From assembly GCA_025934835.1 (NCBI GenBank), contig JAICWL010000020.1, forward strand, positions 1 through 42,902: a stretch of DNA of 42,902 nt. The letters are read 5' to 3'. The notes under the pieces are model-generated. The model was not told the DNA's origin, did no database searches, and was given only the letters and a program-made list of their open reading frames with translations. Position numbers and translations under genes: made by a program. Source of the stretch: Fimbriimonadaceae bacterium (lineage in GTDB: Bacteria; Armatimonadota; Fimbriimonadia; Fimbriimonadales; Fimbriimonadaceae). This document shows positions 1 to 42,902 of the stretch, in pieces; positions within the stretch are counted from its first letter, which is position 1; each line of letters begins with the position of its first letter.

Positions 1-1
1 C

Positions 2-874
2 ACGCTGTCGATTTCGACGATCGAGGACGTTGCGGAAGCTACTCAGGCGCCGTTCTGGTTCCAGCTCTATCTGATGAAAGACAAGGGCGTGGGGAAGGCG
101 CTCGTCGAAAGGTGCAAGGCCGCCGGAGTCTCGACGATGGTGCTCAGCATGGACTTGCACGTCCGGAGCCAGCGGCACGGCGAGCAAAAGCATGGTCTCG
201 GAGCGCCGCCGAAGATCGATTTACCGAATATCGTGGATGCGCTCTCACACCCAGGGTGGCTTTTCTCGATGATTCATAGCCGGCGGCGGACGTTCGGGAA
301 CCTCATCGGGCTCGTGGACGATGCGAAAAGCATTCCGCACATCACGAGGTGGCTCGAAGAGCAGTTCGATCCGACGCTTTCGCTCAAGGATGTGGAGTGG
401 CTGCGAAAGGTTTGGCCGGGCAAGGTGCTCATCAAAGGGATTCTGGATCCCGGCGAGGCCCGAGCGTGCATCGACCACGGCGCAGACGGCGTGGTGGTGT
501 CGAACCATGGCGGTCGGCAAGTCGATGGGGCAGTTTCCACGGTGGCCGTGCTGCCGAAGGTCGTCGAGGCTGTAGCGGGCACCGGGGCGGTTCTCGTCGA
601 CAGCGGCATTCGATCCGGCGTGGACGTATTGAAGATGCTCGCCCGGGGGGCGGACGGCTGCCTAATCGGTCGTGCCTATATGTATGGCCTGGCGGCAGAC
701 GGGCGCAAAGGAGTGAGCAAGGCCCTCGAGATCATTCGGGACGAGCTGGACCAGAACCTGGCGCTTTGCGGGATGACGGACGTGAGGCACGTGTCTCCGA
801 ACGCGATCGTGGACGAAGACGTATTTGCGGCGCAGCCGGCGGCAGGGGCGGACAGCCGATTCACCTTGATCTAA
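2..874 (+). CDS. lldD: FMN-dependent alpha-hydroxyacid (L-lactate) dehydrogenase, 5' truncated
   Basis: This is the C-terminal part of an FMN-dependent alpha-hydroxyacid oxidase/dehydrogenase (LldD/glycolate oxidase family), which oxidises L-lactate or a similar 2-hydroxyacid to the 2-oxoacid. The reading frame is open from base 2, so the start lies outside the window; the first residues (TLSTIEDVAE..PFWFQLY type) match the interior of the TIM barrel. The active-site signature SNHGGRQ, with its catalytic His, lies near 502-522. The phosphate-binding motif DSGIRSGVDVLKMLARGAD and GRAYMYG follow near 600-690. The TAA stop at 872-874 overlaps the stop of the convergent pterin dehydratase gene by 4 bases. 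Substrate choice (lactate versus another hydroxyacid) cannot be fixed from this fragment. Confidence 0.9.
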   Translation, partial: TLSISTIEDVAEATQAPFWFQLYLMKDKGVGKALVERCKAAGVSTMVLSMDLHVRSQRHGEQKHGLGAPPKIDLPNIVDALSHPGWLFSMIHSRRRTFGNLIGLVDDAKSIPHITRWLEEQFDPTLSLKDVEWLRKVWPGKVLIKGILDPGEARACIDHGADGVVVSNHGGRQVDGAVSTVAVLPKVVEAVAGTGAVLVDSGIRSGVDVLKMLARGADGCLIGRAYMYGLAADGRKGVSKALEIIRDELDQNLALCGMTDVRHVSPNAIVDEDVFAAQPAAGADSRFTLI

Positions 875-1167
875 AGGGCGTCGATTCTCCGAGCGAGCTC
901 TATATCGTACGGTGAAATGCCGCTGACGTCGTGCGTGCTGACCGAGACTTTGACCTTGTCGTAGCCGACGAGCATATCCGGATGGTGGTTGAGCTTATCC
1001 GCCACGTAACCGGCCGCAACGGCAAATACCAAGCCGTCCTTGTAGGCATCGAAACTGTAGGTTTTGGTGATGACGCCCTGTTCCAGCGCCCAGCCCGACA
1101 AGGAGCCGAGGCTCGCCCGAATCTCTTCGTCGTTCAGCTTTCTGTATTGGAGACGCGTGGCGCTCAT
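871..1167 (-). CDS. phhB: pterin-4a-carbinolamine dehydratase
   Basis: This 98-residue protein matches pterin-4a-carbinolamine dehydratase, which dehydrates 4a-hydroxytetrahydrobiopterin when pterin cofactor is recycled (normally after aromatic amino-acid hydroxylation). The family core is visible: W-x-L near residue 30, then NHHPD (residues ~60-64) with the catalytic His pair, then VSTHDVSGISPYDIELA near the C terminus. The ATG at 1167 is chosen because it gives the normal family length and sits 6 bases after a GATAAT -10 box. The open frame extends further upstream but would run into the divergent PEP carboxykinase gene. No phenylalanine hydroxylase is seen in the window. A pterin-type (BT1) transporter lies far away at 40.3-41.6 kb, with no evident link. 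Confidence 0.88.
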   Translation of the reverse strand: MSATRLQYRKLNDEEIRASLGSLSGWALEQGVITKTYSFDAYKDGLVFAVAAGYVADKLNHHPDMLVGYDKVKVSVSTHDVSGISPYDIELARRIDAL

Positions 1168-1173
1168 GCCCCT

Positions 1174-1179
1174 ATTATC
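1174..1179 (-). promoter_or_regulatory. -10 box (GATAAT) of phhB
   Basis: GATAAT on the minus strand ends 6 bases before the ATG at 1167, so transcription would begin at or next to the start codon. There is no good Shine-Dalgarno sequence. It fits the leaderless pattern repeated in this window. Confidence 0.45.
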
Positions 1180-1203
1180 GCCCCGAACCAGCCTGGGCGC
1201 GGG

Positions 1204-1209
1204 TACAAT
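1204..1209 (+). promoter_or_regulatory. possible -10 box (TACAAT) for pckA
   Basis: TACAAT lies in the 98-base divergent gap between phhB and pckA, about 56 bases before the pckA ATG. This would give a leader of roughly 50 bases. No clear -35 partner is seen. Confidence 0.4.
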
Positions 1210-1265
1210 TTGGGAGCCGGAGCAATGTCGCTGCCGACGGTCGCTTCCGGTTATGGATAGTGTAC

Positions 1266-2789
1266 ATGTCCGCAACGGCCAACAGAGCATTCGATATTTC
1301 CGCTTCCAGCACGGTCCTGACCAATCCTCCCGTGGAATTGCTGATCCAGCATTGCCTGGACGATGGCGACTTGATGGCCGACAACGGCGCAGTGGTCGCC
1401 TATACAGGCAAATACACCGGCAGAACTCCCAAGGATAAGTTCTTCGTTCGCGAGCCATCGAGCGAGTCGAAAATCAATTGGGGTCCCAATCAGCCGATGG
1501 ATCAGGCCCAGTTTGAGCGCGTACGGCGCGTGATTTCGGACTACATCGTCGGCAAGCGTCTTTACGTGATCGACGCGTACGGCGGAGCGGACCCGAAATA
1601 TCGGATTGCAGTTCGCTTCATCGTCGAGCGGCCATACCACGCGCTGTTTATCAAGCAGCTTCTGATCCGGCCCAGCGCCGAAGAGCTCGCTTCGTTCGTG
1701 CCCGAGTGGACGATCGTGGACATGGGCAAGCACTCCATGGACCCTGCGAAGGACGGCACTCGCGCGGACGCGGTGAACGCGCTGCACCTGGGTGAGAAGC
1801 TCATTCTCATCGCGGGCACTCAGTACGCCGGAGAGATGAAGAAGACGGTGTTCTCGCTGATGAACTACCTGCTGCCGGGGCAAGGGGTCATGAGCATGCA
1901 CTGCTCGGCCAACATCGGCGAACGCGGCGACACGGCTCTTTTCTTCGGGCTCAGCGGTACCGGTAAGACCACGCTGTCGGCGAGCCCCGATCGGCGGCTG
2001 ATCGGCGACGACGAGCACGGCTGGAGCGACCAAGGCGTGTTCAATATCGAGGGCGGATGCTACGCCAAATGCATCGACCTTTCTCGCGAGCGCGAGCCGC
2101 AAATTTACGAGGCGATCCGTCGCGGGGCGGTGCTCGAAAACGTCGTTCTGCACGAAGGGCATCCCGACTACACGGACGCGTCGCTCACCGAGAACACCCG
2201 TGCGGCGTACCCGCTCGATTTCGTGACCAACGCCGTCTCTCCGAGCGTGGGCGGCCATCCGGAGAACGTGTTCTTCCTGACTTGCGACGCGCTCGGCGTT
2301 TTGCCGCCGATTGCCCGGCTCGACCCCGAGCAGGTCATGTTCTACTTCCTGAACGGCTATACGGCCAAAGTGGCGGGAACCGAAGCCGGCGTGACCGAAC
2401 CCAGCGTGGTGTTCTCTACTTGCTTCGGCGCGCCGTTCATGCCGTTGAAGCCCAAGCTTTATGCCGAACTGCTGCGAGACAAGGTCGGCAGGCACGGCTC
2501 TCGCGTTTGGCTGGTGAACACCGGTTGGTCGGGCGGCCCGTACGGCGTCGGATCGAGGATCCCGCTCAAATACACGCGGCAACTGCTTCACAACTGCTTC
2601 GCGGGGTCGTTGAACGACGTTCCGTACGACGTCGATCCGATCTTTGGGCTCAATATCCCGCGGGAGTGCGCGGGCGTTCCTTCAGAGCTTCTCCATCCGA
2701 AGGAGACTTGGCCGGACCGAGAGGCGTACGCAGAAAAAGCCGCCCAGCTATTCGCGATGTTCCAGGCCAACCACCGGCAGTATGCGTAG
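1266..2789 (+). CDS. pckA: phosphoenolpyruvate carboxykinase (ATP)
   Basis: ATP-dependent PEP carboxykinase converts oxaloacetate plus ATP to PEP, CO2 and ADP, the entry step of gluconeogenesis. The 507-residue length is typical. The substrate-loop motif TGRTPKDKF is near residues 52-60. The kinase-1a P-loop GLSGTGKTTLSASP is near 235-248, followed by the metal-binding DDEHGWSDQGVFNIEGG segment. The later ENTR and NTGWSGG motifs are intact. The ATG at 1266 is preferred over the in-frame GTG at 1260, because GGAT at 1255 could act as a weak ribosome site for the ATG. With the neighbouring lactate dehydrogenase this would allow growth on lactate, but that link is only inferred from proximity. 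Confidence 0.97.
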   Translation: MSATANRAFDISASSTVLTNPPVELLIQHCLDDGDLMADNGAVVAYTGKYTGRTPKDKFFVREPSSESKINWGPNQPMDQAQFERVRRVISDYIVGKRLYVIDAYGGADPKYRIAVRFIVERPYHALFIKQLLIRPSAEELASFVPEWTIVDMGKHSMDPAKDGTRADAVNALHLGEKLILIAGTQYAGEMKKTVFSLMNYLLPGQGVMSMHCSANIGERGDTALFFGLSGTGKTTLSASPDRRLIGDDEHGWSDQGVFNIEGGCYAKCIDLSREREPQIYEAIRRGAVLENVVLHEGHPDYTDASLTENTRAAYPLDFVTNAVSPSVGGHPENVFFLTCDALGVLPPIARLDPEQVMFYFLNGYTAKVAGTEAGVTEPSVVFSTCFGAPFMPLKPKLYAELLRDKVGRHGSRVWLVNTGWSGGPYGVGSRIPLKYTRQLLHNCFAGSLNDVPYDVDPIFGLNIPRECAGVPSELLHPKETWPDREAYAEKAAQLFAMFQANHRQYA

Positions 2790-2825
2790 GCGCCGGCGAC
2801 GCGATGCCTGCTGGGCGATAAACTG

Positions 2826-4472
2826 ATGAACGACTTGCGAATGGTACGGACGCCCCTCTACGCCTGCCTGCTGCTCGCGGCCGCATGGGCCGCGCTTTCC
2901 TGTACATCTTGCATGCGGCCACAAGCTGCGTCGGAGGTGGCGTTGGAGCCGCCCCCAACAGCTGCGCCGCCACCCGAATTCGCCGATATCAGCGTGCTGT
3001 CGCTTGGTCAGCGTGTTCCGGTGATCATGTACCACGACATCATCGAGGAGCGAAACCGAGATTCGCAGTGGTTCGACTGTACCGTCGCGGAGTTCGAGGA
3101 CCAGATGAAGACGATCCAGCAGGACGGCTCGGTCCCGATCTCCCTGGATGAGCTGTACAAGCATCTGACGACCGGCAGCAGAATCCCCGACAAGGCGATC
3201 GTGCTGACGTTCGACGACAACTACCAAGGCTTCTTCGACCGGGCTCTGCCCGTGCTCGAGCGGTACAACTTCCCCGCGACGATGTTCGTGCACACGGCGT
3301 TCGTGGGCAACAAGTCCGGCCTGCACCCCAAGATGGATTGGCCGACGCTGGAAACGCTCGCTCACAATCCGCTGATCACGATCGAATCGCACACCGTGAC
3401 GCATCCGGACGATATCACGCTGCTTGGGTCCGACCAACAGCGCCATGAGCTCGAGGATTCGAAACAGGAGCTCGAAAGCAAGCTAGGCGTGAAGATCGAC
3501 TACCTCGCCTATCCGGACGGCAAGAACGACCCCATGACCCAGGACCTTGCCCGGCAGGCGGGCTATAAGATGGCGTTCAGCATCGACAACATGCTGGCCG
3601 AGGAGTCGCCCAATATCCTATGCGTCGGCCGCTACGTACACACGCGGCTGCAAAAGGCGCTGCAGGCCCGCGACGACGCGCTGCGGGGCGGTGTGCTGGG
3701 GATATTTCAGGGTGACCTCCGTCCGGCGCCAGTCGAGTTCAAAGACGAGCTGTTCGACGGCGCCAAGCTGGCGCTGGTGTACGGCGGAACGCCGAGCACA
3801 ATGCTCTCGGATACACGGGAAGGCGTTCTCGATTTCTGCCGGAGGGCCAACGCGGTCGCAGGAATCAATGGAGGATTCTTCGCTATGGCGGCTATAAAGT
3901 CCACCGACAATCGGATGGTCGGTCCGCTCCGGGCCTCCGATCAGAGTGGTTTCGTGCCGGATTTAGAGAAGGAACGATGGGCGAAGCTGCACAATCGACC
4001 GGTCATTCTTTGGGGGCCCACCTCGATCGCCATCGTTCCCTACCAGCCGAACATCATGATTTCGGACGAAGGGTTCAAGGCGCTCGTGCCGAACTATACG
4101 GACCTGTTTTTGGCCGGCGTGTGGCTCGTTCATAACGGCCTCCCCTGCTCGCGCGAGCAACTCGACACATTCGGCTCCAAGGACATCGAAGATCCGCGCC
4201 GGCGCGCATTCCTCGGGGTGACGTCGGACGGCCGGTTCGTCATCGGCGCTTCGCACGGTTCGATCAGCTCCGAAAAGCTGGCGTCGGCGGCTGCAGCCGC
4301 GGGAGTCCAGGAGGCGGTTCTGCTGGACTCTGGGTTCTCGACGTCGCTCGTGTACGACGGTGAGGTCAAGGTGAGCGGGCATAGCACGGCTACCATCCCG
4401 TCGCGCCCGGTGCCGCATGCCGTCGTGATCCGCGGAGAAATAGCGGCGGACGCCGCGACCAAGCCTCAGTAG
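2826..4472 (+). CDS. secreted NodB polysaccharide deacetylase fused to a NAGPA phosphodiester-glycosidase domain
   Basis: This 548-residue exported protein combines two carbohydrate-active domains. The N terminus is a signal peptide with Cys residues around 26-29, probably a lipoprotein lipobox (ALSC). Residues ~65-275 are a NodB-type polysaccharide deacetylase: PVIMYHD, then TFDDNY (metal-binding Asp), then SHTVTHPDD (the H-x3-H metal pair). Residues ~300-545 form an N-acetylglucosamine-1-phosphodiester alpha-N-acetylglucosaminidase-like (NAGPA) domain, with AGINGGFF, RRAFLGVT and LLDSGFSTSLVYDG. The likely role is de-N-acetylation and trimming of an envelope or exopolysaccharide; the substrate is unknown. 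The stop overlaps the convergent lipoprotein gene by 7 bases. The start at 2826 gives a complete signal peptide. Confidence 0.88.
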   Translation: MNDLRMVRTPLYACLLLAAAWAALSCTSCMRPQAASEVALEPPPTAAPPPEFADISVLSLGQRVPVIMYHDIIEERNRDSQWFDCTVAEFEDQMKTIQQDGSVPISLDELYKHLTTGSRIPDKAIVLTFDDNYQGFFDRALPVLERYNFPATMFVHTAFVGNKSGLHPKMDWPTLETLAHNPLITIESHTVTHPDDITLLGSDQQRHELEDSKQELESKLGVKIDYLAYPDGKNDPMTQDLARQAGYKMAFSIDNMLAEESPNILCVGRYVHTRLQKALQARDDALRGGVLGIFQGDLRPAPVEFKDELFDGAKLALVYGGTPSTMLSDTREGVLDFCRRANAVAGINGGFFAMAAIKSTDNRMVGPLRASDQSGFVPDLEKERWAKLHNRPVILWGPTSIAIVPYQPNIMISDEGFKALVPNYTDLFLAGVWLVHNGLPCSREQLDTFGSKDIEDPRRRAFLGVTSDGRFVIGASHGSISSEKLASAAAAAGVQEAVLLDSGFSTSLVYDGEVKVSGHSTATIPSRPVPHAVVIRGEIAADAATKPQ

Positions 4473-5143
4473 AACTTGATGTCGAGTACGGGATGCAGCT
4501 CGATGCCGTTCGGGGCCACGCCGCTTTGTCCGTGGATGAAATCGAAGAAGCCCACGCCCGTGATCTGAACGTGCGCTACCTTGCGCGTAAAGTGCGTTTG
4601 GGGCGTGAACCGGGCGTAGAAGTCCTGCCGCGCCTGCGCGATCAGCGCATGGAAAGGGCTCGCCTTTGGTGTCATGGTCGGGTCGGGGATTTCGGCGACC
4701 ATCGTAGTCTGTCGAACGCCGCCGTGGTCGCGGATGACGATGTGGACGTCTTGATCGTCGGTTTCGAATTTGTATCGCAGGATGTCGGCGTCGATCGTGA
4801 AGATCGTGTCCTCGGTCGGGCCGAATCGCTCATCGCTCGCGCCGGACCGGGATGGAAGCTCGCTCGGCCTCGAGAGCTGCCGTAGCCGATCGACCGTGGT
4901 GGCCTCGGTCTGATATATGCCCTGCGGGCCCGCGGGCACGTCGACGACTCCGGGGTCGGCCCCAACCTTCACGGGCCAGCGTTCTTTGCGGCTAAGGAAC
5001 GCCAGGACCTCCTCCGATTCATGCGAAAGATCGGGCGGCGACTGCGGCCACGGCCTCGAAGCGCGCCCCTGGGCGGACTGCTGCGGAGAGCCGCACCCCG
5101 CCAGCGCCGCCAGCGCGGCAAGGGCCCAAAACGCCAACTTCAT
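4466..5143 (-). CDS. lipoprotein of unknown function, coupled to the upstream oxidoreductase
   Basis: A 225-residue predicted lipoprotein: the start MKLAFWALAALAALAGC carries a clear lipobox (LAGC). I recognise the C-terminal segment FDFIHGQSGVAPNGIELHPVLDI as typical of a widespread hypothetical family seen in secreted or nuclease-associated proteins, but I assign no function. The ATG at 5143 overlaps the stop of the upstream Gfo/Idh/MocA gene as ATGA, so the two are probably translationally coupled. The open frame continues upstream of this ATG but lies inside the oxidoreductase gene in another frame, so the short start is used. It converges with the deacetylase gene and overlaps it by 7 bases. 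Confidence 0.75.
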   Translation of the reverse strand: MKLAFWALAALAALAGCGSPQQSAQGRASRPWPQSPPDLSHESEEVLAFLSRKERWPVKVGADPGVVDVPAGPQGIYQTEATTVDRLRQLSRPSELPSRSGASDERFGPTEDTIFTIDADILRYKFETDDQDVHIVIRDHGGVRQTTMVAEIPDPTMTPKASPFHALIAQARQDFYARFTPQTHFTRKVAHVQITGVGFFDFIHGQSGVAPNGIELHPVLDIKFY

Positions 5144-6384
5144 GTGCCGCTCACCGCGACCGTTCTTCCTTCCCTCCTCGACCGCTCGGCTGCGAACGCG
5201 ATCGCGTGGGTGCGCAGCGATTCTTCGGTCGACGTTCGGATGCTCGAGGCATCGTTCGATTCGATCGCGGCGATCAACGTCCTGATAACGGTGTCGTCGG
5301 CTCCTCCGTGGCTCCCGGCGGCCCCTGGAACGTCGATCCGCGTATGTCGGTTGTTCTCCCAAAACTCCCACATATCAATTTGACGCTGATCAATCTTCGC
5401 TTCTATATAACCTTTTGTGCCATGCACCCGGACATATCGTCCTCCCCACGGCGTGAAGGCGGTCATCGTGAACGTGGCTGTGACGCCACCTTCGAATTCG
5501 AGAGCCACGACCTGATGGTCCACGACGTCGTTGTCCGTTTGGAAAACGCACCGGCCGTAGGGGCTTTCGTGCAGCATGTCGAGAATCTGCGAGCGGGTGC
5601 TTGCCAGGCGCATGTCCGTGTATTGGGTCCACAAGCGCTCGTCCGCGTACAGCCGCACGGCGTCGTAGGGGCATGACTTCTGAACGGGGCAGCCGTCGAC
5701 GCATCGGGGCGGCGCTCCTTTGGGCGCGTTTTCGCGACGAAAAAAGCTGAGGCTGCCGAACGACGAGGCGCTCGTGCAGGGGCTACCGATCATGTCCGCC
5801 ACGATGTCGATGTCGTGGCAGCTCTTGGAAAGCAGCATAAACGTGCTGCGCTCTTCATTGCCCCAATTGCCACGCACGAACGAATGGGACTGGTGCACGT
5901 TTTCGACGGCTTCGAGCTGATCGTAGCTAATAACTTGCCCGATCGCGCCCGACTCGATCAGCCGCCGGAGCTCCACGTACGACGCGTGGTACCGAAGACT
6001 GTGGCACACGCTGACGATTCGGCCGCTTAGCCGGCGCGCCTCGTCGATCGCGGCGCAATCTTCGAGGCTCGTCGCCATCGGCTTTTCCAGCAGCATGTGG
6101 TAGCCGAGTCCCAACAGTGCGATGGCGGAGGGCCTGTGCTGCCGGTCCATGGTTGTGTTGATCGCCACATCGGCGAGCTTGGGCCGGTCGATCAGAGTCT
6201 CCCATGAGTCGAAGCGCATTTCCGGCTTCACTTCGTGCCGGTCCGCAAGCGCGGCCAGCCGCGCGGGATCTGGTTCCGCGACGGCCACCACGCAGTCGGG
6301 CGCGTAGTGTTTGGCGAGCCAGTCCGCGAACATCGATCCTCTGCTGCCGGCTCCAATGATGGCGAAAGTCAAATCGCGCTGCAT
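5140..6384 (-). CDS. Gfo/Idh/MocA family NAD(P)-dependent oxidoreductase
   Basis: This 414-residue protein has an N-terminal Rossmann fold beginning FAIIGAGSRGSMFADWLAK. The family's EKPMATS motif (the catalytic-site Lys of the EKP signature) is at ~residues 96-102. A C-terminal Gfo/Idh/MocA alpha/beta domain follows. A Cys cluster (CVDGCPVQKSC, ~residues 205-220) is an insertion seen in some members and might bind metal. Members oxidise or reduce sugars, inositols or other polyols; the substrate here is unknown. The ATG at 6384 is chosen because the Rossmann motif starts immediately after it and a TAACAT box precedes it; the ~100 residues of open frame further upstream look non-coding. The stop overlaps the next gene's start (ATGA). 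Confidence 0.9.
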   Translation of the reverse strand: MQRDLTFAIIGAGSRGSMFADWLAKHYAPDCVVAVAEPDPARLAALADRHEVKPEMRFDSWETLIDRPKLADVAINTTMDRQHRPSAIALLGLGYHMLLEKPMATSLEDCAAIDEARRLSGRIVSVCHSLRYHASYVELRRLIESGAIGQVISYDQLEAVENVHQSHSFVRGNWGNEERSTFMLLSKSCHDIDIVADMIGSPCTSASSFGSLSFFRRENAPKGAPPRCVDGCPVQKSCPYDAVRLYADERLWTQYTDMRLASTRSQILDMLHESPYGRCVFQTDNDVVDHQVVALEFEGGVTATFTMTAFTPWGGRYVRVHGTKGYIEAKIDQRQIDMWEFWENNRHTRIDVPGAAGSHGGADDTVIRTLIAAIESNDASSIRTSTEESLRTHAIAFAAERSRREGRTVAVSGT

Positions 6385-6394
6385 CCGGCTCAGA

Positions 6395-6400
6395 ATGTTA
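6395..6400 (-). promoter_or_regulatory. -10 box (TAACAT) of the oxidoreductase-lipoprotein operon
   Basis: Minus-strand TAACAT ends 10 bases before the ATG at 6384, predicting a leader of only a few bases. The acyl-CoA dehydrogenase gene diverges from here with its own -10 box at 6440. Confidence 0.45.
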
Positions 6401-6439
6401 TCCTTTCGGGCGCTGATGCGGCATGGTGCGCCCAACCCG

Positions 6440-6445
6440 TAGAAT
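6440..6445 (+). promoter_or_regulatory. -10 box (TAGAAT) of the acyl-CoA dehydrogenase-like gene
   Basis: TAGAAT ends 5 bases before the ATG at 6451. With a normal -10 to start-site spacing, the transcript would begin at the A of the start codon or within a base or two of it, making the mRNA leaderless. Confidence 0.5.
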
Positions 6446-6450
6446 AGGGC

Positions 6451-7530
6451 ATGGACTCCGAGGCCGCCGCACTGGACCGCACCTATGCCCTGCTCCGCGA
6501 GCAAGTCGCGCCGAAAGCCCAGATCATCGATCGCGATGTGGAGGCGCTTCGCGAAGTGCTGTCGCAGTTTTGCGAGCAGAACCTGATGGCGCTGAAAAGG
6601 CCCGAAGAGTACGGCGGGCCGGCCGTCGGCGAAGAGGGATTCCGCAAGTTTCAGGAGGAGATCGCGCGCACCAGCGGCGTGTTCGCATTTCTCCAGACTC
6701 AGCACCAGAGCGCCGTATCGATGATCTCGTCGAGCCGGAACGAGGTCCTGAGGCAGGAGTATCTGCCTATGATGGGCGATGGGAGGAAGCTCGTCGGGAT
6801 CGGATTCTCGCAGCTTCGGCGAGGCGGGCCGCCGATCATGACGGCGAAGGAGACCGAGGGCGGCTACATCCTCGATGGCTCGGTGCCTTGGATCACGGGC
6901 TGGAGCTTCTATCCGGAATTCGTCGTGGGCGCCACGCTTCCCGACGGGCGCGCGTTGTTCGCTATAGCGCCTCTAGTGGATACTGAAGATGGCGGGACCG
7001 TGAAAATATCGCCTCCCATGAGGCTCGCTGCCATGGAGGCCGCCATGACGGTGTCGGCGCAGTTCGAGTCGTTCTTCGTTCCCGACAGCCGCGTGCTGTT
7101 CATCCGCGAGGCGGGATGGATCCGCAACAACGACATGATCAATATTGCGCTCCAGGGCCATTTCGCGCTCGGGTGCGCTCAGGCGGGCATCGACATCGTC
7201 GGCATGAACGCCGAAAAGAAAGGGCTGCCATTCCTCCAGCAGGCCAAAGAGGCGCTGGAGCGGGAGCTGGCCGAGTGCCACGAAGCTACGGCGGAGGCGC
7301 AGAAGTCTGTCGACGAGCAGACCACGGATGAGCGCTTGCGGGTTCGGGCCTGGGCGATCGACCTGGCGGTCCGTTGCGCGCACGCCGCCGTGGCTTCGTC
7401 GAGCGGGGCGGCGAATTCCATCGATCACCCCGCGCAGCGGGTTTACCGAGAGGCGCTCGTCTATACGGTGAGCGCCCAGACGACGCAAATCATGGAAGGC
7501 ACCCTCCGTCGGCTGGTCGAGCGCTGCTGA
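6451..7530 (+). CDS. acyl-CoA dehydrogenase family protein
   Basis: This 359-residue protein has the acyl-CoA dehydrogenase layout. An N-terminal helical domain contains ALKRPEEYGGP, a central beta domain carries WITGWSFYPEFVVGA (the WITNA-like flavin-contact segment), and a C-terminal helical domain ends QTTQIMEGTLRRLVERC. The Glu in MEGT aligns with the catalytic-base region of the YEGTxQI motif, but the family's usual Tyr is Met here. It probably catalyses FAD-dependent alpha,beta-oxidation of an acyl thioester, or acts in a related side branch; the substrate is unknown. The length is slightly below the usual ~380 residues. It begins leaderless after TAGAAT and ends 3 bases before the convergent ABC permease gene. 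Confidence 0.82.
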   Translation: MDSEAAALDRTYALLREQVAPKAQIIDRDVEALREVLSQFCEQNLMALKRPEEYGGPAVGEEGFRKFQEEIARTSGVFAFLQTQHQSAVSMISSSRNEVLRQEYLPMMGDGRKLVGIGFSQLRRGGPPIMTAKETEGGYILDGSVPWITGWSFYPEFVVGATLPDGRALFAIAPLVDTEDGGTVKISPPMRLAAMEAAMTVSAQFESFFVPDSRVLFIREAGWIRNNDMINIALQGHFALGCAQAGIDIVGMNAEKKGLPFLQQAKEALERELAECHEATAEAQKSVDEQTTDERLRVRAWAIDLAVRCAHAAVASSSGAANSIDHPAQRVYREALVYTVSAQTTQIMEGTLRRLVERC

Positions 7531-7533
7531 TCG

Positions 7534-8298
7534 CTACTCGGCGTCTTCGCGCGGGACGTACTCGAAGTGGCTGAACCACCACAGCGAGACTGCCACCGTG
7601 ATGATCGTAAGGAGGGTCAGCGTAGTCCAGGCAGATCCTTCGGTGATCGAATTCGTGCTTAGCGCGCCTGAGGCGAAGTCGATCAGCTTGCCGCCTGCCG
7701 CGCTCGGATGCTGTGCGATCGCTTGGAGGTAGCTGAAGATCGATACATGATACAGGTCGCCGGGCATATTCGGGACCGAAGTCTCCCACCCGAACGCAAA
7801 TAGTAGGCAGATGATCATCGAGCGATTGAACAGCAGGCTGACGAGCAGAAACAGTCCGCCATAGGCAAACGCACCGATGATGATCGCTTTGAGGTCGTTG
7901 GCCAGCAGCGGGTTGCCCGCCACGCCGTGATATGCCCCGAATGAAGTGAGAAGCGCCGCGATGATGCCGAGCAGCGCAACCACAGCGACCGAGGCCAAGT
8001 AGCGAAACAGCAACAGCCGCCAACGCTCGATTGGCCGGGTGAGCAGATAAACGATCGTCCGCTGCTCGACTTCCTGGCTCACGATGGCCGTGGTAAAGAT
8101 CGCCGAGGCGAGGGCGAGAATCCGAAAGACGAGTATCGAGGACACGCTGGCGTATTGGTCTTCCGGCTTTGCGCCGTGCATAAGACTTGGCCATACCACG
8201 GCGAGCCCGAGGCAGCCCAGCGCGAGCAGCAGCCAGGGTGCTACGCGCTTGGCCCTGGTGTATTCACGCAATGCCTGGGATAGGACGACGGCTTCCAT
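7534..8298 (-). CDS. ABC-2 type transporter permease (second pair)
   Basis: This 254-residue integral membrane protein has about six hydrophobic segments (e.g. WLLLALGCLGLAVVW, ALLGIIAALLTSFGA, LLTIITVAVSLWWFS). It carries the loop IVSQEVEQRTIVYLLTRPIERW, typical of ABC-2 permeases. It is the last gene of a four-gene ABC operon. Its ATG at 8298 shares one base with the TGA of the preceding ATPase (TGATG), so translation is coupled. It should form the membrane part of an exporter driven by the ATPase at 8298-9230; the cargo is unknown. Confidence 0.85.
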   Translation of the reverse strand: MEAVVLSQALREYTRAKRVAPWLLLALGCLGLAVVWPSLMHGAKPEDQYASVSSILVFRILALASAIFTTAIVSQEVEQRTIVYLLTRPIERWRLLLFRYLASVAVVALLGIIAALLTSFGAYHGVAGNPLLANDLKAIIIGAFAYGGLFLLVSLLFNRSMIICLLFAFGWETSVPNMPGDLYHVSIFSYLQAIAQHPSAAGGKLIDFASGALSTNSITEGSAWTTLTLLTIITVAVSLWWFSHFEYVPREDAE

Positions 8299-9230
8299 CA
8301 GGCATCCACCAGATACTTGAACACTGATTCGAGGTTGTTGTCCGGGCTGGTGAACTCCTGCACGCTCAGCTCATGGTTCAGCACGAGGCTTGCGAGCGAG
8401 TCGTAGAACGTGTCGGGTTCGCGCACCTCCAGCCGAAGCGCCTCGCCCGCGCGGTCGAATCGAAGGCTCAAAACGTTCGGCAGGCCCACGAGCAGCTCAG
8501 CTGCCCGCCTCGGGTCCGAGGTCACGATGCGCACCTGGTGCGGGTGCTTGTCGATCAGTGAGCGGATGACCCTCAAGTCTCCGGTCGCGAGAAGGCGTCC
8601 GCGATGCAGCAGAAGAATCGAGCGGGTCATTTGCTCGACCTCGAATAGGATGTGCGAACTGACGACGATGCATTTGCCTTGCTCGGCAAGCTGACCAAGC
8701 ACTTCGATGAACTCTCGCCTGCCCACCGGATCGAGGCCGTTCAGCGGTTCGTCGAGCAGGATGATCTCGGGATCGTGCAGCATCGCCTGAGCGAGCTTGA
8801 TTCGCTGCCGCATGCCCTTCGAATAGCCCGCGATCTTTCGGTCGGCACGGTCGGCCATGCCGACTTCCTGGAGCACCGCTTCGGTTCTGCGCTTGGCATC
8901 GGCAAGGCTGAATCCGGCGAGGCGGGCTAGAAACTGGACGAACTGCCGGCCCGAATAGTGCTCGTAGAAGTTGTCGATCTCGGGGCAGTAGCCGAGCTTT
9001 TTGTACACCTCGGGATTCGCGAACGGCTCAATTCCGTACACGCGGATCGCGCCGGTGGTGGGCTTGATCTGGCCGGTAACGATGCGAAGGAGGGTGCTCT
9101 TTCCCGCTCCGTTCATGCCGAGCAGCGCGGTCAGTCCGGGCCCGATTTCGCAGCTCACGTCGTTGAGGCCGATGACCTGGCCGTACCATCGGGATACGTG
9201 ATCCAGCTCGATCATGGGCGTTTGGCTCAA
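8298..9230 (-). CDS. ABC transporter ATP-binding protein (second pair)
   Basis: This is the ATP-hydrolysing subunit of an ABC-2 exporter. The Walker A motif GMNGAGKST is ~residues 40-48, the signature YSKGMRQRIKLAQAM ~139-153, Walker B IILLDEPLNGLDP ~157-169, and the switch His is in VVSSHILFE. I place the start at TTG 9230 rather than ATG 9215, because a perfect GGAGG lies 7 bases upstream of the TTG and the TTG overlaps the stop of the preceding permease (TTGA). The result is 310 residues, normal for the class. The C-terminal ~90 residues are the accessory domain common in drug or antibiotic export ATPases. Confidence 0.92.
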   Translation of the reverse strand: MSQTPMIELDHVSRWYGQVIGLNDVSCEIGPGLTALLGMNGAGKSTLLRIVTGQIKPTTGAIRVYGIEPFANPEVYKKLGYCPEIDNFYEHYSGRQFVQFLARLAGFSLADAKRRTEAVLQEVGMADRADRKIAGYSKGMRQRIKLAQAMLHDPEIILLDEPLNGLDPVGRREFIEVLGQLAEQGKCIVVSSHILFEVEQMTRSILLLHRGRLLATGDLRVIRSLIDKHPHQVRIVTSDPRRAAELLVGLPNVLSLRFDRAGEALRLEVREPDTFYDSLASLVLNHELSVQEFTSPDNNLESVFKYLVDA

Positions 9231-10204
9231 CTGACAACCTCCACAGCCCGGATACGGCTCCAAGCGAGGAAAACGCATGCGGCGCATATGCCGAGGAACA
9301 GCGGAAGAACCCACACGAGATGCGGCGGCGGCACTGCAAAAGCCGTGCGATTACGGCCCATAGGCCCACCCATGCCGGGGAAGAGCGGCCCGCCGCTGGT
9401 GTTCAGAATCGCCTTTGCGAGGCCGATCTGGAGTCCGTCGCACGACGCGTAATACAGCTTGTCCACCAGCGAGGGTGCGACGCCGCCGTCGACGCTGGAA
9501 GCGATGTGCACCACCTGCATCGCCTTCGTGAAGAACAGGGTGAAGAAGTACAGACCGGCGTAGGTTGCGCCGGCGAGCCGACCCTGATTGAACAGCGAGC
9601 TGATACCGATCGACAGGCTGGCGTGGAAGATGCCGGGGATCGGGATGATCGCGAGAAGCTTTAGGATGAGCCAGGGGTCATCGTGCAGGAAGCCGTACTG
9701 CCGGTAGCTGAGCGCGCCATAGGCATAGAAAAGCAGCATCGGCGCCGCTGTGACCAGCATGATGGGCAGAAAGATGCCAAACCATTTGCCGATCAGGTAG
9801 TCGAGCTTCGAGCAGGGCTTGCTCAGATACACGAGCAGCGCGTTTGCGCGGTTGTCGTTTGCGATGGTTCCCGAGCCGATCAGCAGCGCCACGATGAAAA
9901 GCAGAAGCTGCGCTATGGAGAACGCGTTCAGGAATTGGTCCTTCCATACGAGTTGGCTGAAGAACGGATTCTGGCCGTTTCCGATCGGTGAGTTCTGGGC
10001 GAAAGTGTCTACGAAGTAGAACACCGCGATCATGACCAGATACCAGTAAGCGGAGATCACCGACCAGATCCAGAAGCCCTTTTTTTTGACGGCGAGCCGG
10101 ATGGACATTTTGGCGATGGCCCACCAGCGATGGATCGGCGCCTCGAGGGGGCCGTCGTAATTCCGGTAGGTCAGGTCCGCAATCGGGCTCGCGATGCTGC
10201 TCAT
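9227..10204 (-). CDS. ABC-2 type transporter permease (first pair)
   Basis: This 325-residue multi-spanning membrane protein has hydrophobic segments including WIWSVISAYWYLVMIAVFYF, LLLFIVALLIGSGTIAND, LPIMLVTAAPMLLFYAYG and a C-terminal LVWVLPLFLGICAACVFLAW. The TIANDNRANALLVYLSKP loop is the ABC-2 coupling-type segment. It overlaps the upstream ATPase gene (ATGA, 10201-10204) and the downstream ATPase gene (TTGA), so the operon is tightly coupled. It pairs with the ATPase at 10201-11151. No substrate can be named. Confidence 0.85.
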   Translation of the reverse strand: MSSIASPIADLTYRNYDGPLEAPIHRWWAIAKMSIRLAVKKKGFWIWSVISAYWYLVMIAVFYFVDTFAQNSPIGNGQNPFFSQLVWKDQFLNAFSIAQLLLFIVALLIGSGTIANDNRANALLVYLSKPCSKLDYLIGKWFGIFLPIMLVTAAPMLLFYAYGALSYRQYGFLHDDPWLILKLLAIIPIPGIFHASLSIGISSLFNQGRLAGATYAGLYFFTLFFTKAMQVVHIASSVDGGVAPSLVDKLYYASCDGLQIGLAKAILNTSGGPLFPGMGGPMGRNRTAFAVPPPHLVWVLPLFLGICAACVFLAWSRIRAVEVVS

Positions 10205-11151
10205 GAAACTAGCTCCGGGTCGTTGGAAGATTGCGGATGCGAAATGACGTCGAGGAACGCGTCTTCAAGGGACCGCTCGGCCAGCGCGATTCCGCGCACC
10301 TGCGTGCCCGCCTCTTGCGCGCACTTTACGACGGTGGCTGCGATCTCTTCCGGCGAGCCGGGGAAGACCACCCGGTACGAGGTGCTCTTGGACAGCTGGA
10401 TTTCGCCTCCTGCGGCGATGACCACTTGTGCGAATCGCTCATTCGGCTCGCGCAGCTCGATGTCGACCGGCTGCCCCTGGATCCTTTTGAGGTCTTTGAT
10501 CTTGCCCTGGGCCCTCAGCTTGCCGCCCAGAACAACGACGATCTGATCGCAGACGCGCTCGATATCCGGCAGGAGGTGAGAGCTGACGAGCACGTTGACT
10601 CCCTTGCCGTGGGAGATCGATTGGACCAGATCGAGCATGTCTTCGCGCCCGGCAGGGTCTAGGCCGTTCGTAGGCTCATCGAGGAGCAGAAGCCGCGGAC
10701 CATGGACGAGCGCTTGGGCGAGCTTGATCCTTTGCTTCATGCCGGTCGAGTAGGTTTCGACATTCCGGTACCGCGCCTCGCCAAGCCCGCAGTATTCGAG
10801 GACTTCGTGGGCACGGCGCAGTGCCTGATCGTCGGGCATGCCGGCGAGCTCTCCGGCGTACGCCACAAACTGAACGGCGCTGAGGCCGGGGATGTGGCAG
10901 TCTTGCTCGGGCATCAGTCCGACGCGCTGCCGGATGTCCTTCCCTTCGACTCCCACCTGATAGCCGAGTACTTCCGCACTCCCCGCGGTCGGCGCGATGA
11001 AGCCCAGGATGGTTTTGAGAAGCGTGGTTTTGCCGGCGCCGTTTGGACCGAGCAGCCCGGTGCAGCCTTCCTGGATCTCGCAGGAGAAATTGTCGAGGGC
11101 GACAAAGCTGCCGTACTTGACGGTCAGGTTTCGGATTGAAGCGACGCCCAC
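10201..11151 (-). CDS. ABC transporter ATP-binding protein (first pair)
   Basis: This 316-residue ABC ATPase is the first gene of the operon. It has Walker A GPNGAGKTTLLK (~residues 34-45), a Q-loop near MPEQD, the signature YSTGMKQRIKLAQAL, Walker B RLLLLDEPTNGLDP, and the switch His in LVSSHLLPD. The start is GTG at 11151, 10 bases after a TAAGAT box. The protein is a paralogue of the second ATPase, with only moderate similarity outside the motifs. Two complete ATPase-permease pairs in one operon could act as one heteromeric exporter or as two exporters with related cargo. Confidence 0.92.
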   Translation of the reverse strand: MGVASIRNLTVKYGSFVALDNFSCEIQEGCTGLLGPNGAGKTTLLKTILGFIAPTAGSAEVLGYQVGVEGKDIRQRVGLMPEQDCHIPGLSAVQFVAYAGELAGMPDDQALRRAHEVLEYCGLGEARYRNVETYSTGMKQRIKLAQALVHGPRLLLLDEPTNGLDPAGREDMLDLVQSISHGKGVNVLVSSHLLPDIERVCDQIVVVLGGKLRAQGKIKDLKRIQGQPVDIELREPNERFAQVVIAAGGEIQLSKSTSYRVVFPGSPEEIAATVVKCAQEAGTQVRGIALAERSLEDAFLDVISHPQSSNDPELVS

Positions 11152-11161
11152 GTGAGTGCTG

Positions 11162-11167
11162 ATCTTA
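11162..11167 (-). promoter_or_regulatory. -10 box (TAAGAT) of the four-gene ABC operon
   Basis: Minus-strand TAAGAT lies 10 bases upstream of the GTG at 11151, with no Shine-Dalgarno sequence between them. Confidence 0.45.
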
Positions 11168-11333
11168 TCATGGCAGGCTCCGGAGTGCTGTTCCCCCCGG
11201 TCTAAAGGCCTTACGATCCTGCTTAATTTCGCGGGTCACCGCAGGGGAGGCTCGGAGCGAGTGCACGGCGATTCGGTCCGCTGCTAGGTGTCGGGTTGGA
11301 GATGATCTACAGCGGGGCGCGGGTGGCAGCGAG

Positions 11334-11339
11334 TAACCT
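11334..11339 (+). promoter_or_regulatory. -10 box (TAACCT) of ndk
   Basis: TAACCT ends 9 bases before the ndk ATG at 11349. There is no ribosome-binding sequence between them. Confidence 0.4.
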
Positions 11340-11348
11340 TTACGCTTC

Positions 11349-11762
11349 ATGGAGACTACCCTTGTCCTGATCAAGCCGGGCGGCGTGCAGCGAAGAATGA
11401 TCGGGGAAATAACTCGGCGTATCGAGCAAAGGAATTTGAAAATCGTGGGGCTCAAGCTGCTTCGCGCGCCTCGGTCGACCGTCGAAGAGCACTACGCGGA
11501 GCATCGCGAGCGACCGTTCTTCGGAAGCGTGGTGGACTACTTGACGAGCGGTCCGATCGTGGCCATCGCGGTTCAGGGCGACAACGCGGTCAAAGCAATC
11601 CGCGCCATGATGGGCGCGACGAACCCACTCGAGGCCGCGCCGGGCACGATTCGAGGGGACTTCGCGCTTACGATCGATGACAACCTCACGCACAGCAGCA
11701 GCGACCCCGGGGCCGCCTTCCGAGAGCTCTCGCTTTGGTTCCCCGAAGGAATCCTGGCGTGA
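11349..11762 (+). CDS. ndk: nucleoside-diphosphate kinase
   Basis: This 137-residue protein makes NTPs from NDPs by phosphate transfer through an active-site His. It begins METTLVLIKPGGVQRR, the standard Ndk opening, and contains RPFFGSVVDYLTSGP and GATNPLEAAPGTIRGDFA, the latter carrying nucleotide-binding residues. The catalytic His is in NLTHSSSDP. The usual signature is NxxHxSDS, so the Asp appears displaced by one position. The overall length and other motifs are normal, so the enzyme is probably active. It stands alone between the ABC operon and a repeat-bearing gap. Confidence 0.95.
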   Translation: METTLVLIKPGGVQRRMIGEITRRIEQRNLKIVGLKLLRAPRSTVEEHYAEHRERPFFGSVVDYLTSGPIVAIAVQGDNAVKAIRAMMGATNPLEAAPGTIRGDFALTIDDNLTHSSSDPGAAFRELSLWFPEGILA

Positions 11763-11866
11763 GTTTCGTGCTCTGGCCGGGGCCGAAAGTTCGGATTCCG
11801 AGCAGATAGGCTGCCGGCAATTTCTCCCAGCTCCCTTTGCTTACGCTGATTGGATCGGGGGCGGAT

Positions 11867-12029
11867 TTTCACACGGAGAGCACTGGGAAACGGAGGGCAC
11901 AGAGAGGTGCAGGGCTGCTTGCGTCAATTCCGCGCGCTTAGCATGCTCCGTGTACTTTGTGTGGGAGCCGAGACAGTTGTTTCACACTGAGAACACGGAG
12001 AAACGGAGGGCACGGAGAGGTGGAAGGCT
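11867..12029 (+). repeat. intergenic CACGGAG-type repeat cluster (two direct copies and one inverted partial copy)
   Basis: The gap between ndk and the phosphatase gene (11763-12151) holds no supported gene. It contains two similar ~50-base copies, 11867-11916 and 11980-12029, sharing TTTCACAC, AAACGGAGGGCAC and GAGAGGTG blocks. Between them, at 11945-11968, a related segment runs on the opposite strand (CTCCGTGTACTTTGTG). The inverted partial copy could pair with either direct copy to form a hairpin. The style resembles dispersed CACGGAG/CACAGAG extragenic repeats known from several GC-rich phyla. Confidence 0.7.
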
Positions 12030-12151
12030 AGAAGAGGCGAAGGCAAGAAGAGGTCGCAAGTTGTCCGAAAAATACTTTCTCTGCGGCCAGTTCGCCGACT
12101 CGTTGGGGAAAATAGAACCAAAGGCGAAAGGCAAACCCGTCAAACCCGAAG

Positions 12152-12982
12152 ATGGACGAAATCACGGCGGAATACAGCACGGAGCAGCTTGCGCCGGCCG
12201 CGGCGCTTCGGGTCCGGCCCCACGTCACCGTCGCCGCCAAAACCGACCTTGGGAGAGTGCGGGAGAATAACGAGGACAAGTTCGAGTTCTTCATTCCCGA
12301 GGAGGACTCGCTGCTGGCTTCCAGAGGCGAGGTTTTCCTCGTATGCGACGGCATGGGCGGACACGCCGCCGGCCAAATCGCGAGCGAGCTCGCGTGCAAG
12401 ACGTTCATCGACGTGTACCTTCACCATCCGGCCTCCGAGCCCGCCCAGGCGATGGCGGCCGCGGTAGCGGCAGCGAACCGCTTCGTAAACGATGTGGGCC
12501 GCGCGGTGCCGGCACGGAAAGGGATGGGCACGACCCTGAGCGCGCTCATATTGGTGCAAGACGCCGCTTACACCGTGCAGGTGGGCGACAGCAGGATATA
12601 CCGAATGCGCTCGGGCGAGATGCTGATGATGACCCACGACCATACCTGGGTCGACGAGGCCGTTCGAGCGGGAATGATTACCGCGAACGAGGCGGAAACC
12701 CACCCGTACAAGCATGTGCTCACGCGGGCGATCGGCACCGAGGGGGACGTCACCGCGGATATCGAAATGCACGACCTGCACGCAGGAGATCTTTTCGTGC
12801 TGTGCTCGGACGGCGTTATGAACCACGTAGCCGACGAGCAGATCGACGAGATCATGCGGTCGAATCCGCCGTCCGAGGTCGCATGGAAGCTCGTCGGACA
12901 GGCGCTGCTGGGCGGGGGAAGCGATAATACGACCGTGCTGGTAGTGCGAGTGGACGACCTCGAAAAGCTCGACGTCCCCTAG
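12152..12982 (+). CDS. PP2C-family serine/threonine protein phosphatase
   Basis: This 276-residue protein carries the full set of PP2C (PPM) motifs: GRVRENNED (metal-binding Asp) near residue 38, VCDGMGGHAAG near 65-75, GMGTTLSALIL, VGDSRIYRMRSG, LFVLCSDGV and GSDNTTVLVVR. These form the two-metal centre that dephosphorylates Ser/Thr phosphoproteins. It is cytosolic, with no signal or membrane segment. No partner Ser/Thr kinase or forkhead protein is adjacent. The first ~25 residues are a nonconserved extension. The start ATG lacks a Shine-Dalgarno sequence, and no close -10 box was found. Confidence 0.93.
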   Translation: MDEITAEYSTEQLAPAAALRVRPHVTVAAKTDLGRVRENNEDKFEFFIPEEDSLLASRGEVFLVCDGMGGHAAGQIASELACKTFIDVYLHHPASEPAQAMAAAVAAANRFVNDVGRAVPARKGMGTTLSALILVQDAAYTVQVGDSRIYRMRSGEMLMMTHDHTWVDEAVRAGMITANEAETHPYKHVLTRAIGTEGDVTADIEMHDLHAGDLFVLCSDGVMNHVADEQIDEIMRSNPPSEVAWKLVGQALLGGGSDNTTVLVVRVDDLEKLDVP

Positions 12983-12986
12983 CTGG

Positions 12987-12992
12987 TAGCCT
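12987..12992 (+). promoter_or_regulatory. possible -10 box (TAGCCT) upstream of the MFS-carotenoid operon
   Basis: TAGCCT ends 7 bases before the ATG at 13000. The match is weaker than at other genes, but the spacing follows the same pattern. Confidence 0.3.
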
Positions 12993-12999
12993 CTGCCAG

Positions 13000-14187
13000 A
13001 TGTCTGGCCCGCTGCTCAGCCCTCAGGAAGAGGCTCTGCTCCGCCGGGATTGGCGCATCTTCATCGCGCTCACGTTTCTGTTTTCGTTCGGATTCGCCGT
13101 GTACAGCGGCGTGTTCCAAAACTTCCTGCGCGATGTGATGCGCGCGGACGAGGTTGGCCTCGGCATGCTCGAGTCCCTGCGCGAAATCCCCGGTTTGCTG
13201 GCGGCGGTAACAGCCGGGACACTGGTCGCTTTCGCCGAGTCTCGGATCGCCGCGCTGGGTCTCGCGCTCGGTGCGGTCGGCATCGCAATGACGGGGTTCA
13301 TGGGCTCCTTCGGAGGACTCGTCGGCATCACCGTGTTCTGGTCGATTGGCTTTCACCTGTGGTCGACCATGCAAAACGCCATTACGCTGACTCTCGCCAA
13401 AGGATCGGAAGGAGGCAGGCACTTGGGCCGCATGAGCGCGGTGGGCGCGATTGCGACGATCGCAGGTCTTGGCTTTGCCTATGCGCTCCGCAGAGCTTGG
13501 CCCGGGCCGCCGCCATACAACCTGTTCTTCGGGGTAGCCGGCTTCACGATCTTGATCTCGGCGGGCCTCTGCAGCATGCTCTCGCACCACGCGGCGGGGG
13601 GAGCAAGGCAGCCTATCGTGCTCCGCAAGGAGTACGGGCTGTACTACCTGCTGATCTTCCTGGAAGGGTGTCGTCGCCAGATCTTTTCGATCTTCGCGAC
13701 GTTCGCGCTGATCCTCGTATACAAGGCGCCCGTTGGGCCCATGCTGTTGCTGCAGTTCATCAACTCGATTTTGATCGCCGTGACCGCGCCTCAAATGGGA
13801 AAGCTCGTCGACCGGATCGGTGAGCGCAAGCCGCTGACGATCTACGCGTGCGGGCTGATCCTCGTCTTCATAGGCTACGCCAGCTACAGGAGCATCGGCA
13901 CGCTGTACGCCTTGTATTTAATCGACAACATTCTGTTCTCGTTCGGCGTGGGATTCAACACCTACCTGCACCGCATCGTGCGGCCGAGCGAGCTTACGCC
14001 TTCACTCGCGATGGGCGTCACGATGAACCACATCGCGGCCGTCACCGTGCCGTACTTTGGAGCGCTGCTCTGGAAGAGCACGGGCAACTACCAGACGCCG
14101 TTTTGGGTTGGAGTCGGTATCGCCGCGATTTCGCTCGTCGCGACGCAGTTCCTTCCCAATCATGTCGTCGAGCCAGTGCCGGCATGA
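13000..14187 (+). CDS. major facilitator superfamily transporter
   Basis: This 395-residue membrane protein has about 12 hydrophobic segments, e.g. IFIALTFLFSFGFAVYSGVF at the N terminus and FWVGVGIAAISLVATQF at the C terminus. Charged loops such as GRHLGRMSAVGA and GKLVDRIGERKP match the MFS loop pattern after helices 2 and 8. The substrate cannot be deduced. Its TGA overlaps the ATG of the CruF-like gene (ATGA at 14184-14187), so it is co-translated with the carotenoid genes. That makes a role in moving a lipid or carotenoid-related compound possible but unproven. Confidence 0.82.
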   Translation: MSGPLLSPQEEALLRRDWRIFIALTFLFSFGFAVYSGVFQNFLRDVMRADEVGLGMLESLREIPGLLAAVTAGTLVAFAESRIAALGLALGAVGIAMTGFMGSFGGLVGITVFWSIGFHLWSTMQNAITLTLAKGSEGGRHLGRMSAVGAIATIAGLGFAYALRRAWPGPPPYNLFFGVAGFTILISAGLCSMLSHHAAGGARQPIVLRKEYGLYYLLIFLEGCRRQIFSIFATFALILVYKAPVGPMLLLQFINSILIAVTAPQMGKLVDRIGERKPLTIYACGLILVFIGYASYRSIGTLYALYLIDNILFSFGVGFNTYLHRIVRPSELTPSLAMGVTMNHIAAVTVPYFGALLWKSTGNYQTPFWVGVGIAAISLVATQFLPNHVVEPVPA

Positions 14188-14876
14188 GGTTCCTGTCTCA
14201 GATCAGTCGGTGGCCCGTTATTTTCCTGCTGCTCGTGGCCGGATCGCTCGTCGGCTCGTTCCTCGCAGCGCGGACCGGCAGCGCGCCGCCCCACGTGCGC
14301 GAGATAACCCCGATTCTGATTCTGGCGAGCGGAATTGCGGCGGTTTTCGAGCCCTGGTACAGGACTGGCCGGCGGAACACTCTGGTGGCGATCGGCGCAC
14401 TGGTGGCTCTTGGGGTGGCGGTCGAGATCGTCGGTGTGACCACCGGATTCCCGTTCGGCCGATACGAATACACTTCGCGCTGGCAGCCGGTCATCGAGAT
14501 CGCTTCGGGAGTCAACTTCCCATTGTCGGTCCCCTTCGCCTGGGCGCTCGTCGTCGGGGCGTCGTACATGTTCTTCGCAGGCCTCGGGTTCTGGCGCGCG
14601 GTGGTATCGGGCGCGCTGACCGCGACCGCCATCGACGTGCTGATGGAGCCCACCATGACGGGCAATCTTTCGTACTGGCGTTGGCCGGATCACGGACCGC
14701 TGCCGGGCGGAGTGCCGATCTCGAACGCCATCGGCTGGTTTGCGACGGCGCTTGCAGGGGGAGCGATTCTTTGGGCGTTCGGCGCTCGAGGCAGGCAGGC
14801 GAGGGCCGCCTCGATCGCGGTTCTCGTCGGCTACATGGGGCTTGTGGCGGGCCTGAGTGCCATCGGCCGAACGTAG
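14184..14876 (+). CDS. cruF: CruF-like carotenoid biosynthesis membrane protein
   Basis: This 230-residue membrane protein belongs to the carotenoid-biosynthesis family that includes CruF, the 1',2'-hydratase acting on gamma-carotene or bisanhydrobacterioruberin ends. Family motifs seen are FEPWYRTGR, GFPFGRYEYT, VPFAWALVVGASYMF, IDVLMEPTM followed by YWRW, and GVPISNAIGWFATA. About seven transmembrane helices are evident. It sits in a carotenoid operon: the ATG overlaps the MFS stop, and the crtI-like gene starts 9 bases downstream. It would hydrate the end of a linear carotenoid. The exact substrate depends on whether a C30 or C40 backbone is made. Confidence 0.82.
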   Translation: MRFLSQISRWPVIFLLLVAGSLVGSFLAARTGSAPPHVREITPILILASGIAAVFEPWYRTGRRNTLVAIGALVALGVAVEIVGVTTGFPFGRYEYTSRWQPVIEIASGVNFPLSVPFAWALVVGASYMFFAGLGFWRAVVSGALTATAIDVLMEPTMTGNLSYWRWPDHGPLPGGVPISNAIGWFATALAGGAILWAFGARGRQARAASIAVLVGYMGLVAGLSAIGRT

Positions 14877-14885
14877 AGTGTAAAT

Positions 14886-16331
14886 GTGGCAGGCAGATTC
14901 ATCGTAGTCGGCGCGGGCGTCGGCGGGCTTTCTGCCGCCGCGAGGCTGGCGCACAGGGGCCATTCGGTTACCGTGTTCGAAAAGGGCTCTGAGGCGGGCG
15001 GCAGGAACAAAGAGGTGCGGTTAGGCGGCTGCAGCTTCGACGGCGGGCCGACGCTGCTGATGATGATCGAGCCGTTCCGAAGGCTGTACTCCGACCTTGG
15101 CGAGTGCTTCGACGACCACTTGGATCTGCGCAAGTGCGAGCCCTGCTACCGAGTTTTCTTCTCTGACAAGACGACCTTCGACGCCTCATCCGATCGGGGA
15201 ACGATGGCTTCTCGGTTGACAGACGTCTTCGGCACGCGCGCCCCGAATAGTTACGAGGCGTTTCTGTCGGACGTCGGCGCACTGTACCGGGACGCCATTC
15301 CGAATTTCGTGGAGCGCAATTACGATTCGCCGCTCGATTTCTTCGGGCCCCGGCAACTCGCGCTCGTCGCCCGGCACGGCCTGCTTGGAAATCTCGCCAA
15401 GCGAGTGGCCAGATACTTCGACGACCCAAAGCTGCGAATGCTCTTTTCGTTCCAGACGATGTATCTGGGGCTGTCGCCGTTCGAATCCCCCTGGGTTTAT
15501 TCGGTGCTCGCGTACATGGAGCTCGGCGAAGGGATTTGGTACCCGATCGGAGGTCTGCCGGCCATCACGCGCTCGCTCGAGCGGCTCGGGGCGGATCGTG
15601 GAGTGGATTTGCGACTCGACTGTCCCGCGACGGCGATTTCGGGCGGGTCGGTGACGCTCGCGAACGGCGAAACTCATCACGCGGATGCAGTAATCTGCAA
15701 CGCCGATCTCTCCTATGCCGAGCGGGAGCTTCTTCACACCGCAAAGCCACGGCGAGCGAAGATGTCGTGCTCGGCTCTCGTGCTCCACATCGCCTATCGC
15801 GGGTCGCTGCCCAAGCTGCTTCATCACAACGTGTTCTTCGGGAAGGATTTCGAGCACAACCTTCGTCAGGTGTTTTCGTTGCTCGAGATTCCCGACGACC
15901 CGTCGTTTTATGCTGCCGTGTCATGCCGCACCGAACCTGGAAGGGCCGCGCCAGGATGCGAAAACTTGATGATCCTAATTCCCTGTCCGAACCTCGAGCG
16001 GCCGTTCGGCAGCGCCGACGAGCAAACGCTGCGCGACCGCGTGTTCGAAAGGCTCGCGGCCGAAACAGGCTTCGAGCCCTCGCGGTGCGAGGCGGTAGGA
16101 GTGACGACTCCCAACGACTGGAAGCACGACCTGAACCTCGAGAAGGGAGCGGCGTTCGGCCTGAGCCATCATTTGACTCAAAGCGCTTACTTCCGCCCGG
16201 CAAACCGCTGCAAAACCGACCCCAAGCTGTATTTCGTCGGCGCCAGCACGGTTCCCGGCAACGGGCTCCCGATGGTTCTGATTTCTGCGGAGCTTGCCGT
16301 TCAACGCTTGATTGCCGAACAGGGAGCCTAG
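14886..16331 (+). CDS. crtI: phytoene/carotene desaturase family (CrtI-type) FAD enzyme
   Basis: This 481-residue FAD-dependent amine-oxidase-type protein is typical of CrtI desaturases. It opens with the dinucleotide-binding motif FIVVGAGVGGLSAAARLA followed by FEKGSEAGGR. The C-terminal FAD motif LYFVGASTVPGNGLPMVLISAELA, ~residues 445-470, is the CrtI signature. It would introduce double bases in phytoene, or desaturate or oxidise a later intermediate (CrtN/CrtP-like paralogues look similar). The start is GTG at 14886; TAGAGT 14874-14879 just upstream could be a weak internal promoter. It lies between cruF and an acyltransferase gene in the operon. Confidence 0.88.
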   Translation: MAGRFIVVGAGVGGLSAAARLAHRGHSVTVFEKGSEAGGRNKEVRLGGCSFDGGPTLLMMIEPFRRLYSDLGECFDDHLDLRKCEPCYRVFFSDKTTFDASSDRGTMASRLTDVFGTRAPNSYEAFLSDVGALYRDAIPNFVERNYDSPLDFFGPRQLALVARHGLLGNLAKRVARYFDDPKLRMLFSFQTMYLGLSPFESPWVYSVLAYMELGEGIWYPIGGLPAITRSLERLGADRGVDLRLDCPATAISGGSVTLANGETHHADAVICNADLSYAERELLHTAKPRRAKMSCSALVLHIAYRGSLPKLLHHNVFFGKDFEHNLRQVFSLLEIPDDPSFYAAVSCRTEPGRAAPGCENLMILIPCPNLERPFGSADEQTLRDRVFERLAAETGFEPSRCEAVGVTTPNDWKHDLNLEKGAAFGLSHHLTQSAYFRPANRCKTDPKLYFVGASTVPGNGLPMVLISAELAVQRLIAEQGA

Positions 16332-16341
16332 CCGGCGCGGG

Positions 16342-17064
16342 ATGCGCCAAACTCAAATTGTGGCGAGACGCGGCGCCGGAGTTGGGGCAGCCCTGGTGGA
16401 CCGGATGATCCGATCCTCGGTGCGAAGGCGTTTCCGTTCCGTCCGGCTGCTGTCCTGCGCGGGAGGGGTCGCCGCGCCTTGCATCTTGGTGGCGAACCAC
16501 CATGGCTGGCATGACGGGTACCTGATGCACCTTCTCGCCGCCCGTCTAGGGCTTCCCGCTGAGCTGTGGATCCGGGAGTTCGATGCCTTTCCCCTGTTTC
16601 GACTGGTGGGCGGGCTTCCCTTCCCGGATGGGGACGCGAATCGCCGTGCGGGGTCGATCCGGCATTCGATCCGCGGGCTTCGGCAAGGCCATGCATGCTT
16701 GGTGATGTTTCCCGAGGGGGAGCTGCATCGCGCGCCAGAATTGATGCCGTTCTTGCCCGCGCTCGCAAAGGTGGCGGCCCTCGTTCCGAACGCCGCGATC
16801 GTCCCGGTGGGGATTCGCTACGAGATGGGGATCCATGAGCGACCCGAGGCTTACGTTTCGGTCGGCGAGCGTCTGCGCGGTGGAGAATGCCTGGCCGAAG
16901 AAGCGAGGGCTTCGGTGCGGCACGAATTGGAGCGCATAGAGTGCGAACTCCGAACCGGCGGGCACGAGTTCGAAGTGCTCGCCGTGGGTGCGCGCGACGT
17001 GAACGAGCGTATGGACATGAGGCGGATACCCGCGCTCACGAATCGTAGGAACAGGCGCCGATGA
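16342..17064 (+). CDS. PlsC-type 1-acyl-glycerophosphate acyltransferase-like protein in the carotenoid operon
   Basis: This ~240-residue acyltransferase has the HX4D catalytic motif in NHHGWHDG (~residues 57-64) and the FPEGE substrate-binding motif (~136-140). It transfers an acyl chain to an alcohol acceptor. In this setting, between carotene desaturase and phytoene synthase genes, esterification of a carotenoid or carotenoid glycoside is a plausible role; ordinary phospholipid acylation is the alternative. The ATG at 16342 is chosen because it lies just after the desaturase stop; an in-frame TTG at 16312 would overlap that gene. The end overlaps crtB as ATGA. Confidence 0.82.
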   Translation: MRQTQIVARRGAGVGAALVDRMIRSSVRRRFRSVRLLSCAGGVAAPCILVANHHGWHDGYLMHLLAARLGLPAELWIREFDAFPLFRLVGGLPFPDGDANRRAGSIRHSIRGLRQGHACLVMFPEGELHRAPELMPFLPALAKVAALVPNAAIVPVGIRYEMGIHERPEAYVSVGERLRGGECLAEEARASVRHELERIECELRTGGHEFEVLAVGARDVNERMDMRRIPALTNRRNRRR

Positions 17065-17930
17065 ACTACCGCTGGGCTACGGAGAGTGATTTCGCCGAAT
17101 GCAGGCGGCTTCATCGGGCCTACGGCACGACCTACTATCTCGCGTCGCTGGGATTTCCTCCCGCAGTGCGCAGGCGAGTAGACGCCTTATACGGCTTCGT
17201 GAGAGTGCCGGACGAATGGGTCGACAATCCTGGCGACCTGACCCTGGCCGATCGCATATCGCACTTGGACAACTGGCGCTCGGAACTGCTGGCCGGTTTG
17301 GGCGACATTCGCCCGAGGCACCCGGCGTTGCGAGCGTTCTGCGACGTGGCGCGAGAGGCTGGGCTGACGCCCGAGGAGCCCCTGCGGTTCATCGAGGCGA
17401 TGCGTCAAGACCTGACGGTTGGAAGGTACGCGACGTACGACGACCTGGAGCTTTACATGCGTGGCAGTGCGGCGGCGGTAGGGCTAATGATGTGCGAGCT
17501 GCTTGGCGCGCCGGAAACGGAATCCGCCAAATCGGCGGCGATGGCTCTCGGGCGGGCCATGCAGCTCACAAATTTCCTGCGCGACGTGGCCGAGGATGCG
17601 GCGCGGGGTCGGATCTACCTTCCCAGAGAGGATCTCGACGCATTCGGCGTGAGTGAATGGCAAGTGCTCTCGGGCGTGGCGACGCCCGAAACGCGTAGGC
17701 TCGTCGAGTTCGAAATCGCAAGGGCGCGCCGACTGTATGACGAAGCCCGCGCGGGAATACCGCTGCTTCCGGGCTTCGCGCGGCGGCCCGTGCTGCTAGC
17801 GGCCGTCCTGTATTCGCGGATTCTGGACCGAATCGAGGCCTCGGGGTGCGAAGTGTACGCCGGCAGAGCACGCACCACCAGAACCGAAAAGCTGGCAGTG
17901 GCCGCGCGCGTCCTGCTACTGGGGGCTTAG
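17061..17930 (+). CDS. crtB: phytoene/squalene synthase family (CrtB-type)
   Basis: This 289-residue all-alpha prenyl synthase condenses two prenyl diphosphates (geranylgeranyl, or farnesyl if C30) into phytoene or an analogue, the first committed carotenoid step. Both Asp-rich motifs are present: DEWVD near residue 51 and DVAED within NFLRDVAEDAARGRIYLP near 175. YGFVR precedes the first motif as is usual. The ATG overlaps the acyltransferase stop (ATGA). The TAG at 17928-17930 overlaps the stop of the convergent aminopeptidase gene. No lycopene cyclase is in the cluster, so a linear carotenoid is likely unless a cyclase lies elsewhere. Confidence 0.93.
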   Translation: MNYRWATESDFAECRRLHRAYGTTYYLASLGFPPAVRRRVDALYGFVRVPDEWVDNPGDLTLADRISHLDNWRSELLAGLGDIRPRHPALRAFCDVAREAGLTPEEPLRFIEAMRQDLTVGRYATYDDLELYMRGSAAAVGLMMCELLGAPETESAKSAAMALGRAMQLTNFLRDVAEDAARGRIYLPREDLDAFGVSEWQVLSGVATPETRRLVEFEIARARRLYDEARAGIPLLPGFARRPVLLAAVLYSRILDRIEASGCEVYAGRARTTRTEKLAVAARVLLLGA

Positions 17931-18769
17931 TTCTGCGCGGCGATTCCTTGCCCGGAAAGCGCCATGAGGTTCCAGATCACCCGGTGCGCCTCTAGGAATG
18001 AGTCGTACTTGCCCTCGATCGTGTAAGCGTCGGCCCGTCGAGCCGTGATGAGCTTGGCGCACATGTCCGCTTCTTCCGATCGGTTGAATTCGACGTGGAT
18101 GGTCGTGGGCTCGTCCCATACGAAGGGGTTGACGAACGTCCGGTTGCCTATCGCGCGGCGCGCCGCCTCCTCGATGGCCGGGCCGGTATCGCTGGGATGC
18201 AGCAAGCGACCCATGTACCTGCCAAAGCCGAACTTGGTGACCGCCGTGGAGACTCCGTCGACGAGGTCCTTGGCTTCGGCGCAACCCTTGTCGTCGGACG
18301 AAACCATGACGAGCGGAACCCCGAATCGGCCGGCTACGCCAGCGCTGAGGCCCATTTCCCCGCAAGGGCGTCCGTTGACGCTCATGCGATGTACGCCTCC
18401 CGTGATCGTGTGCTCCATGATGCCGGCGGTGGTGCCGGCCATGGCATGATAGCCGATCAGCATGGCGCAGTCGAAGCTGTCGTCGATGCCCTGCATCATG
18501 CCGTCGATGCCGCTTCCATGGCCGCTAATCAGTTGTGTTCCGGGCTCGAGATCCTCGATAAGAAGGTTCTTGCTGTTGCCGTGCGAGTCTTTGACTACCA
18601 CCTCGGTGGCTCCTGCGGCGCGGGCCCCTCTTATGGCGGCGTTGACATCGTGCGCCATCATGCGGCGGGCGAACCCGAAATCGTAGTGCTGGCCGTCCGG
18701 CCTGCCGCACTGAGACCACGACACGAGGCCTGTAATGCCCTCGATGTCCGCCGAGATGTACACGCGCAT
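17927..18769 (-). CDS. dppA: M55 family D-aminopeptidase (DppA-like)
   Basis: This 280-residue zinc peptidase of family M55 cleaves N-terminal D-amino acids from short peptides. Metal and active-site motifs are in order: ISADIEGITG (Asp/Glu ligands, residues ~5-10), VKDSHGN (His ligand ~60), GYHAMAG (His ~104) and MEHTITGG. The ATG at 18769 is used because the conserved ADIEG motif follows at once and a TATGCT box sits 6 bases upstream; the frame is open to 18796 but that extension is not conserved. It is cytosolic by sequence and may recycle D-Ala peptides from peptidoglycan. No peptide transporter is adjacent. Confidence 0.92.
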   Translation of the reverse strand: MRVYISADIEGITGLVSWSQCGRPDGQHYDFGFARRMMAHDVNAAIRGARAAGATEVVVKDSHGNSKNLLIEDLEPGTQLISGHGSGIDGMMQGIDDSFDCAMLIGYHAMAGTTAGIMEHTITGGVHRMSVNGRPCGEMGLSAGVAGRFGVPLVMVSSDDKGCAEAKDLVDGVSTAVTKFGFGRYMGRLLHPSDTGPAIEEAARRAIGNRTFVNPFVWDEPTTIHVEFNRSEEADMCAKLITARRADAYTIEGKYDSFLEAHRVIWNLMALSGQGIAAQN

Positions 18770-18775
18770 AGGGCC

Positions 18776-18781
18776 AGCATA
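18776..18781 (-). promoter_or_regulatory. -10 box (TATGCT) of the D-aminopeptidase gene
   Basis: Minus-strand TATGCT ends 6 bases before the ATG at 18769, predicting a leaderless mRNA. Confidence 0.5.
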
Positions 18782-18810
18782 ACCGAACCGGCGCAATCGG
18801 AACCAGTCCC

Positions 18811-18838
18811 TTGAAAGCTGCGAGTCCGCTGGTACAAT
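18811..18838 (+). promoter_or_regulatory. tRNA-Leu promoter (TTGAAA-N16-TACAAT)
   Basis: A -35-like TTGAAA at 18811-18816 and a -10 TACAAT at 18833-18838 are 16 bases apart. The -10 ends 11 bases before the tRNA 5' end at 18850, a normal tRNA promoter position. Confidence 0.65.
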
Positions 18839-18849
18839 CTAGGTCTAGC

Positions 18850-18935
18850 GCGCCGGTGTTGGAATTGGTAGACAAGCATGCTTGAGGTGCATGTGCTCAC
18901 AAGGCGTGAAGGTTTGAGTCCTTTCCGGCGCACCA
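18850..18935 (+). tRNA. tRNA-Leu (anticodon GAG)
   Basis: An 86-base class II tRNA with acceptor stem GCGCCGG/CCGGCGC, discriminator A and encoded CCA (18933-18935). The D loop carries GGAATTGG. The anticodon stem CATGC/GCATG encloses TTGAGGT, giving anticodon GAG (reads CUC/CUU). A long variable arm follows, as expected for Leu, then a T arm GAAGG/CTTTC. Its 3' 13 bases plus the next base are repeated exactly at 23578-23591, marking it as an integration target. Confidence 0.95.
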
Positions 18936-18936
18936 C
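18923..18936 (+). repeat. attL-like direct repeat (3' end of tRNA-Leu)
   Basis: TTCCGGCGCACCAC spans the acceptor 3' strand, CCA and one base beyond. It is identical to 23578-23591. The bases on either side differ between the two copies. Confidence 0.75.
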
Positions 18937-18973
18937 TGCTTTCAGATTCAAATCAATCGACTTTGACTCACTT

Positions 18974-18982
18974 GTGGATCAA
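18974..18982 (+). repeat. GTGGATCAA repeat near the left island end
   Basis: GTGGATCAA followed by TTTCTCCTGG resembles the right-end copies at 23478-23486 and 23490-23497 (GTGGATCA then GATTTCCTGG). These could be recombinase arm-type sites, but this is speculative. Confidence 0.35.
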
Positions 18983-19221
18983 TTTCTCCTGGGAAAAGTC
19001 TCAGCAGGCTCTACGCTATTAATGGGGGCGGCCCTGACTTTTTCCTTTTGGGAAGGACTCATGAGTTCTGGTGATGTGTTTACCAGAATGCCTGGAGAGG
19101 TGCTTTAATGGCTTTTCGGGACTTTGGCACTTGCCAGTGCTACTACGGCACACCGCTCGAAAGTACCGGTCACGGAGCAAGTAAAGCTAATCGAATCTCA
19201 CGTGGATTGCGGGCCGCTCAG

Positions 19222-19539
19222 TCATGTATCTCGGCCATTCTCACGTGGCTGAGAGTGGTGTTGTTGGCTGTACTGCATCGCGGCCGTAACTGCCCACGCA
19301 ACGCTGGCAAGTGAAAGAAGCGCGGACACGAGAACCCAGGTCCGCTCGCGTCCCGTCCCTGAACGCCCTAAACTGAAGATAATTGCCGCAACGCCGAGAA
19401 GCCCACCGACGAACCATAGTGGTATCGCGAACATCCCCGTTTGCCCGTCCCCAGGTGCGACAATCACCAACAACGAGCCTAAACTGATGAGCACAAACCC
19501 TATGACTGCAAGACAAAGCACCATGATTCGGACTCCCAT
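19222..19539 (-). CDS. small three-helix membrane protein, candidate immunity protein for the RHS-PLA2 toxin
   Basis: A 100-105 residue hydrophobic protein with three clear membrane segments: VLCLAVIGFVLISLGSLLVIVA, FAIPLWFVGGLLGVAAIIFSL and TWVLVSALLSLASVAWAVTAA. I recognise no family. Translation may start at 19539, or at the ATG at 19524, which has GGGAG 8 bases upstream. It lies on the same strand, 8 bases after the end of the phospholipase A2-like frame (19548), exactly where an immunity gene sits in polymorphic-toxin loci. A membrane protein would suit a toxin that attacks phospholipids. This role is inferred from position and topology only. Confidence 0.6.
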   Translation of the reverse strand: MGVRIMVLCLAVIGFVLISLGSLLVIVAPGDGQTGMFAIPLWFVGGLLGVAAIIFSLGRSGTGRERTWVLVSALLSLASVAWAVTAAMQYSQQHHSQPRENGRDT

Positions 19540-19547
19540 TGCCGCCG

Positions 19548-19958
19548 CTAACCCGGCTTAGCCCCTATTCCTGCAATACATGAGTAGTCCAGGACGATTC
19601 TTTGCATTGTCCCGCATAGGACATTCCAGCCGCAGTGAACGCTAGCCGCGCAGGCGCACAGCGTGGCATTGCATTTGCGGCAACAGTTGCTCCTTTGGCT
19701 TATCACCGTGCATCCACATCTCCCAAAACAATCGTCATGTGCTTGACATCAAGCATCAAGCGGGTCATGTGGCTTCGGCCTGCACTTGTCCGTTGGTGGA
19801 TAGGCGTATTTGCCACTTTGTGGGCCGCAATAATTCCCGTACACTGGGGGAACGCTGATGGGGGATAGTGACGGGAATCCCGGCAGAGTTGGAAGCTTTG
19901 GCGGCCAGGTTGGCCAATATTGACGGGGCCACCAAGGGCCACCGCCCGTATAAGGGGG
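19548..19958 (-). pseudogene. disrupted RHS-type phospholipase A2-like toxin tip
   Basis: Read in the frame one base back from the RHS gene, 19958-19548 encodes a Pro-rich linker (PPYTGGGPWWPRQYWP..) and then VYGNYCGP, HDPLDA, an in-frame TGA at 19749-19751, CQAHDDCFGRCGC and a Cys-rich tail (CCRKCNATLCACA..) ending at TAG 19548. NYCGP plus CxxHDxC is the calcium-binding and catalytic signature of phospholipase A2-like RHS toxin tips. Two lesions separate it from the RHS hinge: a shift at the C5 run (19954-19958) and the TGA. It is therefore best read as a decayed toxin. A programmed shift or a selenocysteine is a less likely alternative. Confidence 0.72.
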
Positions 19959-21517
19959 TACGGCGGATAAGTGGAGACCTGTAGGCCAGAAGGATCTGTG
20001 TAAGTAACAGGGTTGTTCAGCGCATAACCATATGGGTGTTCTCCTGCCATCTGCTCGGCAAGTCTTGCCGCAGTGAGAAATCGTCCAAGACCAGCCATAT
20101 AGGGACGGCCAGGCTTGGGCCAAAAAGGATGTGGATTAGGGTTAGGCTGCGGTTTGGGATGCAGATTCGCTTCGATGTCGTCAATTACTTGCCGCACGCT
20201 GCCGAACTTGGTGAACGGAACTTCGGGTTTACCGGCGGCTCTAGCCGCGTTCTGTCTCTTCATCTCCAATATCTCTGCCATCGTCTCATCCATTCCGATA
20301 TATGGAGTTGGTGGCCCGATCCGGTGAGGAACGATCACTTCGCTTCTTGCACCCTCGGGCGACGTGAATGCGACCCTCGTACGCTCGGTGAGAGTCGGAC
20401 CCGTCGAGTGCGCCCATTCCCATGGGATGTCGTTCCTCGCCATGTGCCTGCCGACTCCGCACTTAAGCTTTGGCGGAAGGATCGGAATCCAGTTGGGGAA
20501 TTTGTCGATGTCGGGCTCTACGGGATTGACGGTCACAAGCTCGCAATCAAGATCCAGCCTTTCTTCGCAGTGCTGAAATGCGGAGACCAGACATTCGTCG
20601 ATAGAGGCGATGATCGATGAGCGCGATTCAAACCCGTGCTTTCTCACGGCCTCGGCCAGTTGCTCCGAAAGGTCTGAGACGGGAGCGAGAAACTGGCGGA
20701 CCGACTCTAGCGAAGTATCGAAGCAAGCGAGATCCGACTGGCGTCCGGAGTCGCGCTGGAGCATCTGGTCGGAGACGAGCAGCGCCATAAAAACCTGCTC
20801 GCGTGGATTATCTGGTCGGTAGCCTTTCTGCAAAGCTGTCGCCAGTTGGTCTAAGGACGCCTTCTGGTCGCTCTCAATGACCTCCATGTCAAATCCCTTC
20901 CTGCGGATGAGATCGTTCACCTTAAGATCGAGCACGAACGACTGAACGAAATTCACCATTTTTAGTTTCTGAGGATCGCTGGCGTCTTCCAGAGTGCGGA
21001 AGTCTTCGCACTCATCGACGTACTGAACCCAGGCATGACCGAACTCGTGAGCGATCACGGTTTCGTGGACGCGCGCCGCGTCGAGGAAGAGCAGATTGGT
21101 TACCGGATGGCATATCGTGTCGATGCTGTTGCCACCGGGAACGTGACCGTCTTTCCTTCGTCCCGGCATCGTATCGAGCATCGCGAAGGTTTTGGTGGTG
21201 CAGCGGTCGATGGCGTGGAAGAACTCCATGAGCTTAGGCGAGAAGTTCTGAGGAGCCACGACGGGATACAGGTCGCTGTCCGGCTGGATGTCTCCACTTC
21301 TCCATCGCTGAAGCGAGTCTGCGGTCGGAACGGTCGCGTGGTTTTGAACGACCCATTCGATCCCGTACCGGTTGACCAGTTTGGAGCCGATGGTCGGAAG
21401 ACCCGTCCGCATGGCGAGCCAGTTCGCTCGCTCGTCGTGGCAGGCTTTCTCCATTGCCATTTCAGGACCATCGAGCCGAATCACAGCTCGCGTCGCCGTT
21501 TTGCCAAGCGTCTTCAC
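19703..21517 (-). CDS. metallopeptidase-like protein fused to an RHS core/hinge (remnant of a polymorphic toxin)
   Basis: This 604-residue frame has three parts. Residues ~1-420 contain a zinc-peptidase motif, VIAHEFGHAW (HExxH, ~residues 155-164), in a domain I cannot place in a named family. A Pro/Asn-rich linker (KPQPNPNPHPFWPKPGRP) follows near 460-480. Then comes the RHS-associated core end, LGRFLTAARL and HPYGYALNNPVTYTDPSGL (~residues 484-511), normally the hinge before a toxin tip. After the hinge the annotated frame gives ~90 residues without resemblance to anything, because the true tip is in another frame. The start is GTG 21517. There is no signal peptide and no RHS beta-cage, so this is not a standard full-length RHS protein. 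Confidence 0.7.
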   Translation of the reverse strand: MKTLGKTATRAVIRLDGPEMAMEKACHDERANWLAMRTGLPTIGSKLVNRYGIEWVVQNHATVPTADSLQRWRSGDIQPDSDLYPVVAPQNFSPKLMEFFHAIDRCTTKTFAMLDTMPGRRKDGHVPGGNSIDTICHPVTNLLFLDAARVHETVIAHEFGHAWVQYVDECEDFRTLEDASDPQKLKMVNFVQSFVLDLKVNDLIRRKGFDMEVIESDQKASLDQLATALQKGYRPDNPREQVFMALLVSDQMLQRDSGRQSDLACFDTSLESVRQFLAPVSDLSEQLAEAVRKHGFESRSSIIASIDECLVSAFQHCEERLDLDCELVTVNPVEPDIDKFPNWIPILPPKLKCGVGRHMARNDIPWEWAHSTGPTLTERTRVAFTSPEGARSEVIVPHRIGPPTPYIGMDETMAEILEMKRQNAARAAGKPEVPFTKFGSVRQVIDDIEANLHPKPQPNPNPHPFWPKPGRPYMAGLGRFLTAARLAEQMAGEHPYGYALNNPVTYTDPSGLQVSTYPPYPLIRAVALGGPVNIGQPGRQSFQLCRDSRHYPPSAFPQCTGIIAAHKVANTPIHQRTSAGRSHMTRLMLDVKHMTIVLGDVDAR

Positions 21518-21562
21518 ACAGTTATCGAAACCCCGGATTTGGGATATTCAAGAGATCGGAGC

Positions 21563-21568
21563 TAATAT
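21563..21568 (+). promoter_or_regulatory. -10 box (TAATAT) of the AraC-type regulator gene
   Basis: TAATAT ends 8 bases before the ATG at 21577, and TTGGGA at 21539-21544 could be a -35 element (18-base spacer). GGAG at 21558-21561 would also suit a TTG start at 21568, so the exact start is not settled. Confidence 0.45.
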
Positions 21569-21576
21569 TGATCAAA

Positions 21577-22065
21577 ATGGACACCTCTGCAGCTGATTTC
21601 AGCTATGTGGGCGTCAAGCCGAAGCGAGTCAGGCCGGATTTGTCGCGACTCTTGGAGGAAATCCTCGCCAGGAACTTGAGTGTCTCTGGCAGAGCATCGG
21701 CGGAGATTGCTGCCGGGTTCGGATATTCCGCCGTTCAGATGCGCCGGTTTTGCATTCAAGAACTTGGTGAGCCCCTGGGCAGCTTCTGCATCCGTTTGCG
21801 ACTTGAACGCGCCGCTGGTCGGCTCGCTGCCGAGAGTGTGGGCATAAACGAGATCGCCCAGGAAGCAGGATACAGGTCGTCGCAAGCCTTCGACAAGGCG
21901 TTCCGACCGCTCTTCGGTTGCACCCCAACGACATTTAGATCGCTGAACCGGAGCGGTTGCCGCTTTCCGGGATACGTGCTGTCCTTGAACCGGAGTCCCA
22001 GATGGGAGAGGAACGTCAGAGTGTTGACCGGACCAAAAGCGGCGGCACTGGAGTGCAACCCTTAA
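21577..22065 (+). CDS. AraC-family HTH transcriptional regulator
   Basis: A ~162-residue protein consisting mainly of an AraC/XylS double helix-turn-helix. The first HTH is SAEIAAGFGYSAVQMRRF, followed by FCIRLRLERAAGRLAAE and the second HTH INEIAQEAGYRSSQAFDKAFRPLFGCTPTTFRS. There is no separate ligand-binding domain, so it resembles the short regulators of the class. It is divergent from the metallopeptidase-RHS gene, with ~60 bases between starts, making it a candidate regulator of that gene. The TAA at 22063-22065 is two bases from the IS3-family element, and the ~40-residue tail after the HTHs is atypical. The insertion may have replaced the original C terminus. Confidence 0.82.
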   Translation: MDTSAADFSYVGVKPKRVRPDLSRLLEEILARNLSVSGRASAEIAAGFGYSAVQMRRFCIQELGEPLGSFCIRLRLERAAGRLAAESVGINEIAQEAGYRSSQAFDKAFRPLFGCTPTTFRSLNRSGCRFPGYVLSLNRSPRWERNVRVLTGPKAAALECNP

Positions 22066-22067
22066 GT

Positions 22068-22079
22068 TGGACACACATC
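22068..22079 (+). repeat. IS3-family terminal inverted repeat (left)
   Basis: TGGACACACATC is the exact inverse of 23260-23271. Confidence 0.85.
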
Positions 22080-22935
22080 AAGGTTGGTCGTTTTCCTTGA
22101 GCCCTCGCTCGAATTCTTCGGGGCTCAGGTAGTTCAATGACGAGTGCATCCGGTCGGCGTTGTAGTAACCAATGAATCTGTTTATGGACTGGTCTGCTTG
22201 GCGGACGCTTTCGTACTCTTCAAGCCAGACCTCCTCGGCCTTGAGCGTTTTGAAGAAGCTCTCCATGAAGGCGTTGTCTTCTGGCGAGGCTTTGTCTGAG
22301 CAGCTGATCCTCCCGCCGGCTGCAAGCATGAGCTTCACGTAATCCTCCGAGAGATATTGGGAGCCGCGGTCGGAGTGGTGGATCCAGCCTGGACCGGGTG
22401 TCATCCTGGCCAGGGCGTCTTTAAGGGCCGCGAGTGTGAGTTTGCCGTCGATCCTCATGCTCATTGCCCGGCCGACGATCTTGCGCAGGTAGACGTCCAG
22501 GATGCAGGCCAGATAGGCGAAGCCTCCCGGAAGACCGATGTAGGTGATATCGGCAACCCAAACGCTGCCGGGACGGTCGATGACCGCGCCCTCCTTGAGC
22601 AGGTTCGGGTAGTTTCCGCGTCCCTTTCCGTCGCTGGTCTTCGGACTCGGCCGCTTACGCTTTCTTTGAAGACCGGCTTCTTTCATTGCGCGAGACACCG
22701 ATTTGAACCCGCAGTCCACGCCCTGCTTGGCGAGTTGCCGACGAACCCGCCGGCAGCCGTAACCCGGATGGACGCCAAGAACACTCGCGATCTCAAACGT
22801 CAGTTCACGGTAGAAACGAGCTCGCTCAGGCCGATCGCTGGGTTTGCGATACACCAAAGAGCGGTTGACTCCCAGAAGCTGGCACATTCGCAGAACCGGC
22901 AACTTTGGATATTTGGGCCGAAGCTCCCGGATCAC
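22078..22935 (-). CDS. IS3-family transposase OrfB (DDE integrase core)
   Basis: This 285-residue catalytic subunit has an HTH_21-type N-terminal segment (YGCRRVRRQLAKQG) and an rve integrase core. The catalytic residues are Asp in WVADITYI, Asp in HHSDRGSQY and Glu in DNAFMESFFKTLK. The C terminus YYNADRMHSSLNYLSPEEFE is typical of the family. The start is GTG at 22935, overlapping the orfA TGA as GTGA. That suggests coupled re-initiation or, as in other IS3 members, frameshift production of an OrfAB fusion. Confidence 0.95.
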   Translation of the reverse strand: MIRELRPKYPKLPVLRMCQLLGVNRSLVYRKPSDRPERARFYRELTFEIASVLGVHPGYGCRRVRRQLAKQGVDCGFKSVSRAMKEAGLQRKRKRPSPKTSDGKGRGNYPNLLKEGAVIDRPGSVWVADITYIGLPGGFAYLACILDVYLRKIVGRAMSMRIDGKLTLAALKDALARMTPGPGWIHHSDRGSQYLSEDYVKLMLAAGGRISCSDKASPEDNAFMESFFKTLKAEEVWLEEYESVRQADQSINRFIGYYNADRMHSSLNYLSPEEFERGLKENDQP

Positions 22936-23234
22936 GGCTGCCTTTTCACCGGGATTCCGAGCTTTCCCAACGCGTCCCTCAAGAACTCGTTCTCAAGATG
23001 CGAGCGACCGAGTGAGGCTTCGAGCTCTTTGATCCGACGGTCCGAATCCACCGGACCGCTATCGGCAAAGGTGCCCTGACCTTTGGCCTCGTATTGGGTC
23101 AGCCACCGGTCCAGAAGACTCGGCGATAACGAATGCTCCCGGCAAGCAGCCGATTTCGACTGCTGACCAAGCTTCACCTTCTGACAAACTTCGAGCTTGA
23201 ACTCGCGCGTAAACGTTCGTCTCATCACGGACAC
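22932..23234 (-). CDS. IS3-family transposase OrfA (HTH)
   Basis: A 100-residue DNA-binding subunit. The opening RRTFTREFKLEVCQKVKLGQ and AACREHSLSPSLLDRWLTQYE form the HTH_Tnp_1 helix-turn-helix. The leucine-zipper-like helix RIKELEASLGRSHLENEFLRDALGKL is used for oligomerisation. Its stop overlaps the orfB start. No function beyond transposition is expected. Confidence 0.93.
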   Translation of the reverse strand: MSVMRRTFTREFKLEVCQKVKLGQQSKSAACREHSLSPSLLDRWLTQYEAKGQGTFADSGPVDSDRRIKELEASLGRSHLENEFLRDALGKLGIPVKRQP

Positions 23235-23259
23235 GATTGTGAATCCTCCTATTCAAGAG

Positions 23260-23271
23260 GATGTGTGTCCA
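23260..23271 (-). repeat. IS3-family terminal inverted repeat (right)
   Basis: GATGTGTGTCCA is the exact inverse of the left end at 22068-22079. Confidence 0.85.
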
Positions 23272-23577
23272 ACATTGTGGTGGCAGTCCACACCTTCATC
23301 TACGATGGCCTCGTGTTCCTCGGTCGAGTGTTTTCAGATGGAAGGATCGACTGGACGCCGCCTTAAAATTGAGGGGCTCCGATTGCTAAGGCGGGAAGCT
23401 TGACCAGTTCAACCTTTGCGTGACCTGTTGAGCCGGACGTCCGACCGTTGAGACTGCAGCTCGTTGTGGCTCCCCCCGTGGATCAAACTGTGGATCAGAT
23501 TTCCTGGAAACTCCCTCGGAACTCCGCGAAACGCCAAGATTCCGGGGCTATCTTGAATCTACGAACCTGATGTGCCA
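23272..23577. other. right end of the island, no supported gene
   Basis: About 305 bases between the IS3-family element and the right direct repeat. No gene is supported. It contains two GTGGATCA repeats at 23478 and 23490, the second followed by GATTTCCTGG, similar to the left island end. Confidence 0.4.
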
Positions 23578-23591
23578 TTCCGGCGCACCAC
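23578..23591 (+). repeat. attR-like direct repeat
   Basis: TTCCGGCGCACCAC is identical to 18923-18936, but there is no tRNA body upstream of it here. This is the displaced tRNA 3' end expected after site-specific insertion. Confidence 0.75.
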
Positions 23592-23653
23592 ATTTTCCCT
23601 ACTCGCGGCCTCGGCGCTGCGCGCGTCCGAGGCAGGGCCTGTCGCCCAGAGTG

Positions 23654-23682
23654 TTGACACAGTCCTACTGCGCGGGTATGCT
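23654..23682 (+). promoter_or_regulatory. consensus-type promoter TTGACA-N17-TATGCT
   Basis: A perfect -35 TTGACA (23654-23659) and a TATGCT -10 (23677-23682) are separated by the ideal 17 bases. This is the best sigma-70-type promoter in the window. It points toward speD-speE with a predicted start near 23689. Confidence 0.7.
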
Positions 23683-23688
23683 TTTGCT

Positions 23689-23944
23689 GCGTCACGGGCG
23701 ACCGTGGGGCGGCTACGGTAGGTTCTCTACCTTAGGAGAGATCCTGGTCGTTGTAGCGAAGTGAAGCAGGTTAAAAGGGGTTTCGACGGGTGCGGCCTGA
23801 TCCGCTCGAAGAAGCTTCCTCTCGCGCGGATAGCGATAGAGAGTCCCTTTCTCGGAACTGCACGGCGCTACTTCATTTCGTCGGGTTTCTCGCGCAAGAG
23901 CTATCTTGTGTCTGCGCACGGTTTGAATAACGAGGTCCACGTGA
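23689..23944 (+). other. possible long 5' leader or small RNA ahead of speD
   Basis: About 255 bases follow the consensus promoter before the first possible speD codon, with no supported gene. An immediate hairpin can form (GGTAG..CTACC around 23716-23732), followed by TCTC/GAGA complementary blocks. The remaining sequence has no motif of a riboswitch I recognise. It could be a regulatory leader of the polyamine genes or an independent small RNA. Confidence 0.35.
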
Positions 23945-24550
23945 TTGGCAAGCACCTTCATCCCTGTTAGCTGGCTGCTGTTCAGCTCCATCGCTGCTCC
24001 CCTGTGGAGTCTGAAGACCGGTTGGCTACGTCGGCTGATCGGCCGTGAGCGGTTCCATGCCGCACCAGCGGCTCCGCCGAAGACCGAGCACTCGGACGGC
24101 TGGACTCTGATCCACTGCGACGACGTGGAAGCGTTCTCGGAGTGGCTGGATCGCGACACTGTGGGCTTGCCGCCCGACCCCGGCGAGGACTTGTCGCTAG
24201 GCTCGCATCTGCTCATCGAGCTTTACGGGTGCTCCAGCGAGCATCTGGAGGCCGAGCGCTACGTGGGCGACGCCATGCGCGAGGCCGCTCGCGAGAGCAA
24301 GGCCACGGTGGTGGAGCAGTCGTTCCATGAGTTCAAGCCGTACGGCGTTTCCGGCGCGGTGATCATCCAAGAGTCGCATTACACCATTCACACGTGGCCC
24401 GAGCACCGGTATGCGGCTGTAGACCTGTTCTACTGCGGTGGGACCGTGCTGGTCCACCGCGCCGTGGACGTCCTCCGCGAGCGCTTCCAACCCCAGCGCA
24501 TCAAGTTCCTGATCGTGAGGCGTGGCCTGCAGTCGGAAGTCGGCAGGTAA
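23945..24550 (+). CDS. speD: S-adenosylmethionine decarboxylase proenzyme with an N-terminal extension
   Basis: SpeD decarboxylates S-adenosylmethionine to supply aminopropyl groups for spermidine. The core begins LGSHLLIELYGC (~residue 85). The self-cleavage and pyruvoyl Ser is in IIQESHYTIHTWPEH, followed by AAVDLFYCGG, all typical of the small bacterial class. That core is normally ~120 residues; here ~80 residues precede it, including a hydrophobic stretch VSWLLFSSIAAPLWSL. The extension has strongly GC-biased third positions like a coding region, and a TGA lies immediately before the TTG at 23945, so this is the outer limit. GTG 24125 is a shorter alternative start. speE follows 6 bases later. 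Confidence 0.85.
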   Translation: MASTFIPVSWLLFSSIAAPLWSLKTGWLRRLIGRERFHAAPAAPPKTEHSDGWTLIHCDDVEAFSEWLDRDTVGLPPDPGEDLSLGSHLLIELYGCSSEHLEAERYVGDAMREAARESKATVVEQSFHEFKPYGVSGAVIIQESHYTIHTWPEHRYAAVDLFYCGGTVLVHRAVDVLRERFQPQRIKFLIVRRGLQSEVGR

Positions 24551-24556
24551 TCACCG

Positions 24557-25480
24557 GTGAACGACGCCACCGGCATGTATATCGCGGAGACTCATACCTC
24601 CGCGGCGGTTTGGCAATACCGCGTCGAGAAGATGATCCTCGAGGGCCGTACGCGGTATCAGACCTATCAGATTTGCGAGGTTCCGCGTTTCGGCAAGTCG
24701 CTATTTCTCGACTACAACATCCAGACCTCGATCCTGGATGAGTATGTGTTTCACGAGTGTATGAGCCAGCCGGCCATGACGCTGCACCCAAACCCGCGCA
24801 ATGTGGTGGTTTGCGGCGGCGGCGAAGGCGCAACCTTGCGCGAAGCGCTAAAGCATAACACGGTTGAGAAGGCCACCATGGTGGATATCGACAAGGAGCT
24901 TGTCGACATGGTCAAGCAGCACATGCCCGAGTGGCATCAGGGCGCCTTCTTTGATGCTCGCACAACGCTGCTGCATACCGACGCGCGGCAGTGGCTCGCC
25001 GACAAAAAGGGCGCGGGCTTCGACGTGGTTCTCAGCGACCTGCCGAACCCGCACGAGGACGGACCGGCGCAGTTCTTGTTCACGCGCGAGTATTTTCAGA
25101 TCGCGGCGGACGCGATGTCGGACGAAGGCGTTTTCGCCATGCAGGCAGGATCGGCGAACGAGAATTACCCCGAGTGCATGGTCTCGTGCATTGAGACACT
25201 GGAAAGCATGGACGTGTTTCCGCATGTGGCGGGCTACTACGGCATCGTGTCCACCTTTTTCCAGCCTTGGGGGTTCGTTCTGGCCAGCAAGAGGCACGAT
25301 CCGTTGGCATTGACCGAGGAGGAAATCGCTCGGCGATTCGCCCAGCGGGGTGTGAGCAACCGCTACTACACTCCGCGGTTCCACGCCGCGGCGTTCACGC
25401 TGCCGGAGTATCTGCTAGAAGCGAAGCGCCATTCCGGGCGTGTGCTAACCGACGCCGAGCCGTTCGCCTGGACGGCGTAG
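24557..25480 (+). CDS. speE: spermidine synthase (polyamine aminopropyltransferase)
   Basis: This 307-residue enzyme transfers an aminopropyl group from decarboxylated SAM to putrescine or a similar amine. The Rossmann-type core shows VVVCGGGEGATLREALKH (dcSAM-binding GGGEG, ~residues 77-94), VDIDKELV, and DVVLSDLPNPHEDGPAQFLFTREYF with the catalytic-region Asp. The usual motif is D.SDP, here SDLPNP. An N-terminal beta domain carries the substrate gate segment YQTYQICEVPRFGKSLFLD. The start is GTG at 24557, 6 bases after the speD stop, so the two form an operon for one pathway. Confidence 0.93.
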   Translation: MNDATGMYIAETHTSAAVWQYRVEKMILEGRTRYQTYQICEVPRFGKSLFLDYNIQTSILDEYVFHECMSQPAMTLHPNPRNVVVCGGGEGATLREALKHNTVEKATMVDIDKELVDMVKQHMPEWHQGAFFDARTTLLHTDARQWLADKKGAGFDVVLSDLPNPHEDGPAQFLFTREYFQIAADAMSDEGVFAMQAGSANENYPECMVSCIETLESMDVFPHVAGYYGIVSTFFQPWGFVLASKRHDPLALTEEEIARRFAQRGVSNRYYTPRFHAAAFTLPEYLLEAKRHSGRVLTDAEPFAWTA

Positions 25481-25522
25481 CTCGGCCCCGCACCATCGTC
25501 GCAATCCGCATAGCTCCAAAGA

Positions 25523-27685
25523 TCATTTCAGGGCCGCAGCCCGATCGACAGCTTCGCTGAGCTTGTCGAGAGTGGCGGCCAGGATCACGATCCGGTCGCC
25601 GGCCAGCTTCCAATCTCGGCCCTCGATCGCCTCGCGCACTCCGGGCAGGGTCTTTGCGCCATAGCCCGTATAAAGGCCGGGAGCATAGATCTCGTGCCGA
25701 TACCAGGGGCGCTTCGGCAATCCGGCGCCGAGCATGGCCCTGGTCGCGCCAATAAGGGCGCGGTCCAATTCCGCCGAGCCAGGGGCATCGACAGGATGCG
25801 CCCGGTCGTACGCGTCGCAACTCGTCTGAAGCTTGGCCGCCGCGTTTTGAAGCGGCGAGAACCCCAAGAACGGCGGCATATCCTTCTTCACGGGCGGCGT
25901 CTCGGTGAGCCTCGGGTCCAGCGCGGCCGCGAACTCGCCGGAATCGATCGTCTTGTTGTTCTCCTCGGTGTCGGCACGCATCTGGTCGGTGAGCTTCACC
26001 AGCTCCTTCACGTAGCCGCCGATTTCGGATGCCAACGGCGCGAAGCGATAAGGGACGACGTCCGCGTCCGCGAGCCTCAGCGTCGCGAGCCCGGCCACTT
26101 GCGAAAGCGCCAGTTCGTAATTCCAGCCCGGGTCGCCGAATCGCGAGTACCAATCGAAAGAGTCGTACGTGGAGTGGTAGATTCCACCTCCGTCTTCGCC
26201 GCCGAACCCCAGATCGAGTGCGGAAATGCCATCGTGCTCGATGAACGGCGAGTAATCGGACCCAGATCCCAGAGCGCCGATCTTGATATCCTGCTTAGCT
26301 CGGATCGCCGGCCGGGCTGAAGGCGCTGCGCCTGCCAGTTGCCTGTCCCGGGCTCGGTCGAACACCGAAATACCCTTCTCAGGGTCCTTGACATCGCGGG
26401 CGACTCCGTTGATCAGCGGCTGAAGCTCGTAGGAACCTTCCATGCCAAGGTAGCCCCGACCGTTCGTATCGCTGTTGACATACGCGACGGCCTTGTCGTT
26501 GAGCTCCTTTTCATGGGTTTCGACCCATTCGGTCGAGCCGATCAAGCCGGGCTCCTCGCCATCCCAGAGGCAAAACACCAGCGTACGCTTTGGCCGCCAG
26601 CCGGTTTTCGCAAGGTCCGCTGTGGCCTTCGCTTGCTCCAAGACCGTGACTGCTCCGCTGAGCGGATCCTGCGCTCCCATCACCCACGCGTCGTGATGGT
26701 TACCGCGAATCACCCATTCGTCGGGCCTCTCAGAGCCGGGCATTTTGGCGACCACGTCGCGAGCCTCGACCCGGTTCCAATTGAATCGAAGCTCGAGGTG
26801 GGCATCCTCAACGCTGGGCCCGATGTGGTACGTCAGCGGAAGCGCTCCTCGCCATCCATCGGGGGCAACCGGACCTCGGAGGTTTTGGAGCAGCGGGCGC
26901 GCGTCGGCATAGGAGATCGGCAGGCATGGAATCTTGGTGATCGTGGCCACATCCTTTAGCTCGAGGCGCTTTGCGTCCGGAGTCGCGCCTATTCCTGGGG
27001 TCAGCGGGTCGCCGGGGTAAATCGGCATGTCCGCGACCGATCCGCGCTGGACGCCATTTTGGTTTCGGTACGCGCCGAGCGGATACACGTCCCCCTGGTA
27101 GTAGCCGTCGTCGCGAGGGTCGGAATAGATGAGGCAGCCGATGGCGCCGTGCTCGCCGGCGAGCTTGGGTTTGAGCCCGCGCCAACCGCCTCCATATCGG
27201 GTGAGCACTATCTTCCCCTTCACACTGATCCCGAGGCGGTCGAGCTTGTCGTAATCCTCGGGCATCCCGTAGTTCACGTACACGATCGGCGCGGTCACAT
27301 CGCCGTCGCATGAATACGCGTTGTAGGGCGGCAGCCCGCCCGACGCCCGAGAAGTCGAATCCTCTTTGAGCCGCGGCTCGGTTAGTCTGGCTTTGAAGCG
27401 GCCCATCGTCAGCAGGCGCTCTCGCGGCTCGGGAAACAAAACCTGGAATCGTTCGATCTGCGCGTCGTACCCCCAGCTCGCGAATAGCGAGCGCATGAAC
27501 TCTGCGTTTCGCAGCCCATAGTCGGACCCGAGGTGGTGCGGTTTTGCCGACAGACGTTTGAGCCATGCCGGAAAATCTGCCTTGTCGAGCGCTTCGAGGT
27601 ATTTGGCTTCGCTCTCTCGCTCTTCGGAAGCGTGGGGGCTGGTGAAGCCGATAAGCGGGCTCGGCGGGACTTGCAATAGGAACAT
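25523..27685 (-). CDS. M28 family metallopeptidase, glutamate carboxypeptidase II-like
   Basis: A 720-residue enzyme with the GCPII/transferrin-receptor layout. A PA domain insertion covers ~residues 130-270 (VKGKIVLTRYGGGWRG), the M28 zinc peptidase domain ~315-560, and a TFR-like helical dimerisation domain lies at the C terminus. Dinuclear zinc ligands are visible: GNHHDAWVMGAQDP (His, Asp), WDGEEPGLIGS (catalytic and ligand Glu), NSDTNG (Asp) and YHSTYDSFDWY (His). It likely removes C-terminal acidic residues from peptides or folyl-polyglutamate. No clear signal peptide is present. The ATG at 27685 follows TAGAAT by 8 bases. Confidence 0.92.
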   Translation of the reverse strand: MFLLQVPPSPLIGFTSPHASEERESEAKYLEALDKADFPAWLKRLSAKPHHLGSDYGLRNAEFMRSLFASWGYDAQIERFQVLFPEPRERLLTMGRFKARLTEPRLKEDSTSRASGGLPPYNAYSCDGDVTAPIVYVNYGMPEDYDKLDRLGISVKGKIVLTRYGGGWRGLKPKLAGEHGAIGCLIYSDPRDDGYYQGDVYPLGAYRNQNGVQRGSVADMPIYPGDPLTPGIGATPDAKRLELKDVATITKIPCLPISYADARPLLQNLRGPVAPDGWRGALPLTYHIGPSVEDAHLELRFNWNRVEARDVVAKMPGSERPDEWVIRGNHHDAWVMGAQDPLSGAVTVLEQAKATADLAKTGWRPKRTLVFCLWDGEEPGLIGSTEWVETHEKELNDKAVAYVNSDTNGRGYLGMEGSYELQPLINGVARDVKDPEKGISVFDRARDRQLAGAAPSARPAIRAKQDIKIGALGSGSDYSPFIEHDGISALDLGFGGEDGGGIYHSTYDSFDWYSRFGDPGWNYELALSQVAGLATLRLADADVVPYRFAPLASEIGGYVKELVKLTDQMRADTEENNKTIDSGEFAAALDPRLTETPPVKKDMPPFLGFSPLQNAAAKLQTSCDAYDRAHPVDAPGSAELDRALIGATRAMLGAGLPKRPWYRHEIYAPGLYTGYGAKTLPGVREAIEGRDWKLAGDRIVILAATLDKLSEAVDRAAALK

Positions 27686-27693
27686 TCCAGCCG

Positions 27694-27699
27694 ATTCTA
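27694..27699 (-). promoter_or_regulatory. -10 box (TAGAAT) of the M28 peptidase gene
   Basis: Minus-strand TAGAAT ends 8 bases before the ATG at 27685, with no Shine-Dalgarno sequence. Confidence 0.5.
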
Positions 27700-27796
27700 A
27701 TCCAACGCAGGGAGAAGGGCTAGCGCTCCGGCAAGGTTCTCAGTGTCGGCGGTCGCGATTTATTCCGAAATCTTGACTTGAAGGAAGTAGATCGAC

Positions 27797-28306
27797 ATGA
27801 AAACGCTCGCTCTGATCACCGTGTTCGTTGCCGTTCAGGCCACCGCTTTTGGGCAATCGGACGCCGGCTGGCGCGTGGTTGCCGATAAGGGGGCCGGCTA
27901 TTCCGTCAGCTATCCCGGGCAGCCGCAGGATCTGTCCGTGCCGATACAAACCTCAGGCGCCCAGCTCACTCTGAAGGGGTGGCAACTCGAGCAGAACGGA
28001 CTGGCTTTCATCTCGTGCTCGCTCAAAATGCCTTATTCCACCAAAGGGCGCGAGGATCAGCTGTTCGCCGGCGCTCTCAAGGGCATCATGAAGAAGGGCA
28101 CGGTGCTGAGTCAGCAGTCCTTCAGCCTCCACGGATCGCCCGGTCGAACAGTGCTTCTCCAGGCCCCGAACGGGTTCGTTGTTCGCGATACTCTCGTGCT
28201 TCGCAATGGAACGCTGATCCAGGTTGCGACCGTGAGCAAGGCGGATCAGGCCGATTCTCCAATGCTGGCGAAGTTCTCGGGCTCGTTCAAGTTCCTGGGC
28301 GACTGA
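27797..28306 (+). CDS. exported protein of unknown function
   Basis: A 169-residue protein with a clear cleavable signal peptide (MKTLALITVFVAVQATAFGQ, cut near AFG-Q). The mature part starts WRVVADKGAGYSVSYPGQP, a pattern seen in small periplasmic PsbP-like or beta-sandwich proteins, and ends MLAKFSGSFKFLGD. I do not assign a family. Unlike many neighbours it has a Shine-Dalgarno sequence (GGAAG near 27782). It is divergent from the M28 gene and 15 bases ahead of a promoter for the ankyrin gene. Confidence 0.72.
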   Translation: MKTLALITVFVAVQATAFGQSDAGWRVVADKGAGYSVSYPGQPQDLSVPIQTSGAQLTLKGWQLEQNGLAFISCSLKMPYSTKGREDQLFAGALKGIMKKGTVLSQQSFSLHGSPGRTVLLQAPNGFVVRDTLVLRNGTLIQVATVSKADQADSPMLAKFSGSFKFLGD

Positions 28307-28320
28307 ACAGGAATTTCGGT

Positions 28321-28326
28321 TAGAAT
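28321..28326 (+). promoter_or_regulatory. -10 box (TAGAAT) of the ankyrin gene
   Basis: TAGAAT lies about 128 bases before the ATG at 28454, giving a leader of roughly 120 bases. That gene has a strong Shine-Dalgarno sequence, so this is a leadered counterpart of the leaderless class. Confidence 0.45.
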
Positions 28327-28453
28327 GCGGACAGCGCGCTCGCGAGCGCGTCCAGGTCCGCGGAAAGGGCTGAGCCCCTCGCTTGTACAGTCTGAAACAC
28401 AAATCCTTTGTGCTGCCCGCTTGCGGACCGTGGGCTACGGCATGGAGGAATAT

Positions 28454-29929
28454 ATGAGCTCAGCCCCTTCCGAGCGCTCCAATTTGGAGCAGCTCAAGAA
28501 TCAAGCGAAAGACCTTCTTCGCGCCTGGAAGTCCTCAAAAGAGCTTCATAGGCTCTCGTCACACCCGAAGAAACCCGCCGAGCCGAAGCTGGCAGACGCT
28601 CAGCTCGTCATCGCCCAAGAGAACGGCTACCCAAGCTGGGCCAAGCTCAAACGGGCCCTGGAGCTGCAGGCTGTCGAATCCGAGGCGGAGCGATTCATCG
28701 AGGAGGCGTGCGTAGCGTCGACTGGCCTCCACATTCTTCGAGATACCGGGGACGCCGAAGCGGTGCGGCGAGCGAATCCGCAAATCACCAAGGAAAACTT
28801 CGCCTGCGCTTGCGTGTATGGCGAGATCGATGCCGTGCGCCGAGTTTTGGCAGAAGGTCCAGAGCGCGCGAACGCCAAGATCGGGGCCAGGGAGTGGGAG
28901 CCGCTCCTCTACGTTTGCTTTTCGTTTTACGGCCGAGGAGGGAGTCCGCGCGAGCAAGATCTGGCCGCCTGCGCCAAGGCGCTCATCGACGCGGGAGCGG
29001 ACCCGAACGTATCGTTTTTAAGCGAGCCGGGCAATGAGGCGAGCTTCGAGCCGGCGATCTATGGCGCGGCCGGGTTTTTGGGCAGCCCCGCGCTCACCCG
29101 CGTGCTGATTGCGGCCGGCGTCGACCCGAACGACTACGAAACGCCGTACCACGCTCCGGAGCACACCGACATCGCCGCCGTCAAGGAGATTTGGAGCCGA
29201 TTGAGCCGCGACTCGCGCGCTACGGTCATGCTGCGGTTCTGCGATTCGCACAACTACAACGGCTTGGAATGGTGCCTGGAGCGCGGCGGCGACCCAACGG
29301 CCATGTCGCACTGGGAGGACCAGACGCTTCATCACTCCATTCGCCGGTTGAACCCGCTCCGATTTCAGGAGCTCATCTTGCGCCACGGAGGGGACGTGAA
29401 CGGCAAGACCAAGAGCGGGCAGAGCGCCATGCAGATGGCAGCGATTCGGGGACGCACCGATGTGATCGACCTGCTGCTGGCTCACGGCGCGGTGGATGAC
29501 CTGACGGAGACTCAACGGTTCATCTATGCCGTGGCCATGGGCGATGAGGCGGCCGCGAAGCGTATGCTTTCCCAGGATCCCGAACTGGTCTCGAAGCTGT
29601 CGGGAGAGGAGGCGCTCGCCATGAACTCCGCTTCGGGGCAAGGCAACCTGCGAGGAGTCAAGCTGATGTTGGAGCTCGGGTTTCCGATGGCGCAGCACGG
29701 CGTCAATGGAGACACGCCGTTGCACTACGCCGCCTCGCTGGGGCAGTTCGATGTCGTGGTGACTCTCGTCGAGGCCGGCGCCCCGATTCTGGCAAAGCAG
29801 ATGCAGGACCTCACGCCGAAAGAGCTTGCCGAGGACTTTCTGCGCAACGGCTGGATTACCAAGCCGGAGATGCATGACATCATCCGGTATTTGGGCGAGG
29901 AGGAAGCGAAGTTGGAATCCTCCGCTTGA
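28454..29929 (+). CDS. ankyrin-repeat protein
   Basis: A 491-residue cytosolic protein. The N terminus (NLEQLKNQAKDLLRAW, then NGYPSWAKLKRALE) is a short helical module often found ahead of ankyrin repeats in related bacteria. Ankyrin-type repeats follow: FACACVYGEIDAVRRVLAEG, KALIDAGADPNVS, TRVLIAAGVDPND, SAMQMAAIRGRTDVIDLLLAHGA and TPLHYAASLGQFDVVVTLVEAGA. They probably bind a protein partner; no enzymatic domain is present. The ATG at 28454 is chosen because GGAGG sits 5 bases upstream; the frame is open to 28325 but that part looks non-coding. It is single-gene, followed by a PhyH gene with its own promoter. Confidence 0.88.
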   Translation: MSSAPSERSNLEQLKNQAKDLLRAWKSSKELHRLSSHPKKPAEPKLADAQLVIAQENGYPSWAKLKRALELQAVESEAERFIEEACVASTGLHILRDTGDAEAVRRANPQITKENFACACVYGEIDAVRRVLAEGPERANAKIGAREWEPLLYVCFSFYGRGGSPREQDLAACAKALIDAGADPNVSFLSEPGNEASFEPAIYGAAGFLGSPALTRVLIAAGVDPNDYETPYHAPEHTDIAAVKEIWSRLSRDSRATVMLRFCDSHNYNGLEWCLERGGDPTAMSHWEDQTLHHSIRRLNPLRFQELILRHGGDVNGKTKSGQSAMQMAAIRGRTDVIDLLLAHGAVDDLTETQRFIYAVAMGDEAAAKRMLSQDPELVSKLSGEEALAMNSASGQGNLRGVKLMLELGFPMAQHGVNGDTPLHYAASLGQFDVVVTLVEAGAPILAKQMQDLTPKELAEDFLRNGWITKPEMHDIIRYLGEEEAKLESSA

Positions 29930-29950
29930 TCGCGCCGCAGCCGACAATCG

Positions 29951-29956
29951 TAGAAT
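29951..29956 (+). promoter_or_regulatory. -10 box (TAGAAT) of the first PhyH gene
   Basis: TAGAAT ends 9 bases before the ATG at 29966. No ribosome site is present. Confidence 0.5.
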
Positions 29957-29965
29957 AGATTGCTC

Positions 29966-30976
29966 ATGGCCATCGCTGCGAAACCCCACCCCTGGCTCGA
30001 GGTCGAGCCGTACCGCGTGACGGTAGACCAATATAGGTCGTTCCGTCGGGACGGATATCTGATTGCCAGGGGCGTGGTTTTGCCTGAGCACGTCGCGGAG
30101 CTCTTGGCGCATACCGAGGCCCTCCTATTGGGCGAAACCCAGGTGGAGGGTTACGAGATCAAGCCGGAGATGTCGCTCGCCGAGCGCGAGGCCAGGCTGC
30201 TCCGCATCCACATGGGCCATCGCACAATGGAGCTTTGGGAGCGGTATCTGCTTTATCCGCGCGTGCTGGACGTCGTGCAGGCGCTGATCGGGCCGGACGT
30301 TCTCGCGATGCAGACGATGCTGTTCATGAAGGGGCCGGGCTCGAACGGCCAGGGCTTCCATCAGGATTCGTATTACATCCCGACATTCCCGGATTCGCTC
30401 ATCGGAGCGTGGATCGCGCTCGACCGGGCCGACACCGAGAACGGCTGCCTATGGATGTCGCCCGGCAGTAACGCCGAGCCGATCTATCCGCCGGCGCACG
30501 GATACGGATACGGCGATGCGGGCCTTGCGGATATTCCTGCCGTCGAGAACGTGGGCGGGCACAGCAACGACGACGAAGACCCGCTGAACAAGCTCAAGCC
30601 GATCGCGGCGACCTACGGCAAGGTCGAGGCTCCCGCGATTATGGAGCCCGGCGACATCGCTCTTTTCGGCGGCCACATTTTGCACCGGTCGCTGAGGAAC
30701 CGGTCCCAGGATCGCTACCGCCGCTCGCTGGTGAACCACTACTGCAACGCGCGGAGCTTTACGTCGTGGGACGGCGGAAACAAGAATCACATCCTCGCGC
30801 GAGGCAACACGCACCTGGAGTTCGCGATGCCCAGGTTCGGTACACCGTGCGCGGCGACGAACCCCGATCGCGAGTCGGTGAGCGATTCCGGCATGATATG
30901 CCCGACGATGATGATGGCGGACGAGGACGGCATGATGGGCGCCCAAGAGCCGGCCCTGGTTCCCGAAGAGGAATAG
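29966..30976 (+). CDS. phytanoyl-CoA dioxygenase (PhyH) family protein
   Basis: A 336-residue Fe(II)/2-oxoglutarate-dependent oxygenase. The iron-binding His-x-Asp is in GQGFHQDSYYIP (~residues 132-143), and the distal His is in LFGGHILHRSLRNRS with Arg residues placed to hold 2-oxoglutarate. The segment ALDRADTENGCLWMSPGS is typical of the family. Members hydroxylate diverse small molecules; the substrate is unknown. The C terminus is extended and Met-rich (SGMICPTMMMADEDGMMG), which is unusual. The ATG at 29966 follows the -10 box; a TTG two codons earlier is possible. Convergent with deoC. Confidence 0.88.
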   Translation: MAIAAKPHPWLEVEPYRVTVDQYRSFRRDGYLIARGVVLPEHVAELLAHTEALLLGETQVEGYEIKPEMSLAEREARLLRIHMGHRTMELWERYLLYPRVLDVVQALIGPDVLAMQTMLFMKGPGSNGQGFHQDSYYIPTFPDSLIGAWIALDRADTENGCLWMSPGSNAEPIYPPAHGYGYGDAGLADIPAVENVGGHSNDDEDPLNKLKPIAATYGKVEAPAIMEPGDIALFGGHILHRSLRNRSQDRYRRSLVNHYCNARSFTSWDGGNKNHILARGNTHLEFAMPRFGTPCAATNPDRESVSDSGMICPTMMMADEDGMMGAQEPALVPEEE

Positions 30977-30979
30977 CGC

Positions 30980-31963
30980 CTACACCATCGGGTGCCGGTG
31001 CGCCGCCGAGTATCGCCCCGTGGCGCAATGCTCGAGCTGGCGCTCGATATCGGTCAGAAGGCTGCTCGCGCCAATGCGGAAGAGCGACGGGCGCAGCCAT
31101 TCGTCTCCCAGCTCCTCCTTCATGAGAATCAGCCAATCCAGGCTTTGCTTGGCGGTGCGGATCCCGCCGGCCGGCTTGAAACCCACGCTGCGTCCGGTGC
31201 GCTCGGCGTAATCGCGGATGGAGCGAGTCATGACGATGCCGTATGGGATCGTGGCGTTCGCCGACTCCTTGCCGGTGGAGGTCTTGATGAAATCCGCGCC
31301 GGCCATCATGGCGACCGCGCTTGCGCGGCCGACATTTTGCAGAGTGCCGAGCTCGCCGGTGGCTAGGATGGTCTTCAAGTGCGCGCTTCCGCATGCCTCG
31401 CGAAACGCGGCGACCTCGTCGTACAGGGCGCGCCATTCGCCGTTGAGCACATGGGCCCGGGTGATAACGATATCGATCTCCGAAGCTCCCGCCTCGACCG
31501 CGGCGCGGATTTCCTCGATGCGCTGAGGCAGCGGGTTAAGCCCGTGCGGGAAGCCCGCGGCCACGGCTGCGACCGGAATGCCGGCGCCCTCGAGCGCGGC
31601 CACAGCCGTCGAAACCATGGCGAAGTACACGCACACCGCGCCGACCGTTAGGTCGATATCGGCGGCGTTCAGCTCGCGCAGAATATCCTCGCGCACGGGT
31701 CGGCGGGCCTTCATGCAAAGTCGGCGCACGGTGCCGGGCGTATCATCGCCGCCAAGCGTGGTGAGGTCCATGCACGAGATCGCGCGAAGCAGCCAGGCTG
31801 CCTGCCAAGCTTTCTTGACCGTTCGGCGTCCCGGGAGCGTCGCCGCGCGCCGCTCGACCGCGCTGCGATTCACTCGAATCGATTCGACCCATTCCTCATC
31901 GAGCGGCATGCCGGGGTTGCGCTCGATGGAGGAGAGAAGCTCCGGCAGGTCTTTGGCGGGCAT
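30980..31963 (-). CDS. deoC: deoxyribose-phosphate aldolase
   Basis: This class I aldolase cleaves 2-deoxyribose-5-phosphate to acetaldehyde and glyceraldehyde-3-phosphate in nucleoside catabolism. The Schiff-base Lys is in ADFIKTSTGKES (~residue 203) and the second active-site Lys in VGFKPAGGIRT. The barrel phosphate site FRIGASSLL is near the end. At 327 residues it is longer than the common ~220-260, with an N-terminal extension of ~75 residues as in eukaryotic-type DERA. The ATG at 31963 comes 6 bases after TACACT. Confidence 0.93.
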   Translation of the reverse strand: MPAKDLPELLSSIERNPGMPLDEEWVESIRVNRSAVERRAATLPGRRTVKKAWQAAWLLRAISCMDLTTLGGDDTPGTVRRLCMKARRPVREDILRELNAADIDLTVGAVCVYFAMVSTAVAALEGAGIPVAAVAAGFPHGLNPLPQRIEEIRAAVEAGASEIDIVITRAHVLNGEWRALYDEVAAFREACGSAHLKTILATGELGTLQNVGRASAVAMMAGADFIKTSTGKESANATIPYGIVMTRSIRDYAERTGRSVGFKPAGGIRTAKQSLDWLILMKEELGDEWLRPSLFRIGASSLLTDIERQLEHCATGRYSAAHRHPMV

Positions 31964-31969
31964 GGCGTC

Positions 31970-31975
31970 AGTGTA
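31970..31975 (-). promoter_or_regulatory. -10 box (TACACT) of deoC
   Basis: Minus-strand TACACT ends 6 bases before the ATG at 31963; leaderless arrangement. Confidence 0.5.
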
Positions 31976-32060
31976 ATCGAATCAGTATGTGCGAGCAATG
32001 GCTCGATACAAAGGCTGGAGAACCCATGAGTGCGCCGGACCAGGCCGATTGAATGGGGAT

Positions 32061-32136
32061 TGGCGCGGACGAAGGGATTCGAACCCCCAACCCTCAGTTC
32101 CGAAGACTGATGCTCTATCCGTTGAGCTACGTCCGC
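32061..32136 (-). tRNA. tRNA-Arg (anticodon UCG)
   Basis: A 76-base tRNA with acceptor GCGGACG/CGTCCGC, discriminator G and encoded CCA. The D stem is GCTC/GAGC, and the anticodon stem TCAGT/ACTGA encloses CTTCGGA, giving anticodon TCG (reads CGA and possibly other CGN codons). The T arm is GGGGG-TTCGAAT-CCCTT. All standard positions are filled. Confidence 0.95.
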
Positions 32137-32150
32137 GCGGGAGGACCAGT

Positions 32151-33233
32151 TTACCCGTGGCCGGCGTAGGGCGAGCAGAGCGGGTCCCCCACTACGACAT
32201 CCTTCCACTTGATGACGGGCGATGCCATGTAGAAGCTCTCCGCCAGGTTGAAACCACCCGTATAGCGGTCGAAAAGGATATCCGGACGGGCCAGCGCGAA
32301 GGTGTACGGCTCGCTCACATAACCCTTCACGCCGGTCACGCCTTGGGCGATCAGGTCTGCGATCAGGCTTTGGCCGCCCGTGGTGTGGTTAAACGTGCGG
32401 GCGCTGGTCGAGACGAAGGTCTCGCAAAGCGCGCCCGGCTTGAACTTGAGCTTGTGGTACGTGTCGAGGTTGAACGCTCCGTCGTTGCTTCCCCACCCCG
32501 CGTAGCCTGCGAGTGGGTAATCGGGAGCGACGAACGCCGCAGTTTTGTCGATGGCGGCTTTGAACCCCTTGGTTTTCAGAATCTCGGCGGCTCGCTCCAT
32601 GGAAGTCTCGAGTTCGAGGTACCCGCCGCCATTGCGGTTTGCCGCTTCGTCGAAGAAGAATCCCGTCTTCTCGGGCTTCGCGGCCATGCTCCTATCGACC
32701 AGCGCGCGGGCGTCATCGTACGTGTAGCCATCGAGCCTGGTGACGAGGTACATGCCGAAATCGGCATGGTGGAACGTTTGGTTCTTTTCGAAGTAGGGGT
32801 TGCGCCGCTCTTCGATCGCCTTGTCGTCGAGCGCGGTAGTGACCGGCGCGGAGAGCTCCATGGAAGCGAGGAAGGCATCCACCGAGTATCCGCCCTCGTG
32901 GATGCGGATCGGCACGCCCTTCGTCAGCACGATGTAATCCGTGCCGGGATGCGCTTTCAGCGCATCTTTGACCGGGCCCTCGATATCGGAGCGATACGCC
33001 GCCATGCTCGTCTCCTCCGCGGTGTCCGCGCTGAGCAGCACGATCGAGGAGTTGGGGATGTGCCGCTTGGTGGCGTAGTACTTGCCAAGCTGCACGCTGT
33101 CCGAGCTAGTCGCATTGACCACGACAAGCAGATGCGGTGCCGCGACAGGGAAAGGCGCGACCTCGGGGGAGGGCCGGCTGCAAGCGGCCAGCAGAAGAAG
33201 GAGTGGGGCAAACATCACGGGAACGGTCTTCAC
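32151..33233 (-). CDS. TIGR03790-like lipoprotein
   Basis: A 360-residue exported lipoprotein: the signal VMFAPLLLLLAAC ends in a lipobox (LAAC). I recognise the pattern of the TIGR03790 family from segments such as HLLVVVNATSSDSVQLGKYYATKRHIP, DYIVLTKGVPIRI, GYAGWGSNDGAF and QGVTGVKGYVSEPY. Members are secreted proteins of unknown function found in environmental bacteria, often with PEP-CTERM/exosortase genes, none of which are seen here. The start is GTG at 33233. It lies head-on with nothing and is followed by tRNA-Arg on the same strand. Confidence 0.78.
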   Translation of the reverse strand: MKTVPVMFAPLLLLLAACSRPSPEVAPFPVAAPHLLVVVNATSSDSVQLGKYYATKRHIPNSSIVLLSADTAEETSMAAYRSDIEGPVKDALKAHPGTDYIVLTKGVPIRIHEGGYSVDAFLASMELSAPVTTALDDKAIEERRNPYFEKNQTFHHADFGMYLVTRLDGYTYDDARALVDRSMAAKPEKTGFFFDEAANRNGGGYLELETSMERAAEILKTKGFKAAIDKTAAFVAPDYPLAGYAGWGSNDGAFNLDTYHKLKFKPGALCETFVSTSARTFNHTTGGQSLIADLIAQGVTGVKGYVSEPYTFALARPDILFDRYTGGFNLAESFYMASPVIKWKDVVVGDPLCSPYAGHG

Positions 33234-33264
33234 CTTACATTACATGACATCGGCATGCCGCCGC

Positions 33265-33270
33265 TAGAAT
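33265..33270 (+). promoter_or_regulatory. -10 box (TAGAAT) of ugd
   Basis: TAGAAT precedes ugd by ~110 bases, giving a leader. Within it AGGAG (33283-33287) precedes a 5-codon frame ATG..TGA (33290-33307), a possible leader peptide. Confidence 0.4.
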
Positions 33271-33380
33271 AGCAATCCATTCAGGAGCGATGCGAGCCGT
33301 GTCCTGACGTATGGACTCCGGCCTGCCAAAATCAAACCAGGGCCCGAAGCAGATAAACTTCGTCGCTCGAGGGAGTCAGA

Positions 33381-34670
33381 TTGAAGGTAGCGGTCGTCGG
33401 GACGGGATACGTTGGCCTCGTGACGGGTGTGGTGCTGGCCAGCCTTGGGAACGAAGTCGTGTGCGTGGACAACGACCTCGCCAAGGTCGAGAAGCTCAAG
33501 GCGGGCATTCCCACGATCTACGAGCCTGGAATAGAGGAGCTGCTGCAACGCACCGCCCGGGAGAATTTTCTGCGGTTCACGAACTCGATCTCAGAGGCAA
33601 CCCGCTCGAGCGAAGTCGTCTTCATCGCCGTCGGTACGCCGCCCTCCGACGACGGCACCCCGGATTTGACCGCGGTTCGCGCCGTGGCGCGGGAGATTGG
33701 GAAGGCGATCAAGGCTTACACGGTCGTTGTGAACAAGTCGACCGTGCCCGTAGGCGCCGGCGACCTCGTCGGGCAGATCATAGCCGAGCAAGGCGTGGAT
33801 CCCGCCCTTTTCGACGTGGTGAGCAATCCTGAGTTTCTTCGCGAGGGCTCGGCCATCCGCGACACGCTCGAGCCGGACCGCATCGTCATAGGCGCGAAGA
33901 AGCCCGAGGCGGCCGCGAAGCTCGTGGAGCTGTATGCTCCGCTGGACCGGCCCACGCTCATCACGGACCTGAACTCGGCTGAGCTCATCAAGTACGCGAG
34001 CAACTCGTTCCTCGCAATGAAGATCTCCTACATCAACGCCATCAGCAGGTTGTGCGAAGCTTGCGACGCCAAAGTTTCGGAAGTGGCCCAAGGAATGGGC
34101 GCCGACAAGCGAATCGGCGCCGACTTCCTGCAAGCCGGACTCGGCTGGGGCGGTTCGTGCTTCCCGAAAGACGTCCAGGGGCTCATCAAGACCGCCGAGA
34201 AGTTGCACTACGATTTCCGCCTGCTCAAAGAGGTCGTTAACATCAACGACGACCAAACGCTTCACTTCGTGCACAGGCTGCGCACGCGCCTAGGCGGGTT
34301 TGCCGGAAAGCGGATCGGACTCATGGGGCTCTCATTCAAGCCCAATACCGACGACATCCGCGATGCGAAATCGCTCGTGATCATCGAGCAAATCATCAAG
34401 GACGGCGGCCACGTCAGCGCGTACGACCCCATCTCGATGTCTCACGTGGAGAAGATCTATCCCGAGGTGCGGTATGCCTCGAACGTGTTCGAGGTGGCTG
34501 AGAACGCAGACGCGATTATTCTGGTGACCGAATGGAACGAGTTCAAGCAACTCGACCTTGCGCGCCTGGCCTCCGTCATGCGGCAGAAGATCCTGTTCGA
34601 CGGCCGAAGGATTTATCCGCCGGCTGCGGCTGAAAGGGCGGGCTTGGAGCTGCACAGCATCGGCGAGTAG
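33381..34670 (+). CDS. ugd: UDP-glucose 6-dehydrogenase
   Basis: This 429-residue enzyme oxidises UDP-glucose to UDP-glucuronate with two NAD+, supplying precursors for exopolysaccharides. The NAD-binding motif VAVVGTGYVGLVTG is at the very N terminus. SNPEFLREGSA, the catalytic Cys in GWGGSCFPKDV (~residue 262) and LSFKPNTDDIRDAKS follow in family order. The start is TTG at 33381: GGGAG lies 5 bases upstream and the Rossmann motif begins at residue 3, so no other start is possible without losing it. An NDP-sugar epimerase gene follows 21 bases downstream, suggesting joint nucleotide-sugar supply. Confidence 0.95.
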   Translation: MKVAVVGTGYVGLVTGVVLASLGNEVVCVDNDLAKVEKLKAGIPTIYEPGIEELLQRTARENFLRFTNSISEATRSSEVVFIAVGTPPSDDGTPDLTAVRAVAREIGKAIKAYTVVVNKSTVPVGAGDLVGQIIAEQGVDPALFDVVSNPEFLREGSAIRDTLEPDRIVIGAKKPEAAAKLVELYAPLDRPTLITDLNSAELIKYASNSFLAMKISYINAISRLCEACDAKVSEVAQGMGADKRIGADFLQAGLGWGGSCFPKDVQGLIKTAEKLHYDFRLLKEVVNINDDQTLHFVHRLRTRLGGFAGKRIGLMGLSFKPNTDDIRDAKSLVIIEQIIKDGGHVSAYDPISMSHVEKIYPEVRYASNVFEVAENADAIILVTEWNEFKQLDLARLASVMRQKILFDGRRIYPPAAAERAGLELHSIGE

Positions 34671-34679
34671 CCGCCGGGC

Positions 34680-34685
34680 TACCAT
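34680..34685 (+). promoter_or_regulatory. -10 box (TACCAT) of the epimerase gene
   Basis: TACCAT ends 6 bases before the ATG at 34692, within the short gap after ugd. The epimerase may therefore have its own leaderless transcript as well as read-through. Confidence 0.4.
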
Positions 34686-34691
34686 CGACCT

Positions 34692-35624
34692 ATGTCCATC
34701 AAGAGGGTTCTGGTGACGGGCGGCGCCGGATTCATCGGCAGCCATCTCGTGGAGCGCCTGCTCGCGGAGGGGCTCGAAGTAACCGTCCTGGACGACTTCT
34801 CGACGGGCTCGACGAAAAACCTCGCCTCGGTGGAGGGCGCGGTCGGGGTAATTCGCGGTTCGATCCTCGACGCCAGTGCGATCGGCGAGGCTGCGCGAGG
34901 CGCCAAGTGCGTTTTCCACCTGGCGGCAATCGTCAGCGTGCCGCGCTCGGTGCAGGAGCCGCTGCTCGTGGACGAAGTGAACTGTCGAGGGACGCTCATG
35001 GCGCTCGAAGCGTCTCGGCGCGAAGGCGCGAAGTTCGTTTTCAGCTCGTCGGCCGCGGTGTACGGCGACTCTCCCGAGCTCCCGAAGACCGAGGCGATGG
35101 CGCCAGAGCCCGTGTCGCCCTATGGAGCGCAGAAGCTTGCAGGCGAGGCGTACGTACGGGCATACGCCGCGAGCTTCGGGATGGAGGCGTGCAGCCTGAG
35201 GTACTTCAACGTGTACGGCCCGCGCCAGGACCCGACGAGCCCCTATTCAGGAGTGATCACGAAGTTCCTGCGGAGCGCTCTCGCGGGGGAGGACCTGACG
35301 ATCTTCGGCGACGGGAGCCAGACGCGGGACTTCGTGTACGTGCAGGACGTCGTCGAGGCGAACATTTTGGCGATGCGGGCCCGCACATGCGGCGAGGCTT
35401 TCAACGTAGGGACGGGCGCCAGCGTGGACATCGAACGGCTCGCGGGCGAGATCGCCCAGGAAGCCGGCCAGGGTTCGATCGTTCGGCACGCTGCGCCGAG
35501 GGCAGGTGACATCGAGCACTCGCGCTGCGATCCATCCCGCGCGGCCCGCGACTTGGGATTCCGCTCAAAGGTCGGGATCGAGGAAGGCATCGCGCGCACG
35601 CTCGAATACTTTCGCTCGGGCTAA
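34692..35624 (+). CDS. NAD-dependent epimerase/dehydratase (nucleotide-sugar)
   Basis: A 310-residue extended short-chain dehydrogenase. The NAD-binding motif [17 protein letters not shown] is at residues 7-23. The catalytic Ser lies in [12 protein letters not shown] and Tyr-x3-Lys in [11 protein letters not shown], followed by [12 protein letters not shown]. This set is typical of UDP-glucose 4-epimerase or UDP-glucuronate 4-epimerase/decarboxylase relatives. Next to ugd, action on UDP-glucuronate or UDP-glucose is likely but the exact reaction is not fixed. Cytosolic. Confidence 0.9.
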
Positions 35625-35632
35625 ACCGGGCG

Positions 35633-35638
35633 CATACT
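35633..35638 (+). promoter_or_regulatory. -10 box (CATACT) of the STN-like protein gene
   Basis: CATACT ends 6 bases before the ATG at 35645. The same hexamer and spacing recur at 38876-38881. Confidence 0.4.
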
Positions 35639-35644
35639 AACGAC

Positions 35645-37819
35645 ATGAGCATCCGGATCGCAGTATCGTTGCTCGCTCTACTGGCTTGCGGGATGGCTTT
35701 CGCTCAGGACCTGGGCCGCAAGGTGAGCTTCGAATGCCAAGCGACGCCCGCGAAGGAGGTCGTCCAGCGGCTTTCGAGCCTTTGCGGCGTGCCGCTGCTC
35801 ACCGCGCCCCAAACCGAAAACGAAGTCCTCGCTTTGCGCATCCGCGACTTGCCGCTCGAGGAAGTGATGGGCCGGATCGCGTCCGCAGTCGACGGAACCT
35901 GGCGACAAGAATCGGACGGCTATCGGCTGATTCGGCCGCCGGGGATGCTGCATGCCGAACAGGACCGGGAGTTCGCGAACAGGGTCGACCAGTATCGAAA
36001 GGAGCAGGCGATCATCCGCGAAGAGCTCCAAAATAGGCCCGAGTTCAGCCCTACCGCCGCCGAGGCGCTCGCGAAAGAAGCCCGCGATGCCATCAAGAGC
36101 TTCAACCCCAACAGCGTTTCTAACGTTTTCTGGCAACGCACCCAAACGCTTGCGAAGCGGGCTCCCATCGGCAGGGTGATGTCCGAAATCGCGCCGCTGC
36201 TCGATCCCAAAGAGCTTGCCTCACTCGAGCCTCTAATCAAGGTCGTCTATTCCAGCAGCCCAACTCCGATGCAGCGCGCGTTGCCCGACAAAGTTTGGCC
36301 GCTCATCAAACGGTTCGTTGCGGAGCAGAACGTATGGGTCGATGCGGCCCAGCGATACCGGCTGGCAAACCCCTCCATCGGCTATACCGTCTGGTCGACC
36401 GGTGGGCTCGCGGACTACATCGACGGACCGATGGGCGCTCCGGCCAAGGTGCTGTTAACGGAGTTCAAGTCTAGCGCGGGCACGTATGTGCAACTGGAGC
36501 TGATCCTTGCCGATTCGCACGGCAAAGTGATCGCTCGGGCCAGTGACGGCATTGGAATGAACAGACCGGACTCGACGGCGTCCAAGCCGGCCAAAGCGAT
36601 TCCCGGCGAGCAACAGATCCAGATGCCCGATCGGGCGAAGTCCCTCTATAAGGCGCTCAGAACTCGAACGCACGCAAACGAGCAGATTCCGCCCGACCTG
36701 CGCGAGGTGCTTCTACACCCCGAACTCACCGACCCGCTCGCGCTATTGGCGTCCGATCCTCTGCTTCAGGTCGCCCACATTCGCGATTTGAACCTGGTCG
36801 CCGTCCTCACCGACGGCCGGGCCGGCCAGCCCTACCTTGACCCTGACCGACCGGTCTCTGTGGACGCATACCTGGGCCAACTTCGCTTGCTAGAACAAAC
36901 GGTCAAAGTCCAGGACGGCTGGCTCGTATGCGTGCCCAAGAGGCCGGCCCAAGAGCGCGCATGTCAAGCGGACCGGAAGGTCTTGGGAGAGTTTTTGCGG
37001 GACCTGGGAAAGAACGGGACTCTGACGATCGAGGAGCGCGCTTCGTTTGCGCTTCGGCTCCCGGATCAAGCTGTGAACGCGCTGCCGGAGATGTTGGCGA
37101 GTATGATCGCTCCCCAAGGCGTAAACTACTTCAACCCGAATATTCTTCGTTTCTACGGAAGCTTGCAGCCGGAGCAGCGCCGACAGCTTCCCCGGGGCTT
37201 GCCGCTAGGAAGTCTCACGCCTTACCAAAGCAACTTCGTGTATCGCATGCTCGCTGGGCAATCGGCGAGCCTTCAGTTCCAGCCGCCCCCCGGGGCCATG
37301 AACAGTGATGCGTACAACGCGTTTTACAACGGCATTCTGCGCGAGCCGACCGAAGCGCTGCCGAACGGCATTCCGGCCAACGGAATATTGAGAGTGATCG
37401 ATCAAACGACTGAGGCGGCGTTCTCCACGCCGAAAAGCTCGTCGCAGTTCGCGCGCTTCGATGAGCAGTCGTTCACCGCAGATGATCTGGCCTGGCAAAT
37501 GTTCATGCACTCGCGCACGGACCTGTTTCCAGGCATGGACGGCAATGACTTCCAGCCTAATCTCGACGAGCTGGCGATGGGCCGACGGCGGAACATGACG
37601 TTCACTTTCCAGTTCACGCCGATGATCTCGATGCTGGAATCATTGGAGGAGACGACAAAGAGCCCGGGGCGCGGAACTGCGTTCCAAAACCTGCCGAAGG
37701 CGTTCGTCAATCAGGTGCAGGAGCGGATCGACTCTATTTCCAAGAGCTACCAAAATGCGAGGCTCGGCCCAGCGGGTGCGCCGATCCGCCCATCCCGGGG
37801 CTATATCCCGCCTCGGTAG
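35645..37819 (+). CDS. large exported protein with an STN/secretin-like N-terminal domain
   Basis: A 724-residue protein with a cleavable signal (SLLALLACGMAFAQ). Residues ~25-95 (VSFECQATPAKEVVQRLSSLCG, then LALRIRDLPLEEVMGRIASAVDGTW) have the pattern of the STN domain found at the N terminus of secretins and TonB receptors. The remaining ~600 residues match nothing I recognise and contain no secretin beta-barrel motif. They are rich in Pro, Gln and Leu, with helical stretches. It is probably periplasmic or surface associated. The 3' end abuts the convergent PD40 gene with no gap. Confidence 0.75.
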   Translation: MSIRIAVSLLALLACGMAFAQDLGRKVSFECQATPAKEVVQRLSSLCGVPLLTAPQTENEVLALRIRDLPLEEVMGRIASAVDGTWRQESDGYRLIRPPGMLHAEQDREFANRVDQYRKEQAIIREELQNRPEFSPTAAEALAKEARDAIKSFNPNSVSNVFWQRTQTLAKRAPIGRVMSEIAPLLDPKELASLEPLIKVVYSSSPTPMQRALPDKVWPLIKRFVAEQNVWVDAAQRYRLANPSIGYTVWSTGGLADYIDGPMGAPAKVLLTEFKSSAGTYVQLELILADSHGKVIARASDGIGMNRPDSTASKPAKAIPGEQQIQMPDRAKSLYKALRTRTHANEQIPPDLREVLLHPELTDPLALLASDPLLQVAHIRDLNLVAVLTDGRAGQPYLDPDRPVSVDAYLGQLRLLEQTVKVQDGWLVCVPKRPAQERACQADRKVLGEFLRDLGKNGTLTIEERASFALRLPDQAVNALPEMLASMIAPQGVNYFNPNILRFYGSLQPEQRRQLPRGLPLGSLTPYQSNFVYRMLAGQSASLQFQPPPGAMNSDAYNAFYNGILREPTEALPNGIPANGILRVIDQTTEAAFSTPKSSSQFARFDEQSFTADDLAWQMFMHSRTDLFPGMDGNDFQPNLDELAMGRRRNMTFTFQFTPMISMLESLEETTKSPGRGTAFQNLPKAFVNQVQERIDSISKSYQNARLGPAGAPIRPSRGYIPPR

Positions 37820-38869
37820 TCACTCTTTCCAGGTGGCGACGAAGATGTTCGTTTCGTGCGGCTCTTTGCCAAAGCGATTGGAGGCGAACACCAGCCTCTT
37901 GCCGTCGCGCGTGAACATTGGGAAGCCGTCGAACTCCTTGGTATAGGTGATTCGCTCGAGATGCGTGCCGTCGAGGCGGATCATATACAGGTCGAATTCT
38001 CGGCCTTTGGGGTCTCCGTAATTCGAGCTGAAGATGACTCGCTTGCCATCTGGCGCAAGGAAAGGCGCGAACGACGCGCAGCCAAGATGCGTGACCTGAT
38101 GCTTGTGTGACCCGTCGGCGTCCATCACCCAAATCTCCAGCTTGGTGGGGCGGATAAGATGCCGAGCCAGGAGCGCCTTGTAGTCCGCGATCTCGGCGGG
38201 GGTGTTCAGCTCATCGCGCCGATAGACGATCTTTTTGGAATCCCAGCTAACAAACGGCCCTCCGTCGTAGCCGACCTTGTGCGTGAGCCGTTTCACATGG
38301 CGTCCCCGGAGGTCCGAGCGATAGATTTCGAGGTCCCCCTGGAAGTCCGAAGTCCAGACCATGTACTTTCCGTTCGGAGCGATCGTCGTCTCCGCCACGT
38401 AGCTCCCTGGGTGGCGAATCACGGTTCCAGGATGGGGATTCCCTTTCGCTCTCGCGGGTGTCTCGTACAGCGCGTAATTGGGGTTTACCATCCAGACGTA
38501 CCCCTTCGACATATCCACCGGCGGCTGCGGGCCGGGGCTCGTCGCATGAGTCGAGCTGTAGTAAATCGTGACGCCGTCGGGGGTGAAGTAGCTGCAAGTG
38601 CATCGGCCCTTTCCGGTGCTGACCAATTTTCGACCCGTGCCGTCCGCGTTGATTTTGAATATCTGCTCGTCCGGATAAGGCTGATTAGGCGCCTTGGCTT
38701 GAAACACAAGCTGCTTGCAATCCGGGCTCCAATAGGCCTCGGCGTTTTGCCCGCCGAAAGTGAGCTGGAGAAGGTTCCCAAGGTGCACCTCGCGCGGGTC
38801 GGGGCGCACCGCCTGAGCGGCGACAGGCAAATGGCGGGCCATGAAGGCTGCGGGCACCGATAGGATCAT
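37820..38869 (-). CDS. PD40/TolB-like beta-propeller protein
   Basis: A 349-residue protein built of WD40-like PD40 blades: AYWSPDCKQLVFQ, YFTPDGVTIYYSS, TIAPNGKYMVWTSDFQGDLEIYRSDL, PFLAPDGKRVIFSSN and MFTRDGKRLVFASN. Between blades come the usual DLYMIRLDG-type strands, the pattern of the TolB propeller. The N terminus is weakly hydrophobic (ILSVPAAFMARHLPVAAQA) and may be an export signal. It probably binds a protein or peptide; no catalytic domain is attached. The ATG at 38869 comes 6 bases after a CATACT box. Confidence 0.88.
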   Translation of the reverse strand: MILSVPAAFMARHLPVAAQAVRPDPREVHLGNLLQLTFGGQNAEAYWSPDCKQLVFQAKAPNQPYPDEQIFKINADGTGRKLVSTGKGRCTCSYFTPDGVTIYYSSTHATSPGPQPPVDMSKGYVWMVNPNYALYETPARAKGNPHPGTVIRHPGSYVAETTIAPNGKYMVWTSDFQGDLEIYRSDLRGRHVKRLTHKVGYDGGPFVSWDSKKIVYRRDELNTPAEIADYKALLARHLIRPTKLEIWVMDADGSHKHQVTHLGCASFAPFLAPDGKRVIFSSNYGDPKGREFDLYMIRLDGTHLERITYTKEFDGFPMFTRDGKRLVFASNRFGKEPHETNIFVATWKE

Positions 38870-38875
38870 CGCTTC

Positions 38876-38881
38876 AGTATG
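38876..38881 (-). promoter_or_regulatory. -10 box (CATACT) of the PD40 gene
   Basis: Minus-strand CATACT ends 6 bases before the ATG at 38869. Confidence 0.4.
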
Positions 38882-38902
38882 CCGCGACTCCGCCGTCCAC
38901 TA

Positions 38903-39430
38903 TCAAACGCCTACGCCGCCAAGCCGCAAAAGCCAGCCGAGCGCTACCAGCGCAAACGCCGAGCAGGACACTGCGAGCGCCGCGTTTCCGAATTTGCTTC
39001 CGGCAGCTTTCACTCGGTAAGCGTAATAGATCGCGTAGCCCGTGACCAATAGGCCGAGGCCGTGGAAGACGAAGAACAGGACCACGCCGATAATAGAGCG
39101 GACCACCACCCCAACGAACAAGGCCTTGCCTGTCTGGCCGACCGGCTGCATCTGCCTTGGGTACGCCGACGGCGGCTGGCTCCAATCGTATCCTCCGGCC
39201 TGCGGAGTCGCCGCTACGGTCGCCGGCTGCGGCGCCAGGTTGGGAGGGGCGATCTGGGGCGGCGCCACGAACAAGCCGGGGATCGCCGAGGCCGGGCCCA
39301 CCTCGCCGGTCGTCGCGTTTCTGACCTGGCTATCGGGACGCACTCGATTTTCGGCCGCCCACTGGCGAATCGTGTCGAGAGTGTTCGGGCCGTACTCCTT
39401 GCCGTCAGCGCCGATGACGAAGTAGTCCAT
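38903..39430 (-). CDS. GYF_2-domain membrane protein
   Basis: A 175-residue protein. Residues 1-55 form a GYF_2 (DUF4339) domain: YFVIGADGKEYGPNTLDTIRQWAAENRVRPDSQV. A Pro/Gln/Ala-rich linker follows (PPQIAPPNLAPQPATVAATPQ), then two or three membrane helices (LFVGVVVRSIIGVVLFFVFHGLGLLVTGYAIYY, AVSCSAFALVALGWLL). The cytosolic GYF_2 domain probably binds a proline-rich partner; the function is unknown. The ATG at 39430 lies 9 bases after TATATT. Confidence 0.85.
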   Translation of the reverse strand: MDYFVIGADGKEYGPNTLDTIRQWAAENRVRPDSQVRNATTGEVGPASAIPGLFVAPPQIAPPNLAPQPATVAATPQAGGYDWSQPPSAYPRQMQPVGQTGKALFVGVVVRSIIGVVLFFVFHGLGLLVTGYAIYYAYRVKAAGSKFGNAALAVSCSAFALVALGWLLRLGGVGV

Positions 39431-39439
39431 TGGGTGAAC

Positions 39440-39445
39440 AATATA
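39440..39445 (-). promoter_or_regulatory. -10 box (TATATT) of the GYF_2 gene
   Basis: Minus-strand TATATT ends 9 bases before the ATG at 39430. Confidence 0.5.
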
Positions 39446-39466
39446 GCATCGGCCGCGGGACGGACG

Positions 39467-40279
39467 CTAATTCGAATCGGGCCGCACCGGCGGGATGGGG
39501 CGCAATATCCGACGCCTCTGCTCGGGAAGCCTCTCCAACAGGGCTTCGGAGTATTCGTACCCAAAGCGCGTGGCGCCCCAGCTCGGCCCGTAGCGGTAGA
39601 TCGTCACGCGCCGCTCGCCCGGATTGGTGCGGCTGCTTCCCCCGTGCATGACGCCATCGACGAACAGCAGCGCGTCTCCCCGCTCCAGGTGCAAAGGAAC
39701 CGCGCCGACGAGATGGTCCATGCGATCGCCCCTGCCGTAGTCGCCGGCGAGAGGATGCTCGAAGTTCGACTTATGGCTGCCGGGGACGATCATAGTTGGC
39801 CCGTCGCCGGGGCCGACTGCGCTGATTCCCAGGATGACGTTGCACTGCCCGCAGCGGAATACGCCGCTCGAGTAGTGATAAGCCCCGCGAAGCGCGCCCC
39901 GGAAACCGCCCGAGTGCACAGGGTGATGGCCGCCCGCCCTGCGCACCGAGAGGATGCATTCGTCGATGAAGAGCCCCTCGACGTAGCTTTGGGCTTCGCC
40001 GCAATACCTTCGGACGTATTCGATCCAGCCTGGGTGGTCGATGAGCTTTTCGAAGGGCCCTCCGAGCTCGACGCAATTGTGTATTTCCAGGCCGGTTTCG
40101 CCGGTATAGTCGCGGCGCTGCGCGTTGCCGAGCCACTCCCCCATGCCGAGCTGTGGCAGCGCGTCGATCGCGCGGTCGAGCTCGTCGAGCAGCTCCGGCT
40201 CGACTGCCTGAGGCAAGATCAGGTAGCCGTTCAGGTCGAATAGAAAGTCGTCGAGGTCCGAGGGCTTCCGGGGCTCCAT
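39467..40279 (-). CDS. phytanoyl-CoA dioxygenase (PhyH) family protein, divergent metal site
   Basis: A 270-residue PhyH-type protein. Recognisable pieces are DFLFDLNGYLILPQAV, GPGDGPTMIVPGSHKSNF and the distal His region ALLFVDGVMHGGSSRTNPGERRVTIYRYGP. Where the iron-binding His-x-Asp is expected, the protein has GHHPVHSGGFRG, so the acidic ligand may be missing or supplied elsewhere. Related environmental PhyH proteins show similar HxG variants. The substrate is unknown. The ATG at 40279 follows TAAACT by 7 bases. It is only distantly similar to the PhyH protein at 30 kb. Confidence 0.82.
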   Translation of the reverse strand: MEPRKPSDLDDFLFDLNGYLILPQAVEPELLDELDRAIDALPQLGMGEWLGNAQRRDYTGETGLEIHNCVELGGPFEKLIDHPGWIEYVRRYCGEAQSYVEGLFIDECILSVRRAGGHHPVHSGGFRGALRGAYHYSSGVFRCGQCNVILGISAVGPGDGPTMIVPGSHKSNFEHPLAGDYGRGDRMDHLVGAVPLHLERGDALLFVDGVMHGGSSRTNPGERRVTIYRYGPSWGATRFGYEYSEALLERLPEQRRRILRPIPPVRPDSN

Positions 40280-40286
40280 CTGCGGC

Positions 40287-40292
40287 AGTTTA
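40287..40292 (-). promoter_or_regulatory. -10 box (TAAACT) of the second PhyH gene
   Basis: Minus-strand TAAACT ends 7 bases before the ATG at 40279. Confidence 0.45.
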
Positions 40293-40303
40293 CGCCGCCG
40301 CGA

Positions 40304-41563
40304 CTAGGAATCCTTTCCTCCCACGAGCGCCTTCGGGAGGAACGGCAGGAATATCAGCACGAGGGCGGTCGTACCTGCGTTGAGATACACGAGATTCGAA
40401 AACGGCCATTTCTGGTCGGCCAGGCTGGAGCCGACTATGTCGGCTCCGAAAAGTGCGGCGTTTCGCACCGAGAGCATGAGCCCGTAGCCAAGGCCCTCGC
40501 AACCTCTGGGTGTGGAGCGAGCGGCCAAGTCGAGCAGGGCGAGCTCAGCGAGCGTGAAGAAGAAGCCGTTCTGCGCTTCGATGAACATGGCGCGCGTCCA
40601 GCCTGTATAGAACAGATAAAACAGCGTGCCGGCCGCGGCGGTGGCCACCCCAAAGAAGATCAGGATTCGAAGCGGCAGCTTCCTGGAGACATACCCGTAG
40701 AGCGCCGCGGCGGCGAGACCCATCGCCCCGCTGAAGATGCCGAGGTTGCCGATCGACTGCTGCGAGAATTTCAGCGTGTCGGTCTGCATGTAATAAAGCG
40801 GTGTGGCAAAGCCCGGGGAGAAGTAGAACAGCGCCATGAAGAAAAGAGCTGCCCAGAGCCGGCCGGATCGCACGATCGTCTTGAGCTGATCTCGTGCCCT
40901 CGTGAACGCTTCGAGGTTGGTCCCACGTGTGCGCTGCTCGCGGAACAAGATGAACGCGACCGGGAAAATGGATACGACGAACGCCGCGTTCACTCCGGCC
41001 GCCACGGCGAACGCGCCGGTCGCAAGCAGCCCCGAAAGCGGCCCGTTGACCAGCGTGCAGCCGTTCTGAACGAAAATTCTCAGGGCGGTGAGCCTGCCCG
41101 TCGCGCCTTCGCGCTGGCCGGCCTCGACGAGCACACCGCCGATGACCGTCGAGCCCATAACCATGAAGGCGTTTACGACGATGCATCCCAGCAGCAGTGC
41201 CGAATAGGTGTGTGGCAGGAACCCTACGACGACCCAGCTCAGACAGGCGAGCACCGAGCTTATGAGCAGGTAGGAGCGCCGCCGCGTGCCGAAGATCGGG
41301 AATGCGTCGGTGAGAATGCCGGCGAACGGCTTGAAGTACCAGGCGAGCCCGCACCAAAAGAAGAACTTCGCCATCTGCTCGCGCGTGACGTGGATTTCGT
41401 CTTTGAGCAGATGCTGCAGCGGAAGCTTTCCTAGAACTTGCGGCTGCGGCAACGTGGTGGCAAACACGCCGAACACGATGATCGCGCCCAGAATATATAG
41501 ATCGCGATTCGATACTTTAGTCGGGGCGGGCGCCACGTCCGGGGAGGACTCTTGTGTATCCAT
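40304..41563 (-). CDS. BT1-type folate/biopterin transporter-like MFS protein
   Basis: A 419-residue membrane transporter with ~12 helices. The loop FFWCGLAWYFKPFAGILTDAFPIFGTRRRSYLL is the hallmark of the folate-biopterin transporter (BT1) branch of the MFS. A second characteristic block reads VMGSTVIGGVLVEAGQREGATGRLTALR. The likely substrate is a pterin or folate, though bacterial members are poorly tested. The ATG at 41563 has no Shine-Dalgarno sequence; TATCAT at 41579 lies 14 bases upstream. The selenoprotein gene ends 48 bases upstream on the same strand. Confidence 0.85.
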   Translation of the reverse strand: MDTQESSPDVAPAPTKVSNRDLYILGAIIVFGVFATTLPQPQVLGKLPLQHLLKDEIHVTREQMAKFFFWCGLAWYFKPFAGILTDAFPIFGTRRRSYLLISSVLACLSWVVVGFLPHTYSALLLGCIVVNAFMVMGSTVIGGVLVEAGQREGATGRLTALRIFVQNGCTLVNGPLSGLLATGAFAVAAGVNAAFVVSIFPVAFILFREQRTRGTNLEAFTRARDQLKTIVRSGRLWAALFFMALFYFSPGFATPLYYMQTDTLKFSQQSIGNLGIFSGAMGLAAAALYGYVSRKLPLRILIFFGVATAAAGTLFYLFYTGWTRAMFIEAQNGFFFTLAELALLDLAARSTPRGCEGLGYGLMLSVRNAALFGADIVGSSLADQKWPFSNLVYLNAGTTALVLIFLPFLPKALVGGKDS

Positions 41564-41611
41564 AAACGGTTCGAGCCATGATACACAAGACTTGCAGGAT
41601 TCGGCTGAGGA

Positions 41612-41869
41612 CTAGGCTCGAATGTAGCGTCGAACGAGCTCGACAGCGTCTGCCGTGTCGATATGCGAGCCGCTGGCCAGCTTGGAATAAACGAGCTTAT
41701 CGTCGACGAAGATCTCGTAGCGCCCACCGCTCGACGGGATGAGCGAGATCTCGCGGACGGTCTGGGGTGTGCCGACCGGCACCTTGAAGGTTTCCACTAG
41801 CGCTTTGGCCAAACTGACCGCGCGGTCCAGATACCCTCAAGAAGTGCAGAACTCGATCCGAACTCGCAT
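41612..41869 (-). CDS. SelW-like (Rdx family) selenoprotein with in-frame UGA
   Basis: Reading through an in-frame TGA at 41837-41839 gives an 85-residue protein beginning MRVRIEFCTSUGYLDRAV, U being selenocysteine at residue 11. This reproduces the CxxU redox motif and the following GY of selenoprotein W. The rest (ISLIPSSGGRYEIFVDDKLVYSK, SGSHIDTADAVELVRRY) is the Rdx/SelW thioredoxin-like fold. Directly after the UGA, 41830-41814 can form a bacterial-SECIS-like hairpin: stem CUGGACC/GGUCAG with one bulged G and a GCGC loop starting with G. A conventional call would start at an ATG at 41812 and lose the redox site. The protein is probably a small thiol/selenol oxidoreductase. Confidence 0.82.
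41814..41830 (-). promoter_or_regulatory. candidate bacterial SECIS hairpin in the SelW-like gene
   Basis: The hairpin begins 6 bases after the UGA (41839-41837): CUGGACC pairs with GGUCAG, leaving a bulged G and a GCGC apical loop. A G in the first loop positions at ~14 bases from the UGA is close to the known bacterial SECIS pattern. Confidence 0.55.
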
Positions 41870-41943
41870 GACCCTGCTAACTACGAATATCGGGTTCCGT
41901 TGATCGGCACACAGGCTCGCCTATACCGGCCTGCAACCCGCGG

Positions 41944-42354
41944 CTATTGCGGCGCGGGCTTAAAGAGCCAGATATGCGCGCCCTGAGGATCGTGGATGAG
42001 CGCCATGCGTCCGACGGTCGGGATGTCCATAGCGGGCACGACGAGCGTAGCCCCGAGCTCGATGCACCTGGCGACGCGCGCATCGACGTCGTCGACGCTA
42101 AGGTAAGTCGACCAATGCGGAGGCACATCCTTCATTTCGGGGGAATTCGTGGCCTGCACGCCGGCGACGCCTTGGCCGTCTTTCGTGAGCATCCTGTAGA
42201 CGCCCATGTCGCCCATCGGATAGTCCGTAACTCCGAAGTCCAGGGCCTTCGTGTAGAAGTCGACGATCGCGTCTGCGTCGGGTCCGTAGACCTCGTGCCA
42301 GACAAAAGTGCGACCGGTTAATAATGATTGTTGATCGGCAGTAGAAGTAGACAC
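41944..42354 (-). CDS. VOC (glyoxalase/bleomycin-resistance) superfamily protein
   Basis: A 136-residue protein with the VOC fold. It opens with FVWHEVYGPDADAIVDFYTKALDFGVTD (beta-alpha-beta with a metal-ligand-type His), has HWSTYLSVDDVDARVARCIELGATLVVPAMDIP in the middle, and ends GRMALIHDPQGAHIWLFKP, with the usual Asp-Pro-x-Gly turn. Members are metal-dependent lyases, dioxygenases or binding proteins; no substrate is evident. The start is GTG at 42354, 6 bases after TATGAT. Confidence 0.88.
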   Translation of the reverse strand: MSTSTADQQSLLTGRTFVWHEVYGPDADAIVDFYTKALDFGVTDYPMGDMGVYRMLTKDGQGVAGVQATNSPEMKDVPPHWSTYLSVDDVDARVARCIELGATLVVPAMDIPTVGRMALIHDPQGAHIWLFKPAPQ

Positions 42355-42360
42355 GTGTAT

Positions 42361-42366
42361 ATCATA
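42361..42366 (-). promoter_or_regulatory. -10 box (TATGAT) of the VOC gene
   Basis: Minus-strand TATGAT ends 6 bases before the GTG at 42354; leaderless arrangement. Confidence 0.5.
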
Positions 42367-42376
42367 TCACGCAATT

Positions 42377-42550
42377 TCACGTATTGGATAAATTTGCAAC
42401 TATCTCATCCTTTTTTTGGGGCCGAGGGCCCCGGCTCCGCGTATTTCCAGGGCTGAGGATCTCGGAGAGCTCGTCTTTGATCGCCCCCTCGGGCAACCCG
42501 TCAACAACCGAAAGGGAGTCGACGCAGATCGCGGCTTGATGAAGTGACAT
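42377..42550 (-). CDS. possible 57-residue protein
   Basis: A short frame starting MSLHQAAICVDSLSVVDGLP and ending EIVANLSNT. GGAGG lies 9 bases before its ATG at 42550, and TAGTAT (42571-42576 on the minus strand) could be its -10 box. I recognise no family; the C-terminal third is basic and Pro/Arg-rich, with a run of seven A. It would be transcribed toward the VOC gene. Codon bias is weaker than in neighbouring genes, so this is tentative. The rest of the 42355-42645 gap holds only a CCCAGTGAC direct repeat. Confidence 0.4.
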   Translation of the reverse strand: MSLHQAAICVDSLSVVDGLPEGAIKDELSEILSPGNTRSRGPRPQKKDEIVANLSNT

Positions 42551-42645
42551 CTCTGTGCCCCTCCCAGTGACATACTAAAACTGGTCGTCCCAGTGACTGG
42601 CCAGGCCGCTCACAGGTAGCACGGTCCGCCAAGGCTTGATTCAAC

Positions 42646-42902
42646 ATGGAAAGAGGGCGGCTCGAGGCATTCAGCGACGGGGTGATCGCCATCGCCATTA
42701 CGGTGATGGTGCTAGAGCTTCGGCCACCGCATGGCGCGAACTGGCATGATCTGAATTTGTTCTGGCCAGAGCTTGGCACCTATGCGCTGAGCTTCGTGTT
42801 CCTCGCGATCTACTGGAACAATCATCACCACATGTTCCAAGCCGTCGACCGTGTGGACGGCTCGGTGCTCTGGTCGAACATGCACCTGCTGTTCTGGCTG
42901 TC
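42646..42902 (+). CDS. TMEM175/DUF1211-type potassium channel protein, 3' truncated
   Basis: The gene runs off the window end. The first ~85 residues contain the TMEM175-family hallmark RLEAFSDGVIAIAITVMVLELR (R-x3-FSDG helix 1 that lines the pore). A second helix follows (LGTYALSFVFLAIYWNNHHHMF), then MHLLFWL, the start of helix 3. Bacterial members form tetrameric potassium-conducting channels in the inner membrane. The ATG at 42646 gives the expected short N terminus. No ribosome site is evident. Confidence 0.9.
   Translation, partial: MERGRLEAFSDGVIAIAITVMVLELRPPHGANWHDLNLFWPELGTYALSFVFLAIYWNNHHHMFQAVDRVDGSVLWSNMHLLFWL

Follow-up and report, generated by a model that had tools for sequence, protein, structure and literature searches.

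Bacterial SelW-like selenoproteins have been catalogued before. A passage on a 2005 Sargasso Sea set counts 48 of them with a CxxU motif (PMC1088965), the corresponding section of a 2006 analysis names SelW-like proteins among those families for which Sec-containing organisms have very few Cys homologues or none (PMC1794560), and an entry in a 2022 table gives Rdx with CxxU (PMC9312934). As described in those parts of the three papers, the catalogued proteins resemble the gene reported here in their family (PF10262), in a CxxU motif whose U is encoded by UGA, in a downstream stem-loop with G in a small apical loop, and in having few Cys homologues in Sec-using organisms; they differ from it in host lineage, which here is presumably Fimbriimonas, in the Armatimonadota. 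Since bacterial CxxU SelW is already catalogued, the gene joins a known family, and what is new, modestly, is the host lineage and the mis-calling of the gene. In eukaryotic selenoprotein W the motif is also CxxU; the hairpin described below differs from the eukaryotic arrangement in lying in the coding region just past the UGA, not in the 3'-UTR. The bacterial Rdx proteins of solved structure (2fa8, 2obk, 2oka, 2ojl, 3dex and 2p0g) are alike in family and fold, and presumably have Cys at the position of the UGA.

Words beginning with "Armatimonad" were absent from the main text of the five selenoprotein papers compared. A literature search combining selenocysteine or selenoprotein with Armatimonadetes, Armatimonadota and Fimbriimonas returned no selenoprotein report, as judged from the listings. 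The main text of the F. ginsengisoli genome paper (PMC4072686) has no words beginning with "selen"; it states 46 tRNAs for all 20 amino acids, and its table gives 47.

The window, meaning the whole stretch of 42,902 nucleotides that was analysed, is contig 159 of a source genome of 3.33 Mb in 190 contigs, 94.9% complete. The features of the locus and its neighbours are the following.

40304 to 41563, minus strand: downstream neighbour, BT1/MFS transporter (PF03092, 101.2 bits)
41612 to 41869, minus strand: predicted SelW-like (Rdx family) coding sequence, 85 residues with UGA as Sec, ATG start, TAG stop
41612 to 41812, minus strand: ORF of 66 aa from TTG in a mechanical ORF list, expected from a conventional call
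41800 to 41823, minus strand: SECIS-like hairpin with a 5-bp upper stem, a 3-nt AAA bulge and a 4-bp lower stem
41811 to 41815, minus strand: apical loop AGUUU, 21 nt past the UGA
41837 to 41839, minus strand: in-frame TGA, predicted Sec codon, residue 11
41837 to 41848, minus strand: CxxU redox motif C8-T-S-U11, N-terminal active site
41944 to 42354, minus strand: upstream neighbour, glyoxalase/VOC superfamily (PF00903, 42.6 bits)

The frame runs from the ATG at 41869 to a TAG at 41614-41612 with a single in-frame TGA at 41839-41837, and its translation is MRVRIEFCTSUGYLDRAVSLAKALVETFKVPVGTPQTVREISLIPSSGGRYEIFVDDKLVYSKLASGSHIDTADAVELVRRYIRA. The initial annotation had carried a SelW/Rdx frame upstream through the TGA to this ATG and had read CTSU as the CxxU redox motif restored; the coordinates and the motif were both confirmed. 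It had also held that conventional calling would yield 66 residues without the active site, and the mechanical ORF from the TTG at 41812 agrees: strand 1 (residues 2-8) and the active site (residues 8-11) are encoded upstream of it. The forms of this gene in the protein database are 61 and 56 aa long. The predicted protein matched Pfam Rdx (PF10262) with 71.9 bits over residues 2-80 (cut-off 22.6) and the NCBIfam model TIGR02174, CXXU_selWTH, of the SelT/SelW/SelH subfamily, with 57 bits (cut-off 34.2); the Campylobacter-type equivalog NF041051 was not reached (55.5 against a cut-off of 88). An AlphaFold model made with a 38-sequence alignment, with Sec entered as Cys, had a mean pLDDT of 94.1 and the elements of a thioredoxin-like fold: a strand at 2-8, the CxxU loop, a helix at 14-27, three strands, a short helix and a C-terminal helix. 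The best 21 Foldseek rows were bacterial Rdx protein chains (E at most 5.0e-6, TM-scores 0.78-0.88), the top structures being 2fa8, 2obk, 2ojl, 3dex, 2oka and 2p0g, followed by MIEN1 and mouse SelW. The profile search against PDB agreed in finding SelW-related proteins; mouse SelW (PDB 2npb), which shares the Rdx/thioredoxin-like fold, was found with a profile E of 9.2e-6 and a Foldseek E of 2.9e-3.

We regard it as very likely that the gene encodes a SelW-like Rdx selenoprotein, its UGA predicted to be decoded as Sec by the SelA, SelB, SelD and tRNA-Sec of the genome, with the hairpin as the likely guide. From the sequence, selenium would be incorporated at residue 11. SelB would bind the hairpin and deliver Sec-tRNA-Sec at the UGA, and the ribosome would then make an 85-residue thioredoxin-like protein. 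C8 and U11 may form a reversible selenenylsulfide; the protein would then act in thiol/selenol redox chemistry, in which glutathione or another small thiol of that kind may take part. Without Sec, translation would end at residue 10 and would give no working protein.

The initial annotation had concluded that the organism makes selenocysteine, and the genome supports this: tRNA-Sec, selB and selD are present, and selA is split over two contig ends. The tRNA-Sec scored 72.3 bits (cut-off 47), the sole one among 16 matches above the cut-off. The same cut-off let through 5 of 14 control genomes, or 3 of 14 with stricter filters, so that the score alone is no proof; the ARAGORN call concurs, giving tRNA-SeC with anticodon tca. 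The selB gene (349 bits, cut-off 242) encodes GTPase, SelB beta-barrel and SelB-wing_3 domains, and selD scored 354.7 bits (cut-off 125). One selA piece covers model positions 154-454 and begins at base 5 of contig 140; the other, model positions 1-154, lies on the minus strand in the first bases of contig 37. The two pieces score 335.2 bits, which exceeds the cut-off (267.9), and 126.9 bits; they are probably one gene cut by assembly.

The selD gene of the same genome (L018:1501-2418, contig 91 of G000) has an in-frame TGA near the N-terminus, in MVCGGGUASK, and its SelD product is probably a selenoprotein as well. The hairpin at this gene is stable, with a folding energy of -18.4 kcal/mol (z -1.74, with 10 of 200 shuffles as stable), but has a first loop, CCA, that does not follow the G rule given below. 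No in-frame TGA was found in the four matches to molybdopterin oxidoreductases in the genome, so no Sec formate dehydrogenase was seen there, and none in the two matches to CMD/AhpD-like proteins, so no CMD-type selenoprotein was seen.

The hairpin was compared, by hand, with the limits that the Fig 2 legend of PMC13188914 sets for bacterial SECIS elements. As stated in that legend, these are an apical loop of 3-9 nt, an upper stem of 4-16 bp, a distance from UGA to loop of 16-37 nt, G within the first two loop positions, mostly as G[G/U], and a minimum free energy (MFE) of at most -7.5 kcal/mol. The window sequence at 41823-41800, GCGCGGUCA-GUU-UGGCC-AAA-GCGC, can be read as a loop AGUUU on a stem of 4 bp or as a loop GUU on a stem of 5 bp, both within the limits, and the distance, counted on the sequence, is 21 nt. 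The loop had been called G-initiated; this stands if the A-U at its mouth is paired, as in the MFE fold with its GUU triloop, but otherwise the loop is A-G-U-U-U, with G at the second position, still inside the rule. The 46-nt stretch made up of the UGA and the following 43 nt, in which a small 3-bp hairpin precedes the main one, has an MFE of -13.1 kcal/mol, which lies below the limit though it is unexceptional for the composition. No Rfam SECIS family matched at 41780-41850; this was a library check, not a defining constraint.

The initial annotation was right that a hairpin lies directly after the TGA, but its folding energy does not exceed that of shuffled sequences (z -0.09; 89 of 200 dinucleotide shuffles were at least as stable), and in the window sequence alone the hairpin is no more than expected by chance. 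A synonymous-codon null was used for 14 loci, those of the window and 13 relatives, in which the protein was held constant. Taken singly, the energies of the 14 loci were weak against synonymous resampling as well (z from -1.82 to +0.59; control windows in the same test gave a mean of -0.29, sd 1.02). Folding energy is thus uninformative as SECIS evidence, and the case rests on pairing at fixed positions and on covariation.

At fixed positions, the six-pair stem had 77 standard pairs out of 84 over the 14 loci, compared with 61.0 +/- 2.7 expected, and the second and third loop positions read GU in 13 loci, compared with 0.93 expected; neither value was reached in any of 5000 synonymous resamplings. 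Covariation was scored on 30 loci with shuffles that ignore relatedness. The score was 0.289 versus 0.132 for shuffled data (0 of 500 reaching it), and cells changed on both sides numbered 12 versus 2.9 in shuffles, which again ignore relatedness (0 of 500); a weaker measure, three pairs with two-sided change, was attained by 19 of 500 shuffles of the same kind. When the register was slid, the score was at most 0.117. The outermost pair formed in just 15 of the 30 loci. The loop reads AGUUU in 12 of the 30 sequences and GGUCU in another 12. Where the loop codon is Ser it is always AGT (15/15) and where it is Gly always GGT (12/12), the remaining three loci having Arg; elsewhere in the 14 ORFs AGT makes up 1 of 58 Ser codons. 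Pairing and loop are therefore conserved beyond synonymous codon choice, with compensatory changes. The window copy departs somewhat from this consensus: four of the six consensus positions are paired and the stem resumes past the 3-nt AAA bulge, whereas the consensus hairpin of the relatives has no bulge. A covariance model of the hairpin, which contains the window sequence, found the window's own copy with an E of 2.2e-6. The scan scored 150 of 1689 first-look candidates; two further matches, with E of 4.4 and 5.7, were read as chance.

The distribution of the gene was followed in a set of 61 genomes made up of the source genome, 19 congeners, 17 confamilial genomes and 24 others of the order. 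Rdx was present in 14 of the 61, with exactly one TGA in each, and searching with the protein alone gave 13 Rdx loci in this set, each again with one TGA. Relatives starting downstream of the TGA had been named as one finding that would speak against the gene, and all 14 Rdx genes carry the TGA instead. Across 291 Armatimonadota genomes, these 14 included, Rdx was found in 39, of which 38 have one TGA; the single Cys-type gene (G122) is counted against the Sec reading. A scan of named genomes from Chloroflexota, Gemmatimonadota, Actinomycetota and Armatimonadota gave 10 loci out of 10 with a TGA at the same place and a hairpin similar by eye, but its patterns were drawn from TGA-type sequences and so biased it towards TGA, and two of the 10 are contigs of relatives already counted.

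A tRNA-Sec above the cut-off was found in 29 of the 61 genomes, in 13 of the 14 with Rdx as against 16 of the other 47 (Fisher p 1e-4; p 1.3e-4 when restricted to the 52 genomes with completeness of 90% or more and contamination of 5% or less). One genome with Rdx, G054, lacks both tRNA-Sec and selD; its completeness is 73%. In G050 there are two tRNA-Sec matches above the cut-off, of 77.7 and 53.1 bits, on contigs 57 and 13. selD was above its cut-off in 30 of the 61 genomes; one TGA lies inside the match in 25 of these, all 25 with tRNA-Sec, the position of the TGA being read solely in the source genome. G013, with a selD lacking TGA, is the sole selD genome without tRNA-Sec. The Rdx gene was absent from all 19 congeners searched, though four of them have tRNA-Sec, and this absence leans against the selenoprotein reading. 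One congener, G008 (tRNA-Sec locus L052), has tRNA-Sec and a TGA-containing selD with no Rdx match.

Neighbouring genes were compared at 12 loci, taking on each side the longest ORF, chosen by length alone. No neighbours recurred over these 12 loci, save a downstream protein similar by eye in G029 and G135. In the window, a TMEM175-like potassium channel gene (PF06736, 106 bits) at 42646-42900 runs past the end. The SelW gene lies about 0.6 kb from selA on the opposite strand in G026 (L060), and about 0.4 kb from msrA on the same strand in G029 (L058); the proximity to MsrA is a single case, a lead at most.

It may be that Sec is decoded at this UGA and that the gene is nevertheless a dispensable recent passenger, outside the core redox system of the lineage. 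Its absence from every one of the 19 congeners fits this, as does a tree of 39 rows and 84 columns, in which the window protein groups with that of the confamilial G033 (99/95), and this pair lies in a 7-row clade (96/94) that also contains three Chloroflexota sequences and two more from Armatimonadota. Gene transfer with Chloroflexota is possible from these sequences. The tree is weak, however: 7 of its 36 inner branches have good support, and the fork linking the pair to the Chloroflexota rows stands at 89/44; another Chloroflexota row is placed elsewhere. The two further Armatimonadota within the same clade also count against a passenger, and patchy loss from a Sec-using ancestor would produce the same pattern. 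We judge a recent passenger to be unlikely, yet the most serious of the competing explanations.

That the true product is a short protein starting past the TGA (66, 61 or 56 aa), with the upstream frame due to chance, is very improbable. Such forms are what mechanical and database gene calls give, but strand 1 and the invariant Rdx Cys are encoded upstream and would be missing from them, and the Pfam match extends over residues 2-80. An aligned set comprised 30 of the 38 TGA loci, the window included, the other eight not having been fetched. All 30 have the TGA at the same codon and a Cys three codons upstream; pN/pS, pooled over all pairs, was 0.54 for the 8 codons ahead of the TGA and 0.63 for the 15 codons that follow. 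With pN/pS below 1 before the TGA and an invariant Cys there, a short protein alone is no explanation.

Still less probable is a pseudogene, in which the TGA would be a nonsense mutation or a sequencing error in a Cys-type Rdx gene. A lone TGA in an otherwise open frame does resemble a recent nonsense mutation, and the gene is lacking in the 19 congeners searched, but all 30 aligned sequences have the TGA at one and the same codon, pN/pS stays below 1 before and after it, and the hairpin covaries. In a separate alignment, 13 homologues were 28-64% identical to the protein of the window.

A profile search of the protein database gave 555 homologues, and 119 of the 120 listed were aligned, the window's own being left out. 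At the Sec column, these 119 listed homologues (P0004-P0122) have W in 56, C in 36, no residue in 25 and another residue in 2. A reading of UGA as tryptophan (code 4), so that residue 11 would be Trp, could draw on the 56 W rows and is as improbable as a pseudogene, given that TGA terminates 2 of 6 inspected genes in the window and 28 of 55 stop-to-stop frames of at least 250 codons (coding or not), that the machinery and the hairpin fit Sec, and that the W rows would be best explained by gene callers picking code 4. The database forms suggest that gene callers may read the Sec UGA as Trp under code 4 or start after it.

A SelW-like selenoprotein is the preferred reading of the gene. For the phylum as a whole we propose, tentatively and as somewhat short of an even chance, that SelW in Armatimonadota is nearly always a Sec protein and a main client of the Sec machinery; that the phylum would be a largely undescribed group of Sec users, with SelW hidden from databases as truncated or Trp-misread forms; and that SelW and the Sec trait may have been gained and lost from species to species, partly through exchange with Chloroflexota.

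With this locus, a lineage on which the literature search found no selenoprotein report gains a Sec-decoding genome and a predicted selenoprotein that is well supported. Gene calling conceals the family, through short database forms and probably through W at the Sec column, and a correction of the annotation is due phylum-wide. Comparing related species that have or lack SelW and tRNA-Sec would be useful for learning why Sec is kept or lost.
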